A stretch of 64,000 nt of DNA, taken from Catellatospora coxensis. Its GTDB lineage: Bacteria; Actinomycetota; Actinomycetes; Mycobacteriales; Micromonosporaceae. This document shows, in pieces, positions 1 to 64,000 of the stretch. The position numbers were made by a program, and so were the translations under genes. The notes under the pieces were generated by a model, which made no database searches, was not told where the DNA came from, and saw nothing but the letters and a program-made list of their open reading frames with translations. Every line of letters starts with the position of its first letter. Position 1 is the first letter of the stretch. Location of the stretch: assembly GCF_016862635.1 (NCBI RefSeq), contig NZ_BONI01000023.1, positions 1 to 64,000 of the forward strand, written 5' to 3'.

Positions 1-3703
<3,703 letters not shown>

Positions 3704-3954
3704 TCTCCCCGCCCCACCATGAACAGCGCCGCCGAACCCGTGACAACGAAATGTCTATTGAGACACAGCAATGGCAATAGGCTGGCGGCGAAACGCCCGC
3801 GAGGACAACCCCTACAAATCCCCTAATGCGCATAGGGGTGTGCGTTGTTACGCTCCCGGATATCTCATTCCCGTCCCCGGTGATGTGCCGTGGGCGCGAT
3901 ATTCCGCCGCGGGCGGCCACCTGCAGCCGTCCACATCCTCCGGAGCGTCACGTC
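3704..3954. promoter_or_regulatory. Divergent promoter region between PKS and SDR
   Basis: This 251-bp gap separates the leftward PKS gene from the rightward SDR-P450-ferredoxin-MFS unit and must carry promoters for both. It contains the TAGGGG heptamer pair described separately. The clearest ribosome site on the right is GGAG about 10 bases before the SDR ATG. No -10/-35 pair can be named with confidence. Confidence 0.6.
3809..3838 (-). promoter_or_regulatory. Candidate activator site: TTAGGGG-4 bp-GTAGGGG direct repeat with an inverted third copy
   Basis: Read on the minus strand, TTAGGGG (3826-3820) and GTAGGGG (3815-3809) are separated by exactly 4 bp, giving an 11-bp period, and point toward the PKS gene. 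On the plus strand an ATAGGGG copy (3832-3838) faces the SDR, so CCCCTA and TAGGGG form an inverted pair around ATGCGCA. The same heptamer, spacing and period recur at 7816-7833. Heptameric direct repeats with 4-bp spacers are typical of SARP-family activator sites; the assignment to SARP is inference. Confidence 0.5.
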
Positions 3955-4719
3955 ATGGACCTTGGCCTGAAGAACAAGGTGGCCGTCGTCACCGGCGCCA
4001 GCTCGGGCGTCGGCCGCGCCACCGCCCTGGCCCTGGCGGCCGCCGGCGCGCGCGTGCTCGGCACGTACCACAGCAACCCGAACGGCACCAAGGAGCTGCT
4101 CGAACAGGCCGAACGCGCGGGCGCCGAGGCCCTGGCGACGCGCCTGGACCTGGCCGACCCCGGCTCGATCCAGGCGGCGGTCGACACCGCGGCCGGGCGC
4201 TGGGGCGCGGTGCACATCCTGGTCAACAACGCGGTGGCGCTGCCGCCGTTCCCGGCGCACGGCGAGCTGTTCGAGCACGCCCCGCCGCAGCGCTTCACCG
4301 ACTCGCTGACCAGCAACCTCGCCGGTCCCTACCTGCTCAGCCGGGCGGTGGTCGGGCACATGCGGGCCGCGGGCTGGGGCCGCATCGTGCACGTGTCGTC
4401 CACGTTCGCCGAGGACGGCTTCCCGGGGCGGGCGCCGTACGCGGCCGCGAAGTCCGGTCTGCACGGCCTGACCAAGGTCATGTCGCGGGAGCTGGCCCGC
4501 GCGGGCATCTACACCAACGTGGTGGTGCCCGGTTTCATCCCGGCCGACGGCCAGCCGCAGTCGCTGATCCAGTACGCGTCGGCCGCCGCCGCGACCAAGC
4601 GCACCACCTCCGCGCAGGACGTGGCCAACACGATCGCGTTCCTGTGCTCGGCCGCGAACTCCAACATCACCGGCCAGGTGGTCCGGGTCGACGGCCACTT
4701 CCTCACCCCCGCACCCTGA
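3955..4719 (+). CDS. SDR-family NAD(P)-dependent oxidoreductase
   Basis: A 254-aa classical short-chain dehydrogenase/reductase. The Rossmann motif TGASSGVG is at residues 13-20, the NNA motif follows near residue 90, and the catalytic YAAAK is at Y162/K166 after the VSS stretch. The family interconverts alcohols and ketones using NAD(P)H. It is the first gene of the unit divergent from the PKS and lies 32 bp ahead of the P450 gene, so it is probably a post-PKS tailoring reductase or dehydrogenase. The ATG was chosen because a GGAG site lies upstream and because translation further upstream has no typical SDR N-terminus. Substrate cannot be told from sequence. Confidence 0.92.
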   Translation: MDLGLKNKVAVVTGASSGVGRATALALAAAGARVLGTYHSNPNGTKELLEQAERAGAEALATRLDLADPGSIQAAVDTAAGRWGAVHILVNNAVALPPFPAHGELFEHAPPQRFTDSLTSNLAGPYLLSRAVVGHMRAAGWGRIVHVSSTFAEDGFPGRAPYAAAKSGLHGLTKVMSRELARAGIYTNVVVPGFIPADGQPQSLIQYASAAAATKRTTSAQDVANTIAFLCSAANSNITGQVVRVDGHFLTPAP

Positions 4720-4751
4720 ACCCACTGCTTGCCCTGGAGGGCGGATTCGCC

Positions 4752-5954
4752 ATGAACGACGAGAACGGGGCCGGGGACCTGCCCGAGCTGCCGATGACCC
4801 GCGAGTGCCCGTACCACCCCCCGGCGGCGTACGAGGACCTGCGGGCGATCGGGCCGGTGACCCGGGTGCGCCAGTTCGACGGCCGTCCGGTGTGGGCGGT
4901 CACCGGCCACCTGGAGACCCGTGAGCTGCTGTCCAGCCCGCACATGTCGGTGGACCGGTTCCACCCGAACTTCCCGATGCCGATCCCGGCGCTGACGCAG
5001 CTGCAGAGTTCGCGTACGCCCGCGATCGGGGCCCTGATCCGCACGGACCCGCCGGAGCACACCCGGCAGCGCCGCGACATCCTGCCGAGCTTCACCCTGA
5101 AGAAGATCGGCGTGCTGCGCCCGCGCATCGAGCAGATCTGCGCGGACCGCCTCGACGCGATCACGGCCAAGGGCCCGGTCGTCGACCTGGTCGAGGAGTA
5201 CACCAAACCCGCCGTGGCGATGGTGCTGTCGCAGCTGCTCGGCGTCCCGTTCGCCGACCGGGAGTACTTCGAGGACCTCACCTACCGCCGCTTCGACCCG
5301 GCGCAGGTGGTGGACGCGCTGGCCGACCTTACCGACTACCTGTCGCGGCTGCTGCGGGCCAAGGAGACCGACCCGGGCGACGGCCTGCTCGACGACCTGG
5401 TCGGCAAGGTCCTCGCCGGTGAGCTGGAGCGCGACGAGCTGGTCAAGTACGCGCTGGTGCTGGTGATCGCCGGGCAGGAGACCACGGCGAACACCATCGC
5501 GCTGAGCGTGCTGACCCTGCTGGAGCACCCGGACCAGCTGGCGCTGCTGCTCGACGACCCGTCGCTGTGGCCGAACGCGGTCGAGGAGCTGCTGCGCTTC
5601 CTGGCCATCACGGGCGGCCTGTCCCGGGTCGCCACCGCCGACATCCAGCTGGGCGACCTGACCATCGCCGACGGCGACGGGCTGATCTTCCTCAACCCGG
5701 GGGCCAACCGGGACGAGGCCCAGTTCGAGCGACCCAACGAGCTGGACGTGCGGCGCACCGTACGCAACCACCTGACCTTCGGCTTCGGCATCCACCAGTG
5801 CATCGGGCAGAACCTGGCCCGGGTCGAGGTCGAGATCGCGCTGCGGGCGCTGTTCACCCGCATTCCCACGCTGCGCCTGGCGGTGCCGATGGAGCAGATC
5901 GCGGTGCGCCAGGGCCTGGTCTTCGGGCTCGCCGAGCTGCCGGTGACCTGGTGA
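4752..5954 (+). CDS. Cytochrome P450 monooxygenase
   Basis: A 400-aa soluble bacterial P450, normal length for the CYP105/CYP107-like enzymes that decorate polyketides. Visible landmarks are the I-helix oxygen-activation motif AGQETTAN (from about residue 240), the K-helix EELLR (E278-R281) and the heme loop FGFGIHQCIG with the thiolate ligand C350. A GGAGGGCGG ribosome site precedes the ATG. The stop overlaps the GTG start of a ferredoxin gene (GTGA), so the likely electron donor is translationally coupled. Predicted role: hydroxylation or epoxidation of the polyketide made by the adjacent PKS (inference from context). Confidence 0.95.
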   Translation: MNDENGAGDLPELPMTRECPYHPPAAYEDLRAIGPVTRVRQFDGRPVWAVTGHLETRELLSSPHMSVDRFHPNFPMPIPALTQLQSSRTPAIGALIRTDPPEHTRQRRDILPSFTLKKIGVLRPRIEQICADRLDAITAKGPVVDLVEEYTKPAVAMVLSQLLGVPFADREYFEDLTYRRFDPAQVVDALADLTDYLSRLLRAKETDPGDGLLDDLVGKVLAGELERDELVKYALVLVIAGQETTANTIALSVLTLLEHPDQLALLLDDPSLWPNAVEELLRFLAITGGLSRVATADIQLGDLTIADGDGLIFLNPGANRDEAQFERPNELDVRRTVRNHLTFGFGIHQCIGQNLARVEVEIALRALFTRIPTLRLAVPMEQIAVRQGLVFGLAELPVTW

Positions 5955-6166
5955 GCGGCGCGAAGACGCTGCTGCCCAGCGGCGACGCGACCCGGTGCGT
6001 CGGGGCCGGGCAGTGCGTGCGGACCGCGCCCGACGTGTTCGACCAGGACGACGGCGGCACCGTCGTGGTGCTGGTCGCGGAGGTCGACGAGAGCCACCGC
6101 GCGCTGCTCGACGAGGCGGCGTACCTGTGCCCCGCGTCGGCCATCGCCTTCACCGAGCGCGGCTGA
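5951..6166 (+). CDS. 3Fe-4S type ferredoxin, P450 partner
   Basis: A 71-aa ferredoxin starting with GTG and overlapping the P450 stop by 4 bases. Three cluster Cys residues are visible: C16, C22 (CVGAGQC) and C60 in a CPAS motif. This is the three-Cys pattern of the small 3Fe-4S ferredoxins that sit directly behind actinomycete P450 genes. It would carry single electrons from a ferredoxin reductase, which is not in this window, to the P450 encoded immediately upstream. Confidence 0.92.
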   Translation: MSGAKTLLPSGDATRCVGAGQCVRTAPDVFDQDDGGTVVVLVAEVDESHRALLDEAAYLCPASAIAFTERG

Positions 6167-6205
6167 CCGCAGCGCGCTCCCGTCCCGGACTCGAGGAAGA
6201 GAAAC

Positions 6206-7678
6206 ATGACGACAACCGACGCGGTGACCAGCCCGGAACAGGCCGGGCGCGGCCCGTCGAGCCGCTGGACCGGCCTGGCGGTGATCTCGCTGGCCCAGCT
6301 GATGGTCACCCTGGACTCGACCATCGTCGCGGTGGCGCTGCCCTCCGCTCAGCAGGACGTCGGCCTGACCGACGTCACCCGGCAGTGGGCGGTCACCGCG
6401 TACGCGCTGACCTTCGGCGGGCTGCTGCTGCTCGGCGGCCGGATCGGCGACCACATCGGACGCCGTCGCTCCCTGATCATCGGCGTGGCCGGGTTCGCGC
6501 TGGCCTCGGCGCTGGGCGGGGCGGCCGGCAGCGCCGAGACGCTGCTGGCGGCGCGGGCGCTGCAGGGCGTGTTCGCGGCGCTGATCGCCCCGGCGACGCT
6601 GTCGCTGATCAGCCTGACGTTCCTGGACCCGAAGGAGCGGGCCAGGGCGTTCGGCATCTTCACCGCGACCTCGATGTCGGGCGGCGCGACCGGCCTGGTG
6701 CTCGGCGGCGCGCTGACCACGCTGCTGGACTGGCGCTGGTGCCTGTACGTGAACCTGCCCATCGCGGCCGTCATCCTGATCGGCGGCTGGCTGACCGTGC
6801 CGGGCACGGACGGCCGGCACGACGCCAAGCTCGACGTCCCGGGCGCGGTGCTGGGCACCCTCGGCCTGCTGTCGCTGATCTACGGCCTGGGCGAGGCGGC
6901 CAACCTGGGCTGGTCGTCACCGGTGATCATCGGCGCGCTGCTGCTGGGAGCGCTGCTGCTGGCGACGTTCGCGGTGGTGGAGTCGAAGGTGAGCGCGCCG
7001 CTGCTGCCGCTGCGGGTGCTGACCAACCGCAACAGCGGCGGGGCGTTCCTGGCCATGGCCGTCTCCGCGTTCTGCATGCTCGGCATGTTCCTCGGCATGA
7101 CCTACCAGTTGCAGTCGGTCATGGGGTACAAGCCGATCCAGGCGGGCCTGGCCTTCCTGGCCTACATCGTCACCGCCGCGATCTACTCCACGCAGGTGGC
7201 GCCGAAGCTGCTGCTGCGGGTGCGCCCCGGCATGATGATCTCGGCGGGGCTGGTCGTGTCCGCGGTCGGCCTGCTGCTGCTGACGCGCCTCACGCCGGAG
7301 TCGACGTACCTGGTGGACATCCTCCCGGCGCTGCTGCTGTTCGGCATCGGCGTCGGCAACATCGCCGTGCCGATCTTCAGCACCGCGATGTCGGCCGCGG
7401 ACACCCGCGACGCCGGCATCGTCTCGGCCGTGGTCAGCACCTCGCAGCAGATCGGCGGCTCGATCGGCACCGCGCTGCTGAACACCGTGTCCACCGTGGC
7501 CGCCGCGGGTTACCTGCTCAGCAACCCGACCGGAGCCGACCCGGAGGCCGCCGCGATGGTGCACGGGCTGGCCGTGGCGTGCGCGGTCGCGGGCGGGGTG
7601 GCCCTGCTCGGCGCGCTCGCCGCCCGGCTGCTCATCGTCATCGACCCCCGGCGCAAGAAGGAGGCCGCGGCGGGCTGA
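6206..7678 (+). CDS. MFS multidrug exporter, 14-TM DHA2 (EmrB/QacA) family
   Basis: A 490-aa polytopic membrane protein. The N-terminal LAQLMVTLDSTIVAVALPS segment is the DHA2 TM1 signature, and GGRIGDHIGRRR after TM2 is the MFS motif A. About 14 hydrophobic segments follow, the usual DHA2 topology. Such proton-driven pumps inside secondary-metabolite clusters commonly export the product and give self-resistance. It is the fourth gene of the SDR-P450-ferredoxin-MFS unit, 39 bp after the ferredoxin, and is followed by a strong hairpin. GAGGAAGAG before the ATG supports this start. Confidence 0.93.
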   Translation: MTTTDAVTSPEQAGRGPSSRWTGLAVISLAQLMVTLDSTIVAVALPSAQQDVGLTDVTRQWAVTAYALTFGGLLLLGGRIGDHIGRRRSLIIGVAGFALASALGGAAGSAETLLAARALQGVFAALIAPATLSLISLTFLDPKERARAFGIFTATSMSGGATGLVLGGALTTLLDWRWCLYVNLPIAAVILIGGWLTVPGTDGRHDAKLDVPGAVLGTLGLLSLIYGLGEAANLGWSSPVIIGALLLGALLLATFAVVESKVSAPLLPLRVLTNRNSGGAFLAMAVSAFCMLGMFLGMTYQLQSVMGYKPIQAGLAFLAYIVTAAIYSTQVAPKLLLRVRPGMMISAGLVVSAVGLLLLTRLTPESTYLVDILPALLLFGIGVGNIAVPIFSTAMSAADTRDAGIVSAVVSTSQQIGGSIGTALLNTVSTVAAAGYLLSNPTGADPEAAAMVHGLAVACAVAGGVALLGALAARLLIVIDPRRKKEAAAG

Positions 7679-7693
7679 CCGCCATCCGCATCG

Positions 7694-7739
7694 GGCCCCC
7701 GGAATTGTTCGATTACCGACAGGAACCATTCCGGGGGCC
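7694..7739 (+). terminator. Hairpin terminator after the MFS gene
   Basis: GGCCCCCGGAAT (7694-7705) pairs perfectly with ATTCCGGGGGCC (7728-7739), and the flanking TTGTTC/GGAACC bases can extend the stem with one mismatch. It lies 16 bp after the MFS stop and separates this transcript from the FAD-oxidase promoter. Confidence 0.75.
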
Positions 7740-7815
7740 TCTTAGCACACCACCGCGACAGCATTCCGCAAGCCGCCGGTCACCGAGCGATGATAAGCAC
7801 GGGAAATGAGTCCCC

Positions 7816-7833
7816 ATAGGGGTTTGTTAGGGG
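7816..7833 (+). promoter_or_regulatory. Candidate activator site: ATAGGGG-TTTG-TTAGGGG direct repeat
   Basis: Two heptamers spaced by 4 bp (11-bp period) point toward the FAD-oxidase gene. They match the pair in the PKS/SDR promoter in sequence, spacing and orientation relative to the driven gene. A GACAAT at 7847-7852 could be the -10 element. Shared control of the two units by one cluster-situated activator is inference. Confidence 0.5.
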
Positions 7834-7956
7834 TCGACTCGACCGTGACAATGCGTGATCCTCGCCTTGGCGCATACGCCTCTCCATCGCATTAGGAGAA
7901 ACGTTCGGAAAAGTATGCGCCACGACCATTCCCTCGACCCCTCGAAGGACTCACGC

Positions 7957-9570
7957 ATGTCCAGGCTCAGCCGAAGAATGCTCATCGCCGGAGCGGGTTC
8001 CGCCGCCGCCGGCCTCGCCACCGGCGTCGTCGCCGCGCCGGCGGCCGCGCACGACCCGGGCGAGCTCCCGCCGGGGCTGACCACGATCACACCGACCGAC
8101 CCGCGTTACCCGGACACGCAGCTGCGCGGCTACAACAAGCGCTTCGTCGGCACGCCGGAGGCCGTCCGCATCGTCGGCAGCACCGAGCACGTGGTGCAGG
8201 CGGTCCGCGAAGCGGTGCGCGGCGGCAAGCGCATCGGCGTGCGCTCGGGCGGGCACGGCCTCGACGGCCTGGTCGACGACCCCGCCGTCAAGATTGTCAT
8301 CGACTTCACCGAGATGCGCGACATCGCGTTCGACCCGGTGCGCAACGCGTTCACCATCGAGCCCGGCGCGACCCTGGGCCAGATCTACCGCACGCTCTAC
8401 TACGGCTGGGGTGTCACCATCCCCGGCGGCGTGTGCCCGGCCGTCGGCGCGGGCGGCCACTTCGTCGGCGGCGGCGTGGGCCCGCTGTCGCGGCAGTACG
8501 GCCTGGTCGCCGACCTGGTCGTCGCCGTCGAGGTGGTGACCGTCGACGCGTCGGGCGTCGTGCGGGCGATCGTGGCCACCGACAACCCCGCCGACCCCAA
8601 CTACGACCTGTGGTGGGCGCACACCGGCGGCGGTGGCGGCAATTTCGGGGTGGTCACCAAGTTCTGGCTGCGCCAGCCGGGGGTGCGGTCCACCAACCCC
8701 ACCCAGCTGCTGCCGAAGGCCCCGGGCGGCTACCTGGTCGGCCGGGCGATCTGGAACTGGTCCGACATGACCGCCGACGCGTTCCGCCGGCTGTGCGCCA
8801 ACTTCGGCGCCTGGCACGAGCAGAACAGCGCCGCGGGCTCCGCGGGCGCGGCCCTGTACGCGTCGATGATCGCCCCACGCATCGAGAGCGGGAAGATCCT
8901 GATCTCGGGCCAGGTCGACCCGAGCGTGCCCAGCCAGGTCACGCTGCTGGACAGCTTCCTCGCCGCGCTCGGCGTGGGCGTCGGCCCCGCGCCGCTGATC
9001 GTGAAGACGCCGGTGCAGCCGTGGCTGCAGCCGACCGTCTCCGCCCCGGACACCGCCGTGTCCATGGGCATCCTCGGCCCGCCGCGCTCGAAGACCAAGG
9101 GCGGCCTGCTCAAGAAGCGCTACACCGACGAGCAGATCGACATCGCGTACCACCACCTGACCCGCGCCGACTACGCGCACAAGGCGTCGGTGTTCACCAT
9201 CGCCTCGTACGGCGGCCGGATCAACGCCCTGGCCCCGAACGCCACGGCGACGGCACACCGCCGCTCGATCATGCTCGGCTCGGTGTTCAGCTGCTGGGAC
9301 GTGCCCGCCGACGACCAGCGCCACCTCGACTGGAACCGGTCGTTCTTCCGCGACCTGTACGCCTCGACCGGCGGCGTGCCCGCGCCGAGCGACGCCAACG
9401 AGGGCTGCTACATCAACTGGCCGGACGTGGACCTGGTCGACCCGGCGCACAACTCCAGCGGGGTCGGCGCGCTGGAGCTGTACTACGGCGCGAACCTGCC
9501 CCGGCTGCGGCGAGTCAAGGCGAAGTACGACCCGTGCGGGGTGTTCCAGCACACCCTGAGCATCCGCTGA
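7957..9570 (+). CDS. Tat-exported FAD-linked (BBE-type) oxidase with bicovalent flavin motifs
   Basis: A 537-aa FAD-dependent oxidase of the berberine-bridge/AknOx/TamL type. The N-terminus has a twin-Arg signal (SRRMLIAGAG followed by a hydrophobic, Ala-rich stretch to about residue 30). The FAD_binding_4 domain contains RSGGHG with H100 and GGVCPA with C160, the His and Cys that anchor the flavin at 8-alpha and C6 in bicovalent oxidases. The C-terminal BBE motif region (about residues 490-530, YINWPD and YYGANLPRL) is intact. These enzymes use O2 to oxidise hydroxyl groups of glycosides and polyketides. The ATG has AAGGA 8 bases upstream; translation further upstream would bury the Tat motif. 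Likely a late, extracytoplasmic tailoring step. Confidence 0.92.
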   Translation: MSRLSRRMLIAGAGSAAAGLATGVVAAPAAAHDPGELPPGLTTITPTDPRYPDTQLRGYNKRFVGTPEAVRIVGSTEHVVQAVREAVRGGKRIGVRSGGHGLDGLVDDPAVKIVIDFTEMRDIAFDPVRNAFTIEPGATLGQIYRTLYYGWGVTIPGGVCPAVGAGGHFVGGGVGPLSRQYGLVADLVVAVEVVTVDASGVVRAIVATDNPADPNYDLWWAHTGGGGGNFGVVTKFWLRQPGVRSTNPTQLLPKAPGGYLVGRAIWNWSDMTADAFRRLCANFGAWHEQNSAAGSAGAALYASMIAPRIESGKILISGQVDPSVPSQVTLLDSFLAALGVGVGPAPLIVKTPVQPWLQPTVSAPDTAVSMGILGPPRSKTKGGLLKKRYTDEQIDIAYHHLTRADYAHKASVFTIASYGGRINALAPNATATAHRRSIMLGSVFSCWDVPADDQRHLDWNRSFFRDLYASTGGVPAPSDANEGCYINWPDVDLVDPAHNSSGVGALELYYGANLPRLRRVKAKYDPCGVFQHTLSIR

Positions 9571-9626
9571 TCGACGGTGGCGCGGCGGTGCTCCGCCGCG
9601 CCACCCCCGTCCCGAACGGAGTGCCG

Positions 9627-10418
9627 ATGACCGAACACGGCCCCTACCACGGCAAGGTCGCCGTCGTGACCGGCGGCGCGGGCGGCATCGGCGCCGCCTG
9701 CGCGTCACGCCTCGCCCGCGGCGGCGCGCACGTCGTCGTCGCCGACATCGACACCGAACGCGGCAGCGCCGTCGCCGCCCGGATCGGCGGTGAGTTCGTC
9801 GCCGCCGACGTCACCCGGCTCGCCGACAACACCGCGCTGTTCGACACGGCCGCGGCCCGGTTCGGCCGGCTCGACGTCGTGCACCTCAACGCCGGGATCA
9901 TCGGCGGCACCGCCCCCGGCGACGGCTTCGACGTCGACCGCTACCGCCACATCGTCGCCACCAATCTGGACTCGGTGGTCTTCGGCGTCCAGGCGGCCCT
10001 GCCGCACCTGCGCGCCACCGCCGGCGCGGTCGTCGTGACGGCCAGCGCCGCCGCGCTGCGCCCCTCCATCGAGGTGCTCTACTCCGCGACCAAGAGCGCC
10101 GTGATCGGCCTGGTCCGCTCGCTGGCCCCGGTGCTCGCCGCGGACGGCGTCACCGTCAACGCGCTGTGCCCCGGCCTGGTCGACACCCCGATGATCGCCG
10201 CCCGGCAGGAGGCGATCCGCGCCGCGGGGGTGCCCGTCGCCGATCCCGCGCTGGTCGCCGACGCACTGGAGGCGGTGCTGGCCGCCCGCGGCACCGGCGA
10301 GGCGTGGCTGGTCATGGCCGACCGCGACGTCGCCCCGTTCCCGTTCCCCGACCTGCCCGTGCCGGGCGCGCACCGGTTGCGCTACCGCGACGGCGTCCTG
10401 GTCACCGACCACAGTTAG
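9627..10418 (+). CDS. SDR-family NAD(P)-dependent oxidoreductase
   Basis: A 263-aa classical SDR with the cofactor motif TGGAGGIG near residue 15, the D-rich ADI segment that often favours NAD(H), LNAG near residue 92, and the catalytic Y152-S-A-T-K156. It lies 56 bp after the FAD oxidase and 8 bp before the zinc alcohol dehydrogenase, so the three probably share a transcript. The function may be a dehydrogenation or ketoreduction on the polyketide or on a sugar/acyl precursor; the substrate is not evident. The ATG at 9627 is preceded by GGAG. Confidence 0.9.
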   Translation: MTEHGPYHGKVAVVTGGAGGIGAACASRLARGGAHVVVADIDTERGSAVAARIGGEFVAADVTRLADNTALFDTAAARFGRLDVVHLNAGIIGGTAPGDGFDVDRYRHIVATNLDSVVFGVQAALPHLRATAGAVVVTASAAALRPSIEVLYSATKSAVIGLVRSLAPVLAADGVTVNALCPGLVDTPMIAARQEAIRAAGVPVADPALVADALEAVLAARGTGEAWLVMADRDVAPFPFPDLPVPGAHRLRYRDGVLVTDHS

Positions 10419-10426
10419 GAGAGACC

Positions 10427-11524
10427 ATGCCGAGCAGCCGTGCCGCCGTGCTGCGGGCCGAAGGCGGCCCGTTCGAGATCGAGGACGTCCTGATCGAGCC
10501 GCCGCGGCCCACCGAGGTGCTGGTCCGGGTCGTCGCCACCGGCCTGTGCCACACCGACCTGCTGGCCCGCGACCAGGTCCTGCCGCCCGGACCGCCCGCG
10601 GTGCTCGGCCACGAGGGCAGCGGCGTGGTCGAGGCCGTCGGCGCGGGCGTGCGCTCGGTGGCGGTCGGCGACCCGGTCGTGCTCGCCCCGGCGAGCTGCG
10701 GGCGCTGCGTCAACTGCCTCGGCGCGCACCCCATGCAGTGCCGGACCTTCCTCGGCCTCAACCTGCGTGGCCGCCGCCCGGACGGCAGCACCGCCTACCG
10801 CGGCGCGGACGGCACGGAACTCGGCGGCCACTTCTTCGGGCAGTCCTCGTTCAGCGGCCTGGTCGTCGCCGATGAGCGCAGCGTCGTGCGGGTGCGCCCG
10901 GACGCGCCGCTGGACCTGCTCGGGCCGCTGGGCTGCGGCCTGCAGACGGGCGCGGGAGCGGTGTTCAACGTGCTCGAGCCGCGGCCGGCGAGCAGCATCG
11001 CGGTCTTCGGCGCGGGCGCGGTCGGCCTGGCCGCGGTGATGGCCGCGGCCGTCGCGGGCTGCCGGGACATCGTCGTCGTCGACCTGCACCCCGGCCGACT
11101 CGCGCTGGCCGCCGAGCTCGGCGCGACCGCCGGGTACGACGCCGCGGACGACGACGTCGTCAAGCAGATCACCGAGGCGACCGGCGGCGGGGTGGACCAC
11201 GCCGTGGACGCGGTGGGGCTGCCGCAGACGGTGCGCAGCGCCGTCGACGTGCTCAACGTCGGCGGCAGCGCCGCGGTCGTCGGCTCGGCGGGCACCGGGC
11301 GGGAGGTGTCGCTGGACATCTCGCGGCTGTTCGGCCGCACGGTCACCGGCGTGGTGGAGGGCGACAGCGTGCCCGGCATCCTCATCCCGCAGCTGGTCGA
11401 CCTGTTCCTGGCGGGCCGCTTCCCCCTCGACAAGCTGATCACCCGGTACGGCCTCGCGCAGGTCAACGAGGCCGCCGCCGACGCCGCGGCGGGTCGCGTG
11501 GTCAAGCCGGTGCTCACGCACTGA
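10427..11524 (+). CDS. Zinc-dependent alcohol dehydrogenase (aryl-alcohol dehydrogenase type)
   Basis: A 365-aa medium-chain dehydrogenase. Catalytic zinc ligands are C41 (GLCHTD), the GHEGSG His-Glu pair near residue 62, and a Cys in LGCGLQTG. The structural zinc lobe is complete (CGRCVNC ending in MQC). The Rossmann motif is GAGAVGLA. The overall pattern is that of NAD-dependent aryl or benzyl alcohol dehydrogenases. A GGAGAG site sits directly before the ATG. It is the last gene of the FAD oxidase-SDR-ADH unit and is followed by a hairpin. It could belong to the polyketide cluster or to general alcohol metabolism. Confidence 0.92.
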   Translation: MPSSRAAVLRAEGGPFEIEDVLIEPPRPTEVLVRVVATGLCHTDLLARDQVLPPGPPAVLGHEGSGVVEAVGAGVRSVAVGDPVVLAPASCGRCVNCLGAHPMQCRTFLGLNLRGRRPDGSTAYRGADGTELGGHFFGQSSFSGLVVADERSVVRVRPDAPLDLLGPLGCGLQTGAGAVFNVLEPRPASSIAVFGAGAVGLAAVMAAAVAGCRDIVVVDLHPGRLALAAELGATAGYDAADDDVVKQITEATGGGVDHAVDAVGLPQTVRSAVDVLNVGGSAAVVGSAGTGREVSLDISRLFGRTVTGVVEGDSVPGILIPQLVDLFLAGRFPLDKLITRYGLAQVNEAAADAAAGRVVKPVLTH

Positions 11525-11553
11525 ACGCGAAGTTCGCCGTCCCCAGCGTGTCC

Positions 11554-11585
11554 GGCACCGGGTGCCCCGCCCCGGTGCCGTAAAA
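11554..11585 (+). terminator. Rho-independent-like terminator after the alcohol dehydrogenase
   Basis: GGCACCGG (11554-11561) pairs with CCGGTGCC (11572-11579), followed by a short A-rich tail. It marks the likely right end of the polyketide cluster. Confidence 0.65.
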
Positions 11586-11674
11586 ATGCTGTGAAGCGCA
11601 CTGAATCAGCGCGACATCACCCGCAAACTCCGAAGTTAACTTGAATCGGTCCAGATTATGGCATTATTGGGTAG
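11586..11674 (+). promoter_or_regulatory. furA-katG promoter region with AAGTTAACTT palindrome
   Basis: An unusually AT-rich stretch for this genome. It contains the palindrome AAGTTAACTT (11633-11642), which overlaps a possible -35 TTGAAT, with ATTATT (11663-11668) placed where a -10 could be. FurA proteins repress their own operon through AT-rich sites just upstream of furA. The exact operator is not proved here. Confidence 0.45.
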
Positions 11675-14399
<2,725 letters not shown>

Positions 14400-14408
14400 T
14401 CGCCGCCA

Positions 14409-14458
14409 GGCGAACGCGGCCCGGCCGATCCGTGGTGATCGGCCGGGCCGCGTTCGCC
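14409..14458. terminator. Bidirectional terminator, 22-bp perfect stem
   Basis: The arms at 14409-14430 and 14437-14458 are perfect 22-bp reverse complements around a 6-base loop (CGTGGT). The hairpin lies between the convergent katG and glycosyltransferase genes and can end transcription from both sides. Confidence 0.85.
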
Positions 14459-14460
14459 GG

Positions 14461-15540
14461 TCACCGGGCCGCGGGCTCCGCTTTGGCCGTCATGTAGTCG
14501 AGCCTGGCGAGCAGGTGGCGGGCAACCTGCTCGCCGGTGGTCCATTCGAACGCCGGATCGGGCCGGCAGCCGCCGCGTCTCGCCTGATCCATCAGCCGCC
14601 ACTGCTCGGCGGTCGACACCGTGGCCTCGCCGTGGACGGTCATGCCGGCCTCGCTCATCGCCTTGACGCGCAGCCCGAACGAGTCCGGGTAGGACACCGC
14701 CGGGTGGGTCATGGCCAGCACCGGGATCCGGTTCCACACCAGGTCGCAGGTGACGGTGCCGTTGGCGTTGGTGACCACCAGATCGGCCGCGGCGTAGTAC
14801 TTCTCCGGCTCGGCCGTGAACCCGGCCCAGACGACGTCGGCGGCCCGCGCGGCGGGCACCGCGCAGAACGGCTCGGTCAGCACGAACAGCCGATTGCCGG
14901 GCGGCGAGTGCTCCAGCCAGGTGCGTACGGTCAGCTCGGCGATCGCCGCGTTGTCGACCATCCGGGTCATGCCCCCGATGGTGAGCACGACGACCGTCTC
15001 GGACTCCGCCGCGCCGAGTGCGGCCCGCGCCGCCGCCCGCCCGATCCGGAAGTCCTCGACCACCGGGCCGAACGCCTGGATCGGCCGGGTGACGCCGAAC
15101 GGGCCGGGGTGCGCGACCGCGAAGTCCAGCAGCAGGATCTCACCGGCCTGGTCCAGGATCGGATCGGACTCCGGCGCGCCCAGCTCCGAGTAGAACCAGT
15201 CGGTCAGCAGGATCGCGCGACGCCGCCACTTCTTCACGCAGAACACCAACGACCACACCACCTCGTCGGCGATCACCAGGTCGAACGGGTCGTGCTCGCC
15301 CATCAGCTCCCAGACCCGGGCACCGGCCGCCGGGGTCATGTCCTCGTGGTCGCCGATTCCCATGTCGATGCAGGTCTCGCCGTAGAGGTCGAGGTAGACC
15401 GCGGCGCTGCCGGACGCCATCACCGTGATCGCGACCTCGGGCCGCTGCGCGCGCATCGCCCGGATGATGCGCAGGTCCCGGGCGGCATGCCCGAAACCGT
15501 GGCCGCGGGCCAGGAACAGCACTCGCGGGGCGGTGCTCAT
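14461..15540 (-). CDS. GT-B fold glycosyltransferase (GT28/GT1-like) in the azole RiPP operon
   Basis: A 359-aa protein with the glycine- and histidine-rich N-terminal loop GHGFGHAARDL (residues 13-23) typical of GT-B enzymes such as MurG and macrolide glycosyltransferases. The C-terminal half has a nucleotide-sugar-binding region around NANGTVTCDLVW and PVLAMTHP. It is the last gene of the leftward RiPP operon; its ATG overlaps the stop of the flavoprotein gene (ATGA). Expected reaction: transfer of a sugar from an NDP-sugar to an acceptor, possibly the modified peptide. No sugar-biosynthesis genes are nearby, so a primary-metabolism donor such as UDP-GlcNAc or UDP-Glc is possible (inference). 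Confidence 0.82.
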   Translation of the reverse strand: MSTAPRVLFLARGHGFGHAARDLRIIRAMRAQRPEVAITVMASGSAAVYLDLYGETCIDMGIGDHEDMTPAAGARVWELMGEHDPFDLVIADEVVWSLVFCVKKWRRRAILLTDWFYSELGAPESDPILDQAGEILLLDFAVAHPGPFGVTRPIQAFGPVVEDFRIGRAAARAALGAAESETVVVLTIGGMTRMVDNAAIAELTVRTWLEHSPPGNRLFVLTEPFCAVPAARAADVVWAGFTAEPEKYYAAADLVVTNANGTVTCDLVWNRIPVLAMTHPAVSYPDSFGLRVKAMSEAGMTVHGEATVSTAEQWRLMDQARRGGCRPDPAFEWTTGEQVARHLLARLDYMTAKAEPAAR

Positions 15541-16148
15541 GCGGTCTCCCCCTGGAGTCGGTGGCGCAGCAGTTCGACGGTGCCCAGCGCGGCGGTGAAC
15601 GGTGGCGGCCCGTACGCGTCGTCGCGGCCGGTGGTGAAACTGCGCACCGGCACCGGCGGCAGCACGGTGACCGTGGGCCGCTGCGCCAGCGCCGCCACGT
15701 GCGCGGCGGTGACCGGGCTGTCCCAGCCGCCTGGCGGCAGCGCCGGGGCCACCACGACCGGAGCCGCGCTGCACTGGATCGCCAGCAGGCTGGGCGAGTC
15801 GGCCAGGCCCACCGCCAGCCGCGCGAGGTAGTTCAGGCTCGCCGGATACACCAGCACGGCCTGCGCCCACTGCTGCCAGGTGACGTGCACGGCTTCGGCG
15901 ACCGGCCCGGCCCACTCGTCGACCTGGGCGGCCCGGCCCGTGATCGCGCCGACCGCGGTCGGGGTCAGGAACTGCAGCGCCGACCGGGTCAACACGACCT
16001 GGGCCTCCAGCTGCGGGTAGGCCATGCGCAGCCAGGCGAGGTCGCGGGCCAGGAACGCGGCGTGCAGCGAGCCGGTGGCGACCACCAGCAGCCGCCGGAA
16101 ACCCAGCGGTGGCAGCCGGGGTTCGGCGGAGGGGGTCGAGTCGTCCAT
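15537..16148 (-). CDS. HFCD-family flavoprotein (EpiD/MrsD-like cysteine decarboxylase)
   Basis: A 203-aa flavoprotein of the homo-oligomeric flavin-containing Cys decarboxylase family. It shows the N-terminal VVATGSLHA FMN-binding loop, a His in EAVHVTW at the position of the EpiD active-site His, and PASLNYLARLAVGLAD matching the family's PASANT region. The substrate-recognition segment usually written PxMNxxMW is divergent here (ALPPGGWDSP). Relatives oxidatively decarboxylate C-terminal Cys of epidermin, mersacidin, cypemycin and thioviridamide. The precursor in this operon ends in Cys, which suits this chemistry. It overlaps the GT gene downstream and is adjacent to the dehydrogenase upstream. 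A general phosphopantothenoylcysteine role is unlikely in this context. Confidence 0.82.
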   Translation of the reverse strand: MDDSTPSAEPRLPPLGFRRLLVVATGSLHAAFLARDLAWLRMAYPQLEAQVVLTRSALQFLTPTAVGAITGRAAQVDEWAGPVAEAVHVTWQQWAQAVLVYPASLNYLARLAVGLADSPSLLAIQCSAAPVVVAPALPPGGWDSPVTAAHVAALAQRPTVTVLPPVPVRSFTTGRDDAYGPPPFTAALGTVELLRHRLQGETA

Positions 16149-17498
16149 TCACACATCCTCTCCGGGAAGGGACCCGACGACGATCTCGGCCACCGCGGAC
16201 ACCTCGGCCGGATCGAGGCCGGTCGCCTCGGCGAAGTCGGCGGCGTCGCCGCTGCCGACCGCGCACGCGCCGAGGCCCATCGCGGTGGCGCACAGGTACA
16301 CCGACTGCAGTGCCACGCCCGCGTTGCGCAGCGTCAGCGAGTACGCCAGGTCGCCGTACTTGCGGGTGGTCCGGTCGCCGCGGGCGGCGAGGCTGATCAG
16401 CACCTGCGGGACGGACACCCGGTTGAGGGCCAGGTAGGCGGCGTTGATCAGCCGGACCAGCGGCACCGGGTCGCGGTTGACGACGGCGAGCGCGTGCCGG
16501 TCCGGCAGGTAGCGGTAGACACCGGGGGCCAAGCCTTCGCAGGCGCGGATCGTGAGGTAGTGGTCGAGTTCGTGCATCGCCCCCGCCGACGGTGCCGGCC
16601 GCAGTGTGAAGGCGTAGGAACGGTCGTCGGCGGGGTCGGCGGGCAGCCGCTGCTGGACCCGGGCCACCCGGTGCAGCAGCTCACCCAGCTGGGTCAGGGT
16701 CAGCGGCGTGCCGCCGAACCGGCGCACCGAGCGCCGGGTCTCCATGACCTCGGCCAGCGGCGGGTCGGTGCGGCGCAGGGCCGCGAGGTCGGGCACGGGC
16801 AGCGCGATGTCGGTGCCGGCGGCGGGCTCCGCGGGTGGTTCGTCCAGCGCGCCCGGCGCGACGGTACGCAGTTCGACCAGCCCGTTCCGGCTGCGGGTAT
16901 GGGTCCACACCGCGTGCGGCGGACGTCCGGTCTCCGGGCCGGGCGCGATCACCAGGCCGACCGCGGCCAGCAGCCGCAGCAACTGCTCGCCACCCGGGGC
17001 GTGCCCGGCGGCCGCCGCCGCGACGGCCGGCGCGCACAGGCCCGCCACCACCGCCGCCAGCGCGGGGCGATGCAGCTCGACGATGGTTCCGTCGTGGGCC
17101 GACTCGACGACGGCCCGGTCGTCGAGCCGCCGCAGCAGCGCGTACGGCGAAAGCTGAACCAGCTGGTCCCCGGCCGGCGCGGCGTCGGGCCGGACGTCGG
17201 CGAGCCGGGAGCGGAACCGGGCGGTGGCCACGTCGCCGTGCTCGTCGGCGCAGCCCAGGGTGACGACGCCGGTGACGAGCAGCCGCCGGATCAGCACGTC
17301 GAGCTTTCCTTCGCCGAGCGGCACCTGCTCGTGCAGCTGCTGCCAGGTCGACGGGCGCCGCAGCGCGCCCAGGACGGCGGCCACCGACCCGTCCGCGTCG
17401 TGCAGCGCCACCGGATCGCGGTCCTTGCCGGTGATCAGCAGGTCGGCGGGCGGCTCGTTGTCGACGGTCAGGGCGCCGTCGAGGCGCAGCGTGAGCAT
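16149..17498 (-). CDS. SagB-type FMN-dependent azoline dehydrogenase
   Basis: A 449-aa protein. The N-terminal half (about residues 1-240) is the variable region found in SagB-type proteins. The C-terminal nitroreductase domain begins at ETRRSVRRFGG near residue 250, continues through YLTIRACEGLAPGVYRYLP and LRNAGVALQSVYLCATAMGLGACAVG, and ends GSLPGEDV. The Arg-rich FMN phosphate-binding start and the Gly-rich end match McbC/SagB enzymes, which oxidise azolines to azoles. The start codon is 5 bp after the previous stop, and the stop is directly against the flavoprotein start. Its presence implies that thiazolines made by YcaO are converted to thiazoles. Confidence 0.9.
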   Translation of the reverse strand: MLTLRLDGALTVDNEPPADLLITGKDRDPVALHDADGSVAAVLGALRRPSTWQQLHEQVPLGEGKLDVLIRRLLVTGVVTLGCADEHGDVATARFRSRLADVRPDAAPAGDQLVQLSPYALLRRLDDRAVVESAHDGTIVELHRPALAAVVAGLCAPAVAAAAAGHAPGGEQLLRLLAAVGLVIAPGPETGRPPHAVWTHTRSRNGLVELRTVAPGALDEPPAEPAAGTDIALPVPDLAALRRTDPPLAEVMETRRSVRRFGGTPLTLTQLGELLHRVARVQQRLPADPADDRSYAFTLRPAPSAGAMHELDHYLTIRACEGLAPGVYRYLPDRHALAVVNRDPVPLVRLINAAYLALNRVSVPQVLISLAARGDRTTRKYGDLAYSLTLRNAGVALQSVYLCATAMGLGACAVGSGDAADFAEATGLDPAEVSAVAEIVVGSLPGEDV

Positions 17499-17503
17499 GA
17501 CCG

Positions 17504-18664
17504 CTAGGTGTTCCGGGCGTGGCGGTGGCCGGCCCGGACGGCGTCGAGCATGAGGTCGCCCAGGGGCTGTTCGAGGCCGTCGAGCACGTCGCGGGTGGCG
17601 ACCGGGTGCAGGTGCGCCTGCGGCAGGGTGGTGAACGCGCGCCGCACCACCGGGTCCGCCAGCAGGTGTTCCAGGGCCGCCTCGTCGGTGACCGGGAACC
17701 GGCTGTGCAGCGGGGTGCCGTCGGGCTGGTAGAGCCGGACCGACGGCAGCGTCAACGAGACGCCGATCGCGAACGGTGTCAGCCACAGCCGGTCGAGCAG
17801 CTCGTCGGTGAGCTGCGGGTGCTGCCGCCGCCACCGGTCGGTGTGCGCGCGGGCCAGTTCCGCGACCGCCGCTGGGTCGAGTCCGGTGTCGGCGAGCCAC
17901 TGCTCGGTGGACCGGATCGACCAGGGCAGTCCCCCGTCGTCCAGCGGCTTGCGCAGCGCGAAGTACGGCCGGGACCCGAAGTCGGGCATCTGGTAGTGCG
18001 CGAACGTCGGCAGCAGATCGGCCACGCCCAGCGGCGCGTCCGCGCGGGGCGGCACGTCGTCGGCGAAGCAGGCGGAGCGGCGCGGGCCCTGGTGGAGGTT
18101 GCCGGTGAGGCTGTCCGGGGAGTCGTGGTCGACCAGGTTCGGGATGCGGCAGATGGCGGCGACGTGCCGGTCGCGGAGGAAGTTCATCAGCGCGACGTCG
18201 TCGGTCGGGGTCCACTCGCGCTGGTTGCGGGTGGCGGCCTCGCCGAACTCGCGGGCGACCCGGGCGGGCAGGACCAGGGCGACGCTCGGCACGTACTCGT
18301 CCACGACCCCGGCCCAGGTCCCGCCCGCGAGGGCGGCCATACGCAGGTGGTGGGCGGTCATCGAGGTCCACTCGGTGAACAGGGCCAGGGCCGCGTCCGG
18401 GTGCTGCGCGATCGCGGCGTGCACGGCGTCGGCGAAGCCCCGGCAGGGCACGGCGTCGTCCTGCAGCACCAGGTGGTGGGTGGCGTGTTCGGGTACGAAC
18501 GACCAGGCCACGGCGGCGGTGCGCAGCGACGACGGCGGCCCGTGCGGGTCCGGGTCGACGACGATGTCGGGTTTGAGTTCGGGCAGGCTGTCGGCGAGCG
18601 CCTCGGCGAGGGCGAGCCGGCTCGGATGCGCCATGATCACAGTGGACAGCTGGTATTCGGTCAT
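17504..18664 (-). CDS. Putative GT-A type glycosyltransferase in the RiPP operon
   Basis: A 386-aa protein. The N-terminal domain opens STVIMAHPSRLALAEALA and later has HHLVLQDDAVPC, an arrangement like the nucleotide-sugar site and acidic DxD-type motif of GT-A enzymes (beta-strand, then QDDA near residue 90). The C-terminal half (about residues 210-386) has no motif I recognise. The start overlaps the stop of the upstream 175-aa gene by 4 bases, so it is translationally coupled in the operon. With the GT-B gene at the end, the cluster would carry two sugar transferases. The family call is moderate; it could instead be a degenerate GT-A protein with another role. Confidence 0.6.
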   Translation of the reverse strand: MTEYQLSTVIMAHPSRLALAEALADSLPELKPDIVVDPDPHGPPSSLRTAAVAWSFVPEHATHHLVLQDDAVPCRGFADAVHAAIAQHPDAALALFTEWTSMTAHHLRMAALAGGTWAGVVDEYVPSVALVLPARVAREFGEAATRNQREWTPTDDVALMNFLRDRHVAAICRIPNLVDHDSPDSLTGNLHQGPRRSACFADDVPPRADAPLGVADLLPTFAHYQMPDFGSRPYFALRKPLDDGGLPWSIRSTEQWLADTGLDPAAVAELARAHTDRWRRQHPQLTDELLDRLWLTPFAIGVSLTLPSVRLYQPDGTPLHSRFPVTDEAALEHLLADPVVRRAFTTLPQAHLHPVATRDVLDGLEQPLGDLMLDAVRAGHRHARNT

Positions 18665-19188
18665 GGCGCTTCCTTGGCGGTGACGGTGGTCAGGTGGGTC
18701 ATCGGGGCGTGCGCGGTGGCCAGTGGCCAGGCGATGGTCTCGTCGTCGCAGGTCACGTGGTGCAGGCTGCCGCCGAGCAGGGTGGCCAGGTGCGCCGACA
18801 CGACTCCGGCGGCGACGGCGAGTGCCCGGTAGTCGCCAGGCGAGTCGGTGGCGGGGCCGCCGAGCAGCACGGCCACATCGGCGTCGAGGTGCGCCAGCGG
18901 CGGCGGTTGCGCATGGACGAGGTGCAGCGATCCGGCAGCGTCTACGCGGTAGGCGCCGGTCGTCGTGCCGGTCGGGCCGAGAATCACGACGCAGGCCGTC
19001 AGCGGCTCCGGTGAGCATGCCAGGGATCGGAGCACAGCGGCCCCGATGCCGTCGTCCGTCGCCGGCGACGGCGTCAGGGGTCGAACCGCTGCGTCCCCAG
19101 TGCTGTCACCTGCTCCGGGGCGGCGTGGTCCGGTGTAGTCCAGGCGCAGCGCGGCGCTCAGGGCGGTGTCCTTGGGCTGGATGGGCAT
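18661..19188 (-). CDS. Unknown RiPP-operon protein, possibly a degenerate nitroreductase-like half domain
   Basis: A 175-aa protein coupled at both ends: its ATG overlaps the upstream stop (ATGA) and its TGA overlaps the downstream ATG. I recognise no defined family. The segment TTTGAYRVDAAGSLHLVHAQ followed by an Ala-rich helix and LLGGSLHHV resembles the C-terminal core of SagB-type nitroreductases (GxYRYDP, then an Ala-rich helix and a G-rich turn), but the FMN-binding Arg motif is absent. A non-catalytic partner of the dehydrogenase is one reading. The dense overlaps show it is a functional part of the operon and not a chance reading frame. Confidence 0.6.
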   Translation of the reverse strand: MPIQPKDTALSAALRLDYTGPRRPGAGDSTGDAAVRPLTPSPATDDGIGAAVLRSLACSPEPLTACVVILGPTGTTTGAYRVDAAGSLHLVHAQPPPLAHLDADVAVLLGGPATDSPGDYRALAVAAGVVSAHLATLLGGSLHHVTCDDETIAWPLATAHAPMTHLTTVTAKEAP

Positions 19189-20549
19189 CAGGGCCGCTCC
19201 GGGTGGATTCCGACGACGGCCGCGAGGTGTTCGCCGCCGTCGTGCAGTTCCAGCAGGTCGGCCAGGGCCGGGTCGACGGTGTCGGCGAGCACGGCGTGGT
19301 GGCCGGCGGTGACGGCCGCGACCGCCCGTCCGGCGGCCAGGAACGCCCGGCGCAGCCCCTGCTCGGCGTATGCCGAGGCCAGCCGTGTGCTGGCGGCGAC
19401 GAACACGAGCACGGCGGCCGGGGCTTCCGGAAGTCCCGCGATCGCCGGGGCGGCGGTGAGGTCGCCACGGGTGGCGATGAGCGCCTGGGTGGACGGCGAC
19501 CAGCGGTACACCGGGTGCGGCAGGCCGTGCACGCCGAGCAGGTAGGTGTCGGCGTACGGCCGGGCCGTGGCCGCCGGCAGCAGGGTCCGCAGCCAGGGCG
19601 GCGCTTCGCTCAGCGGCACCCGGGGCGAGGACGCCAGGTCGGCGTCGGCGGTGGCGGCGATCGCCCGGTCGCCGGTGACCTGCCAGGACGCCCGCCGGTT
19701 GAGCCACTCCAGCCGGCCGAGCACGCCGTCGCCGGCCATGGCGCAGGTCCGGCACGTGGCTGACGGGGTGACCTCGTGAACGGTGCGGCCGAGGTCGACG
19801 GTGTCGATGCGGTGCAGGCGGCGACCGGTGACCGGATCGGCGAGCCTGGTCAGCAGGCCGACGGCCTCGGCGACGGCCAGCCCGCACAGCAGCTGCGCCG
19901 CCGCCCGCCCGAGGACGGGAGCGCCGGCAGACCCGTCGTCGGCCAGGAAGCAGTCCGGGCACGTGGTCTCCGCGCCGGTGAACAGCGGTCCGAGTTCGAC
20001 GGTGCGGGCGTCGCCGCCGATACGCAGCACGGGCACACCGGTCGCAGCGACGGAGGCGAGCTGGTCGTCGGTGGCGATGGCCAGTGCCGCCGCGCGGGTC
20101 GCGTCCGTGGTGACCGTGCCGATGCCGGACAGGGCCAGGTCGGCTGCGAGCAGTTCGCCGAGCTCACCCGCCACGGCGACGATGACGGGGGCCTCGGCCA
20201 GCCGTTCGCGCAGCGTCGCGGGCCGGTCGTGGCTTCCGGAGGCGGCCAGGGCGCGGGATCGGAAGGCCTCGGCGGCGTCGCCGGGTTCGGCGGGACCGTC
20301 GTGGAGCAGCCCGCTGCGGTGCAGCAGTGCCACGGCCTGCGCGACCTGCGCGACGGGCGCCTCGGCCGCGTCAGCGACCGCCGCCAGGCCGGTGCGGCCG
20401 TCCAGCAGCGGCAGCAGCCGCGGCAGCAGGTCACGGGCGGCGGCGCCGGTGAACAGCCGGCGGCTCGGGCCGCCCTCGATCAGCAGCCCGTCGGCGGTGT
20501 CCACGACGGCCAGTCCGGCCGCCAGCGCGGGAAACCCGAGGCGGCTCAC
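19188..20549 (-). CDS. TOMM cyclodehydratase partner, ThiF/E1-like with Cys tetrad (protein C type)
   Basis: A 453-aa protein beginning with GTG, overlapping the upstream stop (GTGA). Residues 1-100 are a winged-helix-like region (LLPRLLPLLDGRTGL and VAQAVALLHRSGLL) of the kind that binds leader peptides. An E1/ThiF-like domain follows, with CPDC near residue 197 and CRTC near residue 266 forming a zinc tetrad. The C-terminal 180 residues include a LGVHGLPHPVYRWSP segment typical of nitroreductase-associated or docking modules. In azole RiPP pathways such proteins recruit the precursor leader and activate the YcaO enzyme. Confidence 0.82.
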   Translation of the reverse strand: MSRLGFPALAAGLAVVDTADGLLIEGGPSRRLFTGAAARDLLPRLLPLLDGRTGLAAVADAAEAPVAQVAQAVALLHRSGLLHDGPAEPGDAAEAFRSRALAASGSHDRPATLRERLAEAPVIVAVAGELGELLAADLALSGIGTVTTDATRAAALAIATDDQLASVAATGVPVLRIGGDARTVELGPLFTGAETTCPDCFLADDGSAGAPVLGRAAAQLLCGLAVAEAVGLLTRLADPVTGRRLHRIDTVDLGRTVHEVTPSATCRTCAMAGDGVLGRLEWLNRRASWQVTGDRAIAATADADLASSPRVPLSEAPPWLRTLLPAATARPYADTYLLGVHGLPHPVYRWSPSTQALIATRGDLTAAPAIAGLPEAPAAVLVFVAASTRLASAYAEQGLRRAFLAAGRAVAAVTAGHHAVLADTVDPALADLLELHDGGEHLAAVVGIHPERP

Positions 20550-21169
20550 GCGAGCGCTCCTTCGGGCAGCCGGTTCGCGGTCTCGGCGAGGGCCGCGGCC
20601 AGGCGCGGGTCGCCCCAGGTGTCGGCGGAGCCGCAGCGCGGGCAGCCGTGCCGGGCGATGACGTCGACCCGGCTCACCAGCATGGTGGCCAGGTCGGCCA
20701 TGGTGGTCATGCCCGGCTGCGGGTGCTGCAGCATGAGCTGGGCCAGCGCCTCGGCGGTGCGCACATGGTGCGGCAGATGGCCGTGAACGCCGAGTCCGTC
20801 GTCGGCGCGGTACGCGGCCAGCAGCGCCGCGCGGTGCCGCGCCTTCGGGTCGTGCTGTTCCCGGCGGAAGGAGTAGCAGTCGTAGCAGGGGCCGCCGGGG
20901 GCCACCCAGGGGCCGGCGATCAGCCACGGGTGTTCCACCACGACGGGCAGCCAGCCGATCCCGGCCCGGCTCGCGAGTTCGTCGAACCGCTGGGCCCGGT
21001 CCGGTTCGGGCCGCCACGACACCAGCACCATCGCCCGCGCGCCGCCCGGTTCGGGGCGGTCGGCGTCCAGGGGCGTCGCGCCGGCGGCCAGCAGGCGGGC
21101 CTGCACGGCGTGGCCGAACTCCCCCACGGCGGCGACCGCCGTCTCGGTCAGGCGAACGGCTGCGGCCAC
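20546..21169 (-). CDS. Second, short E1-like TOMM partner protein with Cys tetrad
   Basis: A 207-aa protein starting with GTG at 21169, chosen because AGGAG lies 8 bases upstream; it overlaps the 3' end of the YcaO gene by 22 bp. It has a GPCYDCYSFRREQ motif near residue 95 and CPRCGS near residue 176, the two CxxC pairs of the zinc site in ThiF-like cyclodehydratase partners. The length is about that of the E1 core alone, lacking an obvious leader-binding winged helix. Together with the next gene it looks like a split or duplicated partner protein. It lies 4 bp overlapped with that gene, so both are likely made in equal amounts. Confidence 0.75.
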   Translation of the reverse strand: MAAAVRLTETAVAAVGEFGHAVQARLLAAGATPLDADRPEPGGARAMVLVSWRPEPDRAQRFDELASRAGIGWLPVVVEHPWLIAGPWVAPGGPCYDCYSFRREQHDPKARHRAALLAAYRADDGLGVHGHLPHHVRTAEALAQLMLQHPQPGMTTMADLATMLVSRVDVIARHGCPRCGSADTWGDPRLAAALAETANRLPEGALA

Positions 21170-22413
21170 GGGTTCTGCTCCTGTTCGGGGGAGGCCGGCA
21201 CGCCCATCGCCGCGGGCGCCTCGGCCAGTCGCGGGTGGGCGCGGAACTGCGCCAGCGGGGCCAGGGACATCGGCTGCAGCTGCGGCACCACCACGGTCAG
21301 CGCGACCAGCCCGACCCGGCGCAGCTCGGCCGAGGTCCGGTCGACGCACACCGCCTGCGCGCCGATCCCGCGCAGCCGATCGAGCACCACCGCGAGTGCC
21401 TCGGCCGGATCGGCCGGCAGTTCCCGGCAGTCGTCCGAGGTGGGCCGGCGGGCGAGGTCCTCGGTGAGGAAGGCGAAGGCTTCGGCCCGCTGCGCCACCG
21501 CCATGTACCGCGCGCCGTCCATGATGTCGGTGAACCTGGTGTCGCCGTGCACGGGCGCGGTGCCGTGCGGGAACAGCTGCCGGATGTTGGCGATCTCGAT
21601 GAGCGCCTTCTCCGCCGCGTCGGCCAGGGTGCGGCCGGTCGCCGCGCCGACCAGGTTCGCGGCCTGCGCGTCGTGGGGCGCCCGCTGCAGCACGTACACC
21701 GTCGGGACGCCCAGGTCGGTGGTGGCGTTGAACAGCACGTTGTCCAGGAAGCGGCGGCGGCCGTGGTCGAGCAGGTACCGCACGGCCGGGCTGGACCCGG
21801 CGGGCCCGAGCAGCGGCAGCCGCAGCCGCCGCAGCCAGGTGAGCGCGATGGCGTCGCGTTCGATGACCTCCAGCAGCCCGCCGAGCAGCGCGCGCCGCGG
21901 TTCGACGTGCACGGCGTACCCGGTGGAGATCTGGAAGACGAAGCGCTCGGCGGGTTCGGGGTGCAGCCCGTAGCAGGCCATCACGGCGGGCACCCAGGTC
22001 GGCTCGCCGGTCGTCAGGTCGGTGCCGCGCAGCCAGCGGATCTCCGCGGCGGGGTCGGCCGGGACGACGGGGCAGCCGGGGTGCGCGTACTCGGCGTCGG
22101 AGCAGCGGGGCAGCCGGGTCAGGTCGAGGACCGCGCCGGGCAGGTCCGCGGCGGTGGCCCGGACGGTGTCGGCCTCGGGGTAGCTGCCCACGTACCGCTC
22201 GGCGGCTTCGGCGATCGCGACGGTGGTGGCGAGAGCGGCGTCGAATCCGCGCCCGGTGCCCAGCTGCGGGTTGCCGTCGTGGTGGCCGGTGTGCGAGTCG
22301 CCGCTGGCGGCGACCACGTGGCTGAGCAGGTCGAGGCCGCGGTCCGGCAGCAGCGGCCGCAGCCCGCTGACCACTCCCAGCGGGCTGACCAGGCTGGCGA
22401 GATCTGCGCTCAT
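21148..22413 (-). CDS. YcaO-domain azoline-forming cyclodehydratase
   Basis: A 421-aa YcaO protein, close to the length of stand-alone TOMM D proteins. ATP-binding Glu/Arg motifs are seen as AIAEAAERYVGSY, LLEVIERDAIAL and EKALIEIANIRQ. The C-terminus ends NPWPQPFA, carrying the PxPxP signature that is diagnostic of azoline-forming YcaOs. The enzyme uses ATP to cyclodehydrate Cys (or Ser/Thr) of the precursor to azolines. The ATG at 22413 was preferred over the ATG at 22419 because AGGA lies 6 bases before it. It follows the precursor gene by 82 bp. Confidence 0.95.
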   Translation of the reverse strand: MSADLASLVSPLGVVSGLRPLLPDRGLDLLSHVVAASGDSHTGHHDGNPQLGTGRGFDAALATTVAIAEAAERYVGSYPEADTVRATAADLPGAVLDLTRLPRCSDAEYAHPGCPVVPADPAAEIRWLRGTDLTTGEPTWVPAVMACYGLHPEPAERFVFQISTGYAVHVEPRRALLGGLLEVIERDAIALTWLRRLRLPLLGPAGSSPAVRYLLDHGRRRFLDNVLFNATTDLGVPTVYVLQRAPHDAQAANLVGAATGRTLADAAEKALIEIANIRQLFPHGTAPVHGDTRFTDIMDGARYMAVAQRAEAFAFLTEDLARRPTSDDCRELPADPAEALAVVLDRLRGIGAQAVCVDRTSAELRRVGLVALTVVVPQLQPMSLAPLAQFRAHPRLAEAPAAMGVPASPEQEQNPWPQPFA

Positions 22414-22495
22414 TGACATTCCTGAAACAAGGTCCGCAGGAGGCGCGACGGTGGCGCGGCGAGGCCGGCCACCGTCGCGGGTTCGCATCAGAGGG

Positions 22496-22657
22496 TCAGC
22501 AACCGCAGCCGCAGGCGCAGCCGCAACCGCAGCCGGTGACCGGGGCGAGCTCCGGGTCCTGCGGGGTCAGCTCGCCGGCGTTGCGCATGATCTCGGTGAC
22601 GAGCATGTCCCAGTCGCCGGTGGAGACGTCCTGGACGTCCAGGTCGAGGTGGTTCAT
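22496..22657 (-). CDS. Azole RiPP precursor peptide, 53 aa, core CGCGCACGCGC
   Basis: A short gene ahead of the YcaO enzyme, with a strong GGAGG site (22662-22666) four bases before its ATG. The leader (about residues 1-42) is acidic and helix-prone, beginning MNHLDLDVQDV, like leaders of thiopeptide and linear azole peptides. The core (residues 43-53) is six Cys alternating with Gly or Ala, CGCGCACGCGC, and Cys is the last residue. Every Cys is preceded by Gly or Ala, ideal for thiazole formation. With YcaO and SagB-type enzymes the predicted product is a hexathiazole chain. A metallothionein-like peptide is the alternative reading, but the neighbours argue against it. Confidence 0.93.
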   Translation of the reverse strand: MNHLDLDVQDVSTGDWDMLVTEIMRNAGELTPQDPELAPVTGCGCGCACGCGC

Positions 22658-22677
22658 TCTTCCTCCAAACCAGATCT

Positions 22678-22689
22678 GTTAACAAACCT
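22678..22689. promoter_or_regulatory. 12-bp motif GTTAACAAACCT upstream of the RiPP precursor
   Basis: This 12-mer sits 20 bp ahead of the precursor ATG and recurs exactly, in the same orientation, at 24868-24879 upstream of the GH76 gene. In this GC-rich genome such an AT-rich exact match is unlikely to be chance. It may be a common operator or extended -10 region. Confidence 0.4.
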
Positions 22690-22808
22690 TGCTGAGACCG
22701 TAGCAGCCACTCCCCACCAACGGAAGACTCAAATAGATCATTACCGTCGGTGATCACAGGATCCGATGAGGACGCATAATCCCAGGCAGAGGCCTTGGGC
22801 GGGAATGA

Positions 22809-22845
22809 CTGAGGGGACGGCCACCCCTCAGGACCGTCCCCTCAG
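22809..22845 (-). terminator. Hairpin terminator behind the GH76 gene
   Basis: CTGAGGGGACGG (22809-22820) pairs perfectly with CCGTCCCCTCAG (22834-22845). It lies downstream of the GH76 stop and upstream of the RiPP promoter, insulating the RiPP operon. The remaining 22690-22808 bases hold no gene I can support. Confidence 0.7.
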
Positions 22846-22939
22846 CAGAGCGCGAACCGGCCCGATACGGGCTCGTTCAGCACCACCAACACACCATAAC
22901 GGGAAATCACCGCAAAGCACGTCATCCGTGCCGTGTCGG

Positions 22940-24769
22940 CTACGGAGACTTCGGCGTCGCGGCCAGCAGCGCGCCGAGACCGGAGGCCTGGGTGCGCCAG
23001 TCGCGCGCGTTCGGGGTGCCGCCGGCCCAGCGCTGCCCGATCCGGTTCAGGCTGTCCCGGTCGTACTGCCAGATCGAATCGACCTGCCGCTGGGCGTAGG
23101 TGCGGTACGCGGCAACGCCGGAGGCGTCGGCCAGATCCATCAGATACCGCATGAAGATGCCCTTGAACTGCTTCTGGTTGTCGTCGCAGCTGTTGGCCGG
23201 GTCGCAGGACTCGGTGAGGATGCCCGAGCGGGTCAGCACCGCCGAGTTCATCGCGGCGTCGGCGAGCTGCCGCGCCTGGGTCAGCAGCGACGCGTTGCCG
23301 GTGGCCCGCCACAGCTCGACCGCCCCGCCGATCGCCAACCCCTGGTTGTACGTCCACACGGTCTGCCCGTTGTTCGCGCAGCCCCCGGTGATCCCGTCGT
23401 TGACCAGCCCCGAGCCGTTGATCATGCCGCTCGCGCGGAACCAGTTCCAGCCCGCGTTCGCCCGGCCGAGCCACAGCGTGTCGCCGGCGATGCGGTTGTG
23501 CAGCGCCGCGGTGAGCCGGACGTACAGCCCGATGGTGACCGCGTTCTTGTACGTGCGCTCGCGGTTCCACCAGACCCCGCCGCCGCAGACCCCGTCCCAG
23601 TACGAGTGCATGTAGTTCGCGATGGTCACGGCCGTGTTCAGGAACTTGGCGTCGCGGGTGACGTCGTACGCCTGCACCCAGGCCAGCGCCCACCAGCCGG
23701 TGTCGTCGATCGCGCGGCTGATGAAGTTGCCCTCGATCGCGTCGCCGCTCTTCTGCCCCGCCGGCATCACGCCCTTGTTCAGCTCGTACGTCCGGTCGAT
23801 CAGCCACCGGTAGTCGCTGCGGCCGGTGCGCGCCGACCAGTCCCCCAGCGCGGTGACCGCGACCGCCGAGTTCCACCAGCTCGACGGCCACCACGCGGTG
23901 TCCGTGCGGTACGCGAAGGCCAGCGCGTCCGCGGCGGCGGCCGGCCGGTCGGCGGCGGGCCGGGCCCAGGCGGTGCAGCTGCCGTTCGCGCCGCCGGTGG
24001 CCCGGCCGCAGGCGCGCACCGCCCCGCCGTACAGCAGCGAGCGCGGATCGCGCGTGTTGACCATGGTCGTGCGCACCGAGCCCGCCCCGGCCGGGACGCT
24101 GACCCGCCCCAGCGACGAGCCGCCGGGCCAGGACGCGCCCTCGTCCCACGAGCGGTCCAGCCACACCTCGTCGCCGGCCGTGCCCGAGCCGAGCGTGGCC
24201 CAGGCCAGGCCGCGGTTGTCGATGTGCAGGTCGATGCGGCGGTTGCTGATCGTGGTCCCGGGCACCGGCTGGTTGTCGCCGACCGCGCCGGCCGGGTCCG
24301 CCCCGTCGCAGACGGCGTCGCACACCTTGACGTACACCCAGGCGGTGCAGGTGACCCCGCCCGCGTTGCCGCAGGCGCGGACCATGCCACGCCGGTGCGC
24401 GGCGGGGTCGGCGAGGTTGTACATCAGGGTGCGGGTGCCGGTCCAGGCCGACGGGATGCTCGCCCGGCCGAGCAGGCCGTCCCAGGTGGAGCCGTCGGTC
24501 CAGCTGCGGTCCAGCCACACGGAGTCGCCCACGACGCCGTTGTCGATGCTGCCCCAGGCCATCCGGTCGGCGTCGGAGACGTGCAGGACCAGCCGCCGCC
24601 CGTTGAGGTTGACCTCGGGCACGGGGAAGGTCTCCTGGCGGGCCAGGGACGGATCGCGGGTGTCGCAGTACAGCGCGCACACCGCCGGGGCCGCGCTCGC
24701 CGGGGTCGCGACCACCGTGCCCGCCGCTGCCACCAGCAGCACCGTCATGAGGACTGTCAGCTTGCGCAT
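22940..24769 (-). CDS. Secreted glycoside hydrolase family 76 protein with duplicated N-terminal module
   Basis: A 609-aa exported protein with a Sec signal peptide (MRKLTVLM start, hydrophobic core, cleavage after PASA near residue 29). Two tandem modules of about 110 residues follow, each with a VWLDRSW motif and a CTAW-type ending. The GH76 catalytic domain runs from about residue 260 to the end and contains the IDDTGWW motif whose adjacent Asp pair (near 354-355) is catalytic in alpha-1,6-mannanases. The ATG at 24769 has AGGTGG upstream and was preferred to the GTG at 24778. Likely role: cleavage of alpha-mannan or a related cell-wall glycan. Confidence 0.9.
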   Translation of the reverse strand: MRKLTVLMTVLLVAAAGTVVATPASAAPAVCALYCDTRDPSLARQETFPVPEVNLNGRRLVLHVSDADRMAWGSIDNGVVGDSVWLDRSWTDGSTWDGLLGRASIPSAWTGTRTLMYNLADPAAHRRGMVRACGNAGGVTCTAWVYVKVCDAVCDGADPAGAVGDNQPVPGTTISNRRIDLHIDNRGLAWATLGSGTAGDEVWLDRSWDEGASWPGGSSLGRVSVPAGAGSVRTTMVNTRDPRSLLYGGAVRACGRATGGANGSCTAWARPAADRPAAAADALAFAYRTDTAWWPSSWWNSAVAVTALGDWSARTGRSDYRWLIDRTYELNKGVMPAGQKSGDAIEGNFISRAIDDTGWWALAWVQAYDVTRDAKFLNTAVTIANYMHSYWDGVCGGGVWWNRERTYKNAVTIGLYVRLTAALHNRIAGDTLWLGRANAGWNWFRASGMINGSGLVNDGITGGCANNGQTVWTYNQGLAIGGAVELWRATGNASLLTQARQLADAAMNSAVLTRSGILTESCDPANSCDDNQKQFKGIFMRYLMDLADASGVAAYRTYAQRQVDSIWQYDRDSLNRIGQRWAGGTPNARDWRTQASGLGALLAATPKSP

Positions 24770-24843
24770 CGGTTCCACCTCGCTCCGGCGACCCGGCCGG
24801 AGATCTCACGAGTCCCGGCACGCACGAACAGATTCACGTTGGT

Positions 24844-24879
24844 ATCTGTCGATATCTGTCGATCGAAGTTAACAAACCT
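24844..24879. promoter_or_regulatory. GH76 promoter elements: tandem ATCTGTCGAT and GTTAACAAACCT
   Basis: Two perfect tandem copies of ATCTGTCGAT occupy 24844-24863, followed at 24868-24879 by the 12-mer that also precedes the RiPP precursor gene. They lie in the 212-bp gap between the divergent GH76 and serpin genes, 75 to 110 bp from the GH76 start. Binding of a sugar-responsive repressor is plausible but unproved. Confidence 0.45.
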
Positions 24880-24981
24880 AACCGTTGACTGTCCATGAAA
24901 CGCGCGTGCCACCACGGGCGAACGCAACCAGCGCTGGGGCCAAGACGTCTCACCCTTCGACGACCGACTCCGGAGGCGACC

Positions 24982-26289
24982 ATGCACGCAGATCATCCCG
25001 ACACCGCCACCGCCACCGCCACCCGGCGCGCGTTGCTGCTGGGGCTGGCCGCGGCGGCCGCGCTGCCGCTGGTCGGCTGTGCCGGCGACGACGGGCCGGA
25101 GCTGGTCACCGCCGCGGACGTGGACCGGGTCGCGCCGCCGGCCGACGCCCCGGTCGCGACCTCCGTCGACGGTGTCGCCGCCTTCGGCCACCGCCTGATG
25201 CAGGCGGCCGCCGAACCCGGGGCCAACTTCGTCGCCTCGCCGCTGAGCATCGCGCTCGCCTTCTCGATGGTGCGCGTCGGCGCGGGCAGCACGACCGCGA
25301 AGGAGCTCGACGCCGCCTTCGGCTTCCCGGCGCAGGGACGCGACGAGGCGTACAACGCGATCAGCGGGCAGCTCGCCACCGTGGACATCCCGCCGAAGCC
25401 GAAGAAAGGCCCGCGCGACCCGAGCGCCAAGCGCACCCCACCGGTGGTGAGCATCGGCAACGCCCTGTTCCCCCAGCAGGGCTTCCAGGTCGGCGAAGCC
25501 TTCCTCCGCACGCTGGCCGAGCAGTACGCCGCGGGCGTCCGCCCGGTCGACTTCGGCGGCGACGCCGCCGACCAGATCAACACGTGGGTGGACCGCCAGA
25601 CCGCGGGCCGGATCGCGAAGGTGTTCGACAGCCTGCCGGCGACCACGAAACTGGTGCTGGCCAACACCGTCTACTTCAAGGCGGACTGGCACAGCTACTT
25701 CCTCGACGTGGCCGACGCCGCCTTCACCAAGGCCGACGGGACGGTCGTCCGCACCCCGACGATGCGCAACGGCCTGCGCATCCGGTATGCCGAGACCGCC
25801 GGCATCGCCGCGATCGAACTGCCCTACGCCGAAGGCCCCTACGCGATGTGGCTGATGCTCCCGCCGTCGGGAGGAAAGCCGGAGGACGCGCTGGCGCACC
25901 AGGTGCTGGCCCGGTTGCGCGACTCGTTCACCGAGCTGCAGGTCGACGTCGCCGTCCCCAAATGGGACTTCGACTTCTCCATCGACCTCCGCACGACCCT
26001 GGCCAAGCTCGGCGTGAGCGCCGCGTTCGACGCCGGCGCCGACTTCGACGGCATCGCACCCGGGCTGTTCATCTCCGCCGCGGTGCACAAGGCGAACATC
26101 ACCGTCGACGAGTACGGGACCGAGGCCGCCGCCGTCACGGGCTTGGCCATGGCGATGAGCGGCCCTCCGCCCACGCAGGCGACGTTCGTCGCCGACCGGC
26201 CGTTCGCGTTCGCCGTCGTCGGCGGCAAGGACCGCGTCCCGCTGTTCATCGGCCGGGTCAGCGACCCGTCGGCCAAGCGATCGAGCTGA
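24982..26289 (+). CDS. Serpin-family lipoprotein protease inhibitor
   Basis: A 435-aa serpin with an N-terminal lipoprotein signal: RRALLLG, a hydrophobic stretch, then the lipobox LVGC with C33 as the lipidated residue. Serpin landmarks include NFVASPLSIALAFSMV, NTWVDRQTAGRI and TKLVLANTVYFKADW. The reactive-loop hinge DEYGTEAAAVTG begins near residue 375 and is short-chain and Ala-rich, as in inhibitory serpins, and VADRPFAFAVV follows. The GGAGG site supports the ATG at 24982. It would sit on the outer face of the membrane and trap serine proteases there. It is divergent from the GH76 gene. Confidence 0.93.
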   Translation: MHADHPDTATATATRRALLLGLAAAAALPLVGCAGDDGPELVTAADVDRVAPPADAPVATSVDGVAAFGHRLMQAAAEPGANFVASPLSIALAFSMVRVGAGSTTAKELDAAFGFPAQGRDEAYNAISGQLATVDIPPKPKKGPRDPSAKRTPPVVSIGNALFPQQGFQVGEAFLRTLAEQYAAGVRPVDFGGDAADQINTWVDRQTAGRIAKVFDSLPATTKLVLANTVYFKADWHSYFLDVADAAFTKADGTVVRTPTMRNGLRIRYAETAGIAAIELPYAEGPYAMWLMLPPSGGKPEDALAHQVLARLRDSFTELQVDVAVPKWDFDFSIDLRTTLAKLGVSAAFDAGADFDGIAPGLFISAAVHKANITVDEYGTEAAAVTGLAMAMSGPPPTQATFVADRPFAFAVVGGKDRVPLFIGRVSDPSAKRSS

Positions 26290-26297
26290 CGCCGCCC

Positions 26298-27509
26298 TCA
26301 GAACCAGTGCAGGCAGTGCGGGGTGCGCTCGGCGCGGAACAGGGCGTCGGCGAGCCTGACCGCGTCCGCGTCGTGGGCCTGGATGTGGCCGGCTCGCACG
26401 AGCGAGCTGGGCGCGGTGCCGCCGAGGTAGACCGAGCCCAGGTCGCGCACGCCCAGGGACAGGTCGGGCGCGCGGTCCGTCGGGACGCAGTCGGCCTTGC
26501 CGTCCCGGACGGTCAGCAGGTAGCGGCCGTGCTCGCCGAGGAACGGGTCGGCGACGCCGAGGACCAGCTCGCCGTCGGTGAACCAGCCCCGCGCGGTCAG
26601 GGCGCGCGGGATGTCCAGCAGCCGCACCCAGAGCCAGTCGGTGTCGTTGCCGACCTCGGCGGCACGGTAGTCCGCGAGCTGCCAGCGCAGCGGGTGCTCG
26701 GGCGGGAAGTGCTTGAACACGACCTTGGTGGTCAGGTCGTGTCCGAGCACGAACCGGGCCAGGGCCGTGAAGACGGCATCGTCGGCGGCGATGGTCTCGT
26801 CGACCGTCAGGACGCCGCCCTCGCCGAGCGCGTAGCTGGCGTACCCGTCCGGCACCCCGTCGGGGGCACGGTGCACGGCGACGTAGCGCGGGGTCGCGGC
26901 GATCGGGGGCTGACCCGCGCGCAGCTCCCACCAGCGGTGCGGGCGGGACAGCGCGCCGGGCAGCGTACGGCGGTACCGGTCGTAGACCTCTTCCAGGATC
27001 TCGGCGCAGTCGGCGCTGCGCAGCAGCTCGACGGAACCGGTCGCCGTGGCGGCGGGCGCCCGGGGCGGGACGAAGGCGGCCTGGTGGCGTTGCACCGTCA
27101 GCCGTTTCGTGTACGTCGCCGGTCCGTAGCCGAAGCGGCCGTAGATCGGGGCCTCGGAGGCCAGCAGCACGGCGAGGAACTCCCCGCGGGCCCGCAGCTC
27201 GGCGAGCTGGCGCCGCATCATCGCGCTGAGCACGCCCTGGCGGCGGTGCGTGGGCAGGACGCCGACGAAGGTCACCCCGGCGGCCGGGGCGATGATCTCA
27301 CCGGGCAGGGTGAGCTCGAAGGAGTACGCGCCGGCGGTGCCGACGGGCCGCCCGTCCGCCGTCACGGCGAGCAGGTTGCGGTCCATCTCGAGAGCCGACC
27401 ACCACACCCCGCGGCCCTCGGTCGGGGTGTCGGGGAAGCGCCCGAACGCGGCGTGGAGGGTGTCGACGAAGACGTCGAGGTCCTGGTCGGTCGTAGGACG
27501 GATCTCCAT
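26298..27509 (-). CDS. Eis-family GNAT N-acetyltransferase
   Basis: A 403-aa protein of the enhanced-intracellular-survival family: an N-terminal GNAT domain with the acetyl-CoA loop VLPTHRRQGVLSAMM, a middle GNAT-like domain, and a C-terminal sterol-carrier-like domain ending in the conserved Phe carboxylate (HCLHWF). YGRFGYGPAT is also a family signature. Eis homologues multiply acetylate aminoglycosides and other polyamines or lysines. It overlaps nothing and is convergent with the serpin gene 8 bp away. An antibiotic-inactivating role is possible but not shown. Confidence 0.9.
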   Translation of the reverse strand: MEIRPTTDQDLDVFVDTLHAAFGRFPDTPTEGRGVWWSALEMDRNLLAVTADGRPVGTAGAYSFELTLPGEIIAPAAGVTFVGVLPTHRRQGVLSAMMRRQLAELRARGEFLAVLLASEAPIYGRFGYGPATYTKRLTVQRHQAAFVPPRAPAATATGSVELLRSADCAEILEEVYDRYRRTLPGALSRPHRWWELRAGQPPIAATPRYVAVHRAPDGVPDGYASYALGEGGVLTVDETIAADDAVFTALARFVLGHDLTTKVVFKHFPPEHPLRWQLADYRAAEVGNDTDWLWVRLLDIPRALTARGWFTDGELVLGVADPFLGEHGRYLLTVRDGKADCVPTDRAPDLSLGVRDLGSVYLGGTAPSSLVRAGHIQAHDADAVRLADALFRAERTPHCLHWF

Positions 27510-27661
27510 GGTGCCGCCGCCTTCCTGGGTGCCGGTGCCACGTCTCGTGGTGCCGCGCCACAGTGCGGCCTCGGCCCGTGGCCGGGCAAGTGAATCACCG
27601 CCGGGCGCGGCGAATCCGACATAGTGTGGACGAACCTGACACAGGGAGGGCGGCCACCCCG

Positions 27662-28399
27662 ATGAGCTTCAGCGACGAGGTGCGCGCGGCCTTCCGGCGC
27701 GGCGAGACCGATGCCGTGGTGCGCATGAGCCAGGCCGAGATCGTCAGGGCGCAGGCGGCCGCGGACCTGGCCGGTGAGGTGGAGGCCAGGTATGCCCTGG
27801 CGCGGGTGGCCATCCGCGGCGGCGATCTGGCGGGCGGCGAGGTCCGGGCCCGCGAGGCGCTCGCGGTCGCGCTGCGCTCCGGGGACCGCGCCCTGGAGGA
27901 GCGGCCGAGGCACGTGCTGGCGGCGGTGGCGCGGATGTCGGGCGACCTGGCCCGCGCCCGGGACCTGTACCGGGAGAACATCGCGCTCAACGAGACCCTG
28001 GGCCGGCCCGAGGTCGTCAACTCGGAGTACCACAATCTCGCGTTCTGCGAGCTGGGGCTCGGCGATATCGATACGGCGAGAAGGCTGTTCGCGGCGGGCC
28101 GGGAGCGGGTCTTCCGGCACGGCTGGGCGGAGTTCGTGCCGTACGTCTGCGTGGCCGGCGTGGCGCTCGCCTCCGCCGAGGGTGATCATGCGCGGGCGGC
28201 GCTCCTGGTGGGCGTCGCGGACGCGGCGTTCGCCGCGCTCGGGCAGGTGCCCGATCCCGATGACGCGGCCGACCTGGCCAAGGCGCGGGCGGCCGCGACC
28301 GGGACGCTGGGTCCGGCCGCCTTCGCCGAGCGGTACGCGCGGGGTCAGGCGCTTGATCCGCGCGAAGCGTTCGATGACGGCGGGACCTCCGACACATGA
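27662..28399 (+). CDS. Tetratricopeptide-repeat protein
   Basis: A 245-aa cytoplasmic, Ala-rich helical protein. Repeating units such as ARYALARVAIRGGDLAGGEV, AAVARMSGDLARARDLYREN and HNLAFCELGLGDIDTARRLF carry the TPR pattern of small and large hydrophobic positions with G-D turns. It probably serves as a protein-interaction module. No catalytic motif is seen. The start at 27662 has only a distant GGGAGG, so a slightly different start is possible. Confidence 0.75.
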   Translation: MSFSDEVRAAFRRGETDAVVRMSQAEIVRAQAAADLAGEVEARYALARVAIRGGDLAGGEVRAREALAVALRSGDRALEERPRHVLAAVARMSGDLARARDLYRENIALNETLGRPEVVNSEYHNLAFCELGLGDIDTARRLFAAGRERVFRHGWAEFVPYVCVAGVALASAEGDHARAALLVGVADAAFAALGQVPDPDDAADLAKARAAATGTLGPAAFAERYARGQALDPREAFDDGGTSDT

Positions 28400-28444
28400 C
28401 CCAACGACGTCATACGATTACACCTCGTAAGGGAGGTGGGGTCG

Positions 28445-29134
28445 ATGAAGGTTCTGATGGTGATCACCTCACATGATCAGCTTGGTGACACCGGCCGCAA
28501 GACGGGTTTCTGGCTCGAGGAACTCGCCGCGCCGTACTACCGCTTCCGGGACGCCGGCTGGGATGTGACGCTGGCGTCACCGCTCGGCGGACGTCCGCCG
28601 CTGGACCCGAAGAGCAACGAACCGGATTTCCAGACCGACCTGACCCGCCGGTTCGAGGCCGACGCGGCCGCGGAAGCCCAGCTCGACACCACGCTGCGCC
28701 TGGACTCGGTGTCCGCCGACGACTTCGACACCGTGTTCTACCCGGGCGGGCACGGGCCGATGTGGGACCTGGCCGAGGACCCCACGTCGATCGCGCTGAT
28801 CGAGCAGGTCGTCCATTCGGGCAAGGCGATGGCGCTGGTGTGCCACGCCCCGGGCGCGCTGCGGCACACCAAGACGCCCGAGGGCACTCCCCTGGTGGCC
28901 GGCCGGAAGGTCACCGGCTTCACCGACACCGAGGAGGAGGCGGTGGGCCTGACGAAGGTCGTGCCGTTCCTGGTCGAGGACGAGCTCGTCGCCAAGGGGG
29001 CCCACTTCAGCAAGGCCGACGACTGGCAGCCGTACGTGGTGACCGACGGCCTGCTCGTCACCGGCCAGAACCCGGCGTCCTCGGGCCCGGCGGCCGACCA
29101 GCTGATCGCCCTGGTCGAGAAGATCAAGAAATAG
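28445..29134 (+). CDS. DJ-1/PfpI family protein (Hsp31-like)
   Basis: A 229-aa protein of the class I glutamine amidotransferase-like superfamily. The nucleophile elbow is ALVCHAPGAL with Cys near residue 136, preceded by YPGGHGPMWDL; the conserved Glu is in GFWLEE. This pattern matches Hsp31/GATase1 members that act as glyoxalase III, deglycase or chaperones. GGAGG lies 8 bases before the ATG at 28445, which was preferred over an upstream GTG. It is followed by a convergent terminator. Confidence 0.9.
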   Translation: MKVLMVITSHDQLGDTGRKTGFWLEELAAPYYRFRDAGWDVTLASPLGGRPPLDPKSNEPDFQTDLTRRFEADAAAEAQLDTTLRLDSVSADDFDTVFYPGGHGPMWDLAEDPTSIALIEQVVHSGKAMALVCHAPGALRHTKTPEGTPLVAGRKVTGFTDTEEEAVGLTKVVPFLVEDELVAKGAHFSKADDWQPYVVTDGLLVTGQNPASSGPAADQLIALVEKIKK

Positions 29135-29143
29135 GCGCACCGC

Positions 29144-29176
29144 CCCGGTCGGCACGCGCCTCGCGTGCCGACCGGG
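29144..29176. terminator. Bidirectional terminator, 15-bp stem
   Basis: CCCGGTCGGCACGCG (29144-29158) pairs perfectly with CGCGTGCCGACCGGG (29162-29176) across a 3-base loop, between the convergent DJ-1-type gene and the beta-propeller gene. Confidence 0.8.
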
Positions 29177-29184
29177 CGATGCGC

Positions 29185-30600
29185 CTAGCCGCCGTCCTGG
29201 GCGGGCCGCGGCGCTTCGACACCCGTCCGGCGACGCCGGACCCGGCGTCGCACCAGCCAGGTCACCGCGGCCAGGACGGCGACCGTCACGAGCGCCGCGA
29301 CCTGGAAGCCGACGGGCCACGGCCCGCGGTCGGCCGGCTCGGCCGGGCGCGTGCCCAGCCCCGGCAGCAGTCCCGCGGCGACCGAGATCTCGTACGGCAC
29401 GCAGCGCTGCAGGCCGAACTCACACCGGTAGGAGTCGTCGAACCGGCTCAGCACCCGGGCCGGGCTCCCGTCGAGGGGCACCGCCGACAGCGCGCCGGTG
29501 TCGGAGCCGTAGTCCCAGGCGTGGCCCAGCACCTCGGTGTCGGACAGCCAGCCCAGGAACGTCTCGGTGTCAGCGGTGCCGCGCAGCACCGACGGCTCGG
29601 CGAGGCTGACCGTACGCACCGCGCCGGACGTCCCCGAGTCGAAGATGTAGACGCGTTGGCTGTCCAGGCCCTCGGACCGCCACGGCACCACGGCCAGCAG
29701 CAGCCCCGACGGCGACCAGGCGTTGTGCACGGTGATCCCGTACCCCTGCGGCACCATCACCTCCCGCTGCCGCTGCCCGTCCAGCCCGACCAGCCAGGTC
29801 CGCAGCTCGGACTGCACCACGAGCCGCCGCCCGTCGGGGGCGAACGCGGCGGCCGACACCGGCACGATCCCGGTCCCGGTGGCCTGCCCGGTACGCAGGT
29901 CCAGCAGCATCAGCTCGCCGTGCCCGGTGGCGTACCACTCGACGTAGCGGCCGGCGTCCCGGGCCGCCTCCGCGGCGATCGGCGTCATGTCGACGATCGA
30001 GTACGCCAGGGTGTTGCCGTCCGGGGACAGCGCCAGCGGCACGACCCCGCCGGGCCGGGGCACCGGCACCTGGCGGGTCAGCCCCGTCTCCAGGTCGACG
30101 ACCCGCACCTCGGCGACCTCGCGGTCGGGTTCGGACAGCACGACGGTGCGCCCGTCCGGGGACAGCAGCCACGGCTTGGTGCGCTCGGGCGCGGCGTCGA
30201 GCTGCCGGTAGACCTCGGCGTCGGCGCCCAGCACGAGCGTCTGGTAGGTGCGGAACATCTCGCTGTTGCCGTACCCGTACAGCAGCAGCGCCCGTCCGGG
30301 CGGGGCGGCGCTCACCGAACCGGTCAGCGGCGAGTATCCGGCGATCCGGTCGGGCAGGCCGGCCGCCTTGCCCGGCGACGGCCGCGCGGGTGCCGCGTCC
30401 CGGCCGCCGGCGGGCAGGAGCAGCGCTCCGGTGCCCAGCAGCAGGGCCACGACCGCGCACAGGGCGGCGGTGGCGCGACGCCGCCGGACGTCGCGCCGGG
30501 CGGCCGGCACCAAGCCCTCCAGCAGGCCGGGCGGCAGCGGCGGCTCGGGGTCGGGCGGGGCTGCGGTCAGCAGGGCCGCGATCTGCTGGTCGTCGTTCAC
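29185..30600 (-). CDS. Membrane-anchored beta-propeller (WD40-like/PD40) protein, partner of sigma factor
   Basis: A 471-aa protein starting with GTG, overlapping the sigma-factor stop by 4 bases. A cytoplasmic N-terminal tail of about 45 residues is followed by one TM helix (ALCAVVALLLGTGALLL). An extracytoplasmic domain follows with repeated LSPDG and APDG motifs typical of PD40/WD40-like blades, then a second TM helix near the C-terminus (GFQVAALVTVAVLAAVTWLV) and a basic tail. Co-transcription with a SigE-family sigma factor suggests it senses a signal or controls the sigma factor, although no zinc anti-sigma motif is visible. Confidence 0.8.
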   Translation of the reverse strand: MNDDQQIAALLTAAPPDPEPPLPPGLLEGLVPAARRDVRRRRATAALCAVVALLLGTGALLLPAGGRDAAPARPSPGKAAGLPDRIAGYSPLTGSVSAAPPGRALLLYGYGNSEMFRTYQTLVLGADAEVYRQLDAAPERTKPWLLSPDGRTVVLSEPDREVAEVRVVDLETGLTRQVPVPRPGGVVPLALSPDGNTLAYSIVDMTPIAAEAARDAGRYVEWYATGHGELMLLDLRTGQATGTGIVPVSAAAFAPDGRRLVVQSELRTWLVGLDGQRQREVMVPQGYGITVHNAWSPSGLLLAVVPWRSEGLDSQRVYIFDSGTSGAVRTVSLAEPSVLRGTADTETFLGWLSDTEVLGHAWDYGSDTGALSAVPLDGSPARVLSRFDDSYRCEFGLQRCVPYEISVAAGLLPGLGTRPAEPADRGPWPVGFQVAALVTVAVLAAVTWLVRRRVRRRRTGVEAPRPAQDGG

Positions 30601-31097
30601 GCCCGGCCTCCTACGTAGTTGGGCAGCAGCCGCCGCAGGGCGGTGATGGCGTACGACGTCTGGCTCTTGACCGTGCCCGGCGAGCAGCCCAGCGTCCGGG
30701 CGGTCTCCGCGACGTCCATGCCCTCCCAGTAGCGCAGCACGATCACGGCACGCTGGCCCGGGGCGAGCCTGGCCAGCGCCGCCATCAGGTCGAGGCGGTC
30801 GGCGACGTCCTCGGCCGGCGCGGGCACGTCCGGCGGTTCGGGGAACGGCCTGACCCGTCGCGCCCACCAGGTCTGCCGCTGGTCGAGGAAGATGTTGACG
30901 AGCATGCGGCGCACGTAGGCGTCCGGCGAGTCGGCCTGCGCGACCCGGGTCCAGTGCCGGTACAGCCGGATCAGGGCGGACTGGGTCAGGTCGTGCGCCT
31001 CGTCCCAGTTCCCGCACAGCCGGTATGCCGTCCGGCGCAGGTCCAGCACCCGCGCTTGCGCAAACTCGGTGAACGCGTGTTCATCCTCGGCCCGCAT
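30597..31097 (-). CDS. SigE-family ECF RNA polymerase sigma factor
   Basis: A 166-aa ECF sigma factor. Region 2 includes TAYRLCGNWDEAHDLTQSALIRLYRHW, and region 4 has LAPGQRAVIVLRYWEGMDVAETARTLGCSPGTVKSQ, the helix-turn-helix that reads the -35 element. The tryptophan and TVKSQ signature place it in the actinobacterial SigE family of about 170 residues. GAGGGG precedes the ATG at 31097. Its 3' end overlaps the beta-propeller gene, the probable regulator or effector. Confidence 0.92.
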   Translation of the reverse strand: MRAEDEHAFTEFAQARVLDLRRTAYRLCGNWDEAHDLTQSALIRLYRHWTRVAQADSPDAYVRRMLVNIFLDQRQTWWARRVRPFPEPPDVPAPAEDVADRLDLMAALARLAPGQRAVIVLRYWEGMDVAETARTLGCSPGTVKSQTSYAITALRRLLPNYVGGRA

Positions 31098-31183
31098 CTG
31101 ACCCCTCTCGTCCGTACCGCTGACCGGAGCAGGTCGCCGGACGGTTGTGCCGTCTGATCGTCGTATTCGCCGACGATCATCGG

Positions 31184-32350
31184 TCAGGCCGGTTTGACGG
31201 GCTGCCGGAGGATCGTCTTGAGCTTGGCGGGCTCCGTGCGGCGGGCGTCGCTGAGGTAGATCTCGTGGTGGTCGCCGTTGAAGGTCAGCCCGTTGTCGGG
31301 CAGGTAGCGGTGGTGCAGGCGGTCCAGGGTCGGCGCTTCGTCGTCGTAGGAGCCGACGTGCAGGATCTGCACGCTCCTTCCCTCGGTGAGGCTGATCAGC
31401 CGGACGCCGGCCAGCGCCGGGTTGTCCTTCTTCTTCGCAGCCTCGGCGACGGCCGCGCGGACCATGTCCTCGGTGATCCAGTCGGGCTGGCTGATCATCA
31501 TGGTCCAGGACCAGGCCTGCTTGTCGCGGGTCACGAACGCCTGCGGGTCGTCGGCGCGCCACAGCCCTTCCAGCGGCCCGACCACGAAGTCCCGGCCGAG
31601 GCCCTTCTTGCTCGCGAACTTCAGGGTGTACGCCGTCGTGAAGAGCGCCTCGACGGCCTCGGGGTACGCCGTGGCGGTGTTCGGGTCGCCGTGGCCGTCG
31701 ACCGCTATGTACCGCAGTTCGGGCACGTCCACCACGACGAAGTCCTTCGCCGAGGGGGCGTACAGCTCGCGGCGCGCCTGCTTGATGTCGTACTTGTCCA
31801 TCGCGGTCTCCTTGGTCAGTGTCGCCAGCGTGGCCTCGGTCCAGCCGACGTCGGCCCGGAGCATCGCCTCGCCGTAGTCGAAAATCGCCGAGGCGGCCGT
31901 GGGCAGCGGCTCCTGTCGCACCCTGGCCGCACGGACCTCGGCCAGCTGTTCGCGCAGCGCCGCCAGCCGTCGGGTCAGCCCGCGCGCGACGTCCCCGTCC
32001 GGCAGACCCGGGCTGTTCGCCATGCCGATCAGGACGCGGGAGCGCACCGGCGTCAGCGTGGCCAGCGCGTCTTCGGTCGCGGCGGCGCACAGGCCATGGC
32101 CCGCCGCGGTCACCCGGTAGGTGGCACGCGACTTCGCCGACCGCCTTTCGCCGGCCGGAGTCGCGGCCGCCTCGATCAGGCCACGGGCGGCGAGTTTGTC
32201 GAGCAGGTAGTAGATGGACGAGAACGCGAGCGCCGTCCAGTTGCGCATACCCCGTTCCTCGATGACCCGTTCCAGCTCGTACCCGTGGCGCGGCTGTTCG
32301 AGCAACAGCCCCAGCACAGTCAGCTCGGCATCGGTCAGCGTCGGTTCCAC
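31184..32350 (-). CDS. PadR-family regulator fused to a GyrI-like effector domain
   Basis: A 388-aa fusion starting with GTG. Residues 1-175 are a PadR winged-helix repressor (LTVLGLLLEQPRHGYELE, SSIYYLLDKLAARGLI) with its C-terminal dimerisation helices. Residues 182-388 are a GyrI-like small-molecule-binding domain that begins MDKYDIKQARRELYAPSAKD, the usual start of stand-alone GyrI-like proteins. The fusion therefore looks like two once-separate genes joined in frame. The GyrI part would bind an amphipathic ligand and relieve repression. An 18-bp palindrome lies directly upstream. Confidence 0.9.
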   Translation of the reverse strand: MEPTLTDAELTVLGLLLEQPRHGYELERVIEERGMRNWTALAFSSIYYLLDKLAARGLIEAAATPAGERRSAKSRATYRVTAAGHGLCAAATEDALATLTPVRSRVLIGMANSPGLPDGDVARGLTRRLAALREQLAEVRAARVRQEPLPTAASAIFDYGEAMLRADVGWTEATLATLTKETAMDKYDIKQARRELYAPSAKDFVVVDVPELRYIAVDGHGDPNTATAYPEAVEALFTTAYTLKFASKKGLGRDFVVGPLEGLWRADDPQAFVTRDKQAWSWTMMISQPDWITEDMVRAAVAEAAKKKDNPALAGVRLISLTEGRSVQILHVGSYDDEAPTLDRLHHRYLPDNGLTFNGDHHEIYLSDARRTEPAKLKTILRQPVKPA

Positions 32351-32355
32351 AGCGA

Positions 32356-32373
32356 TATTCTAGCGCTAGAATA
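32356..32373. promoter_or_regulatory. 18-bp palindrome, likely PadR autoregulatory operator
   Basis: TATTCTAGC followed by GCTAGAATA is a perfect inverted repeat, strikingly AT-rich, ending 6 bp from the GTG of the PadR-GyrI gene. PadR proteins commonly bind such dyads over their own promoter. Confidence 0.7.
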
Positions 32374-32394
32374 ATCGGGCCGGCCGGGGACCTG

Positions 32395-32682
32395 TCAGCG
32401 GCAGTTGATCTGCATGGTGCGCACGAGCACCGGTTCGGTGCCCGCTCCGGGCACGGCCTCGGGGTAGACGCGGATCTCCAGCTCGCCGTCCAGGTCATCC
32501 AGCTCGTCGGCGCATTCGCCGAGGAACCGGTCCACGAACTCGTCCACCGGACCCGTCGCCAGCCACTCGTTCGGCACCTGGCGCGGCCCGCCCGGCCCCA
32601 TCGGCTCGAACGACGGGGTGCCCGCCCGCCGGAAACGCAGCTCGTACCAGTGGTTCTGCCAATACGGCCGCCCCGCGTGCAT
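32395..32682 (-). CDS. Hypothetical protein, 95 aa
   Basis: A small acidic protein I do not recognise. The N-terminal part is aromatic and basic (HAGRPYWQNHWYELRFRR); the C-terminal half is acidic (ECADELDDLDGELEIRVYPEAV) and ends NCR. No signal peptide or TM segment is seen. It lies between the PadR-GyrI gene and the divergent GH43 gene. The ATG at 32682 gives the shortest consistent frame; another start a little upstream is possible. Confidence 0.6.
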   Translation of the reverse strand: MHAGRPYWQNHWYELRFRRAGTPSFEPMGPGGPRQVPNEWLATGPVDEFVDRFLGECADELDDLDGELEIRVYPEAVPGAGTEPVLVRTMQINCR

Positions 32683-32778
32683 CGCACCGTTATACCAGCG
32701 CGCCGGTGCGACAGCAGGCACGATCGTTTGCCGGCCGAGCGGCGGGCGCGCACCGGGACACGGCCATACCATTGCCGA

Positions 32779-34338
32779 ATGTCCGATCTCGAGTCGCCGC
32801 TCCCCCGGCCCGATGACCGCACGGCCGGCTCCAGAACGCACGGCTGGGCCGGCGGCGCTTTCACCAACCCGGTGATCCCGGGGTTCCACCCGGACCCGAG
32901 CGTGTGCCGGGTGGGCGAGGACTACTACCTGGCCTGCTCCAGCTTCGAGTACTTCCCCGGCGTGCCGATCTTCCACAGCCGGGACCTGGTGCACTGGGCG
33001 CAGCTCGGCAACGCGCTGGACCGGCCGAGCCAGCTCGTCCTGCCGCCCGGCATGCCGTCCTCGGCGGGCGTGTACGCGCCGACCCTGCGCCACCACGACG
33101 GCCGCTTCTGGCTGATCACCACCAACGTCGCCCCCGGCGGCGGCAACATGCTCTTCACCGCGACCGACCCCGCCGGGCCGTGGTCCGATCCGGTCCGGCT
33201 GCCCGACGTCGGCGGCATCGACCCGGACCTCGTCTGGGACGAGCAGGGCCGCTGCTGGTGCACGGTCGCCGGGATCCAGCAGGTGCGCATCGACCCCGAC
33301 ACCGGCCGGACCATCGGCGAGCCGCGGCGGCTGTGGTCCGGCAAGCCAGGCGCGCAGGCCCCGGAGGCCCCGCACCTGTACCGGATCGGCGGGTTCTGGT
33401 ACCTGATGATCGCCGAGGGCGGCACCGAGCGCGGGCACGCCGTGTCCATCGCGCGCGGGCCGGCCCCCGACGGGCCGTTCGAGCCCTGCCCGGACAACCC
33501 GATCCTGACCCACCGCGGCACCAACCGTCCGATCCAGAACACCGGGCACGCCGACCTGGTGCAGGCCCCCGACGGATCGTGGTGGCTGGTGCTGCTGGCG
33601 GTCCGGCCGCAGGGCGGCACCCCGGGCTGGCACGTGCTCGGGCGGGAGACCTGCCTCGCCCCGGTGAGCTGGGTCGACGGCTGGCCGGTGGTCGGCGAGC
33701 TCGCCCCGGTGATGGCCGCTCCGCCGTGGCCGGCGCACCCGGTGCCCGCCCCCGCGGTCCGGGACGACTTCGACGGCGACGGCCTGCACCCGCGGTGGAT
33801 CTGGGTGCGGTCCCGGCCGGACGGGTTCCGGTCGGCCGACCGCCCCGGCTGGCTCACCCTGCGGGCGCGCGGCGCGGGCCTCGACGAGCCCGACGTGACG
33901 TTCGTGGGCCGCCGCCAGCAGCACCAGTCCTGCCGGGCGCGGACGCTGGCCGACGCCGCCGGCGGGCGCGGCGGGCTCGCGGTGCGGATCGACGAGGCCC
34001 ACCACTACGAGATCGAGGTGGGCGACGGCCAGGCACGGGTCCTGGCGCGTACGTCGTCGCTGCTCTCGACGGTCGCGACCCGGGCCGTGCCGGACGGTCC
34101 GGTCCGGCTGCGGATCGACATCGTGGCCGCCGCACCCGAACGGTGGCATCCCCGCATGGAGCCGGACCTGCTGCGCCTCGGGGTCGAGGCCGCCGACGGC
34201 ACGTTCGACGTGCTCGCCGAACTCGACGGCCGCTACCTGTCGACCGAGGTGGCGGGCGGCTTCACCGGCCGGGTCATCGGCATGTACGCCGCCGCCGGCG
34301 AGGTGGCGTTCGACTGGTTCGACTACGAACCGCTCTGA
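32779..34338 (+). CDS. Glycoside hydrolase family 43 protein (xylosidase/arabinofuranosidase type)
   Basis: A 519-aa protein with an N-terminal five-bladed GH43 domain and a C-terminal beta-sandwich (about residues 335-519) like the XynB-type subfamily. Catalytic residues visible: the base Asp in GFHPDPS (D39), the pKa-tuning Asp in GGIDPDLVWD (near 148) and the acid Glu in APEAPHLY (E196). No signal peptide is seen, so it probably acts on imported oligosaccharides. Substrate (beta-xylosides or alpha-L-arabinofuranosides) cannot be fixed. Its 3' end overlaps the convergent cupin gene by 16 bp. Confidence 0.92.
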   Translation: MSDLESPLPRPDDRTAGSRTHGWAGGAFTNPVIPGFHPDPSVCRVGEDYYLACSSFEYFPGVPIFHSRDLVHWAQLGNALDRPSQLVLPPGMPSSAGVYAPTLRHHDGRFWLITTNVAPGGGNMLFTATDPAGPWSDPVRLPDVGGIDPDLVWDEQGRCWCTVAGIQQVRIDPDTGRTIGEPRRLWSGKPGAQAPEAPHLYRIGGFWYLMIAEGGTERGHAVSIARGPAPDGPFEPCPDNPILTHRGTNRPIQNTGHADLVQAPDGSWWLVLLAVRPQGGTPGWHVLGRETCLAPVSWVDGWPVVGELAPVMAAPPWPAHPVPAPAVRDDFDGDGLHPRWIWVRSRPDGFRSADRPGWLTLRARGAGLDEPDVTFVGRRQQHQSCRARTLADAAGGRGGLAVRIDEAHHYEIEVGDGQARVLARTSSLLSTVATRAVPDGPVRLRIDIVAAAPERWHPRMEPDLLRLGVEAADGTFDVLAELDGRYLSTEVAGGFTGRVIGMYAAAGEVAFDWFDYEPL

Positions 34339-34736
34339 CGCGGGGCGCGGCGGTCGCGGCGGCGCTCCAGCTCCTCGTCGTCGACGTAGGTCAGCATCGG
34401 CTGGCCGGGCACGCAGTGCATGACGACGACGAAACGGCTGGTCGCGTCGGGCAGGTTGTTGCCGTCCTGGTAGTGGATGACGTCGCCGCCCGGTTCGAAG
34501 AACGCCTCGCCCGCCCGGATGACCCGTTCGGGCTCGCCTTCGAGCTCGAAGAGCATCTCCCCTTCGATCATGTATCCGAAGATCGGGCCGGAGTGCCTGT
34601 GCGGCGGCAGTCCCTTGCCGCCGGGCGGGATCTCCACCAGCAGCGTCATCACGTCGACCGGCTGCGGGGTGGTCGGCAGCAGCCGCTGGTTGAGCATGGT
34701 GAGCACGGAGGTGCTGCGGTTGTCTGCGGGGTCCAT
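34323..34736 (-). CDS. Cupin-domain protein
   Basis: A 137-aa single-domain cupin. Motif 1 appears as PPGGKGLPPHRHSGPIFGYMIEGE with the metal-binding HxH and Glu; motif 2 is the GEAFFEPGGDVIHYQDGNN segment with its His. This metal-binding beta-barrel may be a small dioxygenase, isomerase or sensor. The convergent 16-bp overlap with the GH43 gene is unusual but both frames have good family support. Confidence 0.85.
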   Translation of the reverse strand: MDPADNRSTSVLTMLNQRLLPTTPQPVDVMTLLVEIPPGGKGLPPHRHSGPIFGYMIEGEMLFELEGEPERVIRAGEAFFEPGGDVIHYQDGNNLPDATSRFVVVMHCVPGQPMLTYVDDEELERRRDRRAPRQSGS

Positions 34737-34915
34737 GTCGACACACCTCTTCGCACGGTGACAGCGATGGCCGCTGAGCTGGTCCGGACCGGCCCTACCG
34801 GCATACCGGGACGAATCCATCCTCGCAAAGCACGGCCGGTCCCGTGCCCGGAACAGGTCACTCGGGCGAGGCGACCGGCCTGGCGCGGGCCGGCCCGACG
34901 CACCATCCTGACGTG

Positions 34916-36139
34916 ATGACCACACAGACGTACGCCCGCCCGAACCTGCTCGTGCTGCGCGCACGGCGCCTGTTCGACGGCGCGGGCGGCCCGATGCTCG
35001 ACGAGCCGTCCGTGGTCGTCGACGGCGGCCGAATCGTTTCGGTCGTCCGGGGCGCGGCGAACGTGCCCGCGGGCGCGGACGTCGTGGACCTGCCCTCGGC
35101 CACGCTGCTGCCCGGGCTGGTCGACTCGCATGTGCACCTGGCGTTCGACGCCACCGCCGACCCGATCGCCCGGCTGGGCGAGCGCGACGACGCGGCGGCC
35201 TACGCGGCGATGTGCACGGCGGCCCGCGCGGCCGCGGCGGGCGGCGTCACCACCGTGCGCGACCTCGGTGACCGTGGTTACCTGTCGCTGCGGGTGCGCG
35301 CGGCGGCCCGCGCCGGTGACCATACGCTGCCCGAGGTCGTGGCGGCGGGCGTGCCGATCACGACACCCGGCGGGCACTGCCACTTCCTCGGTGAGTCCGC
35401 CGCCGGCGTCGCGGACCTGCGTGCCGCGGTCCGGGCGCGCGCCGAACGCGGCGTCGACGTCATCAAGATCATGGCGAGCGGCGGCAACATCACCCCGGGC
35501 AGCCGCCCGGAGCTGGCACAGTACTCCGTGCACGAGTTGCGGGCCGTGGTCGAGCAGGCGCACGAGCTGGGACTGCGGGTCGCGGCGCACGCCCACGGCA
35601 CGTCCTCGATCGTCGCGGCGACCGAGGCGGGCGTCGACAGCCTCGAACACGCCACCTTCATCAACGCCGGCTCCGTCGACGACATCCCCGACGGGCTGCT
35701 GGACACGATCGTGTCCCGCGGCATCGCGCTGAGCCTGACCTTCGGCACCCGGCCCGTCGACGGCCACGCGGTGCCGCCGAGCATCGCCACCCGGATGCCC
35801 CGGTTCGTCACCAACGCCGCCCGGATGCGCGCCGCGGGCGGCCGGATCGTGATCGGCACCGACGCGGGCATCGCCCCCGTGAAGCCGCACTTCGTACTGC
35901 GCCATGCGGTGCCGCAGCTCGCACCGCTGGGCATGGGCGGCGCGGAGGCGCTGCACGCGGTCACCGCGCGGGCGGCCGACGTGATCGGGCTGGGCCACCG
36001 CAAGGGGCGGATCGCCGTCGGCTACGACGCCGACATCCTGGCCGTCTCGGGTGACCCGGTCGCCGAGCCGGACGCGATCCACCGCCTGCAAGCCGTCTAC
36101 GTCCGCGGCGTCCGGCTGCCGGGGCGCCCCCTCCGGTGA
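34916..36139 (+). CDS. Metal-dependent amidohydrolase (imidazolonepropionase/prolidase-like)
   Basis: A 407-aa amidohydrolase-superfamily enzyme. Zinc-site residues are seen in sequence order: HVHLAF (HxH), a Lys in VIKIMASGG which is probably carbamylated, His in AAHAHG, His in LEHATFIN and Asp in IGTDAG. The N-terminal ARRLFDGAGG and C-terminal GRIAVGYDADIL are typical of the small beta-sandwich part. Relatives include Xaa-Pro and Xaa-Arg dipeptidases. The ATG at 34916 gives the expected N-terminus; there is no signal peptide. Confidence 0.9.
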   Translation: MTTQTYARPNLLVLRARRLFDGAGGPMLDEPSVVVDGGRIVSVVRGAANVPAGADVVDLPSATLLPGLVDSHVHLAFDATADPIARLGERDDAAAYAAMCTAARAAAAGGVTTVRDLGDRGYLSLRVRAAARAGDHTLPEVVAAGVPITTPGGHCHFLGESAAGVADLRAAVRARAERGVDVIKIMASGGNITPGSRPELAQYSVHELRAVVEQAHELGLRVAAHAHGTSSIVAATEAGVDSLEHATFINAGSVDDIPDGLLDTIVSRGIALSLTFGTRPVDGHAVPPSIATRMPRFVTNAARMRAAGGRIVIGTDAGIAPVKPHFVLRHAVPQLAPLGMGGAEALHAVTARAADVIGLGHRKGRIAVGYDADILAVSGDPVAEPDAIHRLQAVYVRGVRLPGRPLR

Positions 36140-36158
36140 GCCCGCGTCGATCGCGGCC

Positions 36159-36899
36159 CTACTCGGACGATGTCAGCAGCCGGTATCCGACGTCAGCCGT
36201 GCCGGGCGCACCCGGCTCGCCGTGGCGCTCCTGCCAGAGCCCCCTCGCCAGATCGTCGCCCAGCCGCCGCATCGCCTCGGCGACCCGGTCCGGGTCGAGT
36301 CTGGCCAGCGACGAGATCGACGCCCGGACCGCCGGGTCGAGGTAGGCGTGCGGCCTGTTCCAGTACGCGGCCAGGAAGCCGTCGCTGCAGTCATGCGGCA
36401 CCGGCATCGCCGTCACCTGCGCGGGAGCCAGCTGCCGGGCGATGAAGTCCTGCTCGGGCAGCTCCCGCTCGGCCTCGGCGATCTCCGGCAGGTAGTCGGC
36501 GATCAGCCAGAACCGGGACATGACCGCGTGATCCCAGGTGAGTACCACCTGCCGGCGCGAGACGCGGCGCAGCTCGGCCAGCCCGCGGGCCGGATCGGTC
36601 CAGTGGTGCACGGTGAGGACCGCCAAACCGGCGTCGAAACTCTTGTCGGCGAGCGGAAGCCGCTCGGCGACGGCCCGCACCACGGGCGCGCTGCCCGGCG
36701 GCCGTTGCGCGATCATCACCGCTGACGGTTCCACGGCGAGCACGCTGCGATCGGCCGGTTCGTAGGAGCCTGTGCCCGCCCCGACGTTGACGACGGTGCG
36801 GGCCTCACCCAGCGCGTCCTCGACGAGCGCGGCCAGGCGCGGATCCGGGCGGCGGCGCTGGGCGTAGCCGACACCGAAGGTCTGATAAGGATCGCTCAT
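36159..36899 (-). CDS. Class I SAM-dependent methyltransferase
   Basis: A 246-aa methyltransferase. Motif I is VVNVGAGTGSYE near residue 40, followed by LAVEPSAVM (motif II acidic residue) and AERLPLADKSFDAGLAVLTVHHWTDP, the UbiE/type 11 pattern. The C-terminal half is lineage-specific. Substrate unknown. It is convergent with the amidohydrolase gene. Confidence 0.88.
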   Translation of the reverse strand: MSDPYQTFGVGYAQRRRPDPRLAALVEDALGEARTVVNVGAGTGSYEPADRSVLAVEPSAVMIAQRPPGSAPVVRAVAERLPLADKSFDAGLAVLTVHHWTDPARGLAELRRVSRRQVVLTWDHAVMSRFWLIADYLPEIAEAERELPEQDFIARQLAPAQVTAMPVPHDCSDGFLAAYWNRPHAYLDPAVRASISSLARLDPDRVAEAMRRLGDDLARGLWQERHGEPGAPGTADVGYRLLTSSE

Positions 36900-37080
36900 G
36901 CCTGCCTGCTTACCAGCATCACCGAGGTCGCCGACAGCGCGCCCCGGTGCGGTTCGGTGCTCGTCGCCGGCCGCCGGTTCGCTCACCCTGCGGATGACCG
37001 ACGTCCGCCGAGAACAGCCAGCTGCGATCAGGTCGACGACGTCCGGCTGCGACTCGTCCTCGCCCTGACGCCGACCCGGT

Positions 37081-37686
37081 TCACTGCGGCAGCGGCGCGC
37101 CCGAGGCCTCGGCCACCATGTACGCGGCGTACCAGGCGGGCCAGTCGGGGTCCGAGCCGCCGATGCGCTTCTCGTGCTCGCCATGGGCCTGCGAGGCCCG
37201 GCGCATCGCGCTCGCCAGGTCGGTCGCGGAGGTGAACGCCGTCGCGCCCGGGTCGACGCGGCCGGGCAGCCGGTTGGTGATCTCCTGCAGGACCCAGGTG
37301 TTGCCGTCGGGGTCGGCGAACTCGGCCCGCGACGCGTACGTGCCGCGAGCGGGGTCAGGGCCCTTGATCGGGCCGTCCGGACCGAGGTGGAAGACGTCGG
37401 TGACGGGGACACCGGCGGCGGCCAGGGCATCGTGGGCCTGCTCGATGTCGGAGACGATCAGGAACGACCGGGCCGAGCCGGGCGTTGCCGTGGTCAGGTT
37501 CGTGCCGAAGTGGACCGAGCACTGCGAGCCGTGCGGCGTCAGCTGGACGACGCCAGACCCGGGCGGGGTCTGGTCCGAGCGCCAGCCGAGGCGGCCGTAG
37601 AACTCCTCCGCTCGGGCGACGTCGGAAACCGGGATCACCACGACTTCGAGCTTCATGTCGAGGTCGCCGACACCAGTCGCGCTCAT
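37081..37686 (-). CDS. VOC-family (glyoxalase/bleomycin-resistance type) protein
   Basis: A 201-aa protein with one VOC module in the first 135 residues (VVVIPVSDVARAEEFYGRLGW through FADPDGNTWVLQE), the fold of glyoxalases and antibiotic-binding proteins. The C-terminal 65 residues (HEKRIGGSDPDWPAWYAAYM) are an extension often seen in actinobacterial members. Function may be a lyase or a binding protein; the metal-ligand set is not certain. Confidence 0.85.
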   Translation of the reverse strand: MSATGVGDLDMKLEVVVIPVSDVARAEEFYGRLGWRSDQTPPGSGVVQLTPHGSQCSVHFGTNLTTATPGSARSFLIVSDIEQAHDALAAAGVPVTDVFHLGPDGPIKGPDPARGTYASRAEFADPDGNTWVLQEITNRLPGRVDPGATAFTSATDLASAMRRASQAHGEHEKRIGGSDPDWPAWYAAYMVAEASGAPLPQ

Positions 37687-37873
37687 CTCTTCCTCCCAGG
37701 GACCGCTCCGACAGCTCGGTCTTGACGATACTGTCGAATCGGTTTAACCGTTCCTTATCGGGCCAATCTCGCGGAGCTTGCCGGCGCGGGAGCGGTGAAC
37801 TGCGCGGAACCGCGTACGGCGGAGTCCGGCGGGAGGTATGCAAGCGGGGGACCCGTACGTCAGGAGGCGTGGC

Positions 37874-38461
37874 ATGACCACCTACAAGGTCGGATACTTC
37901 ATCGGGAGTCTGTCGTCGACATCGGTGAACCGGGAGCTGTCCCGGGTGCTGATCCGGCTCGCGCCCGAGGAGCTGGAGTTCACCGAGATCCCGATCGGCA
38001 ACCTGCCGCTGTACAGCCCGGACCACGACGCGAACTACCCGACCGAGGCGGTCGCGCTCAAGGACGCCATCCACCGCTCCCAGGCGATCCTGTTCGTCAC
38101 GCCCGAGTACAACCGGTCGATCCCGGGCGCGCTGAAGAACGCCGTCGACTGGGCCTCGCGGCCGTGGGGCAAGAACTCGTTCGACCACATCCCGGCGGCG
38201 GTCATCGGCGCGTCCATCGGCCAGATCGGCACGGCGCTGGCCCAGCAGGCGCTGCGGGGCGTGCTCAGCTTCTGCAACGCCCGGCAGATGACCGCGCCCG
38301 AGGCGTACATCCAGTACAACAACACGCTGTTCCCCGGTGACGGCGAGGTCACCGACGACGCGGTGCGCACGTTCCTGTCGGACTACATGGCCGAGTTCCG
38401 CGACCACATCGTGCGCGTGCTGTCGGTGCTCCCCCGCCAGGGCCACGAGCAGCCGCAGTGA
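37874..38461 (+). CDS. NADPH-dependent FMN reductase
   Basis: A 195-aa flavodoxin-fold quinone/azo reductase. The FMN phosphate loop GSLSSTSVNREL is near residue 12, and the TPEYNRSIPGALKNAVDW motif near residue 77 is the family signature. It uses NAD(P)H to reduce FMN or quinones in the cytoplasm. AGGAGG lies 6 bases upstream of the ATG at 37874, which fixes the start. Confidence 0.93.
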   Translation: MTTYKVGYFIGSLSSTSVNRELSRVLIRLAPEELEFTEIPIGNLPLYSPDHDANYPTEAVALKDAIHRSQAILFVTPEYNRSIPGALKNAVDWASRPWGKNSFDHIPAAVIGASIGQIGTALAQQALRGVLSFCNARQMTAPEAYIQYNNTLFPGDGEVTDDAVRTFLSDYMAEFRDHIVRVLSVLPRQGHEQPQ

Positions 38462-38479
38462 GTCCCGCCGAGCGCCGGC

Positions 38480-39520
38480 TCAGAGCCAGTCGTTGCGCTT
38501 GAAGACGGTGTAGAGCAGGACGGACAGGACGGCGATGAGGCCCGTCGAGACGACCATGCCCCACACGCTGCCGTAGCCGGGATAGGGCAGGTTCTGCCCG
38601 TAGAACCCGGTGATCGCGGTCGGCACCGCGATGATGGCCGCCCAGCTGGTCACCTTCTTCATGATCATGTTCAGGTGGTTCGCCTGGGTGATCAGGTTCG
38701 TCTGCACGGTGGTGGCGGCGAGGTCGTGCAGGGCGTCGGTCCAGTCGGCCGCGCGCATCGCATGGTCGTAGAGCTTCTGGTAGTACGGCGCCACGGCGGC
38801 GTCGACGGCGAGCACGTCCTGGTTCAGCAGCGACTCGACGACCTCCTCCATCGGCTTCACCACGCGGCGCAGCGCGATCAGGTCGCGGCGCAGCTGGAAC
38901 AACCGCTGCTGCGCCGGCTGCACCGCGGACCTGCGGGCGTCGAACAGCTGCTCCTCCAGGTCGTCGACGGCCTCGTCGAGCTGCCGCACCGTCTGGAACT
39001 GGCCGTTGACTATGTGGTCGAGCAGCCCGTACAGCAGGTAGGCGACACCGTGCCGGGTCAGCCCGGGTGCGGCGTCCCAGCCCGCGACGACCGGGTCGAG
39101 GTCGAGGCCGCAGTCCTTGCGGATCGTGATCAGTACGCGGTCGTTGCAGAAGACCGCGATCTCGTACAGCTTCAGCGCCGAGCCGTCCGGGTCGAGGGCG
39201 GCCCCGTACGCGTCGAGGGACAGGTGCTCGGGGTAGCGGTTGAGGCTCGGGCGCTGGCCCTTGTCCAGGCACTCCCCGATCGCCAGCTCGTGCAGCCCGA
39301 TGTCGGACTCCAGCATGCTCAGGTCCTCGGCGCTCGGCCGGTACAGGTCCAGCCAGAGGACCGCCGCCGGGTCGGCCAGGTGCTCGGCGACGTCGTCGAC
39401 CGGGAAGTCGGCGAGCGTGCACACGCCGTCGCGATACACCCGGGACCTCGCGTGCCGCACCGACTCCGGCGGATCGCGATCGCCGCCGGGGCCCGCGACG
39501 ACCCCGCCGTCCCCGCCCAC
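38480..39520 (-). CDS. CorA-type divalent cation transporter with GQN instead of GMN
   Basis: A 346-aa CorA-superfamily channel: a large cytoplasmic alpha/beta and coiled-helix domain, then two TM helices at the C-terminus (about residues 285-340). The loop after TM1 reads YGQNLPYPG where Mg2+-selective CorA has YGMNF. The basic C-terminal tail KRNDWL is typical. Such variants may be Mg2+ or Zn2+/Co2+ transporters with altered selectivity. The ATG at 39520 was used; no strong ribosome site was seen. Confidence 0.9.
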   Translation of the reverse strand: MGGDGGVVAGPGGDRDPPESVRHARSRVYRDGVCTLADFPVDDVAEHLADPAAVLWLDLYRPSAEDLSMLESDIGLHELAIGECLDKGQRPSLNRYPEHLSLDAYGAALDPDGSALKLYEIAVFCNDRVLITIRKDCGLDLDPVVAGWDAAPGLTRHGVAYLLYGLLDHIVNGQFQTVRQLDEAVDDLEEQLFDARRSAVQPAQQRLFQLRRDLIALRRVVKPMEEVVESLLNQDVLAVDAAVAPYYQKLYDHAMRAADWTDALHDLAATTVQTNLITQANHLNMIMKKVTSWAAIIAVPTAITGFYGQNLPYPGYGSVWGMVVSTGLIAVLSVLLYTVFKRNDWL

Positions 39521-39608
39521 GCCTCCAGCCTAGGCGAGCCGGCCGGTTCGCCATGCCGTGTTCGAGCGCGAGGGGATCGGCATGCCTGCCGCCCCGCCGC
39601 GCCCGGCC

Positions 39609-40763
39609 TCACTGCTGGTAGCCGAAGTTGTCGCAGGTCCGGCGCTGCTGGACGCAGTTCTTCGTGCGCTTGTTCATGGCGTCGACGTCCCACATCACGA
39701 ACGCGTCGCCGTGCATCGACGAGGCGCTCTTGCCGTCCTTGTCGGAGGACAGGTAGAAACCCGCCGCGCTGCCCTGCGACCCGTACGCGATGTCGAAGGT
39801 GATCGCCGGGATCTTCACCGGGTGGCTGCGCGGGCAGGCGTCGCCGCGGCCGAACGACACGTGCGCCTTGTGGTCGGGGCTGTCCAGGTGCTTGCCGTCC
39901 CAGCAGTCCGGGAACTGCATGATGTAGTGCAGCGTCGCCTTGCCGTCGCAGATCGGCCAGTTGCCGTTGGCGCTGCGGGCCACGCCGTCGACGTCGCCGG
40001 GGCCGTAGTAGGCGCAGAAGAACTGGCCGCCCGCGCCGCGCGGGGTCGGCTTCTTCTTCTTGGCGTCGCCGACGATCATGCGCAGGCCGTTGGGCATCGG
40101 CAGCTGGTTCGCCGAGGTGTTCATCAGCGAGCGGTAGTACACCCGGAAGCCCGTCGTCTCGACCGGCTTGCCGGTCGCGTTGTCGTAGAGCGTCGGCACC
40201 CAGTACGACGAGTGGTCCTCGACCGGCTTGCAGGTGGTCTCCGTGAACTTCGTCAGGTCCGCGGCCTTGGTCTGCGCGTCGACGGCCTTGTTGCCGACGA
40301 AGGAGTGCATGTGCGACGCGCCCGGCAGCCCCGGGGCGACGATCGGGTCGTCGGGCAGCGAGTGGCTGTACTTGCAGTCGGCCCGGAACTCCGGCAGGTT
40401 GCCGACCCCGGCCGGAACCGGATCGACCTTCCTCGCCCGGTACGCGTCGACCTGCGCCTGCCACGCCGCCTGGTCGACGGCCACCCAGCCGGGCTTCGCC
40501 GCCTTCGGCGCGGCCGCGCTCGGCGACGGCGAGTTCGCCGTCGATGCGGTCGGCGCGGCCGGCGACGCGGTGGGAACGGGGCTTCCGGCCGCGTTCGACG
40601 GTTCCGGCTCGTCGGCCGCGAACACCGCCCCCGCCGCCACGGCCGTCACGACGGCCAGACCGGCGGCGACGACGAGCACGTTCCGCCTGTTCCGGGCCAG
40701 CCGGCTCAGCGTGCCGGGACCGGGCTGCGGGCCTGCGGACCCGTCGATCGTCTGGTGCGACAC
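39609..40763 (-). CDS. Membrane-anchored DUF1996 protein
   Basis: A 384-aa protein starting with GTG at 40763, with AGGAG 6 bases upstream. A short cytoplasmic tail is followed by a single N-terminal TM segment (VLVVAAGLAVVTAVAAGAVF), a Ser/Ala/Pro-rich linker and a DUF1996 domain containing DDPIVAPGLPGASHMHSFVG, FPDCWDGKHLDSPDHKAH and CPRSHPVKIP. Function of DUF1996 is unknown; its conserved His/Asp/Cys residues and extracellular location suggest a secreted enzyme or ligand-binding role. A paralogue is at 42162-43250. Confidence 0.9.
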   Translation of the reverse strand: MSHQTIDGSAGPQPGPGTLSRLARNRRNVLVVAAGLAVVTAVAAGAVFAADEPEPSNAAGSPVPTASPAAPTASTANSPSPSAAAPKAAKPGWVAVDQAAWQAQVDAYRARKVDPVPAGVGNLPEFRADCKYSHSLPDDPIVAPGLPGASHMHSFVGNKAVDAQTKAADLTKFTETTCKPVEDHSSYWVPTLYDNATGKPVETTGFRVYYRSLMNTSANQLPMPNGLRMIVGDAKKKKPTPRGAGGQFFCAYYGPGDVDGVARSANGNWPICDGKATLHYIMQFPDCWDGKHLDSPDHKAHVSFGRGDACPRSHPVKIPAITFDIAYGSQGSAAGFYLSSDKDGKSASSMHGDAFVMWDVDAMNKRTKNCVQQRRTCDNFGYQQ

Positions 40764-40844
40764 AACTGACTCCTGGCAGACAAGGCGATCTCGGGGCCGC
40801 TGGCATGGTAACCGCACCCGGTGAACGCGACGCCTGCGGACTTG

Positions 40845-41420
40845 TCAGTCGCGGATCGTGATGAGGTAGACGAAGGCGGCCGCGTCCGGCCGCTCCTCCG
40901 AGACGTGCGCACGTGACGTGATCAGCCGGTGCCGTCCCGGGGTGAGGCCGGTGAGCAGCACGCAGTTTGCCCACATCCAGACCTCTCGGGCCCGGCCGGT
41001 CGTCGTGATCGGATTGCCGAAGACGCCGTTCACCGTGAACTTGCGATGGCAGACCACCTCCAGGATGGGAAGGTCGATCTCCTCGTCGTTCTCGAGGGCG
41101 GCGTACGCGACCCCGGCATCGGCGGGCCTGCTCTTCGGGGCCTCGTCCGTCCCGAAGGCCCACCAGATCGGCAGGAAGATCGGCCGGCCCGCCGGGACGG
41201 TCACCCGCCGGAAGTTCTCGGGGTCGTCACCTGCGCCACCGAACTGTCCGGCGAGGAACCACACGTCCTTGGGCTGGTTGGTGCCGTAGTACTCGGCGCG
41301 GTCGCCGAGCGGCGTGCGCCACGCCGGAATCGAGGCCGCCCACTGCAGCCAGCGGGCCGCCATCCCCTGCGGGGACGCCTTGGGATAGGGCAGCGACGAC
41401 GGCTTCGCACGACCGAACAT
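40845..41420 (-). CDS. Hypothetical protein, 191 aa
   Basis: I do not recognise a named family. The segments EYYGTNQPKDVWFLAGQF and RRVTVPAGRPIFLPIWWAFG look like a conserved beta-rich core, and no signal peptide or TM helix is obvious. The C-terminal third (WMWANCVLLTGLTPGRHRL) is also beta-strand-like. The ATG at 41420 is the most likely start. It lies between two DUF1996 genes, but there is no evidence of functional linkage. Confidence 0.65.
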   Translation of the reverse strand: MFGRAKPSSLPYPKASPQGMAARWLQWAASIPAWRTPLGDRAEYYGTNQPKDVWFLAGQFGGAGDDPENFRRVTVPAGRPIFLPIWWAFGTDEAPKSRPADAGVAYAALENDEEIDLPILEVVCHRKFTVNGVFGNPITTTGRAREVWMWANCVLLTGLTPGRHRLITSRAHVSEERPDAAAFVYLITIRD

Positions 41421-41508
41421 GTGCGGCACCCTACCGCCATTCCGACTCCGGACCAGGTGGCGGACGGTGAACCACCCGCCGTTCCGGGCCGCCCGGTGAC
41501 CGTGGAAG

Positions 41509-42129
41509 ATGACCTCCGTGAACGCCCCGACGCGCGGCATTCCGGCGACCGGCGAGCAGCCGCCGCCGGACGTCCGCGGCCGCCACCGGCCCGGTCTGCG
41601 GGCCAGGCTGACCGGCGCGGAGTCGCCGTCACCGGGCCTGGTCGCGATCGTGATCACGGTGACGTGGCTGGCGGTGCTCGCGGAGTCGACCCTCGTCCCG
41701 GCGAACCCGGCGCTGCACCGGGTGGCGCTGTTCGTGCACCTGGCGTGCCTGATCGTCGGGTTCGGCGCGGTGGTCGCGGTCGACTGGATCGCCCTGAAGT
41801 GGCTGCTGCGCCGCTGCCAGCTGCGGCAGGTGCTGGCCGTGGCCGACCAGGTGCACCTGCTGATCTGGCTGGGGCTGGCCGGGATGGCGGCCAGCGGCGG
41901 GCTGCTGCGGCCGGACCTCGGCGCGACGCTCACCCAGATCAAGCTGCTGCTGGTGCTGCTCGTGGCCCTCAACGGGGTGCAGGCCACCGCGCTGCACCGC
42001 AGGATCGCCGCGTTCACCGGCCCCGTTCCGCGGTTGCTGCTGCTGCGCTCGGTGCTGGCCGCGCTGGTGTCCCAGGGCGGCTGGTGGGGCGCGATGGCTA
42101 TCGGATTCCTCAGCAGCCATCCGGCGTGA
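41509..42129 (+). CDS. Integral membrane protein, unknown function
   Basis: A 206-aa protein with a polar Pro/Arg-rich N-terminal tail of about 40 residues and roughly four TM segments (VAIVITVTWLAVLAE, LFVHLACLIVGFGAVVAV, VHLLIWLGLAGMA, IKLLLVLLVAL). No catalytic motif is evident. It is immediately upstream of a DUF1996 gene in the same orientation, so the two may be co-transcribed. Confidence 0.7.
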   Translation: MTSVNAPTRGIPATGEQPPPDVRGRHRPGLRARLTGAESPSPGLVAIVITVTWLAVLAESTLVPANPALHRVALFVHLACLIVGFGAVVAVDWIALKWLLRRCQLRQVLAVADQVHLLIWLGLAGMAASGGLLRPDLGATLTQIKLLLVLLVALNGVQATALHRRIAAFTGPVPRLLLLRSVLAALVSQGGWWGAMAIGFLSSHPA

Positions 42130-42161
42130 GCCCGGTGGCGCCCTCGACCTCGGGAGGACCT

Positions 42162-43250
42162 TTGCCCACCGGACAACCGGCCCCGAACCCTGCCGACCGT
42201 CGGGCGTCCAGGCTCGGCCGCCTCGGCCCGATCCTGATCGCGGTGCCGGTCGTGCTGGCGATCGCGGTGGTCTCGTTCATCGTCACCGACGCCGGTGAGG
42301 CCTCCACACCCGAAGCCGCGGCGACCGGATCGGCTGCCGCGACGTCCTCGGCCGCGACACCGGCGGGGTCCCCCACCGCGAAGGCGTCGCCGAAGCCGGC
42401 CAAGCCGGGCTGGGTCGCCGTGGACCCCGACGAGCAGAAGGCCCGCACCGCGGCGTTCTTCGCCCGCACCCCGCGCACGGTGACCGGCAAGCCGGTGCGG
42501 GTCCCCGAGTTCCACGCGACCTGCACGGTCAGCCACCACGGCGACGACGACCCGATCGTCTTCCCCGGCCTGCCCGGCGCCTCGCACAACCACACCTTCT
42601 GGGGCAACAGGACCACCGACGGCAACACCACCGCCGCGTCGCTGCGCGCCGGCGCGACCAGCTGCAGCCCCAAGCAGGACCGGTCCGGGTACTGGATCCC
42701 GACGCTGTACCAGAACGGCCGCGTGATCGACCCGGACGAGATCACCGTCTACTACGGCTCGCGGCTCAAGGACCCCGCCAGGACCCAGCCGTTCCCGTAC
42801 GGGCTGCGCATGGTCGAGGGCGACCCGAAGAAGAAGGCCGACCCGAACGGCAACCGGTTCTGGTGCGCGGGCATCGGCGGCGAGGTCGGCCGGTCCAAAG
42901 ACGGGGTCTTCCCCGTCTGCGCGTCCACCGCGCACATCGTCCGGCAGATCACCTTCCCGGACTGTTGGGACGGCAAGCACCTGGACAGCCCCGACCACAA
43001 GGCGCACATGTCCGGGGCGCTGCACACGGGCGTCTGCCCGCGCAGCCACCCGGTGCCGATCCCGTCGGTGTCGTTCGTGATCTCGTACAAGCCGCTGAGC
43101 GCGAACACCGACGGCATCACGCTGTCGTCGGGCAACTCGTTCTCCATGCACGCCGACTTCTTCAACGGCTGGGACGAGGAGGCTCTCGCGGCCCGCGTCC
43201 GCAACTGCCTCAACCAGGGCGTCAAGTGCAACGCCGCCGGCGGCTTCTGA
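42162..43250 (+). CDS. Membrane-anchored DUF1996 protein (second copy)
   Basis: A 362-aa paralogue of the 39609-40763 product. After a short cytoplasmic tail it has a TM segment (GPILIAVPVVLAIAVVSFIV), an Ala/Thr/Ser/Pro linker and a DUF1996 domain with DDPIVFPGLPGASHNHTFWG, FPDCWDGKHLDSPDHKAH and CPRSHPVPIP. The TTG at 42162 was chosen because GGGAGG lies just upstream; an in-frame GTG at 42135 is an alternative. It is probably displayed on the outer face of the membrane. Confidence 0.88.
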   Translation: MPTGQPAPNPADRRASRLGRLGPILIAVPVVLAIAVVSFIVTDAGEASTPEAAATGSAAATSSAATPAGSPTAKASPKPAKPGWVAVDPDEQKARTAAFFARTPRTVTGKPVRVPEFHATCTVSHHGDDDPIVFPGLPGASHNHTFWGNRTTDGNTTAASLRAGATSCSPKQDRSGYWIPTLYQNGRVIDPDEITVYYGSRLKDPARTQPFPYGLRMVEGDPKKKADPNGNRFWCAGIGGEVGRSKDGVFPVCASTAHIVRQITFPDCWDGKHLDSPDHKAHMSGALHTGVCPRSHPVPIPSVSFVISYKPLSANTDGITLSSGNSFSMHADFFNGWDEEALAARVRNCLNQGVKCNAAGGF

Positions 43251-43268
43251 ACCGGGTACCGCAGTCGC

Positions 43269-43303
43269 GTGGCCGCCGCCGGCCGGAAACCGACGGCGGC
43301 CAC
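43269..43303. terminator. Convergent terminator hairpin
   Basis: GTGGCCGCCGCCGG (43269-43282) pairs with CCGACGGCGGCCAC (43290-43303) with one wobble, between the convergent DUF1996 and YqeB-like genes. Confidence 0.7.
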
Positions 43304-43316
43304 AGCAGGTCCCGGG

Positions 43317-44060
43317 CTACGCCGGCACCTTGTCGGCAGTGGCGTCGTCCTTGGCGGCGGGACTGCCGACGAGGCGGTAGAACTGACGGTCGTCGTTCTG
43401 CCGGACTACCACACCGAGCTTGACCAGGTCGGCGCGCAGTTCTGCCGCGTCGTCGGCGGCGTTCTCTGCCAGCGCCTTCTGGCGTGCCTTCAGCAGGGCG
43501 TTGGCCGTCGCGGACAGCTCGGGCAGGTCCTCGACCCAGCGCATGTACCGCTCCAGGTGCGGATCGGCGTCGAAGAACGGGTACCCGTGGCGCAGGAACG
43601 TCTCCTTCACCGCGTCCTCGTCCAGGTTGTTGTTCGCCCTGGCCAGTTCCCCGGTGTCGGTGCCGAGGAACACGAGGTCCTCGAAGCCGTCCAGGTAGAC
43701 GGCCGAGATCTCGGCGCGGGCGATCCGGCGGGTCTGCTTGCCGGCCCGCCAGATGACCAGATCCGGTTTCACCGACACCGCCACCGAGTCCTTCAGCGTG
43801 CGCCGGGCGACCTCCGCGCCGAACGCCACGCCGAGCAGCACACACAGCACGGTCCCGTACGGGTCGGGCACCTTCGCGAGCACCGAGATCCAGTCACGCA
43901 GCGGCATGCCGTCGACGGACGCCGCCCATTCCGACACGGCGCGCAGCACCCAGCCGAGCCCCGCTCCGATGACGACACAGGTGACCCACATCGCGGCGAC
44001 TCGCCTGGTGGACACCTTGAGCTGCGACGGCCTGCCCGGCACGGTCTTGTTCGGACCCAT
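43317..44060 (-). CDS. YqeB-like membrane protein
   Basis: A 247-aa protein with two N-terminal TM segments (VAAMWVTCVVIGAGLGWVL and YGTVLCVLLGVAFGAEVA), then a cytoplasmic PH-like domain containing VSVKPDLVIWRAGKQTRRIARAEISAVYLDG and DLVFLGTDTGELARANN, the pattern of the YqeB/PH-domain family. A C-terminal Ala/Arg-rich coiled segment follows. Function is unknown. Confidence 0.8.
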   Translation of the reverse strand: MGPNKTVPGRPSQLKVSTRRVAAMWVTCVVIGAGLGWVLRAVSEWAASVDGMPLRDWISVLAKVPDPYGTVLCVLLGVAFGAEVARRTLKDSVAVSVKPDLVIWRAGKQTRRIARAEISAVYLDGFEDLVFLGTDTGELARANNNLDEDAVKETFLRHGYPFFDADPHLERYMRWVEDLPELSATANALLKARQKALAENAADDAAELRADLVKLGVVVRQNDDRQFYRLVGSPAAKDDATADKVPA

Positions 44061-44359
44061 ACGACGTCTCCTTGACGGTGATCAAAGTCAGCATTGTCGC
44101 GGACCCACCTGCCGGCGCGCCGCCGGGGGCATGGGATGGGCCCGGCCTCCGACGGCCGATTGCATTCACCTGGCCCGGGTCCATTGACACAGCCACTCCG
44201 GCGGCCGTCAATTCGCTATCCCGAACACCGGCCGAGTTATCCATGGCGCTCGTTGTAGCAGGTGGCACGCGAGCGAATACTGTTTACCCAGGGTTCATCC
44301 GGGCATCGCCCAGCCTGCCATAGGGACGGTGGACAGCAGGTCGGAGCATTACTCACCGC
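44061..44359. other. Intergenic region, no gene supported
   Basis: This 299-bp gap lies between the divergent YqeB-like and kinase genes. It is less GC-rich toward the kinase and presumably holds promoters for both. No repeat, RNA or small gene can be supported. Confidence 0.5.
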
Positions 44360-46172
44360 GTGTATTCTTCCGCGGTGCACGACTCCGCCAAGAAATTGCT
44401 TGCCTATCGATATCAGCTGCTCGACGTCATCGGCCAGGGCGGGCAGGGCCGCGTCTGGCGGGCCCGGGACGAGTACCTCCAACGGTTCGTGGCGGTCAAG
44501 GAACTGCTCGCGCCCGCCCACCTGAGCGACGAGGAGCGCAAGGCCACCCGCGAACGCAGCCTGCGCGAAGCCCGCGCGGTGGCGCAGCTCAGCCACCCGA
44601 ACGTGATCCAGCTGTACGACGTGATCCCGCACGAGGGCGAACCCTGGATCGTGATGGAACTGGTCCGCGCGAGATCGCTGCACCAGGTGCTCGCGTCCGA
44701 CGGGCCGATCCCCGTCCAGCGGGCCGCGGACATCGGACTCGCCCTGCTGGGCGCGCTGCGGGCGGCGCACCAGGCGGGCATCCTGCACCGGGACGTCAAG
44801 CCCGCCAACGTGCTGCTCGCCGACGACGGGCGGGTGCTGCTGACCGACTTCGGCCTGGCCACGCACCAGTCCGCGGACTCCACCGTGACGCGCACCGGCA
44901 TGGTGGTGGGATCGCCCGCCTACCTCGCCCCCGAACGCGTCGACGGCGACCGCGGCGGCCCGGCAGCCGACCTGTGGGCGCTGGGCGCGACCCTGTTCAC
45001 GGCCGTCGAAGGCAGGCTGGTCTTCGACCGGCCGTCGCCCGCGGCGACGATCGCGGCCCTGGTGACCGAGCAACCGCCGCGCCCGACGCGGGCCGGGGCC
45101 CTGACGCCGGTGCTGGAAGGGCTGCTACGCAAGGACCCCGACCGGCGCATCGGCGCCGAGCAGGCCGAGTCGCTGCTGCGCACCGCGCTCGACACGGCCC
45201 GCCACGACTCCCGACGTGCCGCACAGCCCAACGCCTTGGAGACGACCGTCCCGAACCCGGCTCCCCTGCCGCCGGACTCGTCCGAGGGCGACGGGCCGGC
45301 CGCCGAGGTCGCCGTTCCCGACGTGCCGTCGTGGGCCGCGCCCACACCGCAGCCGGCGTCACTCCCGTCGCCGACCGGCGAGCCGCACACCGCCGACGAG
45401 ACCGGCCCGGCCGCGACCGGCGGCGTACCACCGACGCCGTCCGAGAGCACCGGCCGCGCCCGTCGCCCCCCTGCCACGGGTGGCGCTCGTGGGAGCCGCG
45501 GCGCTGATCCTGCTGCTCGGAGTGGGCGTCGGCGCGATGACCCTGCGTGACCCCGACCTGCCGGACACCGGTTTCGCCAACGCCACCGACGCTCCGCCGC
45601 CTGTCACCGAGCAGGCCTCGCCGAAGGCCCGCCCGGCACCGTCCGCGCACCCGTCACCGGCCACGACCCCGGCGCCCGCCACTGCCGGGCAGCCGTCCGG
45701 CGGACCCTCGCGATCGCCGCTGCCGAGCGCTTCGCCCGCGGGAAACACCGGTCAACCGGCCGCGCCTGCGCCGGTGAGCCGGGTCGGTGAGATCACCGGC
45801 ATCGGCGGCAAGTGCGTCGACGTCTCCGGCGCGAGCCGCGCCGACGGCACCCCGGTCGTGATCTACACCTGCAACGGGACCGCCGCCCAGACCTGGACGA
45901 TGCGCGCCGACGGCACGGTGCGGGCGCTCGGAAAGTGCCTCGACGTGCAGGACAGCGGCACCTGGGACGGCACGTCCGTGCAGCTCTGGTCGTGCGGATC
46001 GGGACTGGCGAACCAGCGCTGGGTGTACGACGGCGCCACCCGCCACCTGGTCAATCCCGCCTCCGGCAAGTGCCTGGACGCCAGGGACCAGACCAGCGCC
46101 GACGGCACCCGGCTGCAGATCTGGACCTGCAACCCGACCTACCAGGCGAACCAGCGCTGGAACACGCCCTGA
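44360..46172 (+). pseudogene. Ser/Thr protein kinase with TM helix and ricin-type lectin ectodomain, split by a frameshift
   Basis: Kinase part (frame of 44360-45550): GQGGQGRVW nucleotide loop, VAVKEL Lys, HRDVKPANVLL catalytic loop near residue 143, DFGLA, and APERV. The downstream frame (open to 46172) carries a TM helix (VALVGAAALILLLGVG), a Pro/Ala/Thr linker and a ricin-B/CBM13 trefoil with three QxW repeats (QTW, QRW, QRW). The natural order kinase-TM-lectin is interrupted by a +1 frame change in or near the C6 run at 45466-45471; one base fewer would restore a single protein of about 603 residues. It may be a true mutation, a sequencing error or a programmed slip. If the shift is real, only the soluble kinase half is made. 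The start could also be the GTG at 44375. Confidence 0.75.
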
Positions 46173-46353
46173 ACCGTCGCAGTGCCCGCCCGTGGCATGA
46201 TGCACATCATGATCAACCGCAGCGGAATCGCGCTCGCGGCGGGAACCCCCCGACGTCCAGGAGATCCGGACCCAGAGCGACAGCGACATCTGCATCCAGT
46301 ACGGCGACATCAGGAATCGGTGACCGGGGCCGGGTCGAACTAGGATCACGATC

Positions 46354-47217
46354 ATGGCGTACACGAGCTGGAAACTGGGTGGGGACCTCGACGTCGGCCG
46401 CGTCGGGTACGGCGCGATGAAACTGACCGGCTGGCCACAGGGCGGGCGGCCCGACCGCGAGACCGCGCTGGCGATCCTGCGCAAGGCCGTCGAGCTGGGC
46501 GTGAACCACATCGACACCTCGCACTACTACGCCCGCGACGGCGTCGCGGCCAACGAGCTGATCAGGACGGCGCTGCACCCGTACCCGGCGGACCTGGTCC
46601 TCGTGACCAAGGTCGGCGCGCTGGTCGAAGGCTCGGACATCGCCCTGCCTGCGTCGGAGCACACCGGGCTCACCCCGGACGGGCTGCGCCGCGGCGTGGA
46701 GGCGAACCTGCGCACCCTCGGCGTCGACCGGCTGGACGTGGTGAACCTGCGGATGGGCGACCGGGGCCATGACCGCTCCGCCGTCGCCGCGCCGCTGGAG
46801 ACGCTGATGAAGCTGCGCGACGAGGGACTGATCCGGCACATCGGCATCTCCAACATCGGCCACGCCGAGTTCGACACCGCCCGCACGATCGCGCCGATCG
46901 TGTGCGTCCAGAACCGCTACAATATCGCCTATCGCGAGGACGACCCGCTGGTGGACGCGTGCGCGGCAGCCGGGGTGGCCTACGTGCCGTTCTTCCCCGT
47001 CGGCGGTTTCCAGCCGCTGACCGCCGAACACCTGACCACCGTCGCCACCCGGCACGGAGCCACGGTCGCGCAGGTGGCGCTGGCCTGGCTGCTGGCCCGC
47101 TCGCCGAACATCCTGCTCATTCCGGGCACCGGCTCGCCGGAACACCTGGCCGAGAACATCGCCGCGGGCGACCTCACCCTCGCCGGCGAGGACATGGCAC
47201 TGCTGGGCCGGCCCTGA
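46354..47217 (+). CDS. Aldo/keto reductase
   Basis: A 287-aa TIM-barrel oxidoreductase. Catalytic Asp and Tyr lie in HIDTSHYYARD, the Lys in VLVTKVG, and the C-terminal NADPH-binding part includes IPGTGSPEHLAENI. The usual active-site His position is replaced (LDVVNLRMG), as in the E. coli YdbC subgroup. Likely a pyridoxal or general carbonyl reductase. The ATG at 46354 follows a weak ribosome site. A convergent hairpin ends the gene. Confidence 0.9.
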   Translation: MAYTSWKLGGDLDVGRVGYGAMKLTGWPQGGRPDRETALAILRKAVELGVNHIDTSHYYARDGVAANELIRTALHPYPADLVLVTKVGALVEGSDIALPASEHTGLTPDGLRRGVEANLRTLGVDRLDVVNLRMGDRGHDRSAVAAPLETLMKLRDEGLIRHIGISNIGHAEFDTARTIAPIVCVQNRYNIAYREDDPLVDACAAAGVAYVPFFPVGGFQPLTAEHLTTVATRHGATVAQVALAWLLARSPNILLIPGTGSPEHLAENIAAGDLTLAGEDMALLGRP

Positions 47218-47218
47218 C

Positions 47219-47244
47219 GGCTGGGCGGTCAGGGCCGCCCAGCC
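47219..47244. terminator. Convergent terminator hairpin
   Basis: GGCTGGGCGG (47219-47228) pairs perfectly with CCGCCCAGCC (47235-47244), between the aldo/keto reductase stop and the leftward hypothetical gene. Confidence 0.75.
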
Positions 47245-47258
47245 ACCGTCCACTCTGG

Positions 47259-47759
47259 TCAGCCGGTCAGCTCGCGCAGGTGCAGGTGGGCGACGTCGAG
47301 GAAGACGCGCCGGCTCGGCCCGATCTCCTCCCAGATCCTCGTCTCGACCGGCGGGGTGCGGTCCTTGGGCCCGTCCCGGACGAGATCGCGCACGGCGAAC
47401 GCGAGCAGCCGCGCGGCGTCGTTGAGCTCCTCATCGCACAGCAGGTGCAGAGTCTTCTGCAGCACCCACAGCCGGTCGATCATGGCGTTGGCGCGCGCCT
47501 GCCACTGCTCGTCGTCGACGCCGTGGTGATGGCGGTCCACGGCGATCCGTTCCGCGGCCTGCACCGCCTCCAGGAAAGCCAGCACGTGCGCGAGCCGCTC
47601 CTGCCGCCGCGTCTCGGCCAGCGCCAGGGCGCTGCGGCGCACCTCCGCACGTTCGGTGTTGCGCAGGGTCAGCCGCTGGCCGAGCAGCGCCGAACCTCCC
47701 GCGACCACGCCCACGAGCAGGGACGCCGACGCGGTGATCATTTCCGAGCTGAGCTGCAT
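47259..47759 (-). CDS. Hypothetical membrane-anchored protein
   Basis: A 166-aa protein with one N-terminal hydrophobic segment (ITASASLLVGVVAGGSALLG) followed by a charged, mostly helical cytoplasmic region rich in Glu, Arg and Leu, probably coiled coil (about residues 30-90). No family assigned. GGGTGTGGG precedes the ATG at 47759. Confidence 0.7.
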   Translation of the reverse strand: MQLSSEMITASASLLVGVVAGGSALLGQRLTLRNTERAEVRRSALALAETRRQERLAHVLAFLEAVQAAERIAVDRHHHGVDDEQWQARANAMIDRLWVLQKTLHLLCDEELNDAARLLAFAVRDLVRDGPKDRTPPVETRIWEEIGPSRRVFLDVAHLHLRELTG

Positions 47760-47997
47760 CCCACACCCCTGGCCGCTCGACGGACTCCCGGAGTCTAGGC
47801 AGCCCGCGTCGGCGGCGGTCGCCGACTGACGGAGGTCGGACAGCTCAGCCACCCGAACGGAGTCGGGAGGCCAGCCGCCCGCCTGCCGGGCGACACGCGC
47901 GACACGACCGCGCGGTGTTTCCGTCGCCGTGGCCGCGGCTTCTAAAATGACCCGCCCGGAACCGGGCGTCATCCGTTCGATCGGCGAGGGAGCTCCC

Positions 47998-48762
47998 ATG
48001 TCAGCAGTAGCCCTTCCGCACGACGTGCACGGCTCCGGGCCGCACCGCGTCATCGTCCTGCACGGCTGGTTCGGTGACCGCCGGGCCTTCGCGAAGGTCG
48101 TGCCCTATCTCGACAGGGACGCCTTCACCTACGCCTTCGCCGACTACCGCGGCTACGGCCAGGCCCGCGACCTGTCCGGCGAGTTCGGCATCGCCGAGAT
48201 CGCCGGCGACGTCATCGCCCTGGCCGACAAGCTGGGCTGGGAGGACTTCTCCCTGATCGGGCACTCCATGGGCGGCAGTGTCATCCAGCGGGTCATGCTG
48301 GACGCGCCCGGCCGGGTACGCCGGCTGGTCGGCGTCAACCCGGTGCCGGCCTCCGGGGTGCCGTTCGACGAGCAGGGCTGGGCGCTGTTCACCGGGGCCG
48401 CCGACGAGCCCGCCAACCGGCGGGCGATCATCGACTTCACCACCGGCGGCCGGCTGCCCGCGGCGTGGCTGGACGAGATGGTGGCGTACTCGGTCGGCAA
48501 CTCCAACGTCGAGGCGTTCCGCGCCTACCTGCACGCCTGGGCGCACACCGACTTCCACGCCGAGGTCGTCGGCAACACCACGCCCGTCCTGGTCGTCGCG
48601 GGCGGGCAGGACCCGGCCCTGTCGGCCGACGTCATGCGCGCCACCTGGCTGCGGTGGTATCCGAACGCCGAGCTGAGCGTCCTCGCCGACGCCGGGCACT
48701 ACCCGATGGAGGAGACTCCGCTGGCCCTCGTCGCGGTGATCGAGAAGTTCCTCAAGTCTTGA
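47998..48762 (+). CDS. Alpha/beta hydrolase
   Basis: A 254-aa alpha/beta-hydrolase. The oxyanion-hole HGWF motif is near residue 22, the nucleophile elbow is IGHSMGGS with Ser near residue 91, the acid Asp is in AGGQDPA and the His in DAGHYPMEE. Substrate unknown; esterases, dehalogenases and C-C hydrolases share this pattern. The start at 47998 gives the typical compact N-terminus. Confidence 0.9.
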   Translation: MSAVALPHDVHGSGPHRVIVLHGWFGDRRAFAKVVPYLDRDAFTYAFADYRGYGQARDLSGEFGIAEIAGDVIALADKLGWEDFSLIGHSMGGSVIQRVMLDAPGRVRRLVGVNPVPASGVPFDEQGWALFTGAADEPANRRAIIDFTTGGRLPAAWLDEMVAYSVGNSNVEAFRAYLHAWAHTDFHAEVVGNTTPVLVVAGGQDPALSADVMRATWLRWYPNAELSVLADAGHYPMEETPLALVAVIEKFLKS

Positions 48763-48861
48763 CGCCGGTGGGCGCCCGCCGCGCGGGCGCCCGTCCCGGG
48801 CGACCAGGGCGTCTTCGACTGGCTGGACGAGGCTCTGCGGCCCGAGGCGATCCGGCCGCTC

Positions 48862-49542
48862 CTACGGCTTGCGGCGCGGAACGGCGGGCGTGGCGCCCAG
48901 CAGGTGCTGCAGCCCAAGGTCCGGTGGTGGCGGCAGCGGGGCGGCGTGCTCGGCGCGGAAGGACTGCAGCAGGTAGGCGGCCAGCCGCCGGGACGCGGCG
49001 GTCGCGGTGGCCGGCGACAGCGCGGCGACGCTGTTGTTGGCGACCAGCAGCAGGACCAGGTCGGCCAGGTCGAAATCGGAGCGCAGCCGCCCGGCCGCCT
49101 TGGCCCGCCGGGTGAGCTCGGCGAAGCCGTGCTCGGCCAGGGTGCGCTGCCGGTCGCGGTCGACGGCGTCGGGGAACATCGTCAGGAAAGCGGCGGTGAA
49201 GCCGCGGTCGGCGGCCTGCATGGCGCACAACTTCTCGACCAGCAACACGAACCCGTGCCATGGATCCGGGTCGGCGAGCGCGTCGTCGAGCACCGACACG
49301 CAGGCCGTGAACTGGTCGGCGAAGACCTCCTTGATCAGCGACTCGCGGGTCGGGAAGTGCCGGTACAGGGTGGCGACGCCGACCCCGGCGCGGCGGGCGA
49401 TCGCGGCCATCGGCACGTCGACGCCCTGGCGGGAGTATGCCTGCCGAGCGGTGTCGAGGATCCTGGCACGGTTGCGTGCCGCGTCGGCCCGCTGCCCGGC
49501 GGGGTCGGCCGAGGGCGCGATCCGAGATGATCCGGCGGCCAT
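48862..49542 (-). CDS. TetR-family transcriptional regulator
   Basis: A 226-aa repressor. The N-terminal helix-turn-helix is in ILDTARQAYSRQGVDVPMAAIARRAGVGVATLYRHFPTRESL. The C-terminal ligand domain has the usual helical pattern. It is divergent from a quinone oxidoreductase gene with a near-perfect dyad between them, so it probably represses that gene and itself. AAGGTGAG precedes the ATG at 49542. Confidence 0.92.
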   Translation of the reverse strand: MAAGSSRIAPSADPAGQRADAARNRARILDTARQAYSRQGVDVPMAAIARRAGVGVATLYRHFPTRESLIKEVFADQFTACVSVLDDALADPDPWHGFVLLVEKLCAMQAADRGFTAAFLTMFPDAVDRDRQRTLAEHGFAELTRRAKAAGRLRSDFDLADLVLLLVANNSVAALSPATATAASRRLAAYLLQSFRAEHAAPLPPPPDLGLQHLLGATPAVPRRKP

Positions 49543-49555
49543 GTCTCTCACCTTA

Positions 49556-49585
49556 CCGTAAACGGACGCCCCCGTCCGTTTACGG
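49556..49585. promoter_or_regulatory. TetR operator, 12-bp inverted repeat
   Basis: CCGTAAACGGAC (49556-49567) and GTCCGTTTACGG (49574-49585) are perfect reverse complements with a 6-bp spacer, 13 bp from the TetR start and about 60 bp before the quinone oxidoreductase ATG. This is the expected position for an operator controlling both genes. Confidence 0.8.
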
Positions 49586-49643
49586 GGATACGCTCGCCGC
49601 TCGCAGCCCGCGCCACGGCGGGCGGAACGGATACGAGGCGACG

Positions 49644-50609
49644 ATGGATCAGATGCGCGCGGCCATGTTCGACGGCTACGGCCCGCCGGAGGTGCTCTAC
49701 GCGGGCAGCGTGCCGACCCCTGCCGCCGGGCCTGGCGAGGTGCTGGTGCGGGTGCACGCCGCCAGCGTCAACGGCGGTGAGCTGGCCGGCCGGGCGGGCC
49801 GGGTGCGGCTGGTCACGGGGCTGCTCGGCCGTGGTTTCCCCAAGCGCGTCGGGATGGACTTCGCCGGTGAGATCGCCGCGGTCGGGGCGGGCGTCTCCGG
49901 GTACGGCGTCGGCGACCGGGTATGGGGCGGGCTGGGCCGCAGGTTCGGCAGCGCTGCCGAGTTCGTGGCCGTGCGCCCGGAGCTGATCTCTCCGGCCCCG
50001 GCCGGATGGGACCTGGTCGCCGCGGCGGCGCTGCCGGGCGTGGGCACGACGGCGATCACCGCGCTGCGGGACAAGGCCCGGCTGCGGGCCGGCGAGCGGT
50101 TGCTGGTCCGCGGGGCCAGTGGCGGCGTCGGCAGTGTGGCCGTGCAGCTCGGCCGGGCGTACGGGGCACACGTGACCGGGCTGGCAGGTGGCCGCAACCT
50201 GGACCTGGTGCGGGAGCTGGGCGCCGACGAGGTCCACGACTACGCCACGACCGAGCCGGCCGACCTGGGCCGGTTCGACGTGGTCCTCGACACCGTCGGC
50301 ACCGGGTTGCCCGCCCTGCGGCGGCTGCTGGCTCCGGGCGGGCGGATGGTGGCGATCAGCTTCGACCTGGACCGGCTGCTGCCGTCGCTGGGCTACCTCG
50401 CCGCGTCGAGCGTGTTCGGCTCGCGGCGGGTGCGCTTCTTCAGCGGCAACCCGACCGCGCGCCTGTTCGCCGACCTGACGGCGTATGTGGACGCCGGCGC
50501 GGTACGGCCGGTGGTGGGCGGGATCTTCCCGCTGGAGGACATCGCCGGGGCGCACCGGGCGCTGGAGGCCGGCGGCGTACGCGGCAAGATCGTGGTCCGG
50601 GTGGTGTGA
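49644..50609 (+). CDS. NADPH:quinone oxidoreductase (zinc-free MDR family)
   Basis: A 321-aa medium-chain dehydrogenase lacking zinc ligands. It has the AASVNGGE quinone-reductase signature near residue 36, GMDFAGEI, a Rossmann GASGGVGSVAVQL motif near residue 157 and VLDTVG. It reduces quinones or enones with NADPH. Induction by relief of TetR repression is likely from the shared operator. The ATG at 49644 has a GAGG site. Confidence 0.93.
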   Translation: MDQMRAAMFDGYGPPEVLYAGSVPTPAAGPGEVLVRVHAASVNGGELAGRAGRVRLVTGLLGRGFPKRVGMDFAGEIAAVGAGVSGYGVGDRVWGGLGRRFGSAAEFVAVRPELISPAPAGWDLVAAAALPGVGTTAITALRDKARLRAGERLLVRGASGGVGSVAVQLGRAYGAHVTGLAGGRNLDLVRELGADEVHDYATTEPADLGRFDVVLDTVGTGLPALRRLLAPGGRMVAISFDLDRLLPSLGYLAASSVFGSRRVRFFSGNPTARLFADLTAYVDAGAVRPVVGGIFPLEDIAGAHRALEAGGVRGKIVVRVV

Positions 50610-50687
50610 GGCGGGCGGCTCAGCCGGGAAACATGCCGCCGGATTCGGCCTGGAGGGGCCGGCTCGCCGTCCGGTAGGGTCGTCCGC

Positions 50688-51632
50688 GTGGATCTGGACC
50701 GCGTCGCCGCCCAGCTCGGCGTGCCCCTGACCGAGGTCGAGCGCGTGCACCTGCTCGCCGGTGACCGGCCATCGGCCCCGCTGCCCGACAAGGCCGACGC
50801 GCCCGCGATCCTCGACCGGCTCGCGGTGCGACCCGACGACGCCGCCGAGATCATGGAAGGCTGGCCCGACCCGGACTCCCCACTGTGGACACCGGAGCTG
50901 CGCTGGCTGCTCGACCGCTCGATCGCGCTGGTCCGCGCCGATCTCGGCGGGCACGGCTGGCTGCCGCCCGGCCCGGAGCTGCCGCGCGACCGGGGACCCG
51001 CGTGGCGGCACCTGTACGTGTACGGCTACCTGGCCCTGGTCGACGTCGTCCGGGCGTTCCATCGCGAGCACGGCATCGCCGATGCCGTGACCTGGACGTC
51101 CCTGGCGGACCTGGGCCGCAACCTGGCGATCGACCGGCGGATGAACCGCGAGGGCTGGCCGGTCATGCAGGCCTGGCTGACGCTGCACGCGCGCGGCAGC
51201 ATCCACGAGCTGGGCCGGTTGCAGTACCACCCGGCCGACACCACCATCGGCCTGCACATCCCCGAGGCCGGGCCGATAACCCCGCAGGCCGTCACCGCCT
51301 CACTCGACGAGGCCCGCGCGTTCTTCCCGCGTCACTTCCCCGACCGGCAGTTCACGGCGTTCACCTGCGGCTCGTGGCTGCTCGACCCGCAACTGCTCGA
51401 ATACCTGCCGGAGGACTCCAACATCGTCCGGTTCCAGCAGCGGTTCGAGCTGGAGCCCTACGAGGAGCCGGAGGGGCTCGACGCCGACGTCGAGGTGCTG
51501 CGGTTCGTGTTCCGCAGCATCACCACGCCGCTCGACCAGCTGCCGCGCCGCACCGTGCTCGAACGCGCGGCCGTCGATCATCTGAAGGCCGGCCGCCACT
51601 GGCGCTGGCGGCGCGGTAGCTTTCCGATCTGA
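50688..51632 (+). CDS. Acyltransferase-domain (GNAT-like, DUF5596-type) protein
   Basis: A 314-aa cytoplasmic protein beginning with GTG. The N-terminal 110 residues and the remainder (WTSLADLGRNLAIDRRMNREG, IHELGRLQYHP, IGLHIPEAGPI, FTCGSWLLDP) match the two-part N-acyltransferase family often annotated only as acyltransferase domain-containing. The classic GNAT acetyl-CoA loop is not obvious, so the enzymatic activity is uncertain. Confidence 0.72.
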   Translation: MDLDRVAAQLGVPLTEVERVHLLAGDRPSAPLPDKADAPAILDRLAVRPDDAAEIMEGWPDPDSPLWTPELRWLLDRSIALVRADLGGHGWLPPGPELPRDRGPAWRHLYVYGYLALVDVVRAFHREHGIADAVTWTSLADLGRNLAIDRRMNREGWPVMQAWLTLHARGSIHELGRLQYHPADTTIGLHIPEAGPITPQAVTASLDEARAFFPRHFPDRQFTAFTCGSWLLDPQLLEYLPEDSNIVRFQQRFELEPYEEPEGLDADVEVLRFVFRSITTPLDQLPRRTVLERAAVDHLKAGRHWRWRRGSFPI

Positions 51633-51672
51633 GCGGGCCGCGACGGGTCACCGCCACGGATCGGAGGACGGC

Positions 51673-52398
51673 ATGTCGATGCACGACATCGAGGATCTGG
51701 TGTCCGCATCGGTCGTGGTGCTCGACGCCCGCCACGCCGAGGACGACGGCCGGCTGCGCGACTGGTTCACGGCGCTGTACGCGTTCCAGGCAGGATTCGA
51801 CTGCTCGCACACCCAGGGCCGGGTGCTGGACATCCTGCTGCGCCGGGGCCACACCTACCGGCTCGCGCTGCACGAGCACCCCGACTACGAGCAGCGCCGC
51901 GAATTCTTCGACGGGCTGACCGAATTCCAGACGCTGCGCGAAGTCGACGAGGAGGACGACGACTTCGCCGGCTACGACGACTGGCTGGAGGACGGCTACG
52001 TCGACCCGCCGTGGCTGTACTGCGAGGCGGGCACGGCCCTGTGGCGGCGGCTGGTCGACGCGGGGCGGCTGCGGGGACGCGACGCGGTCGCGCCCGCCCG
52101 GGTCGCGCTGCTCGACGTGGTGACGGCGGTCGCCGAGGCCGCCGAGCGGCACGGCGACCCGGGGCTCGTCGCGGCCTGGTACGCCCTGGGCCCCGCCCTG
52201 CTCGTCGACGACCTGATGGATGTCGAGGAGCTGCGGGACGACCCTGCGGTCACCCGGCTGCGGGAGATCGTCGAGCGTTGCGGCGCGGCGTCGGCGGAGC
52301 TGCCGGACGGTTACCGGCCCACCGACGAGCAGCTCGACCTGCTGGGCGACGAGCGCCAGACCTGGTGGTACGGCATCCTCACGACGACGGGCCGCTGA
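51673..52398 (+). CDS. Hypothetical protein, 241 aa
   Basis: Not recognised. It is strongly acidic in the middle (EVDEEDDDFAGYDDWLEDG) with many aromatic residues, no signal peptide and no TM helix, and a C-terminal WWYGIL. It is 40 bp behind the acyltransferase-like gene and may share its transcript. The ATG at 51673 has GGAGG upstream. Confidence 0.65.
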   Translation: MSMHDIEDLVSASVVVLDARHAEDDGRLRDWFTALYAFQAGFDCSHTQGRVLDILLRRGHTYRLALHEHPDYEQRREFFDGLTEFQTLREVDEEDDDFAGYDDWLEDGYVDPPWLYCEAGTALWRRLVDAGRLRGRDAVAPARVALLDVVTAVAEAAERHGDPGLVAAWYALGPALLVDDLMDVEELRDDPAVTRLREIVERCGAASAELPDGYRPTDEQLDLLGDERQTWWYGILTTTGR

Positions 52399-52402
52399 CG
52401 GG

Positions 52403-52954
52403 TCACCCCGCGGAGGCGTCGGGCAGTTGGGGCGGGCAGGGGCGGCCGGGCACGGTGGTCAGTTCGAAGTGCCAGATCTCGTTGGCGTACACCTGGCAGA
52501 GCCCGTAGGCGGCGCCGTTTCGCTGGAGCCAGCGGTCGGCCCGCTGCGGTCCGACGTCGATCGCCTTGCCGGTCACGTGGGTGGACCGGTCGGGGGTGTT
52601 GACGCGCCTGGCCGCCTCCTCCGGGCCGTCTTCCGCGACGGCTTCGTCGAGCAGGTGCTGCTGGTGGCTGCGGCTGCGCCAGCCGGAGTTGATCAGCACT
52701 TCGACACCGTCGCGGCGGGCGTCGGTCGCCGCGTGCCGGATGGCTTCGCGCAGGTCGGGGTCGAGGTTGTCGACGGCGGGGTGGCCCTCGCCGAACGGTG
52801 ACACCGGCCGGTCGAGCGCGCCGTCGCTCGCGGTGAGGCCGCTGTCGGCCGAGGCTATCTCCGTGTACGCGGGAACCGCGGTCAGCAGCGCGGCGGCGGC
52901 GATGCCGACACCGGCCCGCATCGACAGCGAGCGGCGCGGGGGTGGGCAGGACAT
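52403..52954 (-). CDS. Secreted VanY-like D-alanyl-D-alanine carboxypeptidase (M15)
   Basis: A 183-aa exported peptidase. A signal peptide spans about residues 1-36 (basic start, GVGIAAAALLTAVPA core). Zinc and catalytic residues are in STHVTGKAIDVG (SxHxxGxAxD) and IWHFE, the M15 pattern. SGWRSRSHQQ is the family substrate-site motif. It trims D-Ala from peptidoglycan stems. It converges with the previous gene only 4 bp away. Confidence 0.9.
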   Translation of the reverse strand: MSCPPPRRSLSMRAGVGIAAAALLTAVPAYTEIASADSGLTASDGALDRPVSPFGEGHPAVDNLDPDLREAIRHAATDARRDGVEVLINSGWRSRSHQQHLLDEAVAEDGPEEAARRVNTPDRSTHVTGKAIDVGPQRADRWLQRNGAAYGLCQVYANEIWHFELTTVPGRPCPPQLPDASAG

Positions 52955-53097
52955 GTGAACTCCTTCCGGCCACCGGAACGGGGATCCGGTGACTTACGGG
53001 AGATCACTTCAACACGCAGCGTGTTATCACGATGTGAACCGATCACCACACATGCTCTTAACATCGGCGATACGCGCCTAGGAACGTCCCTAAGCCG

Positions 53098-53811
53098 CTA
53101 ATCAGGCATATGCCCGTAAACCTCGATCCAGGCAGCCGACGCGATCTTGCCGGAGTCGCCGTCCATCAAGTCCGGGGCGCCGTAGGCCATGGCCGCCTCG
53201 CGCAGCGCGCCGTAGGCCGACGCCCACGGCTCGGCGGCTTCCTCCTCGCCGTCGCCGTCGACGACCCAGGCCGCCGGCCCGCCCCGGGCGCGGGCACTGT
53301 CGCTCACCAGCCGGTGCAGCAGCCCGAACCCGGACCCGATCGGCGACCCGAGACCCCAGGGTCGGGGTTGGTCCCGCCAGCGCTGCCAGGCCGCCCGGCA
53401 GGCGTCTCCCGCTCCGGAGTTCCTGGCCCGGGCCAGCCGGTGCGCCGTCGGCTCGTCCAGGGCCCGCGCGGCATCGAGGACCCGCACCACCGCGTCGCCG
53501 CCCGCGCCGAACATCAGCGCCAGGCTCAGCTCCTCGACGACATCGACGACCATGGCGTTGGTGTAGCCCGCGCCGGGCAGGATCCGGGCGGTGACCTCGG
53601 CCAGGGCCACCCGCTCCCCCGCCGTCGACGCGGGCTGCGTCCGCACCGCGAACAGCCGTCCCGGCCAGCGGTTGACCAGGACCCGGCCCGGCGACTCGTA
53701 CACCACCAGCCACGGCGGCCGCGCCTCGGGCAGCCGCACCCGCCCGCCGACCCGAACCGCGCGCTCGTGCTCGGGAGCGGCGTGGTCGACCCACAGGTAT
53801 CCCGATTCCAT
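53098..53811 (-). CDS. Hypothetical protein, 237 aa
   Basis: I do not recognise this protein. It has an N-terminal beta-rich part (WLVVYESPGRVLVNRWPGRL), a helical middle with a Leu-rich stretch (VVDVVEELSLALMFG) and an acidic C-terminal segment. No export signal. It is divergent from secA2. The ATG at 53811 is the best start because translation from farther upstream would run through the divergent promoter. Confidence 0.65.
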   Translation of the reverse strand: MESGYLWVDHAAPEHERAVRVGGRVRLPEARPPWLVVYESPGRVLVNRWPGRLFAVRTQPASTAGERVALAEVTARILPGAGYTNAMVVDVVEELSLALMFGAGGDAVVRVLDAARALDEPTAHRLARARNSGAGDACRAAWQRWRDQPRPWGLGSPIGSGFGLLHRLVSDSARARGGPAAWVVDGDGEEEAAEPWASAYGALREAAMAYGAPDLMDGDSGKIASAAWIEVYGHMPD

Positions 53812-53908
53812 CGATTCCTCCGGCCGCTCGGCTGCCCGTCGGATCTTAGGCGCGACGAATGACACGTCCGGGGCGGGCGTATCGCGGCGGAGGACGTACC
53901 TTTGCGGC

Positions 53909-56377
53909 ATGGGTTTGGGTGATCGGTTGAAGCAGAAGCTGCGCGCGTTCATGGAGCGCCCCGGAACGACGGTCAGTCTGGACCGTTATGAGGCGATCCT
54001 GCCGCGGATCCTGGACCTGGAGGACGAGCTCACCGCGTTGACCGACGCGGAACTCACCGAGCGTGCGCTCGCGCTGCGCGACCTCGTCAGCGAGGCCGAG
54101 GACGGGCAGCCCTTCGTCACGCTGGCCGAGCCGCTGCCGATCGACGAGCAGGACCTGGCCGAGATCTGCGCGCTGGGCCGCGAGGCGGGCCGCCGCGCCC
54201 TCGGCGAGCGCGCGTTCGACGTGCAGCTGCTCGGGGCGATGGCGATGCTGCAGGGCAACGTCGTGGAGATGGCCACCGGTGAGGGCAAGACCCTGGCCGC
54301 GTTCATCGCCGCGTTCGGGTACGTCGTGCGCGGCTCGCGGGTGCAGGTGCTGACCGTCAACGACTACCTCGCCGACCGCGACGCGCGCTGGATGGGCCCG
54401 GCATACCGGATGCTCGGCCTGACCGTCGACGCCGTCGGGGAGGCGTCGGGCCACGACGAGCGCGCGGCGGCGTACCGCTGCGACGTCACGTACGTGTCGG
54501 TGAGCGAGGCGGGCTTCGACTTCCTGCGCGACCAGCTGGTGCTGCGCGCCGAGGACGCGGTGATGCCCGGCCTGTACACCGTGATCATCGACGAGGCGGA
54601 CTCGATCCTCATCGACGAGGCGCGGGTGCCGCTGGTCGTGGCCGGCAGCCTCGCCGACGTGACCTCCGACGCGAGCGCGGCGGCGACGCTGGTGGCGACG
54701 ATGCGGCCGGGCCGCGACTACGAGGTCGTCGACGACGGCCGCAACGTGCAGCTCACCGACGCCGGCGCGGCGCTGGTCGAACGCGCCTGGGGCGGCATCC
54801 ACCTCTACGCGCCGGACAACCTGCCCAAGCTCACCGCGGTGAACCTGGCCCTGCACGCGCGGGCGCTGCTGGCCGTGGACGTGGACTACATCGTCAAGGA
54901 CGGCCGGATCGCGCTGGTCGACGAGTTCCGGGGCCGGGTCGCCCGCCGCCGCCGCTGGCCCGACGGGCTGCAGGCCGCGGTCGAGGCCAAGGAGGGCCTG
55001 ACCGCGACGGACGAGGGTGAGATCCTGGCCTCGATCACCGTGCAGGCGTTCATCGCGCTGTACCCGACGGTCGCGGGCATGACCGGCACCGCGTCCACGA
55101 TCGGCGACGAGCTGCGCGAGTTCTACCGCCTGGAGGTCGCGGTCATCCCGCCGAACACGCCCAACGTGCGGGTCGACGAGCCCGACCGGGTGTACGCGAC
55201 GATCGAGGAGAAGGAAGAGGCGCTGATGGCCGAGGTGGCCGCGGCGCACGAGACCGGGCGGCCGGTGCTGGTCGGCACCCTCGACGTGGCCGAGTCGGAG
55301 CGGCTCGCCGCCGCCCTGCGCGAGCACGGCATCACGTGCACGGTGCTGAATGCCAAGAACGACGCGCACGAGGCCGTGGTCATCGCCGAGGCCGGCGGGC
55401 GGGGCACGGTCACCGTGTCCACCCAGATGGCGGGCCGCGGCACCGACATCCGGCTCGGCGGCAGCGACGAGCAGGACCGGGCGGCGATCGCCGAGCTGGG
55501 CGGCCTGTACGTGATCGGCGCGGGCCGGCACGACAGCCGCCGGGTCGACGACCAGCTGCGCGGCCGGGCGGGCCGGCAGGGCGACCCGGGCGGCTCGGTG
55601 TTCTTCGTCAGCCGCGAGGACGAGCTGATCGTGCGGCACGGCGACGGCATCGGCGGCACGACCGCGGGCGACGGGCGGGTCAGCGGCCCGCACGTGCACT
55701 GGGCGGTCGGGCACGCGCAGCGCGTCGCCGAGGGCGTCGACTTCGAGATCCACCGCAACACCTGGCGGTACGGCGTGCTCGTCGAGCGGCAGCGGCAGGT
55801 CCTCGCGCTGCGCCGCAAGGCGCTGCTGACCACCGACGCGGCCGCGGAGCTGCTGCGCGGCGACACGACCCGGTTCCCGGCCGACCTGGACGCGGTCGCC
55901 GAAGCCGACCTGCCCGCCGACCCCGACGCCGACGACCTGGCCCACGCGGGGCTGGAGCTGGTCACCGTCGCGGACCGCTTCGCCGAGGTCGAGGAGGCGA
56001 TCGGCGAGCAGGCGGCCGCGGAGATCGCGCGGCAGATCGCCCTGTACCACCTGGACCGGGGCTGGGCCGATCACCTGGGCATGCTGGCCGACGCCCGCGA
56101 CGGCGTGCACCTGCGCGCGCTGGGCCGGCAGGACCCGCTGGACGAGTTCCACCGGCTGGCGGTGCCCGCGTTCAACAAGCTGCTGACCGGCGTCGACACC
56201 GACACGGCGGACACGTTCATGGCGGCGCGGATCGACAGCGCGGACTGGACCCCCGCGGACGCGGGGCTGGAGCGGCCGAGCGCCACGTGGACGTACATGG
56301 TGCACGACAACCCGTTCGGGTCGGAGATGGAGCGCATGTTCGCCAACCTGGCCAAGATGGTGCTGGGCCGCCGCTGA
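53909..56377 (+). CDS. secA2: Accessory preprotein translocase ATPase SecA2
   Basis: An 822-aa SecA-family ATPase, shorter than the usual housekeeping SecA of about 950 residues. Walker A is MATGEGKT (about 122-129), the DEAD-type Walker B is VIIDEADSIL near residue 227, and QMAGRGTDI and QLRGRAGRQGDPG are the helicase motifs of the second ATPase fold. The C-terminal zinc-binding Cys motif is missing, as in SecA2 proteins. It energises export of a subset of proteins, with SecYEG. Specific substrates are not evident nearby. Confidence 0.93.
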   Translation: MGLGDRLKQKLRAFMERPGTTVSLDRYEAILPRILDLEDELTALTDAELTERALALRDLVSEAEDGQPFVTLAEPLPIDEQDLAEICALGREAGRRALGERAFDVQLLGAMAMLQGNVVEMATGEGKTLAAFIAAFGYVVRGSRVQVLTVNDYLADRDARWMGPAYRMLGLTVDAVGEASGHDERAAAYRCDVTYVSVSEAGFDFLRDQLVLRAEDAVMPGLYTVIIDEADSILIDEARVPLVVAGSLADVTSDASAAATLVATMRPGRDYEVVDDGRNVQLTDAGAALVERAWGGIHLYAPDNLPKLTAVNLALHARALLAVDVDYIVKDGRIALVDEFRGRVARRRRWPDGLQAAVEAKEGLTATDEGEILASITVQAFIALYPTVAGMTGTASTIGDELREFYRLEVAVIPPNTPNVRVDEPDRVYATIEEKEEALMAEVAAAHETGRPVLVGTLDVAESERLAAALREHGITCTVLNAKNDAHEAVVIAEAGGRGTVTVSTQMAGRGTDIRLGGSDEQDRAAIAELGGLYVIGAGRHDSRRVDDQLRGRAGRQGDPGGSVFFVSREDELIVRHGDGIGGTTAGDGRVSGPHVHWAVGHAQRVAEGVDFEIHRNTWRYGVLVERQRQVLALRRKALLTTDAAAELLRGDTTRFPADLDAVAEADLPADPDADDLAHAGLELVTVADRFAEVEEAIGEQAAAEIARQIALYHLDRGWADHLGMLADARDGVHLRALGRQDPLDEFHRLAVPAFNKLLTGVDTDTADTFMAARIDSADWTPADAGLERPSATWTYMVHDNPFGSEMERMFANLAKMVLGRR

Positions 56378-56387
56378 CGGACCGGCC

Positions 56388-56420
56388 GTGCTCCCGGTGC
56401 GGCGACCGCACCGGGAGCAC
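56388..56420. terminator. Bidirectional terminator, 15-bp perfect stem
   Basis: GTGCTCCCGGTGCGG (56388-56402) and CCGCACCGGGAGCAC (56406-56420) are exact reverse complements with a 3-base loop, between the convergent secA2 and protease genes. Confidence 0.85.
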
Positions 56421-56425
56421 GATCA

Positions 56426-57691
56426 TCAGTTCTGGAAGCGCCAGGTCTGGTTGGACTGGTTGCTGCCGCAGTGCCAGATGATCAGCTGGGTGCCGTTGGC
56501 GGTGCCCCACGCGTCGGCGTCGAGGCACTTGCCCGACTGCGGGTTGCGCAGGTTGCCGTCGACGAACTGCCACAGCTGACCGCCGGCGGTGTTGCAGGTC
56601 CACTGCTGCACCCGGGTGCCCTCGGCGGTGCCGTTGCCGGTGATGTCCAGGCACTTGCCCGTGCGGGCGTTGACCAGCTGCTGCCCGCGCCACGTCCAGC
56701 GCACCTCGGGGCCGCCGTGGCAGTCCCACAGCTGGATCTTCACGCCGTCCTCGGGCCGCCCGCCGGACACGTCGACGCAGCGGTTCGACCCGGTTCCGAT
56801 GATCATCTGTCCGGTGCCCGGCGGCGGGTCGGCGGGCTCCAGCGCCGTGCCGCGGTACACCCGGTCGAGCAGGGCGAACAGCGCGGTGTCGTAGCGGGCC
56901 AGCTCGGCGCGGGTGTTGACGTCGTTGTGCACGCCGTCGCCGCCGGCCGGGCCCTGCCGGTTGAGGTCGAAGTAGGACTGGACGCCCTCGGCCCAGTACT
57001 CGCCCACGTTCGAGCCGGCGTAGGTGTTGTTCCACAGGCCCATGGACCGGGCACGGCTGTACGCGCCGTCGAGCTCGGGCCCGAACCGCGGGTCGGTGTA
57101 CCGCAGCGACCAGCCGTCCACGGTGTGCCCGAACTCGTGGATGTAGACGTTCTCGCCGCCCTGGTTGTCGATGAGGTTCGCCTCGGTGCCCACGGTCAGC
57201 GGCCCGCCCATGCCGGCCCAGTAACGCTCGTCCCACGACGTCCCGTGGTCGCGGAAGATCTCGGGGATGGAGCTGATCCGCTCGCTGCGCGCGATCATCA
57301 CGATGCGCACGTTGCGCCGGTTCAGCTCGGGCACGGCGTACCCGGGGTAGGTGGTCACCAGGGTGGTGGCCTGGCGGGCGGCTTTGATCAGGGTGGAGTC
57401 CGCGATCGCGGCCGAGCCGAGGATGGGCACGGCGATGCCGGTCGCGGGGTCGACCGGGCCGGCGACGTACTTGGCGTACCAGCGGGTGTCAAGCTGGAAC
57501 CGGGCGACGACGGCCTGCGGCACCGGCCGCTGGACGACCGGCGCGGCCGCGGCGGCCGCCTGGGTGATCGGGGCCGCGGCGCTTGATCCGCCGACGGCCA
57601 CGGCGGCGCCGCTGCACAGCAGGAGCGCGCCGAGCAGGCGCAGCGACCGCGCCGATCTCCACCGCGCCGGTCCCTTGGTGAGTGCCTTCAT
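56426..57691 (-). CDS. Secreted zinc-type protease with ricin-B lectin domain
   Basis: A 421-aa exported protein. The signal peptide covers about residues 1-41 (basic start, LRLLGALLLCSGAAVAVGG core). The catalytic domain has the zincin helix HEFGH near residue 185 and a likely third ligand Glu in EYWAEG. From about residue 290 a ricin-type beta-trefoil follows, with QLWDC, QQWTC and QTWRFQN QxW repeats. The lectin module would target it to a polysaccharide surface. Substrate unknown. Confidence 0.88.
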   Translation of the reverse strand: MKALTKGPARWRSARSLRLLGALLLCSGAAVAVGGSSAAAPITQAAAAAAPVVQRPVPQAVVARFQLDTRWYAKYVAGPVDPATGIAVPILGSAAIADSTLIKAARQATTLVTTYPGYAVPELNRRNVRIVMIARSERISSIPEIFRDHGTSWDERYWAGMGGPLTVGTEANLIDNQGGENVYIHEFGHTVDGWSLRYTDPRFGPELDGAYSRARSMGLWNNTYAGSNVGEYWAEGVQSYFDLNRQGPAGGDGVHNDVNTRAELARYDTALFALLDRVYRGTALEPADPPPGTGQMIIGTGSNRCVDVSGGRPEDGVKIQLWDCHGGPEVRWTWRGQQLVNARTGKCLDITGNGTAEGTRVQQWTCNTAGGQLWQFVDGNLRNPQSGKCLDADAWGTANGTQLIIWHCGSNQSNQTWRFQN

Positions 57692-57978
57692 CGTGACGAT
57701 GTCCTTCCAGGTCGGAGCCCGGACCTTCGCGAGCGACGGCGGCGCGGGCTGGACGCGTGCGGTGACCGCGGTGATGCCGGATCACATGTGCGCCCACGCT
57801 AAGCCGCGCTGATCGACCTTCGTTAATGCTTTCGAAACCTCCGAGCCGCCTCGTTTCCCAAGGTCGACTTGTTCGTTCCTCCTGGCAGACGCCGTCCGCG
57901 GGGGTGGCGGGCGGTGGAGCGGGAGGCTGCTCCACCACAGTCTCGGGAGCGCCGCGGCCGCGGCGGAAGGTGTGCGAC
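57692..57978. other. Divergent intergenic region
   Basis: This 287-bp gap separates the leftward protease and rightward multicopper oxidase genes and holds their promoters. I see no reading frame with coding support and no strong repeat. Confidence 0.5.
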
Positions 57979-59883
57979 ATGGTCGAGCGCAGGCGGATTC
58001 TTCAGGCGACGGCTGCCATCGGCGCCGCCGCGGTGCTGTCCCAGCAGGGCGGCTGGGCCTGGGCGGCGAAGCAGGGCCGGGCGGGCACGCTGAATCCGAA
58101 ACGGATCCGCAAGTACGCCACACCGCTCACCGTGCCGCAGGTCCTGTCGCCCGCGCGCGACGAGGCGCGCGGCCCGGCCCACTACCGGATCGGCGTACGC
58201 CAGTTCCGCCAGCAGATCCTGCCCAAGGGGATGCCCCGCACGACCGTATGGGGCTACGGCGACGTGTCGAAGGCGGGCGCCTTCCGCAGCCCGTCGGGCA
58301 CCATCGAGGCGACCGTGGACCGACCGGTGCGCGTCACCTGGGTCAACGAACTCGTCGACGCCGCCGGCGACTTCCGCCCGCACCTGCTGGCGGTGGACCC
58401 CACGCTGCACTGGGCCAACCCGCCGGGCGGCACCGCGGGCCGCGACACCCGGCCGGCCTTCACCGCGACCCCGGGTTCCTACCGGGGGCCGGTGCCGATC
58501 GTCACGCACCTGCACGGCGGGCGCTCACTGGAGGACAGCTGCGGCTACCCGGAGGCCTGGTACCTGCCGAAGGCCCGGAACATCCCGGGCGGCCACGCCA
58601 CCGTCGGCACCTTCTACGACGAGTTCGGCGCGGAGTTCGCCCGGCGCCACGGCGTCGCCTGGCAGCCGGGCTCGGCGACCTTCCACTACGGCAACGACCA
58701 GCGCGCGGCGACGCTCTGGTATCACGACCACGCCCTCGGCATGACCCGCGTCAACGTGTACGCCGGCCTGTCCGGCTTCTACCTGCTGCGCGGCGGCGAC
58801 GCCGACCTGCCGCCGGGCGTGCTCCCGGGGCCCGCGCCCAGACCCGGCGACCGGCCCGGCACCCGTTACTACGAGATCCCGCTCATGGTGCAGGACCGCT
58901 CCTTCAACAAGGACGGCTCGCTGTTCTACCCGGACAGCCGCGCCTTCACCGACAGCGCGGGACCGTACATTCCGGACGGACCGTTCCCGCCGATCTGGAA
59001 CCCGGCGTTCCTCGCCGACACGATGACGGTCAACGGCAGCACCTGGCCGGTACTGGAGGTCGAACCGCGCCGCTACCGGCTGCGCCTGCTCAACGGCTGC
59101 AACAGCCGGGTACTGATCATGAAGATCGTGACCGATCCGCTGGCGCACCGGCCCGCGCCGCCGGCACTGCCCCTCTGGCAGATCGGCAACGACGGCGGCT
59201 TCCTGCCCGAGCCGGTGTCGCAGCGGCAGCTGCTGCTGGGCCCCGCGGAGCGCGCCGACGTCATCGTCGACTTCACCGGGCTGCGCGAGGGCACCGAGCT
59301 GTATCTGATCAACGAGGGGCCGGACAAGCTCTGCGGCGACGACTTCGACCCGTCGCACCCGGCCACCACCGGCCAGATCATGAAGTTCACCGTCGGGCGG
59401 CTGACCGGCAAGGACCGCAGCGTGCCGCCCGAGGAGCTGGACCTGCCCCGGACCCGGCCGCTGGGCCGGGCGGACAAGACCCGGCGGCTGGCCCTGGACG
59501 AGCAGCTCGGGAACGACCACTCGGTCAAGATGATGCTCTGCACCATCGACGAGCACGGGCAGGCCGTGCCGAAGCACTGGCACGACCCGATCACCGAGCA
59601 GCCGGCGCTGCACGCCACGGAGGTCTGGGAGCTGCACAACTGGAGCGCGCACGTGCACCCGGTACACCTGCACGTGGTGCAGTTCGAGGTCCTCGGCCGG
59701 GGCAAGGACGGCCACCAGCCGCCCCGGGCCGGCGACCGCGGGCTGAAGGACACCGTGCTCACCTTCCCGGGCGAGATCACCCGGGTGAAGGCGGTCTTCG
59801 ACCTGGCCGGCCGCTACGTGTGGCACTGCCACCTGCTCGAACACGAGGACAACGACATGATGCGGCCGTTCCGGGTGGGCTGA
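57979..59883 (+). CDS. Multicopper oxidase, CotA/bilirubin-oxidase-like, Tat-exported
   Basis: A 634-aa multicopper oxidase with a twin-Arg start (MVERRRILQATAAIGAA) for folded export. The four copper-ligand motifs are present in order: HLHGG, WYHDHALG, HPVHLHVVQF and HCHLLEHEDNDMM; the final Met is the axial T1 ligand position. Such enzymes oxidise phenols, metals or bilirubin with O2. GGAAGG precedes the ATG at 57979. It faces a second multicopper oxidase gene across a small secreted-protein gene. Confidence 0.94.
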   Translation: MVERRRILQATAAIGAAAVLSQQGGWAWAAKQGRAGTLNPKRIRKYATPLTVPQVLSPARDEARGPAHYRIGVRQFRQQILPKGMPRTTVWGYGDVSKAGAFRSPSGTIEATVDRPVRVTWVNELVDAAGDFRPHLLAVDPTLHWANPPGGTAGRDTRPAFTATPGSYRGPVPIVTHLHGGRSLEDSCGYPEAWYLPKARNIPGGHATVGTFYDEFGAEFARRHGVAWQPGSATFHYGNDQRAATLWYHDHALGMTRVNVYAGLSGFYLLRGGDADLPPGVLPGPAPRPGDRPGTRYYEIPLMVQDRSFNKDGSLFYPDSRAFTDSAGPYIPDGPFPPIWNPAFLADTMTVNGSTWPVLEVEPRRYRLRLLNGCNSRVLIMKIVTDPLAHRPAPPALPLWQIGNDGGFLPEPVSQRQLLLGPAERADVIVDFTGLREGTELYLINEGPDKLCGDDFDPSHPATTGQIMKFTVGRLTGKDRSVPPEELDLPRTRPLGRADKTRRLALDEQLGNDHSVKMMLCTIDEHGQAVPKHWHDPITEQPALHATEVWELHNWSAHVHPVHLHVVQFEVLGRGKDGHQPPRAGDRGLKDTVLTFPGEITRVKAVFDLAGRYVWHCHLLEHEDNDMMRPFRVG

Positions 59884-59940
59884 GCGCGGGCTGACCATAT
59901 GGACGATGGTGACTGCCTGAAGAATAGTTACGATCTCGCC

Positions 59941-60237
59941 ATGAACATTCGTAGGTATCTTGCAGCTTCGGCAGTGGCGCTCTTGGTCCCGCTGGTCACG
60001 GCCGTGACCGCGAGCCCGGCCCAGGCGGTCTCCCTCGTCGAGTGCGAATCGCACGCGAGCTGGTACGACTGCGACATCCAGCCCGGCTACTACGTCTCGG
60101 CGTGGTACGTCGACGGTGTGCAGGTCGGCTGGCCCAGCGGCCCGTGCGTGCCCGGGACCCGCCACACGGTGCGCGCGGACTGGGACACCGGCTCCAACAG
60201 CGGCACCGCCCGGGCCACCTTCACCTGCCGGGCCTGA
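59941..60237 (+). CDS. Small secreted Cys-containing protein
   Basis: A 98-aa protein with a clear signal peptide (MNIRRYLAASAVALL, cleavage after PAQA near residue 29). The mature part of about 69 residues has four Cys and many aromatic residues (SWYDCDIQPGYYVSAWYVDG), implying a small disulfide-bonded beta domain. No family assigned. It is 57 bp after the first multicopper oxidase. Confidence 0.8.
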   Translation: MNIRRYLAASAVALLVPLVTAVTASPAQAVSLVECESHASWYDCDIQPGYYVSAWYVDGVQVGWPSGPCVPGTRHTVRADWDTGSNSGTARATFTCRA

Positions 60238-60255
60238 TCCCCGTCGGAGACAGCA

Positions 60256-60287
60256 GGCGGCACCCGCACCTGGACGCGGGTGCCGCC
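60256..60287. terminator. Bidirectional terminator hairpin
   Basis: GGCGGCACCCGC (60256-60267) pairs perfectly with GCGGGTGCCGCC (60276-60287), between the convergent small secreted-protein and second oxidase genes. Confidence 0.8.
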
Positions 60288-60297
60288 GGACCGCCGG

Positions 60298-62187
60298 TCA
60301 GCCGTGGTGGCCGCCCTTGACGATCGTCCATGGGCGCATCAGGTCGTCGTCCTCGTGCTCGAAGATGTGGCAGTGGTGGATGTACGTCGCCGGGAGTTGC
60401 GCGCCGCTGTCCGGGATCGACGCGATGTCCCGCGTCGGCGGGTGGATGTCCGGGATGATGATCCGGGTGACCATCTCCGAATAGGCCTTGACGACGTCCT
60501 TGTTGGACCCCGCCTCGTCCGGTTCCGGCGGGATGGGCGGGCCGGTGAAGTAGTCCGCCACGTCCGGGAAGTCCTCCTTCTTGCGCCCGCCGAAGACCCA
60601 CTTGTCGTACTGGGCCTGGTAGCCGGCCGCGTCGATCGGCTGCCGGTTGAGCACCTGGAAGTTGACGAGGTGGACGTGCATCGGGTGGGCGTCGTGGTTC
60701 GGGTTGATGTACTCCCAGATCTCGGTCGAGCCCGCCTTGACGAAGTCCTCGGACGGCTCCATGAACGGGATCGCGTTGAGCGTCATGGTCCGGAACAGCA
60801 CGTGCTGGTAGATGACCCACTGCCGCCGGCGGGTGTGCCGGGTCGGCTCCACCGGCGGGTTCACCTTGAGCCCGAGCCGGTCCGGCGGCGCGGTCCCGTC
60901 CCGGCCCGACAGCTGTTTCGTGACCTTGAACTGCATGACCTCGGTGATCTCCGGTCCTTCGCCCGGCACGCCGGGGAAGTGCACCGGCGCGTTGAAGTTG
61001 CGCATGGTGACCGTCGTGTTCACGGGCAGCCCGGTGAAGTCGATGATCAGGTCGTACCGCTCGGCCGGTCCGATCAGGAAGCTCAGCATCCGCAGCGGGG
61101 CGCGCTGGCCGCTGTCGGTGCCGATCAGCCAGAACGGCAGCTCGGGCTGGGGCATCACGTCGGTGGGGTAGACGTCGAACCGCAGCCGCCAGAAGCGCTC
61201 GTTCGAGGCGTTGAGCACCCGCAACCGGTAACGCCGCTGCTCGACGGCCAGGAAGGGGAACGCCTTGCCGTTGACGACCGGGGTGTCCTCGCCCTCCTGC
61301 TGCATCATGGTGTACGCGAGCGAGCCGTCGGCGAGGAAGGTCCGGTCCTGCAGGATGAGCGGGATCTCGTACTCGCCCCGGGGCAGGTCGAGCTTCGCCT
61401 CCTCGCGGTCGCGGATGATGTAGAGCCCGGCCAGGCCCGCATAGCAGTTGACGCTGGTCATGCCCATGCCGTGGTCGTGATACCAGAGCAGGGCCGCGCG
61501 TTCGTGGTTGGTGTAGCCGTAGATCGCCTCGTTGCGCTTGACCCGGTGCGGTTCCAGGGTGGTGTAGCCGTCCGCGTGGATGCCGTCCGGGCTGAACGAC
61601 TGGTGCGGCATGCCGTCGGACTGCGGTGCGGTGAACCCGCCGTGGTGGTGCACGACGTTCCACACGTTGACGTCGTCGGGGAAGGGCTTGTGGGCGTGGT
61701 AGGGCGGCGGAGGCATCGGCGCCACCACGGGCTTTCCGTCGCGGATGGCGTCGATCACCTCCTGGAACAGGTGGGTGGTCGGCAGCTTGTTGCGGTACTT
61801 GACGACCGTCGGGTGGTCCTTCTGCACGGTGATGGTCGGTCCGAGGTAGCCCATGCCGATCGGCTTTCCGGGATGGCGCGGGTCCTTCGCCCAGTAGCCC
61901 CACACGGTCGCCGGCCCGAGATCCCGGTGGAAGCTCCACCTGCCCTGCCGCATCGTGTACTCGTAGTAGTCGGCCCCCGGATAAGCCTCGTGATCGGGGA
62001 CGGCTGCCAGCGGAATGGGCAGCGGGTCGACGAACTTCGCCAGCGGCGGGGTGTGTGGGATCGGGGTGTCCGTGGTGGACCCTGTCCCGTGCCCCCCGTG
62101 GCCGGGCGACGCATACGCCCGAGCCCCTGGCAGCAACGCCACGCCTCCGGCCGCACCGGCCATGAGCAACTGTCTACGCCCGACCAT
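60298..62187 (-). CDS. Second multicopper oxidase, Tat-exported
   Basis: A 629-aa multicopper oxidase starting at the ATG 62187 (VGRRQLLMAGAAGGVAL, a twin-Arg signal); an ATG 30 bp upstream is less likely. Copper motifs: HHHGG, WYHDHGMG, HPMHVHLVNF and HCHIFEHEDDDLM with an axial Met position. Compared with the other oxidase it has an extra His-rich N-terminal segment (SPGHGGHG). It may oxidise phenolics, manganese or copper. The two copies are divergent in sequence and not a recent duplication. Confidence 0.93.
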   Translation of the reverse strand: MVGRRQLLMAGAAGGVALLPGARAYASPGHGGHGTGSTTDTPIPHTPPLAKFVDPLPIPLAAVPDHEAYPGADYYEYTMRQGRWSFHRDLGPATVWGYWAKDPRHPGKPIGMGYLGPTITVQKDHPTVVKYRNKLPTTHLFQEVIDAIRDGKPVVAPMPPPPYHAHKPFPDDVNVWNVVHHHGGFTAPQSDGMPHQSFSPDGIHADGYTTLEPHRVKRNEAIYGYTNHERAALLWYHDHGMGMTSVNCYAGLAGLYIIRDREEAKLDLPRGEYEIPLILQDRTFLADGSLAYTMMQQEGEDTPVVNGKAFPFLAVEQRRYRLRVLNASNERFWRLRFDVYPTDVMPQPELPFWLIGTDSGQRAPLRMLSFLIGPAERYDLIIDFTGLPVNTTVTMRNFNAPVHFPGVPGEGPEITEVMQFKVTKQLSGRDGTAPPDRLGLKVNPPVEPTRHTRRRQWVIYQHVLFRTMTLNAIPFMEPSEDFVKAGSTEIWEYINPNHDAHPMHVHLVNFQVLNRQPIDAAGYQAQYDKWVFGGRKKEDFPDVADYFTGPPIPPEPDEAGSNKDVVKAYSEMVTRIIIPDIHPPTRDIASIPDSGAQLPATYIHHCHIFEHEDDDLMRPWTIVKGGHHG

Positions 62188-62519
62188 CTGATCCAACTTT
62201 CGCTCGCATCGGCACATCCAGCGGCGTGGCAGTTCGCCCCACGAGCCACGGCTGGCGCTCCTGCGACCCTACGAGCCGCTGACCTGCAGTTTTGGCCGCG
62301 CCACGCGGCATTTGCCCGGAAAACGCATTCACCTGCGCGTCCCGCGCCGAGGCCCGGCGTGCCACCTGACCACCGCACACACGGCTGTCCGCCACATAGC
62401 AGATAACCACCTACCAGGCATTATTCACTCATGTGACTGCTCTACCGATGGCGGACACATCGGGCCTACCGTGGAGTGACGGAAGGTAATCAGACCTGCC
62501 CGTAGCGCTGGAGGTCACC
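62188..62519. other. Intergenic region between oxidase and membrane protein genes
   Basis: This 332-bp divergent gap is less GC-rich near 62400-62450 and likely contains two promoters. A GGAGG site just before 62520 serves the rightward gene. No gene, RNA or repeat is supported. Confidence 0.5.
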
Positions 62520-62891
62520 ATGCGTCGCCTGCTCACCACCGCCGCCCTGACCATGGGGCTGGTGCTCGTCGCCTCACCCGCCTACGCGTTCGCCCACAAC
62601 AGGGTCGTCAACCCCTGGGCGCACACCATCCTGGACGTGCTCACCCTGGCCGTCGTGCTGTCGCCGATCGCGACGGCGTTCACGTGGGGCTCCCAGCACC
62701 GCGGCCGGATGCTCGCCCTGATCGCGCTCGTTCAGCTGCCGGTCGCGATCATCGCGTTCGTCCCGATCCTCAACCCGGCCCTGCACGCGGCGCTGCTCGT
62801 GGCCGCGCTGGCACTGACCGGCACGTCACTGTGGCTGGTCCGCCGCCACGCCGCGGCCACCGCGGCCGAAGCGGCCACGGTCACCGAGTAG
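62520..62891 (+). CDS. Small integral membrane protein
   Basis: A 123-aa protein with a signal-like N-terminus (MRRLLTTAALTMGLVLVASPAYA) and about three further hydrophobic segments (VLTLAVVLSPIATAF, ALIALVQLPVAIIAFVPIL, ALLVAALALTGTSLWLV). No family assigned. GGAGG lies 5 bases before the ATG. A short hairpin overlaps its stop (GAGTAGCCG with CGGCTACTC). Confidence 0.75.
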   Translation: MRRLLTTAALTMGLVLVASPAYAFAHNRVVNPWAHTILDVLTLAVVLSPIATAFTWGSQHRGRMLALIALVQLPVAIIAFVPILNPALHAALLVAALALTGTSLWLVRRHAAATAAEAATVTE

Positions 62892-62957
62892 CCGTCCCGG
62901 CTACTCCCCCCGCGCTGCTCTCCTTCCCCCGGGCAGCGCCCGGCGGCCCGCCGGCCT

Positions 62958-63347
62958 TCACGGCCTGCGGGCCGCAGTCGGGTGATCCGTCCACGATCCG
63001 TCGGCGGCCCGCACCCGCAGCCCGACCACCCGGTCGGCGTCGCGGACGAATTCGACGTCGGGGCAGCCGTCCACCACCGGACCCCAGCCCTCGTCCGCGG
63101 ACGACAGGGTGTGCGACCGGCAGTGCTTCTCGTCGACGTAACCCCAGGCCATCAGCAGGTCCCGGCCCGCCAGCGTGTAGTGGCCGACGCTGGCCAGCCG
63201 CCCGTCCGGCAGGCCGCACCGGTAGAAGCGGGCCGCCAGCTCCGGCACGGCGACGCCGTCCAGCTCGGCCTCCTCGGCGGTGCGGTGCAGCCGGTACTGG
63301 TCGAGGTCGGGAAGCCGCTGCGCTGCGATCTGCTGCGTGATGGTCAT
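62958..63347 (-). CDS. Hypothetical protein, 129 aa
   Basis: Not recognised. A soluble, mixed alpha/beta protein with LPDLDQYRLHRTAEEAELDG at its start and several conserved-looking aromatic and Cys residues (FYRCGLPDG, HCRSHTL). It lies 73 bp downstream of the YfcC-type gene and could be co-transcribed with it. Confidence 0.6.
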   Translation of the reverse strand: MTITQQIAAQRLPDLDQYRLHRTAEEAELDGVAVPELAARFYRCGLPDGRLASVGHYTLAGRDLLMAWGYVDEKHCRSHTLSSADEGWGPVVDGCPDVEFVRDADRVVGLRVRAADGSWTDHPTAARRP

Positions 63348-63420
63348 GTCGTGCTCAACGACGCGGCCACCTCGACGCTGCGACCAGGCGTTTTCCGAAC
63401 CGGACAAGGACGCGCGGCGG

Positions 63421-64000
63421 TCAGAGCAGCAGCGCGGCGAGGCCGAGCAGGACGACGGTGACCCCGGCCAGGATCGCCAGCAGGGGCCACACCCAGCGCA
63501 GGTAACGGCCGTAGGGCACCCGGGCGATGGCCAGGCCGCCCATGACGACCGCCGACGTCGGGATGAACAGGTTCATCAGGCCGGAGGCGCTCTGGTAGGC
63601 GGTGACGACCAGGTCCTGCGGCACGCCGAGGAACGACGCGAGCGGCGCCATGATCGGCATGGCGACGGTGGCCAGGCCCGACGACGACGGGATGAGGAAC
63701 GACAGCGGCAGGAACAAGGCGTACATGACGATCGAGAACGCGGCCGCGCCGACGTCGCCGAGGGCCAGTTCGGCCCAGTGCAGCACGGTGTCGGTGATCT
63801 GGCCGTTGTTCATGATCACTGTGATGCCGCGGGCGATGCCGATGATGAGCGCGACGCCCAGCAGGTCGCGGCCGCCGTCGACGAACGCCTCGGTCAGCTC
63901 GCCCTCGCGCATCCGGCCCAGCAGGCCGATGAGGATCGCGAACAGCAGGAACGAGGCGGTCATCTCCGGGAACCACCACCACAGGGTGGGCAGCGGAATG
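63421..64000 (-). CDS. YfcC-family permease, C-terminal part (partial at right edge)
   Basis: The C-terminal 192 residues or so of a polytopic transporter; the gene begins outside the window. The segment LSFLIPSSSGLATVAMPIMAPLASFLGV followed by NLFIPTSAVVMGGLAIARVPYGRYLRWVWPLL matches YfcC/DcuC-type (ArsB/NhaD superfamily) anion or amino-acid permeases. At least five TM helices are visible here. Substrate cannot be inferred. Confidence 0.85.
   Translation of the reverse strand, partial: IPLPTLWWWFPEMTASFLLFAILIGLLGRMREGELTEAFVDGGRDLLGVALIIGIARGITVIMNNGQITDTVLHWAELALGDVGAAAFSIVMYALFLPLSFLIPSSSGLATVAMPIMAPLASFLGVPQDLVVTAYQSASGLMNLFIPTSAVVMGGLAIARVPYGRYLRWVWPLLAILAGVTVVLLGLAALLL

Follow-up and report, generated by a model that had tools for sequence, protein, structure and literature searches.

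Several described RiPP systems share parts of the locus analyzed here. As set out in the available portions of the reports, heterocycloanthracin clusters combine a SagD-type YcaO, an E1-like partner and a SagB dehydrogenase with Cys-rich precursors whose repeats include Gly-Cys (PMC4603692, PMC2674419). The accessible text on bottromycin describes an azole RiPP with a decarboxylated terminal thiazole (PMC5103208), and persiathiacins and nocathiacin, which are glycosylated thiopeptides in the part of their source that was available, give a precedent for sugars on azole RiPPs (PMC11406533). C-terminal Cys residues are the substrate of flavoproteins of the HFCD fold family, such as CypD (cypemycin) and LanD/RosD (class V lanthipeptides); according to the accessible portions of the sources, RosD converts the C-terminal Cys to an enethiol (PMC12291118), and class V lanthipeptide clusters include an F420 oxidoreductase and an M16 peptidase (PMC12291118, PMC7794033). 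In a 64,000-nucleotide stretch of Catellatospora coxensis DNA, hereafter the window, we analyzed an operon in which a protein resembling CypD and LanD/RosD stands beside azole-forming enzymes and two glycosyltransferase-like proteins. The best reading of this cluster is a new LAP/TOMM subtype, whose product would probably arise by azole steps, HFCD decarboxylation of the C-terminal Cys and glycosylation by the two glycosyltransferase-like proteins.

The operon comprises nine genes on the minus strand, the precursor gene A and then eight same-strand genes, several of which overlap at their ends (Table 1). In agreement with the preliminary description of this DNA, the ycaO gene, for which an alternative start at 22413 is possible, directly follows the precursor gene, and its product closes with the PxPxP-type end NPWPQPFA, of which WPQPF was retained in 12/12 aligned YcaO rows. 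The SagB gene had been placed adjacent as well; it lies about 5 kb downstream, as gene seven of the operon. The products of B, C and G all scored above curated NCBIfam cut-offs. A Lys-Tyr pair is a mark of azoline dehydrogenases, and this pair was invariant in all nine aligned SagB rows. Upon profile comparison with solved structures, D matched LynD (2.1e-13), TruD (3.1e-12) and a nitroreductase (5.8e-6). The window thus holds what characterizes a LAP/TOMM cluster: a YcaO with an E1-like/RRE partner, a leader with a Cys/Ser/Thr-rich core beside the YcaO, and a flavin-dependent azoline dehydrogenase. The YcaO, the leader-binding protein, the LynD/TruD-like E1 partner and SagB give good support to the earlier assignment of the peptide as an azole RiPP precursor. 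E matched no Pfam or NCBIfam family save one far under its cut-off; it is kept in five Catellatospora clusters and partly in that of Spongiactinospora (L053), and nowhere else among the nine clusters that pair an HFCD with a window-type YcaO. No protease or exporter gene was found within the window operon, which weighs against our reading; an ABC transporter gene follows I in genome G315.

Table 1. Features of the predicted azole RiPP operon and its upstream region (positions in the window)
Feature	Position	Strand	Basis or remark
Upstream box AGGTTTGTTAACAG	22676..22689	−	20 bp before precursor start codon
Ribosome-binding site GGAGGA	22661..22666	−	just 5ʹ of precursor ATG, from sequence
A, precursor peptide, 53 aa	22496..22657	−	core ...TGCGCGCACGCGC
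Hairpin with 12-base arms, between precursor and ycaO	22444..22479	−	folding
B, SagD-family YcaO cyclodehydratase with PxPxP end	21148..22419	−	PF02624 206.6 bits; TIGR03604 258.9 bits (cut-off 219.25)
C, TOMM leader-peptide-binding protein	20546..21169	−	TIGR03882 49 bits (cut-off 36.9)
D, RRE and E1/ThiF-like domain, two CxxC pairs, degenerate nitroreductase-like end	19188..20549	−	profile matches
E, 175-aa protein, fast evolving	18661..19188	−	conservation in relatives
F, putative GT-A-like glycosyltransferase, THHLVLQDDA motif	17504..18664	−	inferred from motifs
G, SagB-type azoline dehydrogenase, Lys-Tyr pair	16149..17498	−	TIGR03605 139.3 bits (cut-off 78.4); PF00881 65.6 bits
H, HFCD flavoprotein, peptidyl-cysteine decarboxylase type	15537..16148	−	PF02441 58.7 bits (cut-off 22.7)
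I, putative GT-B-like glycosyltransferase, MJ1255-like N-terminus	14461..15540	−	weak TIGR00661 matches

The precursor ends in GCGCGCACGCGC directly before its stop codon, with six Cys residues, Gly or Ala before each of them, and Cys as the last residue, exactly as first described. When the core was back-translated into a 33-base pattern, the 64-kb window contained one exact match; two further matches with 2–3 mismatches came from this repeat itself, displaced by one unit, and 100 dinucleotide shuffles gave no match at ≤3 mismatches. Together with the GGAGGA site, the orthologues before the YcaO gene in other Catellatospora genomes and the kindred leaders in further genera, this places the peptide beyond chance. 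An NCBIfam scan of the precursor returned no family, and the heterocycloanthracin family model was unmatched. On another contig (C11; L003, 73–279, plus strand), the C. coxensis genome encodes one more Cys/Ser/Thr-rich peptide that is a candidate precursor; it ends in ...SCCGCTSSSCSSTSSCA and lies near a distant YcaO gene and a D-like gene.

The YcaO search covered 354 genomes of the family, 29 of which matched at 1e-40 or better. Within the genus (11 genomes), five including that of the window carried a close orthologue, the four others being 83–91% identical; one genome held a distant YcaO (48%), and five had none at the 1e-40 threshold. All nine genes were present in identical order in these four other genomes, namely C. 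vulcania, C. sichuanensis, C. bangladeshensis and G088, each time with a precursor orthologue of conserved leader directly before the YcaO gene. Their cores were GCGCGCACGCGC (one), GCGCGCSCACGCGC (one) and GCGCGCSCACACGC (two). Compared with C. vulcania, 45 of the 51 precursor codons (stop included) were identical, four differed synonymously and two non-synonymously.

Beyond the family, an HFCD profile scan of 84,980 species, one genome per species, gave at least 11 loci, which is a lower bound because the scan works via short motifs. Taken with the YcaO search in the family, nine clusters joined an HFCD to a window-type YcaO: those of the five Catellatospora genomes, G315, Spirilliplanes yamanashiensis, Spongiactinospora sp. 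TRM90649 and Nonomuraea soli, the gene order outside Catellatospora differing from that of the window. Kindred leaders with Cys-ended cores were found in four more genera, and the precursor ends of the nine clusters were GCGCGCACGCGC (two), GCGCGCSCACGCGC (one), GCGCGCSCACACGC (two), SGCCASSVRCGC, ICGCSCASCSCASCTSCGC, TNYCGFCGGC and AYWCCC. Cys was the last residue in 9/9 (five genera), with 3–8 Cys residues per core. Given the core composition of each lineage, and with core borders set by the analyst, the probability that every one of the five lineages would end in Cys was 0.004. The strict alternation emphasized in the preliminary description held for the window and every other Catellatospora core (5/9 clusters) and failed in the remaining four, and we rejected it as a defining feature. 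The Nonomuraea core APVAYWCCC contains neither Ser nor Thr, and the cores have no Ser/Thr position in common.

Nine relatives without an HFCD (L039–L045, L122 and L150) were also examined. Three of their precursors ended in PMCA, one in PPNCI and three in CC; no precursor was found in L044, and L045 had a candidate ending in CCC about 2 kb off. The CC-ended clusters, namely L043, L122 and that on the Streptomyces microflavus plasmid NZ_CP054927 (where the absence of an HFCD is taken from the annotation table and five tested proteins), all carry F and I. A Cys end is therefore not diagnostic of H, and the rule that a terminal Cys implies an HFCD was rejected; a Cys end fits an HFCD. A further fifteen, more distant YcaO loci (L017–L031), stretches of about 4 kb each, were covered by the Cys-end scan alone. 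The search for orthologous loci lacking a Cys-rich peptide before YcaO, which the preliminary description had named as a possible refutation, was run, and the azole reading was not refuted.

Other azole loci came to light alongside these. L043, L122 and L150 make up a sister family of azole clusters that carry the F/I pair and in which no HFCD was found; its S. microflavus plasmid member has an ABC transporter. In L039, L040 and L041, two divergently placed YcaO genes of the window family flank a short peptide ending in CGVxQSSNVQC...PMCA, which suggests a separate azole family with two YcaO genes. About 40 kb past the window end, L048 (contig C23, 100000–108643) contains a distant YcaO-like ORF of 30–34% identity and a SagB-like match.

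Genes H, F and I did not figure in the preliminary description. Among solved structures, the best relative of H was CypD of cypemycin, a C-terminal Cys decarboxylase (7e-28). H reached 75.6 of the 215 bits of the NCBIfam CypD equivalog (NF033753) and, being far below that cut-off, is not filed as CypD itself. His88, which we take from EpiD to be the catalytic base, was invariant in 7/7 rows. H lies inside the operon, and an HFCD is kept in the five Catellatospora clusters and in four more genera, each with a Cys end. The next-closest HFCDs were followed in eleven wide loci (L056–L060 and L140–L145), where a homologue of the F420 oxidoreductase, of the M16 peptidase or of both, according to query gene labels assigned by eye, was present in 10/11, in keeping with class V lanthipeptide clusters; no match to a window-type YcaO was found in any. 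In an HFCD tree of 35 of the 41 rows (five duplicates of one gene and L101 were omitted, and L098 was absent), the YcaO-linked rows needed two changes and came together in 0/200 bootstrap trees, leaving the notion of one clade unsupported; the strongly supported branches are compatible with a single origin.

F had no match in Pfam or NCBIfam, and its weak profile match was to a GT-A-like nucleotidyltransferase (E 0.017). I matched TIGR00661 at 0.035, and its Nonomuraea orthologue did so at 5e-5, both under the cut-off; a Streptomyces homologue of I is annotated as a glycosyl transferase. PDB searches returned nothing firm for either protein, and neither matched above any curated cut-off. Motifs, these weak matches and genome context hint that F and I may be glycosyltransferases. 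Both were present in 9/9 clusters with HFCD and YcaO; in Spongiactinospora, a sugar O-methyltransferase gene comes directly after I (TIGR04371, 53.9 bits, cut-off 44), and a PIG-L deacetylase gene adjoins H in Spirilliplanes (30.7 bits, cut-off 28.2). The constant F/I pair and these two sugar-related neighbors lend support to the predicted glycosylation of the peptide.

F belongs to a wider tailoring family, whose scanned members had no Pfam or NCBIfam match. The family occurs in 33/297 genomes of the family of G704 (probably Streptomycetaceae) and in 2/396 genomes of a phylum sample, the C. coxensis genome included. The azole set was present in 1/20 fetched F loci, with weak YcaO matches in two more and a weak D match in one. 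As most of the family lies outside azole clusters, F as a RiPP-specific enzyme was rejected. Two F paralogues in the C. coxensis genome (L065 on contig C68, L066 on contig C47) stand beside carbamoyltransferase-like and condensation-domain-like genes, labels given by eye.

The region upstream of the precursor carries a conserved box, GGTTTGTTAAC being found there in 5/5 Catellatospora clusters. The 12-mer AGGTTTGTTAAC has only two sites in the 9.35 Mb C. coxensis genome (expected count 0.046, assuming 72% G+C), at 22678–22689 and 24868–24879, both on the minus strand, the second of which precedes the adjacent GH76 glycoside hydrolase gene (22940–24769). In C. sichuanensis, GH76 is preceded by a relative of the second site that differs at one position; in C. 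vulcania, the exact 10-base GTTTGTTAAC occurs in a stretch that presumably lies upstream of the GH76 start. As AGGTTTGTTAAC is found only before the precursor and GH76 genes, a common regulator of the two is suggested, perhaps linked to alpha-mannan use. GH76 and katG flank the cluster in the window and in C. vulcania and lie together on one side in C. sichuanensis; neither was found near the cluster within the 20.6 kb (C. bangladeshensis) or 14 kb (G088) examined. A full-length bacterial serpin gene (24979–26289, plus strand; PF00079, 272.4 bits) was also observed near the cluster. Between precursor and ycaO, a simple hairpin was obtained in 7/8 clusters folded (Spirilliplanes left out; the fold of L037, long and branched, was uncounted), and it possibly sets the precursor-to-enzyme ratio.

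What the sequences show is the gene set, its conservation and the terminal Cys; of the proposed pathway, the first two steps follow from the protein families, and the three later ones we infer. C and D would bind the leader and, with the YcaO, cyclodehydrate the Gly-Cys and Ala-Cys units to thiazolines, which SagB would oxidize to thiazoles. As the peptide encoded together with the HFCD ends in Cys, oxidative decarboxylation is placed at that residue, where it would leave an aminoenethiol. The likeliest fate of this enethiol would be for the YcaO to close it onto the amide before it, to a thiazole that lacks the carboxyl and needs no dehydrogenase; closure of R-CO-NH-CH=CH-SH would yield the thiazole directly, and the outcome would match the decarboxylated thiazole of bottromycin. 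Alternatively, the enethiol could be left open or capped. F and I would then attach one or two sugars. In the complete proposal, a tentative one, the YcaO would turn the HFCD-made aminoenethiol into a terminal thiazole that is aromatic and free of carboxyl; the rest of the oligothiazole chain would be all-Gly/Ala, and glycosylation would follow. The available text on CcaB, a YcaO, reports that this enzyme does not modify a C-terminal Cys (PMC10676384), which counts against terminal closure; decarboxylation may come first, or the last residue may have a separate fate.

The preliminary description had predicted up to six aminomethyl-thiazoles at −120.2 Da. As a prediction of azoles, this is sound but incomplete; because an HFCD and two glycosyltransferase-like proteins are encoded in the operon, the structure as a whole is probably not the final product. 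The predicted mass shift is −164.15 Da (−146.14 Da with an open end) plus sugars, rather than −120.16 Da, which corrects the value for a product search. The product would probably be a secreted metabolite, and an antibacterial or metal-binding role is our guess.

Were H idle or acting elsewhere, the operon would make an ordinary LAP that bears as many as six thiazoles and retains its C-terminal carboxylate. The completeness of the azole machinery and the existence of HFCD-less relatives with Cys-ended cores are in line with this; however, the position of H in the operon and its retention across Catellatospora and four more genera, with a Cys end every time, make it unlikely. An AviCys-type ring, in which the terminal enethiol adds to a dehydroalanine, would here need another Cys as the source of that residue, as the window core has no Ser. 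CypD is the closest solved structure to H, and cypemycin, in the accessible part of its source, does take its Dha from Cys (PMC4979651). Against such a ring, the available texts describe partner enzymes alongside the HFCDs of AviCys pathways (PMC9415263, PMC12291118), yet no Ser/Thr dehydratase and no LanX-like or kinase-like cyclase was detected among the nine proteins (E 0.1, Pfam and NCBIfam). Moreover, the last two Cys residues are spaced by 1, 2 or 3 depending on lineage, and no fixed ring fits. We therefore consider the ring very improbable and rejected it as the leading reading.

It is also conceivable that the terminal enethiol, rather than closing or crosslinking, becomes capped, for instance through S-glycosylation by F or I. 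The joint presence of H, F and I in 9/9 clusters with HFCD and YcaO agrees with this, as does the terminal Cys, which all cores share while no Ser or Thr position is shared. But three azole clusters that lack H carry F and I too, so this pair needs no enethiol, and capping appears rather unlikely to us. The most novel of these outcomes would be closure of the enethiol to a terminal thiazole, followed by glycosylation of the chain. If true, it would give the HFCD a role beyond AviCys rings and entail a newly predicted reaction in which an enethiol is closed to an azole; the cores found in nature, which range between AYWCCC and an eight-Cys chain, are available for comparison.

The preliminary description knew of no characterized RiPP with such a core or gene set. 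As to the core, Gly-Cys repeats have a precedent in heterocycloanthracin precursors in the accessible text (PMC4603692). As to the gene set, in the available open-licence literature, we found no description of a SagD-type YcaO with SagB, an HFCD and two glycosyltransferases, nor of a LAP that pairs the two chemistries, each well studied, of HFCD decarboxylation and YcaO azole formation. Most repeats of heterocycloanthracin have the form Cys-Xaa-Xaa, and aromatic motifs stand at their end (available portion of PMC2674419), whereas the window core ends in Cys; the accessible portions of the two reports mention neither an HFCD nor glycosyltransferases (PMC4603692, PMC2674419). In the CypD and LanD/RosD systems, the enethiol proceeds to AviCys via dehydratases and kinase-like cyclases, none of which was detected in the window operon. 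Unlike in thiopeptides, there are no ring-forming genes of the thiopeptide type among those for the nine proteins. Finally, bottromycin, as far as the available text describes it, is decarboxylated by a P450; its YcaO proteins are of the stand-alone kind, its core is N-terminal and a dehydrogenase is absent (PMC5103208). The window cluster, if our reading is true, would represent a P450-free route to decarboxylated terminal thiazoles.
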